Of a DNA stretch of 64,000 nucleotides, positions 1-64,000 are shown in pieces. Position 1 is the first letter of the stretch. Every line of letters starts with the position of its first letter. The notes beneath the pieces are model-generated. The model made no database searches and had not been told where the DNA came from. It was given only the letters and a program-made list of their open reading frames with translations. Both the position numbers and the translations under genes were made by a program. The stretch is from Deuterostichococcus epilithicus (taxonomy: Eukaryota; Chlorophyta; Trebouxiophyceae; Prasiolales; Stichococcaceae): assembly GCA_033439295.1 (NCBI GenBank), contig JAVTLE010000021.1, positions 2,852,009 to 2,916,008 on the forward strand, read 5' to 3'.

Positions 1-1080
1 CAGCAGGTGATGAGCGGTTGCCGCATTGCCTGCTGTTTTTGCAGGCCCAAAATCGAAGGCTGTGGTTGGCCGTCAAGGATCCGGGCTTGCGCTGAGGGTT
101 CACGTGCTGGATTTGCCCTGCTGCAGGTTCCCGGAGGGTTGGTGAGTGGCCGCCGCCGCAGGCAGCGGCGCCACTGCTGATCGCCCACTTTGTGGAAGAT
201 CATAACAGTATTGGTGCAGCGGTGCCAAACGAAGACTAGGCAGACCACTCAGCCAATAGAGTCGCCGGACAGCCAGCCCAATCACATTCTTCCCAGACTC
301 CGGAGCAGATTAGGCATCGTAGCTAGAATATGCCCTAACAGCGGGACATTGCAGAGTAGAATGTCTGCCTCTGCCGCTGATTGAACGCGCCTAAGACGAC
401 CATTGATTCCGTACATGTTTGGGTTTGTGCTGCGGCCTCCCCTTTGAGTGGCCTGTCGTGCACTTGCTGCTTGCGGCGCGCGCAGGCAGCGCGCGCAAAC
501 CCTTGTTCAACGGTATTGCGTGTTGTAAGGTTTGCTTGTCACCGGAATACATGCATCAGAGGAGATGGAGGCATTGCTAGGAGTAGGCCTCTGCATGCTG
601 AAAGCTTGCTCGTCCCGCCATGAACCGGTTCGAACAAATGCGCTGTTGGCTTTCGAGGCAACGCTGGTTACCATGCAACCAGCAAAATCAGGTCCGTATG
701 CTGGCTACTCTAGAGGGCCGAATCAAACCCTTGTTCAGCCCTGCACAGCTGCTTGCGCAGGGCGGTTCTGCATCGTGGGCCATGTGCTGCTGCATGCGTG
801 CGTTTGCTTCTGCAGGGAATGCCCTGATCAGTCCACCAGAGCGTCTCAACTCCCCGTCTGCAGATGCCGCTTGGTTTTGCACTTGCTTCGAGGCACCTGC
901 CTGGTCGCTGCTACTGCCGCCGCTCAACTACTTGAACATGCCAATGCCCACGCGCCTCTGGGTCTTAACGCTGACTGCCAGCATCGCCGCTGCCCGCACT
1001 TGTCGTGAAGGTGTTCTCGGCGCCGGCGAATCCAGGCCCTGGCAACAGGCCGCCAGCGTAATGCCGCCGCCGCCCGCACT
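1..1080. other. Left-edge spacer, 3' flank of eRF3
   Basis: No gene is recognised here. Open frames of up to 158 codons exist on the plus strand but carry no family motif and mostly begin with non-ATG codons. The stretch holds the 3' flank of the minus-strand eRF3 gene. At 992-1025 it carries a second copy of the sequence around the eRF3 stop codon (1072-1111), offset by about 80 bp. I see no TGTAA-type poly(A) signal on the minus strand. Confidence 0.5.
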
Positions 1081-1111
1081 CTAGGACGTCGTGAAGGTGT
1101 TCTCGGCGCCG
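992..1111. repeat. 80-bp-spaced direct repeat across the eRF3 stop codon
   Basis: The segments 992-1025 and 1072-1111 share a GCCCGCACT block followed by about 25 matching bases that encode the last eRF3 codons on the minus strand. The functional copy has six extra bases next to the stop codon. This looks like a tandem duplication of the 3' end of the last exon. Confidence 0.8.
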
Positions 1112-4100
1112 CCGCCGCCCTTCTTGCCAGACGGCAGCTTGATGATCTTGCCGATGGCGATCGTCCTGCGAGGCAGCAGTGTGTGTGCTTGTCAGACCAC
1201 TTCACGCAGCACAGGGCGAAGCCTGGGCGGGCGGCGCCTTTGGCTTCAGTGGCGCGGCAGGCCGCCCGCATGCACCCCTCCGCATCGCTTCCCACGCAGC
1301 CCTCTGTGATGCACTGCATCAATGCACTGCCTCCCCCCCTCACCCTCTTCTTCCGAGCCTCGTTCCTACCGAGCCTTCCGCCTGCCCACCTGCCCTCATC
1401 GCGCAGCGTGAAGCGGCCGAGTTGCGGGACGTTGGAGAACAGCTCCACGCAGATGGGCTTCTCCACCGCCAGCTGAACGATGGCTGCCTTGCCGCTCTTC
1501 ACGAACTTGGTCTGCGGCCGCAGAAGATGACAATGTGATGAAAAGATCAGGAAACGCAATGGCTACCGGCAGAGGGTCAACGAAAATGGTCGACGTCCAT
1601 GCCGTCTGATGTGAGGATGCACTCGGCTGTACGCTGTCGTAAAAGGCCTTGCGCCGGTTGGTGCCTTGTCTGCTGACCACTTGTTGACTGTCTCAGAGCC
1701 CCGCCACCGTGGCACCAACCGGCGCAAGGCCTTTTACGACAGCGTACAGCCAAGGCAGGGGGGCTGATGCGTGCCCCAGAAAGACGGCTGGACGGCAGTA
1801 TTGCTGCAGCACGGATCCTGACAGGCAATCTGCCAGCATAGACGCCAACAGGGAGAAGGGCGAAGTGGCAAAGTGGCAATTCAGCCTCGTTCCCTCATGC
1901 GCACCTTTTTCTTGGTCTTAGTGCGCGGGTCAATCTCCGCGATCATGGCAGTGCACTCACACTCCTCCACCACGCTGTGGATGTGCAGCACGCACTTGTA
2001 GCCGGCTGAGAAGATGGGCGTGTGCTCCAGCAGCTCCAGCACCTGCGGGGGGTGCAGGGTTTCAGCATTTCGCAGGGTTTTGCAGGGTGTCAAGGTTGCG
2101 GATGTGTCGAGGACTGCGCCCGGGTGGTGTTGGGCTGCACTGCGAGGGTGCGACGCCAACCAGCTGTCTGCCCCTGGACCCGCAGCAGGGCGAGGCTGGC
2201 CAGACGGGGTGCTCGAGCCGTCCCTACGGCAGGTGACGAGGAGAGCACGGCCACACGCAACTTGGAACAACTGCCATGAAGGGGGTCGCAAAACCTCTGT
2301 TGTGCCAAGGGCCGGCTTGACCGACGCCGCTCTGAGGCGCGTGCGGCAGGTCATCAAGCGGTGGCGGCCTCTCTGTTGCGGATATCTGTCAATGGAAGCA
2401 GGCAGTCACCTCTGCCCCCTGTCCCCAGAGTTGCAACGAGTTTCGGTCTAGAACTGGCATGCAGCTTCTTCTGGGATGTTGGCATTGCACAGGATGAAGC
2501 AGGGGTGACAAGGGAGGAAGCAGTGCCAGGAAATGTTACAAACCTCGCCTGCAGCTGCGCGTGGAAGTATGTAATGGTGGGGACCACTATTGAGGTCGCA
2601 CACCGCGAAGCTGGGGGGAATGCAAGTACAGCAGACGCCGTTCCCATAACTCGCCTGCAGCTGCGCCTGGAAGTAGGTGACGGTGGGGACGACCACGTTG
2701 GGGTCACAGATCACGAAGCCGGGCTGCACGTCCTCCTCGTCCACGCCTGTCAGGCGCAGCCGCAAGTTCTCGCCGCCGCGCGCCGCGCCCACCTCCGTCT
2801 CGTCGCAGAAGATGCTGGACACCTGCACCTTCATCCTGCGCAGGGGAGCGAACCAGCGCTCAGGATCTGGGGCGGGGCCGCGGAAGGTGCTGGCCACCTG
2901 CACCTCCATCCTGCGGCCGATCCTGAGCGGTGGAGGATTTAAGGGTCTATGTCAGGCGCGATCCGCGTCATCCCTACAAAGCTGCACCTCGACCCTGCGC
3001 GACAGGGGCCGGGGGTCAGCGGCGTCAGCCATCTGGTCTGGGGCCCAACAAGCCACTGGCTGCCAAACAAGTCACCGACCACACGCTGCGCCGATCTGGG
3101 CCGTTGCGGACACGCCTCAGGAGTCCAGGACGACTTAGCCAGTTGGACTGAGCCAGCCAAGAACGTCCAACCACTCTGCTGCTCCAATCTGGTCTCAGGC
3201 TGGCGGTGGCCGGCAGGCGGGAAACGACGGGGGGCGCACTTGTTGGGCATGAGCAGCAGGGTATCGCCCTTGCGCACGCAGCCGGCCTCGCTCTTGCCCA
3301 TGACGATGGTGCCCAGGTCCTTGAACTTGTCGATGACCGCCATGCGGAAGGGCGCCAGCGGGTCCCGGGGCGGCACATCCGTCGCGTCCAGCACCTCGAA
3401 CAGCGTGGGGCCCTTGTACCAGGGGCTGCGGCGGCAGAATGGAATGCTTAGGTGATGTTCTGTGCGTCTCTAGTAGCCAGAGCTGGTGGCCCGGTGCGCG
3501 GCAGGTGCCGTGGAGGGTCCACGGCGATGCCTCCGCCACATCCTGCACCTCGCACAGCTTGGGGCCCTTGTACCAGTGGCTGCAGCGGCAGATCAGAACA
3601 GGGCATCAAGGGCTGCGCTTGGGAGCCGAAGTGGACAAATGGGGCTTTTGGACGAGGTATGGACAGCTTTGCGGCGGTGTGCGCGGCAACTCGTGCCAGA
3701 TATTTGTACTCCAAGACTTCAGCACCTCATCGCACTGTTGTGACACGTTTTGTTACATGGAAGAGAACCTGGAGCCTGCAAACATTTAGCGCTTGTGACC
3801 AGTGTGGACGGTGGCGCGTACCAGGTCTTGGTTGCGTCCACCGGCTTCTTGATGTTGTCGCCGTACAGGCCGGAGATGGGGACGTAGGCGATGTCCTTTT
3901 TGGGGTTGTAGCCGCACGTCTTAAGAAAATCCGTCAGCTTTTTCTGCGGCAGAAGCAGGATGGCAGTCAGCTCGCTTCGGGGCGAGTGGATGATGTTCCG
4001 CTCTAGGTGAAAGAAGGCATGCAGGGTTGAGGGCGGTGCGGTCTCGTGATGCAATCCCATGAGGGTATCCGGGTATCCACGAGCTCAGAGGAGGCCGCTC

Positions 4101-6795
4101 CTTGCAGCCCGCTGACGACTCTGCAGCCGCCGAGTCCCGTCCAGACAAGTGCGCACCTGGATCTCCTTGTACCGGTCCTCGTTCCACTCGCCGTCCGGCC
4201 CCGTGATCGACGGCTCGTCCATCTTGTTGATGGCGACGATGATCTTCGTGACGCCCAGCGTTTTCGCCAGCTGCGCGTGCTCCCGCGTCTGGCCGCCGCG
4301 CTCGAAGCCCGCTTCGAACTCGGCCTGTGGCAGGTCACCACAGGGCGTTTCAGGACACTGCACCCAGTCAGTGCACACTCCACCAACCGCCCAACGCTGC
4401 ATGGCTCCATTTGATGCTGTCCATGTCTGCAGCGAGTCTGTCATCATCTGCACCTTGCCACTCCTGGCTGCAGCTGGGTACGTCTCGGCGGCGTGCTCGG
4501 CACGGATCGTGTGTGCTGCTGCAGCCGCACGGGTATTGCGCAGCAAGCAAGCAAGCAAGCAAGCAAGCAACAGCATGCGCTCCATGCAGAAGCTCCATCG
4601 CCAGTGTGCCGCCAGTGCAAAGTGAACTTCTTGCCTGCACATTAGCGCCAGTGGCACTGCAGCAACCGTTCTTGGCGGCCGCCAAGGAGCAAGCGGGGTC
4701 ACCTTGCGGGCGGAGATGACGAGCACGCCGACATCCGCCAGTGCCGCGCCGCCAATCATGTTGGGCACATAGTTCTTGTGTCCCGGCGCGTCCAGGATGG
4801 TATACCTCTTCTTCTCCGTCTCAAACAGCGCCCGCCCCACCTGCGGGGTGTCCACCAGGGGCGTGCCTGAGTTCTGGGAATCCCACAGCGCCAAGCGCAC
4901 TCGTTGCCAGACGCACTGGTTGTGGCGGCGGTGCAGCGGCATCAATGCCGCGACCGTCTCTGCGCCATGCCAAGGCACCGGCAGCTGCACGGGCCACCCT
5001 GGGCCGTACCGCAAGCCGCAGCGGCCCCTGCACAGCCTGGCGCCCATGAGTGCACATCCGTGGTGCCCATCCCATGCCAGACCCGCTCGGATCATGCAAC
5101 GCTGCCGCTGAAAGGCCTCCACTTTGGCGCCACTACAGCTCCGTGTCGTTTGAACGCCTTCCCGGCACATCAACTCCTTGCGAACCTGCTTGCCGCAGGC
5201 CAGCATGAGGCAGGACACCGTACCTCGACTGTCTTGCCCTTGGCGCGCTCCTCCTCGTTGGTGTCCATGATGTATGCCATGTACCACGACTCCCGATTCT
5301 TCTCCTTCGCCTCTCTGCACACACACGAGGAGCACACGGGCTCGCACCATGCCGCTTGCTGGCCCGCCAGCTCTGGTAGCCAGCCGGGTGCATGGCAGAC
5401 CAGGCGCCTGGCGCATATGGCAGCCACACAGTACATAGGACTTCCTGATGCCGAACTATTCGCCCGCGAACCACTGACAATGTGTTGAGGCGATCCAGAG
5501 TTCAGGCAACTGAGCGCATGGTCAGCAGCGATAGCGTAGATGCCGCGCGGCCGCTCACCGCTCATATTTCTGTATTGTTCGTTCGTCCACGCCGCCCGTC
5601 AGGAATAGGATCTGCCCACCGATGGTCGACTTGCCGGCATCCACATGGCCAATGAAGACCACGTTAATGTGCTCCCTGCACCACACGCAGGTGTTCGTGT
5701 TTGACAAAAAGCGGCCCTAGACAGGCAGCAAGGCGGGGCATCTTGCTCTTACGTTTGTTTTAATTCACAGCAGGCGCGCACACCATGAGATGACAGCTAT
5801 GCATGATCTGCAGAAGGTTGATTGACGCCACAGCAGCACCTTCGCATGCAAGGAGCGACACAAGCTGCAGGCAGCATGCTAATAGACGCACCGCCTCGAG
5901 TGTTAGGGCATCAAACGACCAGGAAAGATGGAGCTCACAGCGTGTGTGAATGGCACACCTGGAGTCCATCTCGGCAACCGAATCCACGACACTCTGCTGC
6001 TCGGCCGTCAGGCCCGATGCATCCCCTGCATCGCCCGGCGGAGCGGCAGCCGCTTCAGCTGGCAGTGGCGGCGCGGCGGCTGTGCTGGGGCTGGAGGCGG
6101 ACTCCTCGACCACAGGCGGCGTTAGAGCGGACGGCTGGTCGTCCACCGCCATGCGATCCAGCTGGTCCACCGTCTCCGCGACAGCTACAGATGCCCAGCA
6201 ATCACAGCGTCAGCGCTACCAAAAACTAGCCCGCGGAAGCGGTGTGTTAACGGCCACAGGCTACGGTGGTACGTTTGCCTGACAAGGGCAGAAGCATCTG
6301 TATGTTCATCGCCGCCTATGTGCAGCTGCAGCCGTGAGAAGAGCAGATCTACCTGAACCCAACGGTGCGCGAAGCAGGATGGTCAGATGGCTCACCAGAA
6401 GCTGGGTCATCTGCCTGCTGCATATCCGTGTCACCGCCATTCAATTGTGCACTACTTTGCAGATGGTCCTGCTCCGCCATGGCTGTGTCGGCTGCCTCCT
6501 GGGGCGCAGCAGCCGGTGTAGGGGCTCCTGCGTGGGACGGCTGCTGCTGTGTGGCTGCCGCGGACTGCTGCGCCGGCCCCGCAGGCTGAGCAGCGGCTGG
6601 CGGCGCCCAGCTGGACGCGCTGGGATTAAAGCTGAAGCTGGGCGCATTCACGTTCAAGCTAGCCTTGGGAGGCAGCACAATCTTTTCGCCCGTGTCGTCC
6701 TCCCACGAATCCGCCATCTCGCCTGTCTCTGAATTGGGATCCCCTCTCTCGGGGTTGAGCAATATCGGTTCTCGCACGCTGGTGCTGCTGGCCAT
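1081..6795 (-). CDS. ERF3: Eukaryotic release factor eRF3 (GTPase, 12 exons)
   Basis: Translation termination GTPase that partners eRF1 on the ribosome. Exons (5' to 3'): 6396-6795, 5959-6184, 5559-5675, 5224-5314, 4703-4840, 4157-4324, 3822-3943, 3240-3425, 2655-2835, 1905-2042, 1390-1511, 1081-1165; 657 aa with phases agreeing at all 11 junctions. The Pro/Ala/Gln-rich N-terminus has LNVNAPSF at about residues 47-54, matching the LNVNA core of the PAM2 (poly(A)-binding protein docking) motif of animal eRF3. The G domain follows: GHVDAGKST (about 218-226), [19 protein letters not shown] and PISGLYGDN. The barrel domains end with [12 protein letters not shown]. The fit to eRF3 rather than HBS1 or EF-1alpha rests on [19 protein letters not shown] and [14 protein letters not shown]. 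The start is taken at 6795 (MASSTS); 6717 (MADSWEDD) is an alternative. Exon 9 ends at a GC donor. It diverges from the AKR gene at 7089. Confidence 0.93.
1625..1751. repeat. Perfect 41-bp inverted repeat in eRF3 intron 10
   Basis: The left arm 1625-1665 and the right arm 1711-1751 are perfect reverse complements over 41 bases, separated by a 45-nt loop. The whole hairpin lies within the eRF3 intron 1512-1904. No coding potential explains it. It could be a small-RNA precursor, a short fold-back element or a recent inverted duplication. The arms are identical, so it is young or constrained. Confidence 0.92.
2544..3006. repeat. ERF3: Diverged copies of eRF3 exon 9 ends in flanking introns
   Basis: The 3' end of exon 9 (about 2650-2716) is repeated downstream in transcript order at about 2544-2610, including the unusual GC donor. 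The 5' end of exon 9 with its acceptor (about 2803-2844) is repeated upstream at about 2883-2915 (29 of 33 bases match) and more weakly at about 2981-3000. The exon at 2655-2835 is the only copy that reads through with the family sequence. Confidence 0.8.
3545..3594 (-). repeat. ERF3: Decayed copy of the start of eRF3 exon 8
   Basis: About 43 of 48 bases match 3391-3440, the 5' end of exon 8 together with its acceptor. Read on the minus strand it gives [13 protein letters not shown] against [13 protein letters not shown] in the real exon, then the similarity fades. It sits inside the intron 3426-3821 and keeps a usable acceptor, so it could act as a cryptic exon, though it lacks the rest of the domain. 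Confidence 0.82.
4543..4570. repeat. (GCAA)7 microsatellite in eRF3 intron 5
   Basis: Seven uninterrupted copies of a 4-base unit lie within the intron 4325-4702. Confidence 0.9.
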
Positions 6796-7088
6796 ATCGA
6801 TACAGGCCTTGTGGTGGCTGCAAAGGAAGGAGACGAGCGGCATGGCTACTTCGTCGGTCTTCACAACTGGCGACTTCCCAGCTGCCAGATGGAGCGCATA
6901 GTAGGACATCTGGTCGCAGAGGTGACCGTCGCTACGGCACAGCTGCGTTGCGGTGGATCCTCTTCTCCCTCTCTTCGTCTACATTCCACAGCATCTCCGA
7001 TCGTCTCATCCAGTGATCATCAGCCGAGTCTACAAGTTTTGCCGGCAGACGAGTCTTCAAATCAAGTTGGTTCTGCATCGATCTTTCA
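6796..7088. promoter_or_regulatory. Bidirectional promoter region eRF3 / AKR1
   Basis: Only 293 bp separate the two divergent start codons, so both promoters and 5' UTRs must share this stretch. I see no clear TATA box. The eRF3 frame stays open up to 6909, so an upstream eRF3 start inside this interval cannot be excluded. Confidence 0.5.
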
Positions 7089-9962
7089 ATGGCGCCTGTT
7101 ATCCCGACCCGCCCGCTGGGTGCCCAGGGCCTCCAGGCATCTGCTCAGGGACTTGGATGCAGTACGCTTCTCCTGTCCCCTTGTCATTCGCCGGGGTGCA
7201 CTTCATGTTTCTGAGCTCCACGGTCATGCATCAGCCCGCCGACATGTCCGAACGTCTGTGGTGAAACCAAGAATGAGCTCGCGATCTGCTGCAATCTGCG
7301 TGTGTGCATCATGGGCCGCGCCACTGCACCTTGAATGCTTGTGGTCGCCTGCAGTGGGCATGTCAGCATTTTACACTGCCGGAGAAGTTTCGGAAGAGGA
7401 GAGTTTAAAGGTCATCGCCCGCGCCCATGAGCTGGGTGTGACCATGCTCGACACCGCGGGTGCGGCCTGGCATCTCTGCATGCAACTTCTGCTGCCAAGT
7501 GCCGAAGTCGCACCTGAAGATGTTGGGACGAGGCCCTTTTTCCGTGTTCCTCACGGATCGCCTTCGCTTTGCAGATGTCTACGGCGTCGGCAAAAACGAG
7601 CGCCTGCTTGGCAAGCGCGCTCGCACCTGACTGTGATTTTGATGTTCAAGCATAGCTCACCCTGCATACGTCGCATTGTATCCTGAACAAAGCAACATGC
7701 AACACGGACTGAGCAGAGAGCGTTTGCTACTCGCAGCCAAGGCGCTGGCAGGCGGAAACCGGGACAAGTATGTTGTTGCCACCAAGTTTGCCAATGTCAT
7801 CAACGCTGATGGCACGATGAGCGTCCGGGGCGACCCTGAGTATGTCAGGTAAGTGCTGCACACTCAGCCCTCACCCCTCCACTCTGGCGGCTGCACAGGC
7901 GGCTTATACGGCTTGACCACAGTTTGACGCGACCCTCTGTGACGCCCTGCAGGCAGGCCTGCGAAAAGTCGCTGAAGGACCTCGGCATCGACACCATCGA
8001 CTTGTACTACATGCATAGGATGTCGGACACTCCCATAGAGGAGACGGTGAAGGCCATGGCGGTGCGTTTGCCGGTGCTTTCGCCAAGGTCACCCCCTCCC
8101 CGAGTGCAAGCGCGCACGTGCATGCGTGGGCGCCGCAGCTCCGAACCGCTAATCTGAATTGCATGTGTGCTGACGAGAAGGGGGCAACCAGCGAGAGTCA
8201 GTGACCTTGGGGAGCGCTGCGCTTACTGAGGACAGCATGCTCGCCGCCGCACCGCAGGAGCTTGTGAAGGAGGGAAAAGTTCGCTACCTCGGGCTCAGCG
8301 AGGTCTCTCCAGAGGCGCTGAGGCGGGCACACGCGGTACGTCGACGGTGATGCGCTTATTTATTGAAAGCACTTTCGATAAGCGCTCAATACCCTCGCCT
8401 GCCCTCGACCCATCTGCCAGCTTGTAGGCATTTTTTTGTCGTTTTCGTGCTCGAACTCGAGAACCGTGCGTGCCTACTGTGCCGCAAGGCTCGTCAATAG
8501 CCTCGCCGACAGGGCAGAGCAAGCGTGCCACCCCATCTCCGCAGGTGCACCCCATCTCCGCGGTGCAGCTGGAGTGGTCCCTGTGGGAGCGCTCCGCCGA
8601 GGTGGTGTCTCGCTATGTCTGCTTCAGCCCCACCTAGCGGGCTAACCCTGGAGACCCGATGAAAAGTCTGATGCTGGTAGCCGTCCATGCGCATCAGATG
8701 TGGGCTTTGATACGGCGGCTGGCTATCTCACGCCGTCATCGCTCTCGGCAGGCCAGCGGCTCTGCAGGGAGGCTCCAGCACATCATGCTCGCGCAGTAGG
8801 CCGTGGGCTGCACATTGTGGCTTCAAAATTCTTCATTATGTGAGTGCAGCCATGAAAATCTAATCACCTCATGCCCTGCAGCGTGACGTCGTCCCCGTGT
8901 GCCGGGAGCTGGGCATCGCCATCGTGTGCTACTCGCCGCTGGGCCGCGGCTTCCTGACCGGCCAGATCAAGTCCCGTGACGACCTGCCAGAAGATGACTT
9001 CCGGCGCCATGCGCCCCGATTCAGCGAGGAGAACTTTGACAAGGTGCGAACCTCGACGAGGTGCAGTCCTCAAAAGCCTCTGGCGCTGTCTGTGATTCGG
9101 TGCCACATTCCCTGCTTCAGGGCAGAGTAAACTGAAACCATGCGTCGGGAGGGGAAAAAACCGTCCCAGTACCTCTTACATCATGCGTACAGAACCTGGA
9201 GCTGGTGAGGAAAGTTGAGGAGATAGCGGCAAAGAAGGGCGTATCACCCGGCCAGATCGCGCTGGGCTGGCTGCACGCGCAGGGCGAGGACGTCTTCCCG
9301 GTGCGTCATCTTCATGCAGCTCGAGGAGTTGAATGACTGCCATCAGCTCGTGCCCAGCCTGCCTGTACTGGGCGACGCTGAACTGCAGCTCTGCCCTTCT
9401 CGAGTGCTCGAACCTGCCGGCATGCCCCGGCACATCGCTGATCCTTGACTCTGGATCCAGCACCTCGCCATGAGCTTGCCTTCGTGTCCGGATCGGATCC
9501 CCAGACTCGTGAGGAGGTGGTTTGTTGCGCCCGCAGATCCCGGGCACCCGGCGCCTCAACCGGCTGGAGGAAAACGTCCGCGGCTTTGCCGTGAAGCTGT
9601 CCAAGGAGGAGCTCGACGAGATTGATGCGGCCTTCCCCGAGGACGTTGCCGTCGGCGACAGGTTCGTGGACGTTGTTCACGTCATTCGTAGTCCAGCTAG
9701 CAAGGCTGCGCCGTGTCTGTTATGGTGGAACAGCAGGCGCAGCTGAGGTGTTGCACAGGGCACCCTGTGCTTCCCTTCGAGCTGCGCGCCTCCGACCACT
9801 GGTACTGCGCCATGCTGGCTTGATGCCTGGCATGCTGGCGGAGGGTGTGGACTTGCGGCTTGATGTAGAACAAGGGAGATGCGCTGAGTTGTTTGGTCGT
9901 GATGCGGATGCAGATATCCCGAGGACCACATGAAGTCAGCGCACGACAGCAGGAAGGGCTGA
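7089..9962 (+). CDS. Aldo/keto reductase, copy 1 (11 exons)
   Basis: NADPH-dependent carbonyl reductase of the plant AKR13/perakine-reductase type; the substrate cannot be told from sequence. Exons: 7089-7161, 7355-7459, 7575-7610, 7737-7848, 7953-8061, 8258-8335, 8545-8601, 8882-9043, 9193-9300, 9537-9661, 9914-9962; 337 aa. The catalytic tetrad is visible: Asp57 and Tyr62 (MLDTADVYG), Lys88 (VATKFA) and His130 (LYYMHR). [11 protein letters not shown] and [13 protein letters not shown] are typical of the family and its NADP site. There is no transit peptide, so it is probably cytosolic. Exon 3 ends at a GC donor (GCAAGC). Intron 8336-8544 is missing from the neighbouring copy 2. The start at 7089 is the first in-frame ATG, and the encoded [11 protein letters not shown] matches copy 2. 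Confidence 0.92.
8530..8570 (+). repeat. Short direct repeat at the 3' splice site of AKR1 intron 6
   Basis: The last about 15 intron bases before the AG at 8543-8544 (CACCCCATCTCCGC core) are repeated immediately after the splice site as the first coding bases of exon 7. The homologous place in the neighbouring gene (about 12245-12262) has one copy and no intron. Confidence 0.85.
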
Positions 9963-10750
9963 CTGGCGTCGACGATGCAGCCATGCACGTGGTGTATGCG
10001 CCAGCGGTGAGATCATGCCATCCTCAAGGCATGTATGTGTTAAGGATGCGCTTGAGCAGCCTGATACATCTGACCGCGTTCAAACACCTGGGCGGTGACT
10101 TGACTTGACCACCGCCGCAGTCAATTTTGCATTGAGATGAACTTGGGGTTGGTCGTCCGTGTTCACCGCCAGCAGTGATGCCGACCTGCCATGCTCCGGC
10201 GCTGTCGTCTTGGTCAATTTCGATTGACAATTCTATTGACATTCTGGCATGCTGTTTCACTGCTATCTGTTAAATGTAAACAATAAGCTTCGAGCAATTT
10301 TACGGCAGCTAAAGAACGGGGATGCAGCTGACGTTCCAGCAAGTCGCCGCCTTAGGGTGGCGCTGATAAACACAGTGGGTGGGGCTCTTGACTGGAAGTT
10401 GACGCACACGCACCACCCTCAGCTCTTCCCCGGCTGCTGCTCTCTGTCTGCAGACTGTCGCTCAGTTTTTTAGCGTGCTTTGTCAGCTTTGTCTGCAGCT
10501 GTGCCTGGTGACAGGGACTCGGATGTCGGACGTTGGCTGGTCCCGTCCATATGGCGCATGCGTCATGTCGAGCGATACCGAGCGACAAACGAGGGATGTC
10601 CACTTCAAATTTCTTGGCAAAAGCGATCTGCGCTCATGCCGCCGATCATTCGCAACATCCCAAACATTCAAAACCGCCCCCAAGCTTCGATTTCTGTCTC
10701 TCCAGCCGGGCCCCTGGACGTGCGTGGACCCGCGCGTTACGTTTCAATCG
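9963..10750. promoter_or_regulatory. AKR1-AKR2 spacer with poly(A) candidate and AKR2 promoter
   Basis: Contains the AKR1 3' flank, with a TGTAA at 10275-10279 about 313 nt after the stop as a candidate algal poly(A) signal, and the AKR2 upstream region. A small hairpin, GTCAAT-TTCG-ATTGAC, lies near 10213-10228. No further gene is seen. Confidence 0.4.
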
Positions 10751-13538
10751 ATGGCACCACCAACCATCCCGATGCGCCCGCTAGGCACGCAGGGCCTGAT
10801 GGCGTCTGCGCAGGGTCTCGGATGCAGTAAGTGTGATTTAGTCACATTGACAGTTACTCGGTTCTTGTCTTGTTCTGCCTTTCTTGGCGCAGCCTCTGCG
10901 TGTTTGCATGCAGAAATCCGCATAACTGCCTGTTCCTTCCAATACATCTAGGCAATGGCGCATCAGTACGTACCCCCTCAACTGAGATCGTGTCAAGTTT
11001 TATCATTTGGGAGCCGGTCAGAGCTTTAGTTGGTCTGTTACTATGGCGCCACCACAGCACACAGTGCACGTTCACGGCAGCCGCTGTGGTCTCTGCAGTG
11101 TGTCTGCCGGCCTCCATATATAACGATGAAAAGTTTTCAGAGGAGGAGAACCTGAAGGTGCTCGTTCGTGCGCACGATCTGGGCGTCACCATGCTCGACA
11201 CTGCCGGTATGGACATTTGTAGCCCCACCATCCTCGGGCCTGCTTCACCCAGCTCTCTACCCACTTCGTTCCATGCATCCCGACGCATTGAAATTGCATT
11301 GACAGCCGCTTTGTATTCACGTGCAGACATCTATGGTATGGGCGCCAGCGAGCACCTTCTTGGTGAGCACTACCACTGCTAGCCTGCCGTGCTCCCTCAG
11401 CGGCGCCGCCAGCCCTGTTTCTTCGATATGCTGAGGTTGCCTGTTGGTGCTTCTGGTCGGAATGGTGTTGGGTAGTCATGACTTCACACAACCTAGCTGA
11501 GAAACAACATATACATGCAGTCTGACCTGTCGTTGTTGACGCACCGCAGCCAAGGCGCTGCAGGGGGACGCCCGGCACAAGTACGTCATCGCTACGAAAT
11601 TTGCCTACGTCTTCGATGCAGACTACAATATTAGTCTGCGTGGCGACCCTTCGTACGTTAAGTGAGTCCCTTCTGGCGCCAGCTCCGCCTTTGCAGATGT
11701 GTGACGCCATCTCGTGCATCTTTGTTTACACCGTGTGCACCTCCAAGTTGCATGATCGGGCCGGGATATGCTGCGACATTATCGAGATTGATCAATTATG
11801 CACGATGACGAAGCTGTGCTTCTTATTGCAGGGACGCATGCGAGAAATCGCTGGCGGCACTGGGCATCGACACCATCGACTTGTACTACCAGCATCGCGT
11901 CTCCGACACCCCCATAGAGGAGACTGTCAAGGCCATGGCGGTATGCTGCTAGGATCTGCGCTCGTCNCATCTCAGTCACCCCCCTCCTTTTCTTGCAGCC
12001 GACACATAGCCTACTGCGTCGAATGATCGGCGGCAGCTGCCCCCAGCAGCTGGGTTGCATGAGCATGTGCTGATGCAAGAGGAACTCCAGCCTCAGCTGC
12101 TGGCAACTTGTGCCCGTGAATAACCGTTGTCATTATCGGAGGAGCATGCTTATCGTTGTGCCGCAGATGCTGGTGAAGGAGGGTCGAGTACAGTACCTAG
12201 GCCTCAGTGAAGTTTCCCCTGAAGAGTTGCGCCGGGCACACGCAGTGCACCCCATCTCTGCAGTGCAGCTGGAGTGGTCCCTGTGGGAGCGCTCCGCCGA
12301 GGTGCGCACTAACACTTTCTGTGTAGCTATGTTTCGCCTCTCACTGGCACGGCGGGCCAAGACTGCATGCCTATGTCGTAATGGCGTCGTGTGTCACCAA
12401 GGCGTGACATGCTTCCTGGTGCACACTGCACACCGCGGCAGCGCCCAGTAGTACTTCACATTGCAGTTCCTTACCTGCCCGACTCACAGAGAGCGTGCGC
12501 CCCAATGCTGATGTATGCTAGCGTTGGCTTTGCAGCGCGACATCATCCCAACCTGCCGGGAGTTGGGCGTCGGCATCGTAGCCTACTCGCCGCTGGGCCG
12601 CGGCTTCCTCACCGGCCAGGTCAAGAGCCGCGCCGACTTGCCCGAGAGCGACTGGCGACTGCAGCTGCCCCGCTTTAGCGAGGAGAACTTCGACAAGGTG
12701 CGGATTTCGACGAGGTGCACTCCTCAAAGCCTCTGGCGCCGTCTGCGAGTTTGGTGCCCCAGAGAACACTGCAAACGCGCGTATATATGTATATATACTG
12801 ATAACAAAAATTCTGACACCTCTTGCATAATCATGCCCACAGAACCTTGAGCTGGTGAGGAAGGTGGAGCAAATGGCGGCGAAGAAGGGCGTCACGCCCG
12901 GCCAGATTGCCCTGGGCTGGCTGCACGCGCAGGGAGATGACGTCTTCCCGGTGAGCAAAAGCACTCCAGGGTATCATTACAGGCTCCCCGCAGCTGGCTG
13001 CCACCTTCAGTGTTGCCGTCCTGTGTGACCATGAGGACGCAGATATTCGCCTCTCTAATAAATTCCACAGTGTCATGACTGGAGGTGAGCGGAGGCCAGC
13101 GCCACTTTCACGATGTTGGTTGCAGAGCATGTGGTCTGTGTTGTACCTGCAGATCCCGGGCACTCGGCGCATCGAGCGGCTGGAGGAGAATGCGGGCGGT
13201 TTTGCCATCAAGCTGTCCGCAGCGGACCTAGCTGAGATTGACGCTGCCTTCCCTGATGACATCGCCATTGGGGACAGGTGTACTGGCACATTGACCTTGA
13301 GTCCTTGCATCTGCTTTCGATGGTGTCCGAGCAAGTGTGAACCGTCGCAGAGCAGCATCTGCAGTGCGGCGGCGGTCCAAACATTCCTTGTGCCACTGTT
13401 TGCTGCAGGAGTGTGTGCCACCAGGTTATCAGCCGCCTGCGGTGCAGTAGTGCTGCACACAAAAGGAAACCTCGTTTACAATGCCGCAGGTACCCAAAGG
13501 AGCACATGGAGGCTCTGCACGACAGCAGGAAAGTCTGA
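10751..13538 (+). CDS. Aldo/keto reductase, copy 2 (10 exons)
   Basis: Tandem paralogue of the gene at 7089. Exons: 10751-10826, 11099-11206, 11327-11362, 11550-11661, 11832-11940, 12167-12301, 12536-12697, 12843-12950, 13153-13277, 13490-13538; 339 aa. It keeps the Asp/Tyr/Lys/His tetrad (MLDTADIYG, IATKFA, LYYQHR) and [11 protein letters not shown]. Nine of its introns match those of copy 1. The tenth position, inside [13 protein letters not shown], is continuous here. Exon 3 uses a normal GTGAGC donor where copy 1 has GC. Parts of intron 7 (12698-12745) still resemble the matching copy 1 intron (9044-9092), so the duplication is not ancient. An ambiguous base (N) lies in an intron at 11967. 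It is convergent with the trpA homologue. Confidence 0.92.
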
Positions 13539-13870
13539 TGATATACAGAGTTCTGGAACGCATGTTCTGGATCAGATGGTGCTAGTGTAGCACGAGCAGG
13601 TAGTCGGAGAAGTGGTGCTTGCGCAGGATGGTTTTGTCATCGCCTCATGGTTGCATGTGGCGCGCACTGGAAAAAAACCCTCACGCTGGATCTTGTCACA
13701 TGAGCCTGCCTTTGAAGCATGATCCTGGACAACTGCAGGTTGCAGTTTATTCCTCCTACCGACCGCATAGCAGACTCCGCTTGAAACACCCATTCCTGCC
13801 ACTTTACAATAGCATGAGCTGCAGCTAATGCTAGCCCCAACAACCGCTTGCCCGATGTCTGGCAGGCTCC
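13539..13870. terminator. Convergent 3' region AKR2 / tryptophan synthase alpha
   Basis: 3' flanks of two genes that meet tail to tail. On the minus strand TGTAA (plus-strand TTACA, 13804-13808) lies 63 nt after the tryptophan synthase stop and is a likely poly(A) signal. No clear signal is seen for AKR2. Confidence 0.5.
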
Positions 13871-16464
13871 TCAAAGCGATGAGCTGATGCTGCTCGCCAG
13901 CTTCGACAACGCCTCCAAGCCCTCCTCCTGCGTAAACAGAGAGAGGCGTTCAGCAATGCACTTTGCTCGTTCTGCTCATTCCGATTTCCTGCCCGGCAGC
14001 TGCAGCACAGGAGATGTCCCGCCAAGGGCCTCGGCATACTGGGCCGCGTGTGGCCCATAGCAGATACACATGGTGCGGCGCCTGACCTTGGATGGCGCCT
14101 CGCCAAGGGCCTTCACTAGCGCGCTGCCAACAATAACACCGTCAGCACCCCACGCCGCCAGCTCCTTCGCCTGGGCAGTTGTCAATCGAGCGGGCAGCTG
14201 AGCGCATCGGTAGATACTGACTGCTTCTTGACTGCCCATTCCTTCGTGATGCACCACGCCATGCAGCTTGAGCAAACGATGCGGGCATGCGTCAGCAGCT
14301 GAGGCCCGCTGAGCACGGGTCATCATGACACCATGCCTGAGGAGCGAGATAGGCTCAGGCTGTGCGGGTCTGTGCGATGCACCTGGTCGGGGCCGGAGAC
14401 GCCAAAGCCGACGCAGATGGCCTTGTTGGTGGCCTCCCGCAGCGAGGAAATCAGGCCCTCCACCCGCGCCTCTGTTTTGGTCCTCGCGCCCGTCACGCCT
14501 GCGGCGGCAGTGGGGTTCCGGCACAATCTGCTTCAGGAGGGAAGGTATGGCAGCATGGGAGGGGCCTCTCGGAACAGTCGCCTGGCATCCTGGGAACCAG
14601 GATGCATCAGCGAGTGCCAACGAGGTGGACGAATGTGTGAGGGAGCTGGAAAGTGCGCTCAGACAGTGCTCTGAAACAAAGAATGATGTCACGTTGCAGC
14701 CCCGCCTGTCACAGCGAAAGCCTCGTTCGAGTGGTTTGCTTCATTGCGCAGCTCCCAGTACTCAACAACCGTATCAAACTGCCAGTTGACACAGCGTCAT
14801 CAAGAATGCAAGGTGTCGCCTTGTCGCCCAGTGCCAGCCCCGACATCACCGAGCAGCCTGACGGCACGCCAAGCACATCTGCATGCTTGCAGTCCGGCCA
14901 GGGGCTAAGAGAACAGGAGGATTGCGCTCCCACCTGCGACGGAGACCAGGTAGACGAAGCCCTGGCTGAGGGCGGCAATGCGCTTCGCGCGCTCGATGGG
15001 CGTTGTGGGCGTCGTGAGCATCACCAGCTCCAGCCCCGCGCCTTCCGCCGCCGCCCGGATGACGTCAGTCTCCTCCAGTGGGAGGTCCGGCACCAGCAGA
15101 CCTGTTAGCACAAGGCAATGGCCATCTGGCATCCAGCCTCGCGCGTATTCGACCCCTGACTTGATGGCTCCGATGTTTCATGGGACGTGTCGCTGGCCGG
15201 TTGCCGTTGCGCCACCAAAAAGAGGGGCGAAGTGTCAAGTTGGAGATGTATTGAAAGTTGTATAATGCAGTTGCAGATGGCGGCCGCGACCGTTTCGAGG
15301 TGATGTGGCGGCTGCAGTGCTGCACTGGCTCTGGCTGCAGGGACGACCCATAACTGCATCATGCTGAAGCAGCAGGCTGTCTTATTGCGGATCTGGCAAG
15401 ACGAATGGACAGAAGCGCTCCTCACCCGATGCGCCGGCGTCGCGCGCCTGCGCGCAGAAGTTTTCCGGCCCCCGCGCCATGATCGGATTGTAGTACGTAA
15501 ACATGACGACTGGCGCCCGCAAGCGCGGCGAGACGCCCTTGAGCATCGCCAAGACCCTGTCGAGGGTCGTGCCGGCTTCCAGCGCCCGAGTTGATGCCGC
15601 CTGGATGACCGGTCCGTCTGCCAGCGGGTCCTGTGAATTAAGCCTCATGTCAGCGTAACTTCGGAGGCAAAGGCGCTCGCCTGTCACATGGTGGAGTAAG
15701 GAGGGCGACTATCAACCGATTGGAAGGGCCACAGGCAGCCGCAGCACCAATATTGGCGCAGGAGCATCGCTGGAAGCAGCAGGCAGACTGCAACCTTGCA
15801 GCAGGACCAACCTAGAACGCGCCGATGCTGGTGGAGTACAGGCTTGCTCACCGAGTACGGCACGCCGAGCTCGATGACGGTGGCACCTGCTGCGTCCAGC
15901 CGCTCCAATGCTACCGCTGTGGTGTCCAGGTCAGGGTCGCCCGCTGTGATGAAGGGTATGAAAGCAACCCTGCACACCCAGCATGGTCCTAGCAGGCGTG
16001 CTGCATTCTACCAAGTCAATCCAACAACAGTATGGGCCAGGCGTGTCAAGACGCTCATGCTGAACAGTTGCAGGATGACAGCCACGAAGTCGTGTGTTGG
16101 TGCTTGAGGCAAGAATCGGCAAAGCTCAGCGGCACCAGGTCGACGAATATTGATACGTGGCAGTCCAGTCTCACTTTTTCTGCTGCCGGAGCTCGTCCAA
16201 GCGTCCGCTGACGGACTGCCTTTCAGCGGCTACAGCCGCCATGATGGGCCCTGCTCTCTGCCGTGTGCAGCAAAGGGACGGCCTGCTCCAGAACAACCTC
16301 TGCGATCGCCTGCTGGAGCCGCTGTCTGCAGGAGCTGCACCGCCGCAGTCACGCGGAGCTGCACCCCGAATGGAACACTGCACCAGAGGCGCAGGCTCGC
16401 TGATGCACCGCGAGGTGGTCGCGCACCCAACTGCAGAGCACCGAGATGAAAGGAAGGACGCCAT
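13871..16464 (-). CDS. TSA1: Tryptophan synthase alpha chain, plastid (7 exons)
   Basis: Cleaves indole-3-glycerol phosphate to indole, which the beta chain joins to serine; the last steps of tryptophan synthesis, in the chloroplast. Exons: 16175-16464, 15852-15969, 15426-15630, 14934-15101, 14383-14498, 14087-14170, 13871-13927; 345 aa. About 80 N-terminal residues rich in Ser, Arg, Ala and Cys form a transit peptide (start [13 protein letters not shown]; 16485 is an in-frame upstream ATG). The catalytic residues are present: Glu130 in VIELGVPYS and Asp141 in DPLADGP. Other family blocks are [50 protein letters not shown] and [13 protein letters not shown]. All splice phases agree. Likely of plastid (cyanobacterial) ancestry, as in plants. 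Confidence 0.95.
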
Positions 16465-16933
16465 GTAAGCTGATCTCGGGAGCACTGCAAGCGAGTCACT
16501 GCGGCGACACGCAGATGATTGCCGTGCATGATCTGCCTACAACAGGGTCACTGCAGGGCGGGCTTGGAACTTGTGCCTTCTTGGTTCTTGCAAGAATGGC
16601 AGGGTGCCTAGTCGCTGGATGCACTGTACTTCCAGAACCTGAGCGCCTCCTACGATCTCTTTTGGAGATCAATGCTACAAGACATGTGTTGCAGACCATC
16701 TGCAGTCTCAAAACAGCTGGGCATTATGCATGTGGTATGAGCGGAGCAGCGGGATCTGAAGTCACAAGTTCTGCTTAGAGAGCCCAAAGACCAAGCAATT
16801 GCCTTGGTGGTTGAACCCCAGGAGCTTGCGTGCAATGGTTGCGGCCAGCTGCCTGGAAGCTCTTTCCCTCCGATGTGGACGAGTGCCAGCCCTTGCCGCA
16901 AGCAAGCTGGCTTGGTGTGCCATCCTGTCTGCC
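16465..16933. other. Spacer between two minus-strand genes
   Basis: Holds the upstream region of the tryptophan synthase gene and the 3' flank of the next minus-strand gene. No coding exon, RNA gene or repeat recognised. Confidence 0.4.
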
Positions 16934-18454
16934 TCAGATGGACTTCTTCTCGGCCTCGCGCTTGTCCAATACCGCGCCGATGGCGGCCAGCCACGCGGCG
17001 ACGGTCAGCACGCGCGGCAGCACCAGGGACAGCACTGGCGCGTGGCCCAGCACCTCCACAATGACTGTGCCGACGCCGATGACAGCCACCACGCTGGTGA
17101 TGGGCAGCTTCGGCAGCCCCTTGTCGCCTGACGCCCACCTGCAATGCGTGCGGTTGTCTCCGTTCGGAGGGTCCATCTGTCCATCCGAATGGGCGGCCCT
17201 ACTTACGGCGCATAGGTGCTACATGCGACTGTCACCCTCTTGTCAGCCCCTGGGGTCCGTGAGCTGCGCTGCTGGCAACCAAAGGGAGCAATCAGATGCG
17301 CACCCGGCGCCCGAGGAGGAGTCGTTGGTGGTGTCGATGACAGACAGCGCTGTAGGAATGATCCTTGTGAAGGGCACCCGCACCGCCGCCCGCACATCGT
17401 CCGCCTGTGTTGCCAGAGCAGACGTGCTGAGAACAGGCATAAGGCCAGCTCCCAGAGCTGCGCCTGCAGCGCACCCTTGCTCTGGCAGCCTGCGCAGCCG
17501 CCCGCCACTTGCTATGAACGATCTCCCAGAGTTCCCACACCTTGGTCCATCTGCTGCCAGCGCCTCGCCGCAAGCCCAGACCGCATCGGCAGCACCGAGC
17601 AGGGGCAGTCAAGAGCCGATCGGCACATCTGGGAGCTTCCCAACAAACATCCCACCTTCTTGGCGTTGAGGATGGTGCCGGAGGGCGCGAGCGTTTTGGG
17701 GTCCACGCTGGGCGACGACAGCACCAGGGTCATGAGGTAGGCGACGCCCGCCGCCGCGCCGGCGGGCTCCGTCAGCAGCGCCACCAGCGCGCCGACGCCG
17801 GGAACGGAGCGCAGCACCGCGTCCGCCACCAGCGCTGCGCCGATGGGCGCCAGCCCCTCTGGCGTCTGCAGTCCACCGGAGCCCGCTGGTCAATACCTGC
17901 TGGTCGGTGCGCCCGGTCGGTGCTGTGCCACCACGAAAGAATACTGCTGAACAGCGCCGCTGGTCGTTGCTGCTTGGTCGGTGTCGCGCCACCGGGAGAG
18001 GGGGACAAGCAGCCGGTTCGAGCACTGCAATCTTGCTGACGCCGGTGCAGCATTCTCAGCACAGCATGTAGACAACAGTTGGCAGCTGTCTCACCTGCAG
18101 GCGCTCGATCTCGTCGTCACGGTTTTCGGAGGTGAAGGTCGTGACCGCTGTCACAGCTGCTGCGCCCACGCTGCTGCCAAGGATCTCCAAGAGCAGGTTC
18201 CCGGCCCGGCACTGCAGCTGCCCGCGGGCGCGTGGCGCCGCCTGTGATGCCCTCGCTGTGCGGAAGGGCTGGGTTGACCGCCGCTGCAGGCCGCTGCAGC
18301 AGCAGTGGCGGCCGGACTAGTCCAAGCAAGGAAAGTGGAAGGATATGCGAACATTGCATCAGCGAGGGGCACTCGCAAGCCGCTGCAGATGAGGGCGCAG
18401 CAGTTGACCGCACCTGAGGCTGGACGTCTGCCCGCAAAGCAGCGCTGACGACAT
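16934..18454 (-). CDS. Plastid-targeted membrane protein of unknown function (5 exons)
   Basis: I do not recognise the family with certainty. Exons: 18414-18454, 18095-18293, 17656-17865, 17304-17404, 16934-17138; 251 aa with every phase consistent. The start MSSALLCGQ is followed by a Ser/Arg/Ala-rich stretch of about 45 residues that looks like a transit peptide. Four hydrophobic segments follow: around LLLEILGSSVG, around VGALVALLTEPAGAAAG, SVVAVIGVGTVIVEVLG and LVLPRVLTVAAWLAAIG. A conserved-looking hydrophilic centre contains RVPFTRIIPTALSVIDTTND. The protein ends in a charged DKREAEKK tail. A role in a plastid membrane is inferred from the targeting signal and helices only. The first exon was chosen because its phase-2 donor joins the phase of exon 2; it is the least certain part. 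Confidence 0.78.
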
Positions 18455-19048
18455 GTTCAACCTTCTGCAGGAATAGTTGATTGAAAGTCAGCTCGGTAAC
18501 GGCAGCAGCAGCATTACAAATCGGCATGGTCGGTGCGATTGCTTGCAGCCTCCCAACTTCTCGCCGCAATCCCGAATTTGCAAAGTTGGTTGGAGATCAA
18601 AAATATAAATCCTTTGGACAAGCATCTCGAGCTCTAGTCCTTTCGATGCCAACAAGCACACTATGTCGGCATTTGGCCAGAAGCTGGAATCACCTGGTCA
18701 CGATCGGCGCAGATCCCGGAGAGCTCGCAGGTGGCGATCAACGACCACGCTACAACAACGCTGAAGCAGGAATGTGCGTGAGCGAATTTGGAGTCCAAGC
18801 AACCGGGGCAGAAAACTTCATATCTAATCCTGCGGGATCTGCGATCTTTGCCGAAACGAGATTGGCGGGAGCTGCCTCATCATACTTCCTAATTGATCAA
18901 TTCACGATGACAACATGTGGCTGACGAGGCTGACGTGTCTGGCTTCTTCTCCACAAGAAGGTGACCATGGGGCTTTTGGCTGCATGGACGGACGCCTTGC
19001 CGGGCTTGTCAGCCGCACCAGTCTTGTGCTAATTTCTGTCATATCGAC
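18455..19048. promoter_or_regulatory. Divergent promoter region, plastid membrane protein / bZIP-A
   Basis: Head-to-head spacer of 594 bp. An A/T-rich run near 18598-18610 reads as a TATA-like element on the minus strand, about 150 bp upstream of the membrane-protein start. Nothing else is recognised. Confidence 0.35.
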
Positions 19049-22000
19049 ATGACCACAGACGTGATGAACGTCGCTTATCTTGACACGCTCGCACAGCAAT
19101 TTCTGGACGGCTACGACCCATTGGCTTTCGGAATCGACTGCCTTGCCGGCGACAACTCCTTTCCACAGAGCCTTGAGCTGAGTGCCGATCATATAGACTC
19201 TCGAAGTCCAACGCATGTCAGTCAGGTCAGTCAGGCTCGCAATTTCATTCCCACCAAGCATGCTAAAGCGCACCATTGTAGGATTGTTTGTCCACGATTG
19301 CTAGCATCGGGTTAGTGCACGCCTATGGATGCACTGCACGCTGAGGCTTTAGCGTCTTGTCATGCGCTGCAGGGCGCCAGGCCTGCCGCCTTGCTGCGGC
19401 ACACCAGTTTCGCGTCAGACAGCAGCGGCGAGGCTCAGGACACCCCGCAGCAGGCGAAACTGGCGGGGCGTTCGTCGGGACCTGATCTGGCGGCAAGCAC
19501 GCAGCTGGCAAAGATCCGCGAGACCAGTCGCAAGGCTCAGCGACGGTATAGGGAACGCCAAAGGGTGGGTACTAGGGCTTCGAGGTGGATTCCTGGCATA
19601 ATGAAACCTGTGCTGGGAGCCAGCAGTCTATGCAACTGCGAGACGGTTGTGATACATTTTTTCCGCAGGAGAAGCTTCTGGCCGCCGAAAGCCGCGTTGT
19701 CGAGTTGAGCAGACAAGTCGAGGCGCTCCGCATGGAGAAGGCGAGTATCTCCCTTCTCAAGCCGCAGTATTGAGTTCCTGTGATACATCGGTGACGTCAT
19801 CGGCAGAGCGCCTGATCAGGCGTCAATGCACTTCCACAGGAGGTGCTGGCGTCTCAGGCGGGAATGGCGACAGAGTTGCTTGAGCGGTGCACCGATATGC
19901 AGCGGCAGCAGAAGGCGGTAGGGGGCACCTCCGTGGTGCAGGTGACCATTCGCTGCACCGAAGTGCGACGCCTCAGAAGCACCATGTCTGGTGCATCAGC
20001 GCACGTCCACCTGCGCAAGGCGGTGACGAACCCGGTTGAATGGCACATGCTCTGGACCTGGACTGGCTCACGAATGGTGCAGGTGCAGAAGAGTTCGTGG
20101 TGGCTGGATGAGGCGACGATGAACTTTATGATGGACAGCATGCGGCTTGACGGAAACCTGGTGGTGACTGTCGACAAGGATGAGCCTCGTTATGTATCCT
20201 ATAAAGAGGTGGGAGTAAAGCTCAAGTCTGTTGGCAGGTTCAAGGTTCATCTTCTGCTCGGATGCGGGTGAACACGACGCACGTCAACCACATCCTTGCT
20301 ACCGCCTGCTGCCTCTAAGCTGGTTCGACGTCGCAAAAAGCTTGAAGACCCAGCAAGGGAGCGACCACACCAGAACCTCACCTGCCCGCGCAGCTGTCGG
20401 AGCTGCCGCCCCCAGAGGTGGGCCGCCTCTGGCGCAGCTACCTCAACGCCTTCGCCGAGTGCCTGCTGCACTGGGGCGGGCAGCCGGCGTCGCCGGCGGG
20501 GCTGCGCCTCGAGCGGCTGTACTATGAGTCCGGGCTGCTGTGGGCCTCGGTACAAGTGACGCACCCCGACCGCCTCGAGGTATGCGGTCGGCCACCTTCC
20601 CTGCAGCGGCTGCATGGCACGTTCTCGGATGCCAGCCTCTTCTCGGCCACGCAAGGCCCAGGCATAAGCACACCTAGCGCTCATACCCGCACGTTGCCAG
20701 CTGCTGGATCTGCACCGTGGCTCGCTGCGGAGGACGCCGCTAGCGGGCATGCCCGCCGGCTGCTGCAGGCGCGGCATCCCTGCCGGGCGGTGCCCACGCC
20801 GTGCCATCTCAGTCACTCACCCACCTGCTGGCCACGCGCTCACAGGAGGTTCTGCGGTACCTGACGGCGGGCGACTCCGGGGGGACGCGGCTCAATGACT
20901 CGAAGCCCGACGAGGAGGACCGGCGGCTGGCGGCCGGCGCCCGCTTCTCCGCTGAGCAGCGGCAGGCAATGTGCGCGCTGCGGGTGCCGCTGTACGTGAA
21001 TCTCGGCCGCCTGAGCGCCCGCCGCACGGCGCTGACAGCGCAGCTGCAGGTGCGGCGTCCACCGCTGTGGCAATCACCAAAACCTGGTCCTGTGGCATGC
21101 CAGGCGGTAGTCATAGTCCACTTTTGAGCTTTGCTTGTCGTGTCCTGTTCCCAAGGATCCTGCAGTGCGTCCACAACAGCTGATTCGCCACAGGCTGCCA
21201 GCCAACACCATGCTGCAAGTCGCCATTGGTGATCTGAGCGCACGGCAACGCTGCAGCGCCACCAGGCGCACAGCCACCTCGTCTCAATGGTGGTCCAAGC
21301 GCTCCGCCTTACTGATGCAGGACGTGCTGCCCCCGCCAGGGGGCTCGTCCCCGTTGCCGGCCAGCTGCGATGCGGCGTGCACCACGGGCCGCTTTGGGCG
21401 CATCGTGGAAATCATGCGCGCGCTCAAGGACACCATGCGTGACGAGCATCAATCTTACCTGAAGGTGCGCTGCTGTGGATGTTACTCTGCAACTCAGGAT
21501 CGGAGAAGCACGTGGCTCGTCTCGTCCCTGCTTTAGCAATATGCTGTACCTCTGGCCCTCCCCTTTCTTGCCAGTGGTCTTTGGAAATGGATGGTGCAAT
21601 AGGGAGTCGAGTTGAAGGCCGCGTGACTGCTGGTGTTACTGCACAGGCCACCCTGATGATCTGGCGGCAGGTGATGCAGGAATTTTTGCGTTGCATTGAG
21701 TGTACACAACTTTCGCCAGCGAGAGTATGCATCGCGCCGCACTTCAAGCTATGCTCGTTTGCACCCTGCCCAACGTCTGGCCCGCATCTGATCACTTTGG
21801 TGTGCCTGTGCGCAGATATACTCCTGCTTCCAGGGTGCCTACCTCAACATCCAGGTGCGGCCTGCTGCCAATATACGCCGCCCGCGGACGCATTACACGC
21901 TGCCTGCGGATGTAGTTTGCACTCCAGACTTCACTCGCCAAACCCGTCGTCATGCAAACCCATCGTCACACAGCCGCGCCGAGCTGCCGTGCCTGAGAGC

Positions 22001-22574
22001 CTGCTGTGTGGCCTCTCTCGCAGTCATTCCCGTGCGCAGTCCGCATCTTCGCGATCGCAGGTGCGCTGTCTTCAAAGTGCATAAGCCAGCCTTTGCATGG
22101 ATAGCACCTGGGCTTCATCTCAAGGTGTTGATGCTGTGAAGCATTGCGGAGGGTCTTTGCAGAGCGTGAGATGCTCGTGTCATACTGAGCTGTCATGCCT
22201 GACGTGCTGCCGCTGCAGAGATGGTGGCGCTCGATGCAGGCGAGCCGAGCTCACAGGACCTGTTGCAGCTGGGCGCACAGGTGCTTTGGTTGAGCTCTTG
22301 CTGCGCAAGTCGAGTGACTGCCAGTGTCAGGATGTGTCGGTGCATTTCTTGGCTGTGGCGAGTCCGCACTGCTGCAGGGACTATGGCGCCCAACACTGTC
22401 CTGCTGGCAATCAAGCCAGCGACCCGCCCGCCTTGGCTGCCGCTCTGTGCAGACCGCGCTGCTCTTTGTCCTGGACAGGAGCCAGACGCAGAGCTGCTGT
22501 CGGTGGAAGACGCGCTGCCGCCATCCATGCGCAGGGAACGCATGCCACCGCCAGACGCAGGCCTGGCGATATAG
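19049..22574 (+). CDS. bZIP-type transcription regulator A (13 exons)
   Basis: Predicted DNA-binding dimer. Exons: 19049-19225, 19373-19564, 19669-19740, 19840-19917, 20093-20218, 20394-20579, 20846-21049, 21321-21464, 21647-21670, 21816-21854, 22024-22060, 22219-22280, 22479-22574; 478 aa. The basic region SRKAQRRYRERQR (about 111-123) leads into a zipper with leucines near 136, 143 and 150. The Asn that is invariant in most bZIPs is Ser here, and Tyr replaces the usual Ser/Cys, as Phe does in fungal Yap factors. After the zipper come about 300 residues of a mostly helical domain (WWLDEATMNFMMDSM, ECLLHWGGQPASPAG, LRVPLYVNLGRLSARR) shared only with the next gene, and an acidic/Pro-rich tail. 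A GC donor ends the exon at 19740. Exon 1 was chosen by its similarity to exon 1 of the paralogue. Confidence 0.82.
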
Positions 22575-23098
22575 GCAAGCGTTAGCGCGAAGGATCGAGA
22601 CAATGTGTGGAACTACCGGCACACCCACAAGTTAAAGTTTCTGTATGCGCAGTGCGGCTTCAGCGGAACGATTCAGAGAAGTTGCAGGTTGCACTCATAG
22701 CTCGAGCTTGAATATTCCTTCGCTATTGCGGATTGAACAAACGCCCTGCGGACAAACTAGAACAGCGTTTCAAACTTACTTGATCATCGCTGCATGTGGT
22801 GCCTGCCTCCACTGGCGCAGCCCCGTGACGAACCCCGTCGTACAATTGCTAATGCTGACCTGCCTGTGCTCGAAGTGTGACGGTGTGCACGGTCTGCAAT
22901 GCGTCATGTCCCACACAGGCGTTATTCCTGTATCATCACCATTACGTGGTCTTCATTCACGATAGCGGAATCTTCTACTCATTCTCACCTGTTCAGCTCT
23001 CAGCGAACGTTTTTGCATCCCGCTGGAAGGCCACTTGCAGAGGGCGTTGGCATCCTGACACCACATTCGTGGTGCATCCGTGGTACAGCCCTGCAGAC
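22575..23098. other. Spacer between the tandem bZIP genes
   Basis: 3' flank of bZIP-A and promoter of bZIP-B. No gene, RNA or repeat recognised. Confidence 0.4.
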
Positions 23099-26000
23099 AT
23101 GGCTAGGGATCCGCATCCCGCCAGCAACGGCTTCCTCGAAGCTCTGTCCCGCGAGTTTGTTGATGGGCCAGACTTGGACATGGATTTCGACTTGGTCGCC
23201 ACGCTGCTGGATGAAGGGTTCGAAACTGGAATGCTGTTGCCTGCGTCTGATGTACACTTACACGGTCTCGACAGCGTCGCTGCGTTGCAGGTGAGTCCTG
23301 TGCATCACGGCGGTGCCGCTCTTGTGTCAGCATGTTCGTGCAATTGCTCCTTGTTGCGTAGTACAGGACGGGCCGACTGTCTGTTCAGTACCCGTCATGC
23401 CGACGCTGTCCTGTGAGCCTTGCGCAGGCTCAGGCCTGCGACGGGCACCCTGCAGCGGTGTGGCCCAGCACGCCGCCGGCAGCAGACGGCAATGCTGCCG
23501 CTCTGAGTCCGCACCAGCCCGCCGCGAACTCGGACGACAGCAGCAACACCAGACAGGTGCACGCCGCTCGACAGGCGGAGGCGGCGGCGGCGGTGGTGGC
23601 GGATGCCTCTGAGGCTCCAGGCGCCAAGTGGTGGCAAATGAAAGCGTCCACCCGCAGGGCCCAGCGGCGGTACCGAGAGAGACAGAAGGCGAGTTTGCTT
23701 CTGCGGCCTCTCCGCTTGGATACCTGCAGCCCTCGGCCGTGCACGCTCGGGAGTTTCGCAGTCTGCAGATGATGGAATTCAAACAATGCCATGCAGGAGC
23801 GGCTGGTGGTTGCTGAGAGCAAAGTCAAGGAGCTCTCGGAGCAGCTTGCCCAGTTGCGCACAGATCAGCAGGTGGGTGGACCGCCACTGCCCGTGCAATG
23901 CGTAGTAGACAGCATGTGGCCCATCAGGGAAGGCGGCGTGCACCCATGCCGAGCCGCTGCCAAGGAGGGGCGCCTTGCAACAGAAGTATCAGCCCCAGAC
24001 CTGCACTCCAGGCAGCGTGTCCCAAACGGCTGCAAGTTTAAGGCTCATTGTAACCGCACGCACTCAAGTTCTGCCGCCCAATGCTGATGTGCGCTTGAGT
24101 GTGCGCGCAACAGGCGCGGCCAGCAGCGACGGCGCCAGAGAACTGGTGGATGGACGACAAAATGCAGCAGTACATGCTGGACAGCCTGCAGCTGCGCGGC
24201 GAAGTGGTGATAACCATTGACCCAAAGGCCGGGGCCCGCCACATGTCCCACAAGCAGGTGACTGCAGCCAGTGCTTCTGCTGTGGCGACACAGGAGCAGT
24301 GCCTGCAGGGAAGTGTGAGAACACCCACACAGCATTTGAGGCTCATCAGGGGTTGATCCACAGTGCCATCCCTTCTGATCGACCTGACGCAATCAGGATG
24401 AAGTACATTGCGGCGTGTCAGCAGGAAGTCGAAGTGCACTTTCAGCATGCCTCTCAGCATGCATGCGCAACCTGCTGCGCAGATTCTGCAGCTGCCGCCG
24501 CAAGTGGTGGGCCAGTACTGGCACAAGTACCTGGAGGGCTTCGCGGAGTGCATGATCCAGTGGGACGGCGACCCAGCGTCACCTGCCGCGAAGCGACTGA
24601 AGCGCTGGCACTGGGAGGCGGCCCAGCTGTGGGGCTCCATCTCCATCCGCTTCCCGGACGACCTGCAGGTGTGCCCTCCCGCTGGGCAGAGCGTGCGGGG
24701 TGGGAGCCAGGCGGGGTGAGCGGTCTGCACCCTGTCGCGAGCCTTCTAAATCGCGCGAGGCGTGGCGCCGCAGCGTACATGCCATGCTGCTGCTCCGCAT
24801 CCGTACGACTCGTCGTGGGTCCCGCCGCAGCTCAACTAGGAGGCAGCTTCTGAGGTGCTGGCGCAGATAGGCAGACCTGCTCAGCAGTAGAAGCCTCCCG
24901 CAGCAGGCGGCATGGGCAATGCAGCCCGCTGGGCATGCGTTGTCATGTTATGTCACCATGGACATTCACCACCTGCCTGCAAAAGGTGCTGCGGTCATAC
25001 CTGGGGTGCACGGAGCGCTCCCAGAACGACAGCTCCACCAGCGCCGACGACCGCCGCCTGGCAGCTGCGGCGCAGCTGTCGGCGGAGCAGTGTGGCGCGC
25101 TGTGCGCTCTGCGGGTGCCGCTGTACAGCAACCTGGGGCGACTGCAGACGCGCCGCGCGGCGCTGACGACGCAGCTGCAGGTGCGCTTGCGCACGGGGCT
25201 GTTGCTGGTCGTACTGGAAGCATGCTGAGCGGGCTCTCTGGTGGAGGTCTGATGCGAGCCTCGGAAAATGTGCCGACCCCTCCCCACCCAGCCCATCAGG
25301 AGGCCATAAAACCCTAACAATTTTGGGAGGACTCCGCCCCTCATCACAGCAACCCGCATCACCACGCCTTAAGATGAGTTTTGGCGAGGCCTAGTCTGGG
25401 GTCCAAGCATCTGGACTCACGGGCGCAGGAGGCGATGCCGATGTCCAAGGGCGGTGCGGTGGGGCAGGGCATGCAGTCTGCTGCCGCCGCCGGCCGCTTT
25501 GGGCTCGCGGAGGCCGTCATGCGCGAGCTCAAGGCAGTGCTGCGCGACGAGCACTCGTTGGTCGAGCAGGTGGGGGTGAATAAGTCAATTGCGACATGGG
25601 CCTCCCGTTTTGTGTGCCTCCGCGTCTTCAGCCGTCGCCTCGTGGGCTGCCGCTGCGACATCCGCGCATGCATGATGCCAGCCGACTGCAGGCTGCGGCA
25701 GCTCTGGTTGGCATCTGATCTGCTTTCGTGGCGCAGCGCAGGCCTCCATGATCATATACATGCAGGTCCTGTCGTGCTTCCAGGTGGGGATGTCTCGACA
25801 CTTCTGGTCCAGCGTTTGAGGACGTTGCCAGTGGCATGACGGTATTCAGATTGTCCACAGTCCACAAAGAGCTTGTTCGGGTGCCTTTGGGGGCCCTTGG
25901 CTGTGCTTCTCAGCGTCATCTCCGCATTTGCAGGGCGCTCACCTGTGCATCCAGGCATACCCCGAATGCGTCCGCATCTTTGCCATCACAGGTGCCTCTC

Positions 26001-26444
26001 ACAAGCTGCATTTATTGCTGATATCATTTGCACTTTGCACACATGTGCGGGAGCATGCGAGCAGCAAGTTGCTTCAGTACAAGTGCATGTCCTCATTGCA
26101 GAGGTGGTGGCAGCAGAATGCGGAGCCGTGTCACTAGAACAGCTCCTCCAGCGCGGCGCTCAGGTTTGTCCTGATCTGCTGCTTGTCCCGGATGGCTGGC
26201 ACTCCTCGAATATCAGCTGTGGTTTGCAGTTACATCCTTTCATTAGGACACTACTACGCTTCCTAGCGCGACAGACGCACGGAGCTCCATGCCTTGCAAG
26301 CTTCTGCTTTGTTGGGAGTCGAGGACTTTTATTGCTGCCCCATCACAGGACCCGGATGCTGCACTGCTGTCGCTGGAGGAGGCCCTGCCGCCGTCAATGG
26401 GCCGCCCAACCGTCCCACCGCCTGAAGCTGGCCTTGTAGGGTAG
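23099..26444 (+). CDS. bZIP-type transcription regulator B (about 11 exons)
   Basis: Tandem paralogue of the gene at 19049. Exons: 23099-23290, 23428-23688, 23797-23871, 24114-24257, 24483-24668, 24986-25180, 25429-25569, 25742-25783, 25934-25991, 26102-26163, 26349-26444; 483 aa. The acidic N-terminus (FVDGPDLDMDFD) is followed by an Ala/Ser/Asp-rich linker, the basic region TRRAQRRYRERQKE and a short zipper, then the same helical domain (WWMDDKMQQYMLDSL, ECMIQWDGDPASPAA, LRVPLYSNLGRLQTRR). The invariant bZIP Asn is Thr. A GC donor ends exon 2 at 23688. The equivalent of the exon at 19840-19917 was not found between 23872 and 24113, so either it was lost or a short exon is missed. The acceptor before 24986 (AAAAG) is weak. 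It is convergent with the permease gene. Confidence 0.78.
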
Positions 26445-27069
26445 GGCAGGGTAGGGACCCTAGGGCCTACTTGGCGTGGCCGGCGCTGGGCGTGGAGCGA
26501 GCGGGATGCAGTCGCTGACGTCACAGCCACACAACTTGCTCTGGTCGTGACATCCAGATGTCCGTGACGGTGTAGCATCAAGAGTCGATTCAGTAAGAGT
26601 TCGTGCACTCAGGCCACAGAGGGGCGTTCAAGTACATTGTAGATACTGCAGGAATCTCATAGGTATGTGAACCGCTTTCGGAGAACACTGGACGTTAAAC
26701 TTCACGACGGAACCTGTTATAGTGTGATATTCCTATTGGTGGTGATCGCCGAGGCAGCAACTCAGAATTCAATACGAATTGAACAGGGTCTAATTACGAC
26801 TTAGACAGATGTTTGATAAAGCACAAACGTGCAGCAGCGATCGATGGAAGGCAATTCAATGCTACCATCGTTATATCAGCTGTCCTCCGGCATGCCCACG
26901 AAACACGGCAAGTAGCCAGAAAAAGAATGGGGTCCATGAACTACCCGGCGGCACACCAGAGGTTTATCTGAACACACCTTAAGGTCTGGCACTGGCTTCC
27001 TACGACTGGATGAGTACAGGGCAGGCTGCGCCCGTGCCCGAACCTCTCCTCTCGATGCCAGAGCCCCGA
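26445..27069. other. Convergent 3' region, bZIP-B / permease
   Basis: A tail-to-tail spacer that becomes A/T-richer towards 26640-26870. No gene, RNA or clear poly(A) motif recognised. Confidence 0.4.
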
Positions 27070-30000
27070 TCACTGCCACGCCGAGGCCTCGCCCCAGAAG
27101 ACCAGCAGGCACAGCGCCAGCGGCAGCGGCATCGTGATGAGGCCCACCTTCAGGAACCGCATGAATGGCATCTCCACGTTCTTGGCATTGAGCAGCTTGA
27201 GCCACATGACCGCCGCCAGCGAGCCGATGAGGGTGAAGTTGGCGCCGACGTTGGAGGCAGCAATGAGCGCAAGGTTGGCCGCCGCTCGGTGGCGCGGCGG
27301 CACATCGTACCCGCGGCTCAGCAGCACCCGTGCCATGAGGATGGTCATCGGCTGCAAGTCACGAAGGATGCACACGGTCAGGACTCGGCAATTTCCCGAG
27401 ACGCCAAAGAGAGGGCTCAATAGTGCAGATGTGCAGTGTGGGGGTGCTCACTTTGGGCAGCGACCTTCGTCAGAGAGCCGGGTGTCTGCAATGTCAGTGT
27501 GGCTGCCTCGTGTGGGCCATGGCAGGAGTGACTCTGTAATAGCTTCGAGTGCCCCTCTTACGCCTGGCGGCTAATGCCAGTTGACGTGCAGCAGCAGCTG
27601 CTGCCTGTGCAGACCTGGTTGTTGATGATGTTGGCGAGCACCGAGCCGATGGCACCCGTCAAGAACACCGCCACAAAGACATTGTGGGTGGCGCCAGCCA
27701 GCGCCTGCAGGTGACAGCAAGGTGCAAGCTTCAGCACCGCCTGCGTTATGTACACGTCCACAGGTGCCCGCTTCAGCAGCGACGGCGCCTGAAGACAAAA
27801 GACTTCAAAAGGTAGCGGTACTGCCAGCGCTTGGCTGGCCGGGCGGGTTGGCGGTCAACCAAACGGGCGACCCTGCGCCGCAGGAGGTCTGGCAGCCAGC
27901 AGCCGCGCTGACCTGCGGCAACTGCCATGCAAACACATACAAGAGACAGACGCGAGAGGGATATCGCACCCTGCCGAAGTAGTCGACCCAGCCGCCCTTG
28001 TTAAGCGCCTCCACGATGATGAACATCCCGAAGAGGAAGGGCACCACGTGCCAGGGCATCTCCAGGAATGTCGTCCACAGGCTGAAGCCGGGCTGCGCGG
28101 GACCAAACATACAGGGAGTCGCCAAACGCTGTTGACTATAGCTGCAGTTACTAGGCAGCACTGACGAGCAGGGGCCCCCTTGACTCTAGGCAGCCATGCT
28201 TGCTCGAGGTGGCGCAGTGTCTTGTTCAGGAGTTTTGCTTTGAGATGGCCGAAGCATGCCGGGAACTTCCGTCAAGATGCGGGCTATACAAGGTCGACCA
28301 CCTCTGCAGACATTTCCAGCAACATCAAGTGCGGTTGAGCGAAGGCTCACTGTGTCAGCGGGTGCTGCGGAGGCCGCTTCAGCCGCCTCGTTGAGCGATG
28401 CATTCCCGCCGCCGCCGCCGCCACCGCCGCCGCCGTCGCCGCCGTCAATGCCGGCCGATGCACGCCGCCTCAGGCTGCTGCCATCATGCAGCTGTCCGCT
28501 GCCATTGTGCTGGTCACCCCGCGCCAAGCCCGTCGAAGTGGCGTCGCCGCGGCCATCATGGTCGTTGCCAGTCGCTAGGACGACCAGTTCGATGGCTGGC
28601 TGGGCTTCCCTGACTGCCGCCCTGGCAGGGCCGGTGTGCTGCCCGTCACTATTTGCAGCGGCGGCGGCGGAGTTACCACCATCGCCGCTGCCGCCGCCGC
28701 TGCCGCCGCACCCGTCAGGCGATACTGCTTCCGCATCTGCAGCGCCATGGGCGCCCTCAGGGTCCGGCACTGAGCTGCCGTCAGAGGCGGGACTGCCGAC
28801 TGACGCGTCGCCGCCGCCGCCGGCGCTGGGGCGCCGCTGCCGCCGCGCGGCAAACCAGGGCCTGATGTAGTGCACCCACAAATTGCCGGCCACGAGCACG
28901 CCCGCGGCCGCCAGTGTGACGGCCCACAGCGGCGCGTGGATGAAATTTGCGATCGCTAGCATCACCAGGCTCGCCAGCAGCACGATGCAGCCGAACTTGG
29001 CGCCCCACCTGTAACGAGCGGGAGCATGAGGCTCGTTCGTGTGTCTGCAGGTGGCTCAGTGACGCTTGGATCGACGGCCTGGTTGATGGTATCAGGCATT
29101 GGCAAGAGGCGATGATTACGCGGTCAGGCAGGATGGTGCAACGAGAACACATGCCTGGACCGACATGTCCGGGACCGCCGCGGCACGCCGGAGGTCTGAG
29201 GAACTGGCTTCCATCCCTAGCGATCGTCCACAGATGCTGTGCCCAAGCATGCAAGGCCCCAAACGGAGCACAGGGCGCACCGGTCGACCAGCAGGGAGGA
29301 AGGGTCCACCTCCTCCTCCAGCTCCGGCGCGTCGGCGATGTGGCGGCGGAAGTATACCACCAGCACCGCGTAGGTTGCCATGCCCGTCACTGCGGCAAAG
29401 GTGCTGTCGACTGGGCTGGACATCATCTGCACCGAGGGTTTGCAGGAGGGGCTGCGCTTGGAGCGCCAGGCCCAGTCAACAAGGTGCTCACAGAAGCTTT
29501 ACAGCAGGCGCGGCAGAGGCTCTGAAGCCGAGGGCTGCGCTCACCCAAGGTTGGCAGCAGCGACCACTTCGAGAAGGCGAGGAAGGACAGGTCCACGGCC
29601 TCGCCGATGATGATGTTTGTAGGGTTTCTGCAGTGTATCACAGGAGCGATGGGTCGGAAGCCTGCTTCGCAACCGTAGACGATGCCATGCTTGATCTCTG
29701 AGACATTCAGGCGGCTGAGGCTGCAGCTTGGCCGAAAAGTGCCGGTGCAGGCATGTGGGTGTCATGCAGGTGTTGGAGCCGCCGCCGCGCACCCAATCAG
29801 CAGCGCCATGCTCCAGGTGTTGGCGGCATAAAACTCCAGGAACAGCAGCGGCGCCGGGTCCGTCTTCGTGACTTTGGCGAAGTGAATCACGATGGGCGTG
29901 AGTGTCAGGATGACGACATCGTTGCTCGTCAGCACCGTCAGCACGCTGGCCAGTAGGAAATACGCCCCGAACTGTGTGCAGGGAGGTGCACAGAGAGAGT

Positions 30001-30967
30001 GCGTCAGGGGGCAGGTCTGGTGCAACACAGTTCCGCCTCAGTGGAGATGGTTTCAATCCCCCTTCTGCTGTCAGGAGCGCCGCAGAGTGTCGTCCTGCAC
30101 AAGGCCGGCATGTGTGATGTGATCAGTGGCTGCTCTGGCATCTGCTGTCCAGACCGCGCTGCTTGGTGTCAACCTTTCGAGAGCAGCGCACCACTTTGTG
30201 GCCGCCCGTGCCGGCCTTGCGGGTGACCTGCGCCGCTATGTAGGCGAAGACCCCCGTGTGGTCCAGCGACACGCACAGGTAGGCCTGCAGGGCGCAGACA
30301 CGGAGCAGCGTCAGGCCGTCAGCATGCCGCACTCCGCTACGACGCAGGGAGCAGGCGCCATTTCAGGTGAGGCAGTATGCCGCTGCAGAGAAACATCGCC
30401 GGAGGCCGACATGCAACATGTCACAAGCACGAAGCAGCGGCCGGGCACTAGTGCAAGTCGTCGTTTTCGAAGATCAGTCCAGGATGACTATTTGCTGCAG
30501 ACAGCGCGCCTGTGACATGAACAGGATGACGATGCCGTAGGGTTTGAGGTATTCATCGCCGACAACGCCAAGCTTTAGCGTCTCGCCATCGGCGGTGCCC
30601 GCGGCCAGCAGCACCAGCACCGCCACAATGGGCGCATAGCCATAGCTGCGGCGCGGCGGCGGAACAGCAGCAGGTCAGGCAGGCAAACCCGTATCTGGAG
30701 CATGGCATGTCGCATGCCATGCAGCGACAATGCCAGGCTCGCTGTGACAGATGGGTTGAACACACACTGCAACGTCGAGGGCCTCGTGGTATTCCACTGG
30801 CACCATGCGCGATGCTTCAGGACGCACAAAAGGTACCTGATCCCAATGCGCAGCGGCCGGCGACGGCGGAGCCATTTGGCGGGGATTGTCACAGCGGGCT
30901 CGGCGATGACCAGGTACAGTACCACGACGACGGTGACGCAGAAGACGGCCAGCGACCACGCGTTCAT
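27070..30967 (-). CDS. ArsB/NhaD-type ion permease (10 exons)
   Basis: Polytopic membrane transporter of the ArsB/NhaD (ion transporter superfamily) type; candidate substrates are arsenite, silicate or Na+/H+, not decidable from sequence. Exons: 30837-30967, 30510-30645, 30192-30284, 29793-29971, 29545-29627, 29281-29410, 28351-29008, 27970-28092, 27615-27704, 27070-27351; 634 aa. Family blocks: AYLCVSLDHTGVFAYIA, VLTSNDVVILTLTPIVIHF, LLIGNPTNIIIGEA, VVPFLFGMFIIVEAL, NIINNQPMTILM and IAASNVGANFTLIGSLA. The two NP/NN re-entrant motifs (GNPTNI and NNQPMT) are intact. The middle of exon 7 encodes a hydrophilic, Gly/Ser/Asp/Ala-rich loop of about 170 residues between the two halves, much longer than in bacterial ArsB. 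Exon 2 ends at a weak GC donor (GCGCGC). Confidence 0.87.
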
Positions 30968-32064
30968 AGCTGCTTTGCACGGCGCCTGTGGCCGCGGGCC
31001 GCTTTGCCGCTGTGCCGCTCACGGCGGCAGTGTTGGCGGCATGCGCGCTGGTCGCTGTAGGCTGGCACTACCAGGCAGCTTGCCTGAAATCGCGAGGTTT
31101 GGAGCCGTTCTGATTATTCCTGCATGAGTGTTGTCAAATAATGACCCGGGGGTAGCAACCTGCTGGCAGCCTTGCGACTTGTCTGGCGAGTGACACGAAT
31201 CACTTCCGGTTGTGGACAGACGCCGGAGACAGCAGACACTGTGCACTATGTTGCGCGGCGCATGAAACCAGCTCGTCAGATCAGTGGGACGGAAGGCTGC
31301 CGGCGGATTGGGATTGAAACACAGTCAAAGGTACATAAGACCACTTAGAGTGCTGTAGCTCGCTGTAGACACAAGCTAGAGTATCTGCTCCGGCAGATGC
31401 AACTGTCTTTGACACTTGGAGACAGCAGCACGGAATCTTTTGGGTGCAGCTTCCTCGCCACCTGCCGTGATTCAGCGTTTAGAATAAGTATGGGTTGACG
31501 CGTTAGTACTTACATCAAAATTTTTCTGGGGTGGCTTATCTGACCACAGCAACAGTGTCCATGTTAAATTGGAGAGTGTCGTCAACGCGCAAGCGTCTAA
31601 GATTCAAAACAGGAATTGATGCCTGGGGGAACGACGGTTTGGCGCCGCGTCAGCGATAGCTCACTGTCGAACGGTTGGTGGTGCGGCAGGTCGGATTGGT
31701 AGTTTACATTACATAAAATAGACTCGAAAAGCTAGAGCACTTCCAGCCTACGCGAGACAAAAGCTTGCAAGAGAGCCAAATCCATGCCTCAAATAGTCGC
31801 TGCCACAGATTTCGACGAAGCGAAGCTGTGGAGACGCCAGCTGCTGCCTGCCAGCTTTCCAGGTTTCAGGTAGTGCTTCATTTCTCAGTGGCGCTTCTTC
31901 AGCCGCATGCAATGGCCACGGCCACAGTAGCGCGTGCACAATTCCTAGTGATACGTCCCCTGTTCAATAACCCAGCTACTCCGCAGAGACGAGACACAAC
32001 TCGAGCCCCTCAAAGGCCGCGCCAGTGGCTGCTGACATCAGCCGTGGAAGTGCAAGGTGCTGGC
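30968..32064. other. Spacer with permease promoter and transporter 3' flank
   Basis: About 1.1 kb without a recognised gene. It contains the upstream region of the permease and the 3' flank of the MFS transporter. Two overlapping minus-strand TGTAA motifs at 31704-31713, about 355 nt after the transporter stop, are candidate poly(A) signals. Confidence 0.45.
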
Positions 32065-35000
32065 TCAGACCTTGCTCACGTTGGTCTGCTTGGCCGTCGC
32101 CTCGGCGTAGTTGTCGTCATACCTGCCAGGTCAAATGCATGATGCATCAGACGCATGGATCATCGCACGCCTGAATGCAATTGTCGGACAACCAAGCCTG
32201 CACATTCGACGGGCAAGTGCAGCAGGCGGGGCGAGCCATTGCAACTGTAGCATAGTTAAGGGCGCAGTGCCAATTTTGCAGGCAAGACACAGCAGCAGGA
32301 TCTCGTGCAACTCACAGGTCCTCGCGGTCGAGCTGCTTGTTGTAGTTCTTGCCGACGCCGGTCAGGCGCTCCACGAAGCTCAGATTGCGCGGGTTGATGG
32401 CCTCGCCTGCAGGGTACGGGAATGCAGTTGATGCGCTGCAATCATTTCCGGCTGGCACGCAGAATAACGAATTTGCTGCTGAGACCGCCACAACGACATG
32501 CATATGCTCATGGGGGGCAATGCTAGCAGAGGCGGCAAATGGACGCGGCAGACACAAACACTGCACAGGAGGCAGCAGAAAGGAACCCAAGCTGCAGGCA
32601 TGCGTCGGCACTGCTTTGCAGGGTGTGGCAGGCGCACCGTGGTAGACCTTGCCAGCGGTGTGGTAGGCGTAGCGGCGGTCCAGCTCCAGCAGCGGCACGC
32701 GCAGCGGCTCGGGCGTGAACAGCAGCGTCAAGATGATGCCCACGGAGTTGAGGCTGGCCGCCAGCCAGAAGCGCTCGCGGGAGGCCAGGTAGTTGAACCA
32801 GACGGAGGCCCACAGGGCGCCCAGCTTGGCAACGCCGGCTGATGCGCCGTGCGCAGTCGTGCGCACGTCTGTCGGGTACAGCTCGCCGGCCAGCAGGAAG
32901 GTGGTGCAGTTGGGGCCTGGTCAAAGACACGGGGACGAGCGTCGGCGACCCAGTGAGGCGAAGCCACTGATGCTGCACTGACCCCATCAGGTACAGGCAA
33001 TATTCCAGGCAGGGCTGCAGCCGCAAGCACAGGGGCCACGCTGTGGGCTACAGGAGCTGGCGGACGCATCAATCACGCCAGGCGCGCTGCAGCTGTTGGA
33101 ATGTGTAGGTGCCGGGAGGCAGGCACGGGGCAGACTTTGACAGGAAGACTCACCGAACTGGCCCCAGAAGGAGCTGAAGAAGTAGATGAACTGGAAGAGG
33201 CCGATGTAGTTGGACTGCGTCAACGTGTGGTACTTGCCGGCGGAGATGAAGAAGAGGATCGACACCATGGTGAAGCCGATGAGCTGCAGGCGCACGCGAC
33301 CCCAGTAGATGTTGTCCACCAGCGCGGCAGAGAAGTAGTAGCCAACGAGCGCGACGAATGAGTTGAGCAGCGTCCAGGCGAGCGTGGTGGTGATGCCGGC
33401 GGCTGCGCAGGGCGGGGCAGCAGGTTGATGGACACAGTGCTCACGCACTGAGATACGGGAAGGGCAGCATTGATCATGCAGTGTGTGCTGCCCTATGCTT
33501 GATGTGCAGGGATCGCACTGGGACATCGTCATACAGCCCAGCGGAAGTGGACAGGTTTGCACAAGCGGTGTGGGCAGCAGGGCACAGCTGCGACAGGCAG
33601 AGACAGCACGAGAGGCACAATCATCAAAATGATGCATGTGGAGCGGGGTGCGACGAGAAAAAACGCACTGGGTGACAGGATCTTGATGAACTCGGACTGG
33701 AAGACCTTGTTGCCGTAGAAGCCGAAGTCCCAGAAGAACCAGCAGCCGCAGGTGGACAGCAGGCGGCCCCAGTAGTTGGAAACCAGGTATGCGATGTCCT
33801 TGGCCTTCTGGCCGGCAGTCGGGCGGGTCCACATCTTGGACTCCTGCGGTGGGTACATGTGCAAGGCTGTCAGCGTCGGGGGAGCTGGTTTACATAAAAT
33901 GCCGCCGCAGCCGGGCGGCCGCGATCAGCGGGTACCTGCTCGTGTCAGAGCGGCCGCCGTCTGGGTGCACGCAGCCCTCTGAGGTAACTCAGAGCCGCGC
34001 CAACCTCGGCGGCAGATCAGGACCGCCGGCGCGATCAGAGGCACAGAACAGGCGCCGGGCACATGGGAGTGCAGCCTGTAGGCCTGCCAAGTCAAGTCGA
34101 AGGCTGCAGGCCCGCACCTTAAGGTAGACAGTGCGGTAGAAGATCATGAACACGATGGGGATGAGGCCCAGGCCGAAAGCCGTGCGCCAGACGCCGCCCA
34201 GGCGGTTGGGCTTGCTCTTCTGGCTGGCGACGGTGGTCACGTCAAAGATGCAAAGCAGAATGAGCAGGATGCCGGTGTTGCAGAAGTTGCCCACGCCCTG
34301 CCAACAAGAGACAGGCTCAGCGAACCGGGGGCTGATTGAATGGACAGTCATGGCGTGCTGCTGCTCAACCTGGGTCAGCAATCGCCGTCGCACACAATGG
34401 CGCAGTGGTCTGATGCAGCAACTGCAGCAAGACTCGGGCCTCAGCAAAACATCGGGCTGCAGGCCAGGGAGCACACCTGCATGGAGAAGGTAAGGACGAC
34501 AGCACGGCCGCGGAAGCGGGCGGCGCGCTTACCACCGGTCTCAGCTCGCTCGGCGGCAGAGCCGGCAGCCATCGGGTACTCACCGCCGACACCATACCTG
34601 CAGGTGTAGCTCAGTGTCAGCACAAGGGAGGGAGGCAGTTGAATCAGACACGGAGGGGATCAGACGATGTGACTTAGGGTTCGCAGGAGAAGGATTAGTG
34701 CAGTCAAAATACAGCCAAGACTGCAGAGTAAACAGGCTTACCCGAAGATAAACTGGGCGATGATGTAGAAGATGAGCTGCGAGCACATGGGCAAAATAAC
34801 TCAGTTGCAGACCACGTCGGCCGATTGGCATAGTACAGTCCATGACACACTATTGCACGCAAGACTGTTGATTCCTTGCCATTGCACACCCTCAGGGCGA
34901 CGACAGTGCGTGATGTCCCATGGGGCGGCACACCAGACCGATGCACGAGGCACAGACGTAGGGCACTGCCTGCGCACCCACCTGGCCCTTGTCAGAGGTG

Positions 35001-36725
35001 CCGTTCTGCACCGTCAGCAGCACGGCGCCGACGCACATGATGGACACTGTGCTGACGGAACCCCACTTGCGGCCAATGCGGTCGCCCAGGTAGCCGATGG
35101 TGATCATGCCGCAGATGATGCCCACGATCTGGATGTAGTCTGGGATCTGTGCGCAGAGGGAGCTGGCGTTCGTCACACCATCAGATCGTTGCTGAGACCA
35201 TGGGAGATGAGCGACTCAAAGGGAGGCAACCAGCAACAGCATCATCGGGTAGACTATGCCCTTGAGCAGCTGCCTTGAGAGCATGTGACAAGCCGCCAGG
35301 GCACCGGTGTGGGAACAGGCAGCGTGTCGCGCGCCTGCGTCAGCGTCTTGCCGCAGGTCTTGAACTCCTTGTAGCAGTCTGGGTACTCCGCCTTCAGCAG
35401 CGGCTTAATGTTGCCAATGGAGAAGATGTAGTATGCCTGCGGCACGGCGGGTAGCTGTCAGCAGCCTGCAAACGCTATCTCCTATGGTGGCTGCAGACTG
35501 GACATCCACACTCCAAACGGTGGCTACCGCTTCCTGTTGGCAGGAGTGCACGCAGCGAGACAGAGGGGCTGACTGAGCAGGTGTGATGGCAGCGCGCTGC
35601 ATTCGTGACAGGCCGCACCTCCAGGAACATGCCCATGCCAGGCAGCATCCAGCTGAGGAACCACCAGACGGTCTCCATTGGGCCCACTGCAGTAACAAGA
35701 TGAGCGTCAGCTGTTGATACCTCTTTGCATGTGGAAGCTTGGTTGCGCAGGCAATTTGCCGCGGCGGTTCGCCACTGCATGCGGCATGCATTGCGCTTTG
35801 CAGGTGGGTCCAAACATTGTGCATCAGACGGGGCAAGCAGGTGCTGGGGTGAAAAACGCACTGGGCCGCTCGTCCAGCTCCTCATCGTCTGTGCCCTCCA
35901 ACAGCGAGCCGGAGATGCGCTGGTAGGTGGTGTTGCCTGCGGCGCAGCAAGCACAAGGCGTCAGGCCTTGGCACGTATCGGTAGATGTGGTAGAGAATAC
36001 GACGTGGATCGAGAGTGGCCTCATCAGGGCATGAAGCATGCAATCCCATAGAATAAGCGGGGTTGTAGGGTCGAGAGAGCAGGTCCGAGCACCAGGCAAC
36101 CTTAAGCGCCGGCCAGGCTGCACAGTTTGGAGTGTGGGTGCCAGGAGATCACGAAGTCACGACTGCCCAACCTGGCAGCGCTGTAATACATGCGTAATAC
36201 CCAAAGCTGACCCCTCACACGCACAAGGTCGCGCATCGGCGAGAAAGCTTCTGCGACTGCGACTGTTGGACGCTGCCCCGGAACAGCCCCGGACACCCAT
36301 GTCGTGGACCTAACCCCCGGCTATCACGCAGAAGTGGTCCCGCCGCCACAGCGAAGGTTTTGATGCAAACTGCACCCCGGAGTGGCACGAGCACAGCCAG
36401 CCGCGTGAAACAGCGCTCGCGCAGCCCGGCAGCTGCGCCGAGCTGAGCACGACGGAGGCGTGTGAGAGCACGACGGCGAGGTGTCACACAGCGGGGCCTC
36501 CGACGGCCTCCGACGGCCTCCGCGCAGCCTGTTTTTCCCGCAACAGATGCGCCACTTCGGAGCTGTTTTGGGGGAAGGGCAGTGAGGCTACATACCAAAG
36601 CGGATGTGCTGCGGGGAAGCGCCGTCCCCAGCGGCGCCACCGGCATGCTGCACCTCCAGCATTTGCTGGTGGTTGGCAGCCCCCGACTTGTCCAGTCCGT
36701 TCACTGCGTTAGCAACACCCGCCAT
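32065..36725 (-). CDS. MFS transporter, PHO84-like phosphate:H+ symporter type (13 exons)
   Basis: Twelve-helix major facilitator, most like the phosphate:H+ symporter (PHS) branch; phosphate as substrate is inferred. Exons: 36596-36725, 35862-35936, 35619-35686, 35335-35436, 34982-35146, 34742-34776, 34477-34597, 34118-34297, 33669-33843, 33154-33402, 32638-32916, 32316-32406, 32065-32122; 575 aa, phases all consistent. Motifs: GMGMFLEAYYIFSIG (helix 1), IGYLGDRIGRKWGS (MFS loop 2-3), FIFGYGVGGEYPMAAG with AAERAE (helix 4-5), WFFWDFGFYGN at the second half, and GELYPTDVRTTAHG near helix 11. The N-terminus (about 90 aa) and the tail (DDNYAEATAKQ) are hydrophilic and cytosolic. Exon 4 ends at a GC donor (GCGCGC); this choice gives the family spacing TLTQIPDYIQIVG. 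It lies directly downstream of a PSR1-like gene on the same strand. Confidence 0.88.
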
Positions 36726-37559
36726 GGTGCCCCGCGAGCGATGGCCCAGCGGTGTGCAAGGCAAGGAAGTGGTGAAATGACTCAAAACCGATGGAGGATC
36801 GAACCTTGTGCGACGGCACAAAGATTCCTTGCAATATGCTCTGCCAGGTCACCAACCTAGGTCAGCCGCTTTTTACGCGCCGGGGAATTCTCAGGAGCAA
36901 AGATGCTAAAGAAGCGCAAATTGTTGACCCTAAACGTCTCAACGCTGCCGCAAGGGGCAAAGCTGCTGCCTTGCGATCGGCCAACCTGCGATGTCCACAG
37001 TTGTACACTCCTGGATTCGCCGTAGTTTACGGCACCGCTTTGCCGTAATTACGGCATGCTTCAATCCGACTTCGATGTTACGGTTCTCTACGCGCAGATG
37101 AGCATGTTCAGAGACGATGCTGAATCGAAGGGCAACATGCATGCCTTCTTATATGCCTGTAATAGGGCTGAGTTGCTGCCGCCGTCTTCAGGGACCGGGC
37201 CTCCTTTAATGCCGGCAACAGGTAGGTACAGTGAGCGGCAATGCCCAGCACCAGGATGGGCAGCCGTTTCCACAGCACTAGACAGAGCTGGAGTTCTACC
37301 CCATCTTGTGTTCTTGAGGCGCCCGCTTGTGCAGATTTCAAAGTAAATTGTATGCAAAATTTTAGAACATCACGCAGGCACAGACTCCTCTGCCACTTCA
37401 CCAACACACGAACACCATGGCCCGCTGAGCAGCAGACTTGTGACATCAGTCGCATTCATTACCGTGCCATGTTACCTAGCCGAGTGCAGTGAGACCAACA
37501 AAATTGCCGAGCATGAATCAAGACAATATTTGAAAACAGACGCGGAGATTTCGCAAAAC
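36726..37559. promoter_or_regulatory. Promoter of the MFS transporter / 3' flank of MYB-CC a
   Basis: An 834-bp spacer between two minus-strand genes. Reading for the PHR1-binding palindrome GNATATNC I find only near matches around ATAT cores, none exact. No other gene is recognised. Confidence 0.4.
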
Positions 37560-40299
37560 TCAACAGCCGAACCAACCACCGTGCATGGGGAACCCCGCAC
37601 CGATCCCGCCTTCCGGCACGATGCCTGGCAGAGCACCCCCGCAGGCATCGGGCGCGAGCAGCGCCTCCCCAAAGTGCGCGTCACCAAAGCCCAGCAGGCC
37701 ATTGTCGCCAGCTGCCGACAAGCCGCCGAGTGCCGGGGGCGGCATCTGCATCTCGCCCGCCACCGGCAGGCCGCCGGCGCCAAAGTGCGCGTTCGCCGTC
37801 CCGAAGTGGCCGCCGTCGGCCACCGCCGCAAAGGAGACGACAAAGGGCGCGTCCTGCAGGGCGCCGCTGACGCCGCTGGCCAGCTGAGGCGACGGCGTGC
37901 CGAGGGCGGCGCTGGTGGTCGCCGGCTCGGCGACCGCAGCGAGCGCCCGCGGCGAGGCGCCGTCGCGCATCAGGCTGTGCAGGTACTTCTGGTGCTGCTC
38001 CAGATTGCACTGCATCTGCCGCTGCGCCTGCAGGTTGCAGGAACAGTGTGTCAGGCAGGGATAGGCTCGGCGCAGCGTCAACCATTGAACGTGTTTCTGC
38101 AGGCCCACAGCATCTCGCTGGGTTGGCTCTCGGGACACCGCGTGGACTGCGGTGGTGCCTGCTGTGCAGCATGGTCTGCTGCAGGCAGTGTAAGCCGTGC
38201 GACACGGGCGTGCCGGCACACCAGAAGGTGCACTGTTGCATGTCGCCATTGCGCCCGTGAGCTTGAAAGCCTTTGCCCCGGCTCGCACTTGAGAAGCCAG
38301 CAAGGCAAGCAGCAGCTCTGGGCAGCAGCTCTGGTTCCGCGGACTGCTGGAAGGGCACCGCAACAGCCGACCATGCCCAGTGGTTCAGCTCAAGACCTTG
38401 ACTCGGGTTCAGAAACATTTCCAGACCGACAGCGCACCTCCAGCTGGGACTGCAGCTGCTTCTGCATGTCCATCTGCTGGGCAACCGCCTCCTCCATCAG
38501 CGCCTGCCGCTCCAGGTCGTCAAGCCGGACACCGCCGCAGTCCGACACCCCGCCGGCGCGCGGCGCCCGTGGCCTGCTGGTGCCGAAGGGCCACTCCTCA
38601 TCCTCCACTGCGTCGGAGGCCTCTGCTGCCGCGGCCGTGCGGCTGGCACGGCGCGAGCGCTTCCGCGAGGCCGATCGTGTCCTGCGCATGACAAGAGTCC
38701 CGAGGTTGCTTTTATGCTTCTCAGGGATGCTGGGCCGGCGGCACCGTACCCCATGTGCCTCTGTCAGGAGCTGCTGCGCATCTGCAAGGGCATGCTTGGC
38801 AGCAGTGGGCTGAGGCGGTACGCTCAACAGAGCCAGGTGCGACGTGGGCGCAGAGGAAATCCGCCGCCAGGTGCCAGCGCTTGAGCGCCGGCGCTGGCAG
38901 CACAGCCCCGGAGCGGGAGGTCGGTCAAGGGAGGTCATCCAAGCGGTACCATTCACAAATGCACCTGGAGCGCGAGGGCTTGTCGGGCACTGGGCGCTCG
39001 TTCAGTCGGATCTTCTGCAAGTGGCTCTTCACGTGGTAGATGGTCAGCCCAGGCACGGACATGAGGACCAGGATGCCCTTAGGCGTGGCGCATTCCGGGC
39101 CGCCCAGCTGCGCGACGGCGTCCACGAAGCGCGTGTGCAGCTCGGGCGTCCACCGCAGCCGCAGCTTGGGCGGGTCGCTGGACCGCGGCGCTGTAGGGTC
39201 GATGCAATGCTATTCCTCAGCTGAGACCCGATAGAGGTGGGCATTGCAGACACTTGCTGACGCACGGCAAGAAAGTCAGGACGAGAGCGTCCCTGTCAAC
39301 ACGCACATTCGAGCCCCATACACTGCTCCGCCTGGATTGCCATGCTTGTGCGGTGCCAGCATGTTCTGGTGCCTGCCCCCGTGACTGCCCGCTGCTGTGA
39401 TGTCCAAAACCTTGCACGGCGACAGCCTGGCACTGCAGTGCACCTGAGCGGGTGGCGTGTAGGCAGACTCGCGGCTGCGGCCGCAGAGACTCATCGTCGC
39501 CAGCCGCCTCGCCGCCCGCATGCTCCCCGCCGATTGCCCGGCTGGATGCCGCCGCAGTGTCCGTGGGGCTGTGGCTGCTGGCGCGCTCGCCCTGGCGGCC
39601 GCCGCCGTCGCCGCCGGCGCCGGCGTGCTCTGCCATCAGCAGCGACTGCAACTCCGGCAGCCCGTGGCCAAGCAGGGCATCTTCAAAGTCTGCGCCGGCG
39701 CAGCCGACGTTGGACGGACTGTGCGCCGACCAAGACCGCACCTGCAGCCGCAGTATTGAGATCAGCGGATGCACGGAGGCTGCAGCTTAGCGCCGACAGC
39801 AGTCGGACTGACACCCATCAAGGCGGCAGCTGATGGCATGCAGCAACGGGGGGTCGCGTGTCCGGCACCCGGGTGACATCCGCTCATGAAGGCGCCAGGC
39901 GCTCACCATGCGGGCATGACCTGCAGCTTCGAACTGCGAGCTGGCGCCGGCATACTCCCCAGGCTGCACCTGGCGCAGCTGCCCATCAGAACCGCCGGGC
40001 CAGTGCTGCTGCTGCTGCTGCTGCTGCTGGTGGTGGAAGGTTACGCTGCTCAGGTCCGAGGCGTCCAGGCTCGCAACTTGCCGACGCGACCACGATGGCG
40101 CGAGGCCGCCTGCATGCAGCTGCAAGCGCGGGCTGTGCGGCCAGTCCAGGCTTGCGAGGCTGTCGGGGGGGCTGGCGGTCACTGGGCATGGCCGCCCCTC
40201 GGACGCTGTGCAGGGGCCCTGCTCCTCGACACTGCACAGGCCGGGCTGCAGGCCGCCGGCGCCGGGCGGCAGCCACGGCAGCGCGTCTGGGCACTGCAT
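37560..40299 (-). CDS. PSR1: MYB-CC (GARP) regulator a, PSR1/PHR1-like (5 exons)
   Basis: DNA-binding regulator of the MYB-CC family, whose best known members (algal PSR1, plant PHR1) control the phosphate-starvation response. Exons: 39907-40299, 39444-39741, 38965-39190, 38438-38729, 37560-38027; 558 aa. A Gln/Ser-rich N-terminus with a polyQ run precedes the MYB domain in exon 3: [30 protein letters not shown] and [13 protein letters not shown] basic linker ([16 protein letters not shown]) follows, possibly a nuclear signal. The coiled coil is split over exons 4 and 5: [19 protein letters not shown], then [20 protein letters not shown]. The tail is Gly/Ala/Pro/Phe-rich. The start is the first in-frame ATG. 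The acceptor of exon 4 was chosen by phase and is moderately certain. It diverges from the second MYB-CC gene and lies just upstream of the transporter. Confidence 0.88.
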
Positions 40300-41772
40300 G
40301 GCTGCAGGAGCGGGGCGGCCGCCCTCACGCTGAGCAGCCGCCGGCGACGCGATGGTGTGCGCAGCCGCGGTGCTGGTCAGCAGGCCCGTCGATCTGCGCC
40401 TGCATGCAAGCAGCGCGTCTGAGGGCTGTCGATGGGCCCACTGCTGCGTGTATGGTCGCCTTGCCCGGTGCCCCACACCGGCCGTTTTGCAGCTGCCCCC
40501 TTCATTCGACTCCAGCAGCCAAGCGAACACTGTGATGCCTGTAATTAGGAGTACCCACTCTGAAGGCCAATACGCGTCCGGCGATGACGCAGACGCTCGC
40601 CCACAAGGCAGCCCAACTCGGCGTACCAAACGACGCGGCTAGATAGCGGCCGCAGCCGACCAGCTGGCAGGCAGGCTCGGGACGGCTGGGCGCTGCCTCA
40701 TGTTGGCCTGCAGTGCGATATGCTGGTGGCGGCGTGCCTGGCTTGCGCAGCGTACAGGCAGCAGCAGCAGCAGGGAAAAACAGGGTCCAAACCGCTGCTC
40801 TAGGTCACACGAGCGCGTACGGTCACGCCGTCTTGTCCAGCAATCGATGAGCATGTGATCGAGAGACTCCTTGCGCCGCAGCCTCCGCAATGCCAATGGA
40901 ACCGGACCAGAGGTCAGTCAACCTGTGCCGGCGGACCAGGCAGAGGGCCTGAAACTGAACCCCAAGGAAACGGTCCGTGATCGCCGCCTCGGACTCAGAA
41001 GAAGTGTCAGCACTTCAGCAGATGCTTGTGAGCAAGCTACGACCCACCGCCGGCAGGGTAAAGATCAAAGAGATGACGACACTCGACTTGGAATTGGAAT
41101 CTGCCCCATGTTACTACCCACAGAATTGTTTGAGGAGTGTGTTTGGCGACTCGATCGCTGATCCGCAGTTGCTGAAGCGAAGTTCGACACGGGTCTGATC
41201 AGGTCGAGCCTGAGCTGTGCTTATCAGCGGCACCGTCGTCGAGAAGCGACACGCCTGGGCTGTCAGTCGGCCAGCTGCTCCTCCAGTGCTGGTGCGACAG
41301 ACGGCCGCCGGCTGCAGCGCCGCCACACACCTCTGCTACACAGGTTCCCCAGTCCGCTGGTGGGCCATGCGCTTGCGTCAGTTATGGTTCGTGACCAGGA
41401 TGGGAGTGGCCCTTTGTAAGGTCCCGCGTACTGGCAACGTTTTTCGTCCAGACCTCCGCCGCAGCTTGTGCTGCTTGTCGATCGACGTCTCTTCAAGCGC
41501 CTGCAGGGGCGTCAGCCGCCGCCTTGCGCAACACAATGTTAGTCAGCCTTCTTCACGTTTGTACCTGGCAGATGAAGTTGCCGCCGTGTCGCCGTCCAGG
41601 CACGCCCCGCACGACACAACGCTGGAGACTCACTCCAGCGCGCCTCCGGTGCAGGCTTGCGGATGTTCAAGCGTAGATATGCCGGCAGCGGCGCCGGCAG
41701 CCCAACGCCACAGTTGGCGCCAGCCCCCTGCTTACGAGGCCGGAGCCCGCTGTAGGCTGAGCAGCGACAATC
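40300..41772. promoter_or_regulatory. Shared divergent promoter of the two MYB-CC genes
   Basis: 1473 bp between two head-to-head MYB-CC genes. Both promoters and 5' UTRs are expected here. ATAT cores at about 40718 and 41674 resemble, but do not match, the PHR1 site GNATATNC. No coding exon recognised. Confidence 0.45.
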
Positions 41773-44700
41773 ATGTCGGCGCCCCCCGGCAGCTCACCGG
41801 ACGGCAGCTCGCCTGACGGCGTCTCCCCAGAGAGTGGGCACGGGCCCAGCCTGCCGCCCCCCGGCCGCACAACGCCGTCGGGCTTTGGCGGCGGCTGGAG
41901 CTACCATGAGCAGGTGTCGCAGGGCCTATTCGGCATGCAGCAGCAGCAGCAGCAGCAGCAGGCAGCCGGCAATGGCCAACCGCAGCACCAGCAGCAGCAC
42001 CAGCGTCAGCAGCTCTTCGCGTTCCAGGAAGAGGGGCTGCACCAGCAGCCTCAGCGGCATCCCCCGCCGCTGCACCTGCCAGCCGAGCCTGCCCTAGCCC
42101 CGCGACTGCAGCACCAGGCCGTCTGGTCCGGTATTGCACTGCCGCCGGGGTCTGCCCCATACCAGGCGGCGCGGCCGGTTGCCATGGCGCCGCAGTTTGA
42201 CCGCGGCGGTGGCTTCCAGTACCCCGGCGGTTTCGCCGGCAGGCAGCACGACCGCCTCGCGGCGCCCAGCGGTGATGACCTCGCCGAGCAGCTGCACCAG
42301 CAGCAGGAGCTGCACCAGTACCTGCTCGATCAGCAGGCCGCGCAGCAGCAGCGCACGCTGCAGCGGGCCGCATCGCCGGCACAGCGGCAGCTCGCGCCGG
42401 ACGACGCTGCCGGCCCCAGCAGCGCACACGGCAGCTCGCCCGAGAGCCAGAGCCGGCAGCAGCAGCAGCAGCAGCGGCAGCAGCAGCTGCAGCAGCAGGC
42501 GTTCCAGCAGCACCAAGTGGAGGTGCTGTTCCATGCCACCCAGGGCCCCGTGGTCCAGCTGCCGGCGCCCGGGCAGATGCAGATCGGCAGCCTGCTGCAG
42601 CTGGCGGGCAGCCGAGCCGGCGGCCCCAGCGGCGTGCACGGCAGCGTGCAGATGTCTGGCAGTCTGGTGCCGGACCTCGGCGGGGTGCGCTTTGCCCGCT
42701 GCCATCCCCAGACTTTGCATCCGCTCAGCCCGCCCAAAGCAGGAGCCGCGTCCAATAGTCAAAAGGCTGCCTGGTCACCAGGCTGCCATCTGGTCTCATG
42801 CCTGCGCCTTGAGAGTTCAGATCTTTGGCACTGATGCCAGGCTTGTGGCGCATGCACAGGATGCGCTGACAACGGCACAGGGAACTGCCGAAGGCGAGCA
42901 GCTCGACTTTGCGGACGTGGACGCTGCCATGCTGGCGGCAGGGCTGCTGGAGCCGATGCAGTCGGAGGGCGCCGAGATGACGGCCACAAGCGGCAGCGGC
43001 GGCGGCGTCCCTGGCAGCGGCGGCGGTCAGCCGTTGGAGCTGCCCCCCCTGCGCACTGGCTCTGGCGAGAGCATTTATGTCCCCTCGCCGACGGCCGGTC
43101 ACACCGCAGCATCGCAATCGACGGTGCCTGACATGCACCAGCATCCTCATCAGCAGCAGCAGCAGCAGCTGCAAAGGCAGCCGCTGCAGCATCAGCCGCT
43201 GTCGCCGCAGCCGCAGCCGCTGCAGGATCATCCGCTGTCTCTGCCGCTGCAGCAGCAACAGCAGCTTCTTGGCAGCGCCTTTGCGGCCTTCGGCGGCGCC
43301 GGCGGCACGGAGCTGCCGCTGCCGCAGCCCGGCGGCGACGTCAACGGCGGCAACTATGGCAGCGCAATGGAGTCTGCATTACTGCTGGCGGAGGTGCAGC
43401 AGCAGCTGGCGCTGCAGGGCGCGGGACCGGGGGCTTTTGCGGACATGCAGCGCGCCGGCAGCGACGGGTTGGCTATGACAGGCGGCGCCGACTATGCCGC
43501 CCCGGGTGACATGGCGGCACAGGACTACTACGCCTCACCCTCACAGTCAGGTGCCGCACTGCTGACGTCCTGACGTTGGTTTGGGTGTGCAGATACTGCA
43601 ACACGGCAATGCAGCCCAAGGCACAGGCCTACTCAACTCTAGAGGCGCATGGATCGCTGCGAGCATACGTGCAATCACGTCTGTCCTTGACACCCCAACA
43701 ACCTTCTCCGCCTTCTCTGCGACAGCGCCGGCGCGACCTGGCTCGTCGCTCAAGCCTCGGCTGAGGTGGACGTCGGAGCTGCACCGGCGTTTCGTGGCGG
43801 CCGTAGAGCAGCTGGGTGGGCCGCTTCAGGTAGACGAACCCATCCTGCACCAGGCCGTGCAACTTCCCAGGCGGCATCTCCACTGCTTGCCAGCTCTTGA
43901 TTGGCGTTATGAAATCCCTCCAATTACCCGGCACAGGCATGTCACGCCGCAGGCGGGTATCATCATGACTCATCTAGTTGGGTGCCTGCGTTGTAACACG
44001 ATCAATCAGCCAGCATATACAGTGTGCCAACATGTACACGGTGCACTCGCTGTCGCTGCTTTCACCTGCAAGCTCTCCTGTTATGTCTACAGGCAACCCC
44101 GAAGGCCATCCTGTCGCTCATGGGGGTGGAGGGACTGACCATCTTCCACATCAAAAGCCACCTGCAAAAGATCCGGCTCGGCATCAGACGACCCACCGGT
44201 GGCAGCGGGTATGCTTCCCAGTGCGACCCTGATCAGCACATTGCCCGACGTCAGCTGCCCACTTCCTCTCTTGTCGCCTATCGACAATATGTCGCCTCCT
44301 GCCTTGCCTCAGTGCGCGTGACGCCCTCCCACCGCCAACTGGGGCGTCAGTAGCAGAAGGCGTTCAGGCGGAAAGGGCAAAAAGGCCTGTTGCAAGGCTG
44401 AGTTGAAGATACTGTCGTTCTCTGACTGACCTGGGGTCGCATCGCTGTGCTGCAGCCGCAAGCGCCAGAAGCCGAGCCAGGGGACGGCACAGGAGGCCGG
44501 GGCCAGCCGCTCGGCAGCTGCGGCAGCAGCTGAGGAGGTCCCAGACCAGCCGCTCGGCCCGCCTTTTGTGGCCATACCACGCCGCTCACGGTGCGATACA
44601 CAAGAGAGCTCATCAGCGGAGCACAGGCTCGTGCTGCCTGACGCTCGGCCGCATGCAGCTGCGAGTACGCTTGTGCACTGACGTCAAGTGAGCGGCTCTG

Positions 44701-46165
44701 CACCTGGAATGAGTGGAGGACAAATGCGAGATGATGCTCACTTGGGTCGTCTGCCGCCAGGTCATTCAGTCGCCCGCTGCCGCCGGTGGAGGCCCTGACA
44801 TCGGACCCCGGCGGCGAGGGGTCTGGCTCGGCGTCGGCGCACGGGCCGCTGGCGGGCGCTGGGTCCGCCGTCGAGGTGGCGGCGGCCACCTGGGAGCCGG
44901 AGGCCGTGCCTCTCGGAGAGCACCCTGAGGAGGCGCGGGCGGCGCGTGTTGAGGCGGCGTTGCAGCAGCAGATGGAGATGCAGCGGCGACTGCACCAGCA
45001 GCTTGAAGTGCGGCCGCTCACACCTCTGGACTCACTTCTGACTCACTGCTGAACCAACTGCTCAGCTGTTGTGCGCAGCTCCGTAGCTGCCGCTCTCTAA
45101 GGCTGGGTAACGAGTCGACCTGCGGCCTCCGGGCAGGCTCAATGACCGGCAGTGGTGCAGGCTGTGCCGGCCCCTTGACACTTGGGTTTCGTGTGTCGGC
45201 AGGCGCAGCGGCTGCTGCAGAGCCGCATGGAGCAACATGGCCGCTACCTGTCGGCCCTCATGGAGGGGTCCCGGCGGCGGACCGCCAGCCCCGGCCCCAA
45301 GCCGCCAGCAGGGCGCCGGGTACCCGCAGGCGAGCCCCCACCCGCCAGCGGGGGCCCCCCGGGCCTGCCCAGCCCCCGGGCCGCGGCCTGGGACCTTGCC
45401 GGGCCCCGCCCGGCGTCAGCGCCAGTCAGCGGGACGCAAGCCGCAGCGCCGATCGCGGGTGTTCTCGGCGGCAAAGCCGGCGTCGGCGGCGGACCGGCAT
45501 CCGACCCCAGCTCCTATCCCAGCTCCTATCAGCAGACGCACTTTGGGCCGCTGGCGACTGGCGGCAGCGGCGGCCTGTCGGCTCTGGCGTCCGGCCTGGC
45601 GGTTTCGCCAGCTTTCCCTGCTGGCGAGCAGCAGTACAGGCTGCCAGGCGGCGCCTGGCCGGACGGCGGCGGCATTTCCGGCGTGGCGGGCGGCGGCAGC
45701 GGCGGCGGCGGCGGCGATGCCGCAATGCACCAGGCAGACCTGCCGCAGGACATGGCATGCTTCCTTGCGGGTAGCAGCGACGAAGGCGGCAGCAGCAATG
45801 GTGCGGCCACGCGGCCGGGGCGCCCGCCGCTCCTCGACATAGAGCGCCACGGCTCGAGCACGCCGGCTGCGAGCGGCAGGCTCGTCTGCACGCCCACGCT
45901 GCACAGCGCTGCGGGCGGCGCCCTCTCCAGCCCGCCGCCGGCAGCAGCACCCACAGACAGCCCGTCAAGCGCAGGACGTGGCAGCCTCTGTGCTGCAGCG
46001 GCTGAGCAGCAGGACATGATGATGCGGCCGGCAAAGAAGACTATGAAGACGGAAGCCCGCGAAGACGAAAAGTACAGCCTGCAGGGCGCAGCCCTAATGG
46101 CGAGTTCGCCTCCAGATCTGGCTTTGGGCCGTAGCTTGGGGGCCAGTGACTCGTTAGACAATTAG
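41773..46165 (+). CDS. MYB-CC (GARP) regulator b, large PSR1/PHR1-like protein (6 exons)
   Basis: Second MYB-CC factor. Exons: 41773-42684, 42860-43550, 43726-43829, 44093-44208, 44761-45007, 45203-46165; 1010 aa with all phases consistent. About 530 N-terminal residues are of low complexity, with many CAG-encoded Gln runs and Pro/Gly/His. The MYB domain spans exons 3-4: LKPRLRWTSELHRRFVAAV, then ATPKAILSLM and [12 protein letters not shown]. An intron interrupts it after the LGGPLQ segment, where gene a is continuous. The coiled coil spans exons 5-6: ALQQQMEMQRRLHQQLE, then AQRLLQSRMEQHGRYLSALM. The last 280 residues are Gly/Ser/Pro/Ala-rich and disordered. A role in nutrient (phosphate) response is inferred from the family and from the neighbouring transporter. 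The exon 1/2 junction inside low-complexity sequence is the weakest point. Confidence 0.87.
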
Positions 46166-46855
46166 ACAGTATCCGAAACATCTGACAGAGACTCGCAAAG
46201 CAGTTGCTGCGTTTTGGGGCTGAGGGCCAGCAGGCCGGGGCGCGCCTCGCCACCTGCGAATTGCAGGCCGCCGCATCTGTGTTCAGCATTGGTAGGGAGG
46301 CAGGGATGTTTCCCCCTTTTGGCGGGCGCATCGTGCAGCTGCTCGCCTGAGATCTTGCACGAGTGTGCATCAGCGACAGGTACATCTTCTTCGTTTGGTG
46401 CGTCTTCTCTTTGAAGCGTTGCGCAGACCGTGCACGAGTATTGTCTTGGCTTGACCTGTGAAGTGTTTGAAATTTGTGTCTTTGACAAAATTGAACAAAA
46501 GAAGATCCTTGGGGTCTTAGTGGGTCTTAGGCTGGAGCTTTTTGCGGGTTTGAAGGAGCACCTCGCCCGGGCTCATTCACAAGGGAAGCGGAGCTGAGTC
46601 TGCAGAGTCTCCCTCTCCATTTTCGCCCTTCGACGCCTATCCACTTGCTGCCTTTTCAGCAAGGCCGGGACTCTCAGCTCGTTGCCAAGTCGCTTCGCGA
46701 CAGTGCGCACGCAACCTGGCGGTCCATTGAGGCGACATCGCACACGAAGGGACCATCACCCTGCAGGAGAAATAACGCCGCCACCCCCTTCCTCGCACCC
46801 TTCTTCGCGCCGATCAGCTTCGCCGCAGTCCGGCAGTTGTTCAACCTCTGCAGCA
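46166..46855. other. Spacer before the small membrane protein gene
   Basis: 3' flank of the large MYB-CC gene followed by the promoter and probable 5' UTR of the gene at 46856, whose last about 150 bp are C/T-rich. No other feature seen. Confidence 0.4.
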
Positions 46856-48554
46856 ATGTCGAGTCAGAATCCGAACGAGTTTGGCAGCGCCGACGACGGC
46901 AAGGCTGCGGGCGACTGGCCGCCGGCGCCCCCTGGCACCACAAAGGGCAACGGCGACGCGCCGCCGGCGTGGCAGAAGGCGAGTGATCAGGCTTGACGAA
47001 TGCTTCGCTGTCCTAGTCGGCCGTACGAGGTGTCTCGAATGCTGCATGTCTGGCGTAGTAGCGCCAACTCTTGCAATCCCCAGTACAGCGGCAAGCTGTC
47101 AGGCACGCCGTGCGAGGGGCCGCGACCGGCGAGCGAGGCTGCGCTGCTGCTGATTAGTGCATGATCTGTGTCTACACTCTCTGCCCGCAGCTCCACTCTG
47201 TCGGATCACTGCATCCTCAAAGTTGTGCTGCTTCCTGCTGAGCATGCACAGTTGTCGGCATGTGTGCCTTGCAGCTCGGCCTCCGAGATCTGGCTTGTGG
47301 CCCCTGGCGGCCCTCGCACCGTACATGCGGCGGCTGCGGCGGCATGAGTTGATCGGTCGTTTCCGAACCCCTCTGGTGCCAGACTTGGCGTCTCAATCCT
47401 CTGCCTGCCTTCGCAGACAGCAATCATCGCAGCAACGGCAGCAGTCGGGCTCCTGGGTGTGGTCGTCATCGCCAAGAAGCGCTCTGGCAAGAGCGACGAT
47501 GAGATCAAGGACGACCTGAAGCGTGCGGTGCGTGACCAAAAGCTCAGTGTCTGAGTACGGCCGCACTCAAGCACGACCGCAACATCTGATAACAGTCTCG
47601 CTGCACAGTGGTGTTGTGCGCCTCTTCAGACACCCTTGTGCCGGCAGGACACATTGCATGCAGCCCTCCTCTTGCAGCCCTCCTCTGCGACCCTCCTCCC
47701 ACCCCCCCTTCTCCTACTTTCATGTACCTCGTTCGCTGTGCAGGGCAAGGAGACGAAGTCCGCGGCGACCAAGGCGGCGAAGAAGGGCGCTGAGAAGGCA
47801 GGGGAGACGTCGAGGGACCTCTGGGGGCTCGGCAAGACAAAGGCAGCAGAGGTGTGCGATCCGCTCGACGCCAGCCTTCAAACATGCGAACCCTGCACAT
47901 GCCGTGCCTTGCGGTCTGCCATAATTGGATGCTCAAAGCTCAGCGCTGTTCCAGGGCTGATGCCTCTCGTGCGTTCTTCCTCCACAGGCAAAGGAGGACT
48001 TCCCGGGCAACGCGAAGAAGCTCGCAGACGACATCAAGACCGCTGGCTGGGAGGGCGGCAAGGATGTCAAGCGCGGCGCGCAGGTGTGTTCGTGTGAAAT
48101 CGCAAGTGACCCTGAGTCTAGGGCAGACAAGGCTGTGCAGAAGCGGCGCCTGGCGCTGTGGGTGGCCATGGCCAGCGGGGGAGGACAGTGGTTGCTCTCT
48201 GACATGCGCCAGGTGGCAGCCGGGCTGTGTCTGCTGCCTGTTGCGTATCATCTGACAATTTTTCGGTGCGCTGTGCAGGCGGCCGCCAACAAGGTGCAGG
48301 GTCTCTGGGAGGAGGAGGCAGCCCCCAACTATGGCTTCCTGGGCTGGCGCCACGTACGTATCCCCTTTCCAGCTGTCTCCGTCCAGCAAAGCAGTCACAC
48401 GGCGGTCCCTGCAGTCATGGCCTCGAGCTTCTTGGCATGCACAGCATGCGTTGTGTGTGCTATCCATGGCAGAGGGTCCGCATGCGTAGATGCTGATGTT
48501 CTTTTGTGGCATGTACAGCTGCCGGGCGCCAAGCCCACATACGGCAAGAAGTGA
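46856..48554 (+). CDS. Small Lys/Ala-rich membrane-anchored protein, unknown function (6 exons)
   Basis: Not recognised. Exons: 46856-46978, 47417-47527, 47744-47851, 47988-48083, 48279-48353, 48519-48554; 182 aa, all junctions phase 0. The first 41 residues are hydrophilic and Pro/Gly-rich (exon 1). Exon 2 opens with one hydrophobic helix, TAIIAATAAVGLLGVVVIAK. The rest is a long amphipathic, Lys/Ala/Glu-rich region (SAATKAAKKGAEKAG, AKEDFPGNAKKLADD, KDVKRGAQAAANK) that resembles LEA-type or lipid-surface helices, ending in NYGFLGWRH and a basic PTYGKK tail. Exons 3 to 5 each encode one similar helical block, as in repeat-built proteins. Exon 1 ends at a GC donor (GCGAGT). A stress- or membrane-protecting role is only a guess. 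Confidence 0.8.
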
Positions 48555-49365
48555 GCGGCCACACCACATGGGCTCGAGAGTCGTTCCCACCACCCGTAAG
48601 ATTTCAAAGGGGCTGTGTGGCTGCGTCAGCATCTACCAGACGCACTCATCTACGGGATGCAATGCGAAGAGAAGGTTGTTTGCGGCTGTTTCTGGGCGTT
48701 TAAAACGTAGACACAGGTTTTGCCCGAGGCTCAATTTTGGTTCATAGCATTGCAGATTGGGCTTTTTGATGGAAAATTTCATGACCATGACACGTCACCT
48801 ATACATACCCAGATGTATCACATTTTCACAGTGATTGTCCTTTGTTGAGGCACGGAGCAGAAAGTCTGGTCACAGCAACCAGCTAGGAGTTATTTCCACC
48901 AAAGCACACACACCCCTGTGACTTGTTTCTCCTGCCGTTTTTCGCGAGAGCGAGCTGCCTATGTCTGTCGAGGAACAGTTAGATACCGTAGCTTCTCAGA
49001 CAAATTCAGATGATGTACATGAACAGTTTGTGTTGCAGATGAAGCCTTGCGCACAAGACGACTTCCACCTTGATTTCAGTCGGTAACATTCCTGCCATAT
49101 GCTGCCGCGTCCAATGTTCAATAAACTTGAAACAATTGTTCCAATGCACTAATTAACAAACAGCAACTTATTGCTTGTTCCTGTACTGAATCACCAAAAA
49201 AAAAGCAGAGCAAGCTTCCAGAGTCTATCGTAACACTCTACGTGTGAGAAGCACAGACTTGCGCACAACCCTAAACCGCCTCCAGTTCGGCGTCCGGCCA
49301 ACATCTCTCCACAGCATCATGAACTCTCACAGGATACGTGTGCCACGCTCGCGAGGCTGACCAGC
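48555..49365. other. Convergent 3' region
   Basis: A tail-to-tail spacer, relatively A/T-rich (48740-49230), holding the 3' UTRs of both flanking genes. No gene or RNA recognised. Confidence 0.4.
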
Positions 49366-52300
49366 TCACAACGTGTTCAGCTTCGGGTAGTCAGTCGCCA
49401 GTTCATCCCGCGAGTAGTAGTCTCCCTCCTCCTGGGGCGTCCAGAGCACCTCCACCGCCAGCACCTGCAGATGCGGTGGGTCAATGCCTGATGAGAATGT
49501 TTCAGCAGTCTTGTGCATGGCATGTCTGGTGCGACTTGCAGCAAGCAAAGCAAGCCGGCAAGGAGGCACACGCACCTGGTCGGAGCGCAGGGAGCCGAGG
49601 CGGTTGAGCGCGGCGCGCAGCTGCTCCTGGTTGGTGATGTTGGGCACCTTGAGGTCGCCCTCCGACGCCACCAGCAGCGTGACCACGATCAGCTCGTCGC
49701 CAGTGGGGCCCTGGCTGCGTGAGCCGAAGCGGCCCTGCGAGGTTAGGAGACAAATCAGCGGAGCCTACATAGCTCGTGTCCACATGGAGCAGGGTTGATG
49801 CACACCAGGATGGGAGCCACGTCACTCCATGCAAGTCGAACCCACTGACCGCAGCCTCGCCGTGAAAAGTCGAAGGCATGGCTGTAAGAGCAGCTAAGTG
49901 TATCACTCGCACGCACCTGCTCCGAGGTGTTGCGGGTGCGGCCAGACACGTTCATCAGCGTCTCTTCCTGAAACTTGCCGCGCTCCCGCATGGACGCCTG
50001 CAAGGGGAACCGACAGTCACCGTGCAAGCTTCAAAAGTCCACCGATCACGTGCATGGACATGTAGATGCGCAGCAACAGGGGCGCACTGCGCCAAAAGCG
50101 TCATCCCGGTCTTGTCTTGGCTCCAGCGCCAGATGCAGCATGTGTGCTGTAGGTGCAGCAGGCGGGATGCGGCAGGCACGCCATGGCCATCCGGCGGCAA
50201 CAAACACGAGAGTCACTGCAGCATGCATGGCAGCATTGACGCCGAGCAGCCGATGCCCACCTCGTTAAAGCGCTCCTCAGCGGCGTCGAGGCCGCGCACG
50301 CCCTTGGTGCTCGCGGCGCCGTAGATGCAGTACTCCGGGTGCCGCAGCAGCGCCAGCACCGTCTCTGCGTGTGACCAGACATGTTTTGGATCAATCCGTC
50401 TCGGAGGACTGTGTGCCAGCATCTGGAGGGGCTGCTGATCTCCAAGGGATAGGGGAGCCCTAGCTCAGAGCTTGACACAGCATGATGCACTGCAGCTGGG
50501 GACCGTACGAGTGAGGCGGACTCGAGGGAGGGCCACGACAGCAGCCGCGGTTGGACAGCCGTGCTGCCCAGCTGAGTCAGCAGCAACGGCTACGACTGTG
50601 AGCCGCTTGGAGTGCTGCCCACCTTGAAGCACATAGTTGAGGCCGTCGCTGGTGTTGGTGTCGGCACGTTTGGCGATGCGCTCCAGTTCCCGCTTGAGAC
50701 TGATCGCCGTGCCCGTCAGCCCGATCTGCACCTTGGACACTGTGCAGCGGCCATAGCCTGCGGCAAGCAGCACACAGGGGGTGTCATGTGCTCTAGGCAG
50801 TTCTGCGGATCCCAAGACGGAACAGACCCAAGCAGATGCACAGGGCAGCACACGTACAACTCATGCAGGGAGCGCAGGTGCTGCAGTGCCACAAAATAGG
50901 TTTCAAGCCCCTCACCTGACTCATCGGAGCCGCCGCCGGTGAGCTGCGGCAGCAGCTGCAGCGCGGCAAAGCCCAGCACGCCGAGCACGAGCAGAGTGAA
51001 CAGGCCGCCGCCGCCGCCAGTGGAGACCACCGGGGCGCCGTAGCCGTAGCCGCCGCCGTAGCCGTAGCCGCCGCCGTAGCCCCAGCCGCCAAAGCTGAAC
51101 GACGTCTGCGGCATGACGGTGATGGAGGGCGCGGAAGACGCGCCGCCGTAGCCGCGGCTGTAGGAGCTGCCTGCAGGGCGGGCAGCAGCTATTGCCTTAG
51201 GGCTAGTTACGTGTCGTGGGCTGAACGTGGCAAGGCGGGGTGGAGCCGGCGCAGATGGCGTGCGGGAGCGAGCGGGGGCGACGTGCAGGGGCGGCTGGTG
51301 ATGGAAGCGGCCCGCGAGCTGACAGCAGGAGCGGCCCGCGAGCTGACAGCGGGGGCGGCTCATGAGCTGACAGCGGGAGCGGCTCGAGGTCTGACAGCCG
51401 GAGCAGCTCGCGATCTGACAGCGGGAGCGGCTCGAGATCTGATAGCAGGAACGGCTCGCGATCTGACGGCGGGAGCGCTTCGTGAGCTGACAGAGAGGCT
51501 CGCGAGCTGCGCGAGCTGAAAGCGAAGGAGGCTCGCAAGCTTCCTGGGCGCAGTGCCAGGAGTGCATCGCCGCACTCCACACGTGTGATGTGAAAGCTGG
51601 CTTGCAGGGGGTTGCTGGACAATCATCGTGTCGGACAGGCGTCAGTGCAGGGGAGGGGGCACTTGAATGGTCAGCTGCGCACCTCCGCCCGAGTAGCCGC
51701 GGCTGTAGCTGCCTCCGCCTCCGCCGCTGCGGCTCATGCCGCCGCTGTAGCCGCCGCTGCGGGCTGAGCTGAAGGAGCTGCCGCCAACGCGGCCGCCGCT
51801 GCGGGCTGCCCAGGCGCTGTCGCCAAATGGCGCAAATGCCTGCAATCGACCGTGCCATCGCGTCAACATGACGCACTGGATGCGCAAAACATTCCAGCTG
51901 CACCTGAACAGCTGCTCATGCTCAAGTCTCGCAGGTACGACTGACCACGCATGTATGTGCCCACAGCGATGATCAATACCCCGCAGCACAGGTGTCTCGT
52001 CAGCAGTTCTGCAGCTGCGGTTGCACAGAGGCGCAGAACATGACACAAGAGATCGACGAGTCCAGTGCGAGAGGGTGTCACACCATGGCAACTGCCAGTG
52101 CGAAGACGACCGCGCCCTTGGCAAGGCGCTGTCCAAACTGCCACCAGGCCGGAGTCGTCGATTGGTCCTGGGCCGGCGAGGTGACCACCTCGACCTCGAC
52201 CTGATTCAGGGGCTGCACGTCGATGATTCCACCATCGTTCCTGTCACAGTCCGGGAACGGCTGACTGGCTGCCTGCTGCTTGTGCTGGGTTGCTTGGCAT

Positions 52301-52455
52301 CTCAGCTGCTGCCGTGTCCTCCGCAGTGGCTGCAGCGTCGGCGAGTGCTGGATCAGAGTGCAAGGTCTCTGCAACCGGAAGGCCGGTCTGTGTTGGTGCG
52401 ATGCAACGGACGCTGGGCGGAGCTGGACCCGCGAGGCCATCATCGTCGTTGCCAT
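49366..52455 (-). CDS. DUF1517 plastid protein (FLAP1-like, 8 exons)
   Basis: Member of the DUF1517 family found in cyanobacteria and plastids; a plant member (FLAP1) is linked to acclimation to fluctuating light, and assignment to that member is tentative. Exons: 52084-52455, 51683-51839, 50916-51170, 50623-50757, 50261-50364, 49917-49997, 49576-49734, 49366-49464; 453 aa. The N-terminus is a transit peptide of about 70 residues, then a hydrophobic segment (RLAKGAVVFALAVAM). A Gly/Ser/Tyr-rich stretch (GGRVGGSSFSSARSGGYSGG, GYGGGYGYGGGYGYG) leads to a membrane helix (LFTLLVLGVLGFAALQLLP). The conserved domain reads VSKVQIGLTG, LKRELERIAKRADT, LALLRHPEYCIYGA, FQEETLMNVSG, LIVVTLLVASEG and VLAVEVLWTPQEEGD. 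It is head to head with the MBOAT gene. Confidence 0.9.
51307..51498. repeat. 24-bp minisatellite, 8 units, in DUF1517 intron 2
   Basis: Eight contiguous, diverged 24-bp units lie inside the intron 51171-51682. On the plus strand they stay open and would read as AARELTAG-like octapeptides, because 24 is a multiple of three. They are antisense to, and spliced out of, the DUF1517 transcript. Confidence 0.9.
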
Positions 52456-52942
52456 GCTGGCTGTTTCAAGACTTTGATGGAGCGCAGAATTGCAAAGTGT
52501 TTGTGAACCGATCCTTGCGTCACTGCGCTGTCAGCAGCGGTTGCGTGCGCTGTCTCCCGAAGCCTCGCTGTCTAAAGATCTCGTAATCTACTGCCACGTC
52601 CGTAGCTGCCAAGATCCTGGCGTGCTGCGCTCTGCGACGGAGCGCGGCTTTGCCCAATCCCCTCTGTTTCCCTGCAAACGGTCGAACAATACCTGGCAGG
52701 AGATACGCGTGCTTTGAGTGCAACGTTGTGACCTTTGGTCTGAACTTGCCTCAAAGCCTTGGTACTTGGTTCCTTGAGCGTGGCAACAAACTGAGCTGCG
52801 AACGGGTGGTTGCGATCGGCATTCGCATTTGCAAATTGCAAATGAAGTGGCTGTGCTGTGAAGGGCTAGCACGGGATCCGTCATCTGCGCACGCACTCTC
52901 TGCCGGCGCTGCCGCAGAAGGAATTGGGGTCAGCTGAGTGCG
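52456..52942. promoter_or_regulatory. Divergent promoter region, DUF1517 / MBOAT, with palindrome
   Basis: 487 bp between head-to-head genes. At 52826-52844 lies a perfect palindrome with 9-bp arms, CATTTGCAA-A-TTGCAAATG, about 100 bp upstream of the MBOAT start used here and 371 bp upstream of DUF1517. It resembles a transcription-factor dimer site. Confidence 0.5.
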
Positions 52943-55900
52943 ATGCTGGTGGAAGGGGCCTGTAGCCCAACGCGTTTCGTTACAGCCAGGCGGATCGAGT
53001 ATGCACTCTACGCTGTGGTGCGCTGCCGCTTTGGCGAGGCTGTCCTGCCAAGCGCAGACCAATCGCTTCCATGCGCCACAATGAATGCACTCTGTGAATT
53101 TTTACCCACTGTGCAGGCCGTCGGATCAGCGCTTGTATCCTTCATTGTCCGGGGCTACAGCTTTTCAGCACAGTTTGATGCAAGCGGAAATCGCGCCGGA
53201 CAGTTGGCGGGCCTACGTGTCGGCTGGCTGCTGGGCCGCAGCAATGTAAGCCTTTAAGCCCTCAAACCCTGGAGCTGCAGCGCCAGCCGCGCGTTGTTTT
53301 TGCGAGACATGTCGGATTCAGCGGTTGCCGAGACAGCAGTTAGGGCTCTGGTGTGATGCACATGACGCTGCATGGTGCAGGATCTGTCTGACATTCAGTG
53401 GCGGATGTTTCGAGAGGGGCTGCCAGCGGCCACGGCCGCCATGACGGCGTTCGCCGCCGCCAGTCGCACGGTGAGCTTGTGCGTCCCTGCCACATGCTGC
53501 CATTTGGCACCTTTCCAGAGCTCGCACGGCCCAGAGGATCCTGTCACGTATACTCGCTGTGCGGTGCATGATGTGGAATTCGCACGACCTATCGCGTACG
53601 ACCTACCGCAGGTCCAGCGTTGGGCTCCAGGAGCGCACACAGCCTTCAGCTTACTCTTCTCGCTGTGCTACATAGGTGAGGCCAGTAGTTGCAGCACGAC
53701 GATGCTTTGTTGACCCTCATCCCGTCACACACCGTCTGAGCGAGCTGGTTTGCGATCCCTCTTGCAGGCTTCCTGCACGGCACGACAGTGCTCTTCCCGC
53801 TGCTGCTCAGTGCCGGTGCCTTCCTGCTGGCCCGCGCCACCGCCGGCACAGCAGTCGGGTGCATGCCTCGGCAACCTGCTCCGCAACTGCGCTTTGCATC
53901 GGCACCACCACAGCAGCTGAGCACTCGTCAGGCGGCCCTGCAGGAACTCGAGAAAGCGCCCTCGCAACGCGCTGGGATTGCCAGAACAGAACGCGACCAC
54001 TGTCTCAACTGGTCACAACTCTGAGCAAGCTCCGCCTCGTTGCAGCCCGGCCTGCATCTGGACATTCGCCTGCGGCAGCCTGCTGGCTGCGCGCGTCTGG
54101 GATGGCGGCAGCTATGGGGCGCTGGCGCCGCGGCTGGCAGCGCTGGACGGCTACAGGTGTGCCCTCGGCGCATGGCTCTTTGCGCCCAGCTGCGTCTGTA
54201 CTTGAGGCGGGGCCTTGTTCGCGTGTCCTGTCTGGCTCGTCCCGCAGCAAGGGAAGCTTTCTGCGCCAGACCTGTCCGGCGCCGCCGGCGCAGCAGCGGA
54301 GGCGTGGTCAGTAGCGATGTCTGTTGCCAGCGGTACTGCTGTGGTCCAGCCTGCATCAAAACCTCTCGTCAGGAAGGAAGCCAGCGTCCATAGATGCTTT
54401 GGATCATGATGTTCGGGGCGTGTGACACTGAGCCAAGCTGCGTGACATGTGCCACTGGACTGGCAGATCGTGCAACTGAGCTGCGGCCACCCAGCTGCCC
54501 GGTCTTTGACTGCGTGTCTTTCGCGGACCACGTAGCGACCCAGGCGCCGAGCGCGTCAGCGCTGGTCCACCTTCCCAGGAGGCCGGCCGCCGCTGGCATG
54601 TAGCACGAACCTCGAGTGTCAAGCCACATTCTGCTTAAATGCCCCACGTAGCTGCTTTCACCAGCTAGACGGCTCTGCAGTACCAGATGACCATGCTAGA
54701 CAGGCGGTGCCGCTGGCGCAGGGGGCCGGTGCGGTGGCACATCACGTACAACCTGGTGCTGCTGCGGCTGGTCAGCTTCGCCATGGACTTGCACTGGGCG
54801 CGGCGGATCGGGGAGGCCGGCGGGAAACAGCAGCCGCTGCAGCAGCAGCAGGGACGACCCGCTGATCAGGACAGCCTCAAGGTGGGTGTTGCAGGGCATC
54901 GCATGAACTGAAGGCTAGACTGGTTTGGCGCTCTGTGCCCACACTCGTACGGACCACATACCCAAGCCAGCCCGTTCGCTGGCTTCCCCTCTCCTCTCCT
55001 CTCTTCTTCTCGCACACCCAGATGTCTGCTCGAAGACACCCGACATGGTGGACCGCGACCCGCAGGCGCAGGCCGTGCCGGCGAGGGCGCTGGAAGAGTA
55101 TAGTGCAGTTCGTTTCTTTGAGTACGTGTTCTACCCGCCGCTGTACCTGGCGGGTCCCACGCTCACCTTCAACACCTTTGCCAGCCAGCAGCGCGCCCGC
55201 CGCGCCATCGGCGTCAGAAAGGTGATCCAACTTAAGCCTTTGCCAGCCAGACGCGCGCCCGCCGCGCCGTCAGCAACACGTGTGCAACGATTGCTAGCTG
55301 CATCTTGGCCTTGCGATGTGTTTTTAGCCTTTGTGCTCCCTCTTGCTGCCTCGAGCCTCAACGACGACGAATCCAAGCATCTGAGATTCCGCGGCAGGCA
55401 CAGACGTCTCTGTGCTGCTGCTGCAGGTGGCGGTGTACGCGGCGAGGTGGCTGGCGACGCTCCTGTGCCTGGAGGTGCTGACGCACACGCTGTACTTCAA
55501 CGCAGTGGCGCGCTTTGGTCTGCCTGCCTGGCGGGCAACGGCGCTGGCGGGCCACCCTGCAGTCACGCCGCTGCTGGCGGCCCTCACTGGCTGGTGAGCA
55601 GAGGGAATCAAGTGGCCAGCCTTGCCCGGTGACAGGTGATACATGGGGGTTGACAGGGTTGACAGTGCTGCTATGGCTGCCGCCGTCAAAGCAACCTCCT
55701 TGCACCAGGTCTTCACCTAATAAAGACTTCTTGGACGCAGGTGGGTGCTGAGCTTCATGTGGCTCAAGTTCACGGTGGTGTGGCGCTTCTTTCGGCTCGC
55801 TGCGCTGGCGGCCGGCGTTGACGTGCCAGAGAACATCCGGCGGTGCTTCGCCAACAACTACGACATCGAGGTCTGCGACGCTGTTCCTGCCGCTGTGGCT

Positions 55901-56823
55901 GCAGCTGTGTTCCGGCAGGATGAGATCGCTTGCTGATGCTTTAACGCCGACGCTGCGGTGCCAGCTGCCTTTTGCAAGCGCTGCCACGTGATGCACACGA
56001 CAACAACCTTGCGGGCTGGCAGCTGTGAACACACGACTGATGTCATCGCTCTCGGGAATGCCGTTCGTGCGCAGGGCTTTTGGCGCAATTGGCACGCGTC
56101 CTTCAACCTGTGGCTGGTGCGCTACCTGTACGTGCCGCTGGGCGGCGGCGCCTGGCGGGCGCTCAACGTGTGGCCCGTCTTCACCTTCGTCGCCATGTGG
56201 CACGACCTGGAGTGGCGGCTGCTGGCCTGGGCCTGGCTGTCCTCCCTGCTGTTCGCCCCCGAGCTGGTGCCCTCCCCGCAACGGTTTCCGCACCCATGTG
56301 CATGCCTCTTAAACCCTGGACCCCAATGGATGAACTTAAGGCAGGTCTCCAAGTTTGGCTCGCACACGGGACCGTCCATCAGCTGCTTGGTGTCACAAGC
56401 AACACAATGTGCAGTCCTCGTCTGCCTGGCAGAGCCACAAACGTGCAGCAGCCAAACCCTTTGATCATTTAATCCGCGCGCGTATCTAGGATCCTGTTGC
56501 GCATGCTGGTACAGGGCGCAAAGTGGCTGGCGAGGCAGCCAGCGCTGAGGCGACTGCGGAAGCACTCTGCCTGGCGCCACCTGTGCGCCGCGGCGGCGGC
56601 GCTCAACATCGCTGGCCTGATGGCTGCCAATCTAGCTGGTTTCGTGGTGGGACCTTCCGGCCTGGTGCCGCTGCTCCGGGAATTGCTGGCGCAACCAGCG
56701 TTTGTGGCGGCGGCGCTGTTTGTGTTTTACGCAGCGGCGCACCTCATGTTTGGTCTGCGGGAACGAGAGGCGGCCCTCGGCCGGCGACTTTGTGCTCTGG
56801 ATGCTGTGCACAAGTCACTGTAA
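52943..56823 (+). CDS. GUP1: MBOAT acyltransferase, GUP1/HHAT-like (12 exons)
   Basis: Multi-span membrane-bound O-acyltransferase; yeast GUP1 remodels GPI-anchor lipids, animal HHAT palmitoylates Hedgehog. Exons: 52943-53017, 53117-53245, 53381-53470, 53612-53675, 53768-53858, 54046-54156, 54722-54881, 55036-55221, 55427-55593, 55741-55870, 56075-56266, 56515-56823; 567 aa. GUP1 blocks in order: DLSDIQWRMFREGLP, YRGPVRWHITYN with LRLVSFAMDLHWA, YPPLYLAGPTLTFNTFASQ, WLKFTVVWRFFRLAALA, FWRNWHASFNLWLVRYLYVP and the active-site His in MWHDLEW (about residue 444), ending NIAGLMAANLAGFVVG. The N-terminus (MLVEGACSP, then RRIEYALYAV), the acceptor of exon 8 and the donor/acceptor pair between the last two exons (alternative 56290/56490) are less certain. 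Confidence 0.87.
55178..55275 (+). repeat. Copy of the end of MBOAT exon 8 in the following intron
   Basis: The last about 40 coding bases of exon 8 (55178-55216) recur at about 55238-55275, just inside the intron, with a few changes and small deletions (CCTTTGCCAGCCAG start, CGCGCCCGCCGCGCC core). The spacing is about 60 bp. Confidence 0.82.
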
Positions 56824-57458
56824 GGCGTACTTGACACTCCTGTATTGCAGGGGATGATTTTTGCAGGCTGAGGCACTGCTCAATGACGCTGCGGCGCAAG
56901 TTGCCATGCTTGCCTGCCCAAACCCTGGCGTGCATCGATAGATTCGAGCGCAACGCTTCAGTCCTGCATTCACATTGCAGACCAGGCTTCTCCCAGCGTC
57001 AGCTACACGTGCAGGACGGTCCCTCCCTTGGGCGTCGAGTTCACCTATCGGCAGTGAGGTTTGAGAGTGTGGGCCTTCAGACGGTTCGTTGGCGCCGCAT
57101 CGTTCTGCCACTTGGAACAACAGATCTTGTTTCAACGTGTCCGGAGCGCGGCGTCGTATTTGGCTGCTCTGCCACAGCGCAAGACGCAACCCGTTGGCAT
57201 CGGTTTCGGAAGACGTTGAAACGGTTGTTCAGGTCCATCAGCGTCGGCTGCACCACCGGCAAAGGAACCATTATATTTGGTGAACGACAGCTCATCACGC
57301 TGGCGCCCAAGGGCTGGTCCGCAGGTGGGAGGCTGTTCATGTCACGGCGGCCCGCCGTGCCGCCGCCCTTGCCTTGGAGGCTTGTTGCATAAGGCTTTCT
57401 GCTTGACCCCGCAATTACGAGGCTTGCGAGTCGAAGCCCGCCATTGTTGTTATGTTCG
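56824..57458. other. Spacer between MBOAT and TSR2 genes
   Basis: The MBOAT stop codon is embedded in a TGTAA (56819-56823). A plus-strand open frame of about 170 codons crosses most of this stretch but shows no family motif, so it is not called. It is the likely TSR2 promoter. Confidence 0.4.
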
Positions 57459-59145
57459 ATGCCACGGCTGCACCCTCATGACGGGACTGCACCCACACCT
57501 GATGCCGTCACCACAACCGGTTTGCAATTGATGGATGATACAACATTGCAACCAACGTCGTTCGTGCCGCAGCCGCGGCCAAGAGTGCCGCGGCGCCGGT
57601 CGGGCTGTCGCTGCCGCCAGCACAGCGGCCTGGCTTCGAGGAGGGCGCCGTCATCATCTTCCAGCGCTGGACGGCGCTGCAGCTGGCTGTGGGACAGGTG
57701 ACTGTGTCACGTCTGCGGCGCATGAATGCTGGCTACTTTACGTTGCCCAGGCTGCCCCACAGAGACCTGCTGCTGGGACTCCCGGCACGCAGCAAACAGG
57801 CTGCCACCCGCCAGTATGTTCGTTGCAGCGGCGCTGCAACAGCACCAGCTCCTGCGCAGGGCTGGGGTGGGCCGGACAGTGAGGCCAAGGCAGACGCCCT
57901 CATCCGCGATGTTCTTCAGTGGTTCTACGACAATAAAGGTGTGTGGGGCATGGGTGCTCGTGGGACGGTGCTCCTGCCGCGGCGATGCCTGCCGTGCTGA
58001 GTAGCGTATTGAGCAGCCTTAAAACCACAGCAGCCCCTCTGAGTGCGGCCCCTGCCATCGAGGCAAGACGCGCACCTCGGCAGCAGGTGGCGCTGCAACC
58101 CGTGCGCATTGATGTTTCGATTGGGCACGCTTTGTTACCGGTTCTCCATGGGATGTTCCATATGATACGCTGAGATGGTCTGAATGAATCATGATGCATG
58201 CGGCGCAGAGCACTATGCGGACGACCTGGAGGTCGACATAGAGGAGATCATGTCGGCAGACTTCAACTGCGAGCTGGAGGATGGCTCCCCCAGCCTGGTG
58301 TGTAGGATGCCTACAGCCTCTGCCCCATCAGGTTGACATATGCAGCGGGCGGCTGACTTCGAGCAGCTCTTGCGTTGCGCTGACATTGCCAACATGTCTG
58401 GGGCGCGGTGAACGTCCCCTCGTAGCATTTGCCGCCATGCCGAGCTTGTCGTCTGAATTGCCCCATGCAGGTGGCGAAGGCACTGCTGCGGCTGTGGCAG
58501 GGCTGCTGTGCTGGGGACCTGTCGGAGCTGCAGCGGCTGCGCGCTGCAGTGCACCCGGGCCACAACGCGGCCGCTGCGTCCGTGGCGCAGGTAAGCCGCC
58601 TCGATTGCCTGTCCGAGGGGAGATTGTTCCGCCAGGGTGCCCGGCGGACGTGAGCGCCTTGACGGCTGGCGCAGTATTGCGCAGGAAGCGGCTTTAGAAA
58701 CTCTCCCATGAAGGATAGCCTGATGTGTGGGCCGTCCCTGCACGCACAGGCGCAGGCGGGTGGCGGCAGCGGCAGCGACAGCTCGGGGTCGGACGGTGAC
58801 AGCGACGGCAGCGAGGCCATGGACGAGGATGCGCCGGCCCCGCCCTCGTCGCAGCCGCGCCGCCCCCCGCCGCAGGTGCACACCCCATGTGCAAACAGTT
58901 TGCAAGTGCTTTGCAGGTGAGTACCAGAGCCGCCGCGATCTGTTGTTGGATGGCGTGGCTGCGGTTTCCCGTGATCGTGAGTGGCGGGGGTGCGATCACA
59001 TGCGACCTGGATAATCGACACGGAGATCTGATCATTGCCGCGCATGCAGGGAACATGATGGTCACAAGATTGTCTGATATGCACTTGGCGACTGCAGATC
59101 GACGAGGATGGCTTCCAGACGGTGCAGCGGCGGCCGCGGAGATGA
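57459..59145 (+). CDS. TSR2: TSR2, pre-rRNA processing / eS26 chaperone (7 exons)
   Basis: TSR2 escorts ribosomal protein eS26 into the small subunit and is needed for 20S pre-rRNA processing. Exons: 57459-57519, 57573-57697, 57860-57938, 58209-58297, 58471-58590, 58750-58875, 59098-59145; 215 aa. Family blocks: FEEGAVIIFQRWTALQLAVG, GWGGPDSEAKADALIRDVL with QWFYDN, HYADDLEVDIEEIMSADFNC and ELEDGS, and LLRLWQGCCAGDLSELQRL. An acidic low-complexity stretch (GSDSSGSDGDSDGSE) precedes the terminal DEDGFQTVQRRPRR, the usual TSR2 ending. The first exon is uncertain: it was chosen because MPRLHPHDG ends in a phase-1 donor that fits the second exon, whose own frame has no ATG. Confidence 0.87.
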
Positions 59146-59581
59146 ACTGGCAGCTCGTGCGCCGCAGCCGGGGAGAGATGTTATCGTGTGATAGGTGTGG
59201 TGGGACATGCAATACTCTGGCAGCCATGGTGAGCACAGCTGTCCAGGTCGAGCGGCCACAGCCGTGGTATGTGCGACCGCGGCATGCCACGCCTATCGAG
59301 AGTCCGTTCTCCACTCTACCGTTTGAGCAGCTTGTGTTCAAAAGGGACACTTTCGTATGAAGCAGAGGAGCAGCTGCTCACCAACTTTCAGCGGTGTCGG
59401 TGCGCCACGTTCCCTTGGATCTCTGGATCTGCCCCTTGAATCTCCTCGCCAACAACTGCAACGCGCGCCCCGCAGCACGTAGCAAACGTTAAATATTTTA
59501 ACGCCTCGAGCATATTTGTTTATGAGCACAAACCTGTCTCGAGCACACATCTTTTCTGACACTAGAAGTGCCGGCGACAGC
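59146..59581. promoter_or_regulatory. Upstream region of the PsbS-like gene
   Basis: 436 bp between two plus-strand genes, A/T-richer near 59480-59530. It contains the TSR2 3' flank and the PsbS-like promoter. An in-frame ATG at 59522 lies upstream of the start I chose. Confidence 0.35.
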
Positions 59582-62086
59582 ATGGCTGCAGCGATGATGA
59601 CCTCCTGCAACGCAGTGCTGCTGCGCTCCAGCACAGCCAAGGTGGCGACGCAGAGACGCTCATTCATCGGCGTTCCCGTGCTGACCCAACCGCCACCTGC
59701 GGCGCGCCGATCTGCCGCCGTCAGCACGCGCGCTGGGGTGCGTTTTGTTCTGAAGTCTCCATGTCGCCTGGCTCCTGGCTGCCCCAAGTAGCGGCGTTCA
59801 AGTGACGGCGTTTGGCCACTCAAAATAGGAGGACATAACTCAGTCAGAAGACTCTCGGTCATGAGCCCTGGATGTGCAATCTATCAGACGGAAGCGTAAG
59901 CATCCCTGGTCCACAGGGCAGGTTCGTGGCAGATGTGGGCACTTGCCTGTTGCCGCGCGAACGCCGTTGGCAGCTTTTCCATTTCCAACAGCGCTTTTTA
60001 AAGCCTGCGCTTACTGATCTTGGGCATGGACGCGACCGTCGGGCGCTGCACCTGCTGACTGATGTGGCCAAGAAAACCACGTGCCGTTGTAAACCGCGGA
60101 AGTGCCTTCAAATGCACTTGGTCTTTTGCAGTTTGCAAATGAATGACATTTGCATAACCTCACATCAGGATGTGCGTTGTTTTGGAACGCAAGCAGCTGA
60201 GGGCCCAACAGGAATACGATCAGTTCCACCAGTCGACGGCCAGCAGTAGCGTTAGCGACACTTGCTACTTCTGCACACGCAGCCTTTGGACAGGTTCTCC
60301 AAGACGATCAAGAAGAAGCGTGAGTGTATCACACTCTCCAAAGCCTTGTGGCAGTTTGTTGCAGTTCAGTGAGTGTGTTATTTCAGTACCAATGCTGCTG
60401 TGCTTTCACCCCCATTCATGTGTGTGGGTCTGTAGAAATTCAAGGGCTTTTTGCGGGTTGGAAGCACCTGTGAGCAACCCGCTGCTGCTGCTTCTGCAGC
60501 CGACTACGACCCTTCGGGCAAGGAGATCCAGAGCCCCGAGTCAGCCTTCTCGCGCCGTCGGGAGGTGATCACTGCTCATGAACACTGTTCTCTGCGAGCA
60601 TTGTTTGAAAGCACCTGGTTGTGGCGTTTGTATTTACGGGCTGCCCAGGTCGGCTAAGGAGCGGCGAACCTTGCTCAAATTCATGCCAGCAACAGAATGG
60701 CAGCGAACAGCTACGTAATGCCAATCGCTGATGTTTACCTAAACACCCAACTCAAGTGTGTACTTGCTTTCAATCGAAGCCTTTCATGTTGCTCCCTTGC
60801 AGGTGATTGCTGGCAGGCTGGCCATGACAGGTGAAAGACATGACTGTGCAGCCTCTGCTTGCGTGTGCGAACTGCGATCGCTGTCGTCAGGTGTCCGAAA
60901 CCCCTATGCCTCAATTTTACCTCAAACTCCTTCTTTCCCTCAGGCTTCTTCGCCGAGGTAGTCGGAGAGCTGTTCACTGGACGTGGAGCAGTCAGTCAAC
61001 TGTCACTTGAGACGTACCTGCCGCGCCCGCTCATTGGTGGCCTCATCGCTGCCCTGGTGAGATTCTCCTTCCCCGCTCTCAGTCCTCATCAGTGGAGTCC
61101 ATCAATGTGTACCAACCATACATTCTGCAATTTCATGTGCATTCACTTCTGCTTCGCCTCCTGTAGCGCTGTCTGTGGCAGGATGTCATGTTTTGCTGAT
61201 GTCCGCTCGTTTCCTGGATGCTGCCCAGGTGCTGTTCAACTTTGTGACGGCGCTCAACCCAGCATCGCCAACCTTCTCAGAGTCCAACCAGCGGGATGTG
61301 CAGAAGCGCCCGTCTGGTGGCGTGCAGAAACCCAGCAAGGTCTGTGATACCGTCGACCATGTCACGCTGAATTTGTATAGCATGAGAACTGTCAGGTCTC
61401 CTCACTCTCTCTGACTCACTGTGTAGACAGATGTGCACGCACTGCTCTGCGCTTGGCTGCAGGTGGACCCTGTGCAGTCTCCGAAGCAATTTCTGGGTAT
61501 CTCCGATTTCGGCTTCACCAAGGCCAACGAGCTGTTTGTCGGTACGTCTGCCCTTGCCGCTGCTCTGTCGGTGCATATCCCTTCACCACTCTCTGTGCTC
61601 TCTGTTCATAGGCACGCACATCAAGACCCACTTGGAGCATGATCATGATCATAAGTCTTTCATCTCATGATCCGCAGGCCGGGTGGCTATGATTGGCTTC
61701 GCAGCGAGCTTGGTGGGCGAGTACTTCCAGGGCGGCAAGGGTCCCCTTGGCCAGGTTTGCCTTCTTGTCGACTTGCTGCAAAACCAAACTGACATCGCGT
61801 GCGTGGGCAACCACGTCTTTCCAGAAGTGCATGTGCGATCGTTGACAGTCGACTGTCTGGATCGCAGCTCGGCATCCCGATGCCCCTGTATGCGGATTAC
61901 GCCGCGTACGCGCTTGCTGGATGGACGTTGTTTTTCTTCGCGGCGGCAATCGGCACTGGTGAGTGTTCGTCAAGCTCTGTAAGACTAAAATGTGAAGGTG
62001 GTGTCTGCAGTCGCTTTTCTGAGGTATTTTCCTGTGCCGCAGGTAATTTCCCAGGCGAACAGGAAGGTGGTGAAGACATCTACTGA
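59582..62086 (+). CDS. PSBS: PsbS-like four-helix thylakoid protein (10 exons)
   Basis: Related to PsbS, the photosystem II subunit that senses lumen pH in non-photochemical quenching. Exons: 59582-59737, 60283-60319, 60500-60564, 60803-60830, 60944-61056, 61229-61339, 61463-61541, 61678-61754, 61868-61958, 62043-62086; 266 aa, the usual PsbS length. About 50 residues of transit peptide (MAAAMMTSCNAVLL) precede two repeats of an odd helix plus an even helix: REVIAGRLAMTGFFAEVVGE and GGLIAALVLFNFVTALNP, then FGFTKANELFVGRVAMIGF with ASLVGE, and YAAYALAGWTLFFFAAAIG. The Glu/Arg pairs of the chlorophyll-binding-type helices are kept. The luminal TGIPIYEAEP-type segments that carry the pH-sensing glutamates are altered (LETYLPRPLIGG and LGIPMPLYADY). 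Exon 2 is short and was placed by phase. Confidence 0.86.
60134..60154. promoter_or_regulatory. Palindromic TGCAAATG-N5-CATTTGCA in PsbS-like intron 1
   Basis: Perfect 8-bp inverted arms with a 5-nt spacer inside the long first intron (59738-60282). The half-site equals that of the palindrome at 52826-52844 between the DUF1517 and MBOAT genes. Confidence 0.45.
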
Positions 62087-62695
62087 AGAGTCAGCATGAG
62101 AGACAAAAGGAGGATGCAAGTTGCTTTACAAGTTGAGATCAAATCCGAGGAGGGAATTGCACGAGAGAATTGAATGGAATGTGATTCGTTCCATCAGTCG
62201 GGATGGTCATTTCGGTGTACTATGGTTGAACTATTGAGTGCAGTACGTACATGATCGATGTCTCCATTGGAGGAGAGGAGGAAAGACAGGAGACAGTTCG
62301 ATGTTTTTAACCCACCCCCAATCCAAGTGGAAAAGTGGCTGCTTTTGGTGCAGCCCGAACGTCTCCCGCCAAAAGCGGAACCTGGATGTTGTGATGAACT
62401 AGTTTCGAGTGATAACCCGTCTATCTTCTCGTGCGTGCCGCTCATGCGCTCAATGGCAGTAGTACGGTATATGGCTCTAAACACTACTTCGGCACTGAAG
62501 ATAAGTGTCCACAAGCATATGTGACCCTGAAGATTTCGCTCTTGGGGTAGGAGAAGGCGGTGTCAGCTACCCATCACAAGCAACGAGCCAGAAATCCTGC
62601 CTGCTATTGCCAGTCGCAGGAGGGGGCTCCCTCAAGACAGTATTTGCCGCCATCGACCCTTCCTCCGCTGTTTCTGAGCTTGTGTTTGAGCTCAT
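62087..62695. other. Convergent 3' region, PsbS-like / glutaredoxin
   Basis: 609 bp between tail-to-tail genes, A/T-rich in the first half. A short inverted repeat (ATGGAA / TTCCAT) lies near 62174-62194. No gene recognised. Confidence 0.4.
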
Positions 62696-63919
62696 CTATT
62701 TCTTCAGTGTGATGCCAACCTCGGAAAGACGCTTCTGCAGCTTGCCGCTGTGCTCCTCCATCAATGTGTCTGTGGAAAACCCAAGTGAGGTCCTGTCAGT
62801 CTCTCAACGCTGCGCCCAATTCAAAAGAAGATGCACAAGCTTCAAGCACACTCACCGTCTGCACCCCCCACGAAGTTTCCGCCAATGAAAACCTGCGGGA
62901 CGGTGCGGCTGGCCGATATCTCGAACAGGGCTGCCTGCGTACGCCAGCGTTGAGGAATGGTCGGTCTGCGGCTCACGCTGCAGCTGGTATGGCGTTTTTT
63001 AACAACTACAGCAGTGACAAAGACTACATGCCTGCACATCGTCGCCCTCGACGACGCTGTCCAGCTCCACGATCTTAGCATCCACCTCCATCTTCTGGAA
63101 TAGCTGCTTCACCTGCAGGAGGTAAACCTGCCCGGATGGTGCTTGCCGCCGCAATGAGACTCGACCCAGGCGATGCTCGGCAGCAGTGCCCGGAATTGGC
63201 TTTCAGCAAGTGGTGCAGCAGGGCAGGGCAACAGATGTCCCGTGACAACAGCGTACCTGGGCGCAGTAGGGGCACCTGCGCGAACCACACGCCGCCCGTC
63301 AGCACGCCAGGCTCTGATGCTGAAAGCCATAGGACCTCAGGTCGCCTTGTGTATGGAACACAATCTCACCAGGACTTTGAGTACACGATGACCGGGTTCT
63401 CCTGGTTTTTCTCCTTCACCTGGTCCACCTGCAGGTAAGCAGCGTTGGCTCCTGAGTGCGTGCCGCCGCAGGAGGGTTGCATGCGCAAGTCCGGCTGAGC
63501 ATTTACAGGTCAGCTGCACCCACCAGGGAGGCTGTCGCAAGCGCCCTGAGGCCGGGTGCTGTCCGCGAGGCGCCTGCAGGAGGCTCACAACAGGGGTATG
63601 GTCCGAGCGGCGCGGCCTTGCAGGTAGCGTGCGAGCACTGCTCGGGAGGATGCTGCGATGTCTCATTATGGGGTTCGTGCACGAGGAATTGCCTTGCTGG
63701 TCACGCCTGCCGCAAGCAGGGCGATGTTAACATGCATGCACCCCAGACGAACTCACGTGCGAAGCGCAAGCCGCGGAGCTGGGCCACGCTGGAGAGCGAC
63801 GCCGACTGCTGGTGAACGGCTGGCAGTGTGTAAGGCTGAGCCATGCAAGCCCGCGCGAATGGGGCCGTTCCCGCCAGCACCACCGAGGTTGCCCTTCTGC
63901 TGACCATGTGGGCTGCCAT
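62696..63919 (-). CDS. Dithiol glutaredoxin, CPYC type, organelle-targeted (7 exons)
   Basis: Glutathione-dependent disulfide reductase. Exons: 63757-63919, 63524-63573, 63370-63428, 63257-63275, 63032-63112, 62856-62934, 62696-62769; 174 aa. About 70 N-terminal residues rich in Arg, Ser and Ala (MAAHMVSRRATSVVLAG) form a probable plastid or mitochondrial targeting peptide. The domain reads VIVYSKSWCPYCAQVKQLF (active-site Cys92 and Cys95), KIVELDSVVEGDD, SRTVPQVFIGGNFVGGAD (cis-Pro and GSH-binding GG) and a C-terminal helix ending GITLKK. A 19-bp exon (63257-63275) encodes just the active site. Exon 5 ends at a GC donor (GCATGT); using it restores the family spacing DDVQAALFEI. An ATG at 63976 is an alternative start. 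Confidence 0.92.
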
Positions 63920-64000
63920 GCTGCGGTTGACTCGTGTGCCCAGTCCGAGCGGCGATGAATTAGTCACGGTAATCATAAACCAGGGTGCACTCTGCGAATT
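63920..64000. other. Right-edge region upstream of glutaredoxin
   Basis: 81 bp of glutaredoxin 5' flank up to the end of the window. Too short to say more. Confidence 0.4.

Follow-up and report, generated by a model that had tools for sequence, protein, structure and literature searches.

Exon sequence repeated in a neighbouring intron is familiar from tandem exon duplication and mutually exclusive exons. Intron content may also be altered in other ways. Gain of introns through tandem duplication of exonic AGGT segments in the genome is an established mechanism (PMC3443670), and introners, which occur as dispersed families, alter the introns that genes carry across a range of eukaryotes (PMC9860276). 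In humans, small tandem duplications are described as the commonest of the short genomic insertions (<100 bp), and they have been connected with staggered breaks both there and in plants (PMC8355091). Lengthening of an intron by duplication of an exon edge was not described among the matches listed in the open literature.

We analysed a window of Deuterostichococcus epilithicus DNA, meaning the whole stretch of 64,000 nucleotides. The gene at about 1.08-6.7 kb on its minus strand is eRF3: the spliced C-terminal half matched the solved structure of eRF3 (4crn) with an E value of 2e-72, against 1.2e-44 for the best EF1A and 7.5e-42 for the best Hbs1. Exon bounds were taken from the sequence, and those of exons 1-6 are approximate. 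The exons and copies considered below are the following, with a slash marking splice junctions.

977-1028, minus strand: copy of the coding-sequence end and the start of the 3' flank of eRF3, the stop codon being lost in gaps
1082-1165, minus strand: eRF3 exon 12, the last coding exon, with the stop codon at its end
1618-1757, no strand: near-perfect inverted repeat in intron 10, with arms at 1618-1665 and 1711-1757 of about 47 nt each
2544-2611, minus strand: intron 9 copy of the end of exon 9, GC donor included, with a 2-nt deletion relative to the exon
2655-2835, minus strand: eRF3 exon 9, acceptor CGCAG/GATG, donor CAG/GCGAGT (a GC donor)
2879-2915, minus strand: copy of the exon 9 start, in intron 8, acceptor intact
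2919-2933, minus strand: small inverted copy (14/15 nt) of 2853-2867, lying between the copies of the exon 9 start, matched by 0/2000 shuffles
2982-3045, minus strand: further, weaker copy of the exon 9 start with intron flank, its score reached by 2/2000 shuffles of a stretch chosen by the analyst
3240-3425, minus strand: eRF3 exon 8, donor AACAA/GTGCGC after 3240, its first ~82 nt being the template of the intron 7 copy
3498-3592, minus strand: decaying intron 7 copy of the exon 8 start and 13 nt of its acceptor region, in which the acceptor CAG is preserved
55175-55274, plus strand: second locus of the window, where the downstream intron carries, at 55237-55274, a copy of the exon end 55175-55212 (shift 62, 89%) in an alignment that ends 9 nt before the donor

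When each of the 12 eRF3 exons was compared, on both strands, with the introns next to it or the 3' flank, four matches were flagged. Three of them, the start of exon 8 and the start and end of exon 9, had been reported near these positions in the initial annotation, and were recovered: 3378-3438 matches 3532-3592 (87% ungapped identity, shift 154), 2804-2840 matches 2879-2915 (89% identity, shift 75), and 2650-2719, including the GC donor, matches 2544-2611 (shift 106). Their Smith-Waterman scores were 82, 54 and 72, against maxima of 27, 27 and 31 among 1000 dinucleotide shuffles per pair, none of which reached the observed score. For the exon 8 pair, weaker similarity extends to 3344/3498 (75% across 95 nt). 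The additional faint copy of the exon 9 start described in that annotation is also present, at 2982-3045, and is probably older than its neighbour. The fourth match had been overlooked: the end of the coding sequence, 1052-1114, is copied at 977-1028 in a gapped alignment which spans the stop-codon region into the 3' flank. It is the most similar edge copy of all, with an identity of 0.96 over 28 exonic nt. The location of the copies at splice junctions holds for three eRF3 pairs and fails for this one, which sits at the stop codon. As for the GC donor of exon 9, it is indeed copied, but such donors do not look rare in this genome: 55/481 introns of the self-trained gene models have one, a count possibly inflated by ab initio prediction. 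These 481 predicted introns show a strong consensus, with CAG/GTGCG-like donors and YGCAG/G acceptors.

Each eRF3 copy adjoins its template, in direct orientation. The region of the exon 8 pair (3391-3594) has a single genomic match, its own locus, and for the inverted repeat region (1600-1780) the genome offers no match beyond itself and its reverse complement; on these two single-locus results, a mobile element or introner was rejected. Introners form dispersed families, whereas the exon 8 pair region was found at one genomic place only. One scan of viral contigs yielded no relative of exon 8, and a trial with a stretch crossing copy and exon in a single frame returned nothing. Intron gain by AGGT duplication (PMC3443670) resembles the present case in that duplication of exon sequence and splice sites alters intron content. 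It differs in that here no intron is created: one already present becomes longer, and the copy is found next to its template instead of across a newly made intron from it. This route, which would leave an intron end similar to the end of the upstream exon, was rejected for eRF3, where the opposite exon gave no match for introns 7, 8 and 9. There is also a likeness to the small tandem duplications of PMC8355091, a usual kind of insertion in humans as in plants: the copies are likewise direct, adjacent and confined to a single locus, absence elsewhere having been checked for the exon 8 pair region. They differ from that class in being mostly >100 bp, old, located at the edges of exons and associated with the length of introns.

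A survey was carried out on a sample of 326.6 kb of the 46.8 Mb genome. It included twenty stretches of contig C18, all chosen before the first was inspected (one immediately preceding the window, the other 19 at even spacing), five loci (L032-L036) placed near helicase matches, and four (L003, L005, L006 and L009) that are flanks of EF-Tu-domain matches. An EF-Tu domain-3 match on contig C21 near 95101-95409 (G000) lies in a stretch of 29% GC and is probably plastid tufA, which, taken with the GC richness of the nuclear contigs, would point to a green alga. Introns outside eRF3 are ab initio predictions of a self-trained gene finder, and the eRF3 model was set by hand for the later counts: the gene finder had recovered most eRF3 exons, had miscalled the copies at 3523-3579 and 2549-2554 as exons and had stretched exon 9 across its copy to 2910.

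An ungapped scan for local direct repeats returned five non-simple pairs in the window, four of them in eRF3, and, over 200 kb of that contig, another four. On inspection, the window pair at 55175 and L013:901-943, in a gene with PPR matches, proved to be exon edges copied into the neighbouring intron. A phenomenon confined to eRF3 was ruled out, the same copies being found in other genes. In a first junction test, 10 of 1106 queries scored at least 32 in their own intron, compared with 0 for the reverse complement, for other introns and for shuffles. With more sequence and the corrected eRF3 model, 14/1113 did so (reverse complement 0, other introns 0), and at a score of at least 28 the figure was 20, as against 1 and 1 in these two controls. 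Such a scan of exon edges against introns beyond eRF3 had been proposed as a check in the initial annotation, and over the 326.6 kb sampled its yield was well above controls.

A tiling scan of the 326.6 kb, with 1418 junctions, blind to shifts much above 260, gave 45 pairs scoring at least 32: 22 exon-intron, 2 exon-flank, 11 non-coding and 10 exon-exon. Controls over all classes gave 3 reverse-complement pairs and 1 reversed pair, and repeated local tandem duplication across exon-intron junctions, as first proposed for eRF3, is borne out by this comparison. The 22 exon-intron pairs were distributed as 6 in L035, 4 in L033, 4 in the window (3 in eRF3 and the one at 55175), 3 in L013, 2 in L014 and 1 each in L012, L016 and L019; L033 also has 1 exon-flank pair. 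L033 is a DEAD-box helicase gene and L035 carries a Helicase_C domain; the latter looks Dicer-like. It shows serial copies upstream of the exon at 1125-1273, plus a copy of the end of that exon downstream. Weak pairs (score 28-31, without a control of their own) were found at further exon edges in L033 and L035. Seven of the 10 exon-exon pairs lie in L026, presumably an ankyrin-like repeat gene. Another, 3281-3330 against 3423-3474 in L035, was counted as exon-exon, though it may represent another exon-edge copy that was predicted to be exonic.

We consider it likely, with a probability of about 0.8, that the copies are the remains of short local tandem duplications straddling exon edges, followed by neutral decay in the intron. 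A short tandem duplication (the shifts seen are 62-202 bp) would straddle an exon edge; with one splice junction staying in use, the protein would be unchanged, and the second copy, an exon fragment with a duplicate splice site, would be left in an intron or 3' flank longer by one unit. The leftover copy would then decay neutrally while selection held the exon, so that the template would remain recognisable, and repeated events at a single junction would leave serial copies. The splice site in use would be the one called here as the exon edge, and the DNA event would be either the filling-in of staggered breaks during repair or a local switch of template. The copies are too diverged for unit boundaries to be read at the breakpoints. 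Small tandem duplications are said to arise from staggered-break or nick repair (PMC8355091, which cites Vaughn and Bennetzen 2014 and Schiml et al. 2016).

The manner of decay was examined on 24 pairs, the 22 exon-intron and 2 exon-flank ones. Mismatches at codon positions 1, 2 and 3 were 67/391, 69/397 and 90/389 (0.171, 0.174 and 0.231), and 37 of the 44 alignment gaps, exon and intron parts taken together, were not multiples of three. This is the pattern of a non-coding copy compared with an exon which changes mainly at third positions. Tandem exon duplication, or the presence of alternative coding exons, was rejected on the same grounds, the aligned parts being exon edges; what is copied here is an exon edge with one splice site, and the copy is not coding-like. 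The suggestion that the duplications make cryptic exons is likewise unsupported, the copies decaying as non-coding DNA does and only 8/22 shifts being multiples of three.

The pairs are unevenly distributed. Per 10 kb (35 bins), their mean was 0.63 and their variance 1.89, and 0/20000 random draws were as variable; 26/35 bins were empty, and the probability of a bin with at least 6 pairs was 0.0014, all these figures including the eRF3 bin, which had been picked for its copies. This over-dispersion is what a local mutation hot spot would produce, that is, repeated template switching in eRF3 (and in L033, L035 and L013), with exon edges incidental. The eRF3 gene combines its four direct copies with a mini-inversion and with the intron 10 repeat, which is the sole local inverted repeat (within 600 bases, score at least 40) in the window and 200 kb. 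However, the window had been selected for being striking, lone copies occur in other loci (L012, L016, L019 and window 55175), and the long introns of the copy-bearing genes are a possible cause of part of the clustering. We regard a hot spot of this kind as possible, though on the unlikely side; as a modifier of rate it would be compatible with tandem duplication across exon edges followed by decay.

Copies were present in 21/697 predicted exon-flanked introns, and their frequency depended on intron length: 0/298 below 200 nt, 4/239 at 200-300, 14/123 at 300-700 and 3/37 above, the lack of copies in short introns being partly automatic, since a copy cannot fit into a very short intron. The median length was 424 with copies, compared to 210.5 (P = 3e-8), and when the detected unit was subtracted, copy-bearing introns still had a median of 319 compared to 210.5 (P = 0.02). 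Intron lengthening, the other consequence that had been proposed, thus agrees with the association of copies with long introns in the sample. In the 300-700 nt class, 8/14 copy-bearing introns belong to eRF3, L033 and L035, and elsewhere the count is 6/103; median introns are 388 nt in L033 and 428 nt in L035. A stronger claim would be that junction-straddling duplication is a main route of intron lengthening, concentrated in susceptible genes, and that the copied splice sites are kept as decoys beyond neutral decay. We consider this combination quite unlikely.

Neutral expectations were obtained from a simulation in which random tandem duplications were placed on the same annotation, with uniform ages and uniform units of 30-200, wholly coding duplications being removed; these settings were chosen by the analyst. 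Splice dinucleotides were intact in 16 of the 22 copies, beyond the alignment in 5, and aligned and changed in 1, against proportions of 54% intact, 24% not reached and 21% changed in a second simulation (scores 32-80, identity <0.92; P = 0.06 for intact, P = 0.035 for changed). Such an excess would be expected if the copies were under selection as alternative or decoy splice sites, for instance by giving rise to unproductive transcripts through which eRF3 and further genes are tuned. In eRF3, splicing at the copy of the exon 9 start (2879-2915) would insert 25 in-frame residues without a stop, and the gene finder itself called parts of the eRF3 copies as exon. In contrast, the excess is weak once eRF3 is left out (P = 0.16 and 0.064), its three pairs having been set aside for that comparison because they had been chosen for spanning junctions. 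The codon-position mismatches look neutral, most gaps break the frame, few shifts are multiples of three, and one eRF3 copy lies at the stop codon rather than at a splice site. Splicing at the exon 8 copy would add 154 nt and shift the frame, and at 2982-3045 it would meet a stop codon after 13 residues. Selection for decoy sites is, on this evidence, improbable.

The age distribution of the copies departs from the constant-rate simulation. If copies arose at a constant rate and decayed neutrally, the young should equal or outnumber the old. Among the 22 exon-intron pairs, none reached a score of at least 80, for which 31% were expected (P = 0.0003), 3 reached at least 64 (48% expected, P = 0.0009), and none had an exonic identity of at least 0.92 (23% expected, P = 0.003). 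The cause would be a fall in the rate, the collapse of near-identical copies during assembly, or slowed decay; the last of these would suit decoy sites.

The first simulation gave the exon-intron share to be expected among detected pairs, 0.535 with units of 30-200 or 0.565 with units of 60-200. The observed share was 22/33 (P = 0.09-0.16), and 19/30 without eRF3 (P = 0.19-0.29). Four of the 11 non-coding rows are doubtful: one that repeats the L019 array, a minisatellite at window 51306, and L033:4806 and L035:820, which are matches between serial exon-edge copies. The L019 array, at 7060-7204, consists of about three near-identical tandem copies of a 46-nt non-coding unit with donor-like TGGTGAG motifs, and the minisatellite, at 51306-51493, of about 8 copies of a 24-nt unit. 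When these four rows were dropped, the share became 22/29 (P = 0.012-0.025), or 19/26 without eRF3 as well (P = 0.034-0.064). The junction excess over neutral expectation is therefore modest at most, and the settings of the simulation could also account for it. A process aimed at junctions, either RNA-templated or linked to splicing, would predict an excess of this kind; it would also suit the serial copies at single junctions (eRF3 exon 9, L035 and L033) and the 9/20 junction-test matches of score at least 28 that reach the junction exactly, though the queries were cut there. Against it, the excess is not significant when all rows are counted, several pairs stay similar into the intron (up to 58 aligned nt, in L035), and the exon 12 copy lies at the stop codon. 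We find this very improbable. The duplications had been described as a possible engine of intron change: their repetition is upheld, but not a process aimed at splice sites, as non-coding tandem duplications also occur and the junction excess is modest. An assembly error is scarcely credible, for the copies differ from their exons by 4-35% in the exonic part (24 pairs), their shifts differ, and such pairs are seen again at unrelated loci of three contigs (C9, C18 and C19).

Tandem duplication across exon edges is thus a known type of mutation with a consequence that is little described, and its loose ends are the clustering in some genes, the missing young copies and the possible modest junction excess. 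The process looks like ordinary local DNA duplication, and it may help to explain some of the long introns. The copies constitute a readable fossil record of intron growth, each duplication being dated against the exon as a constant reference. Gene finders can be misled by exon-edge copies, as was the case here with eRF3, and, if the copied sites are spliced, the copies would be a simple source of alternative splicing.
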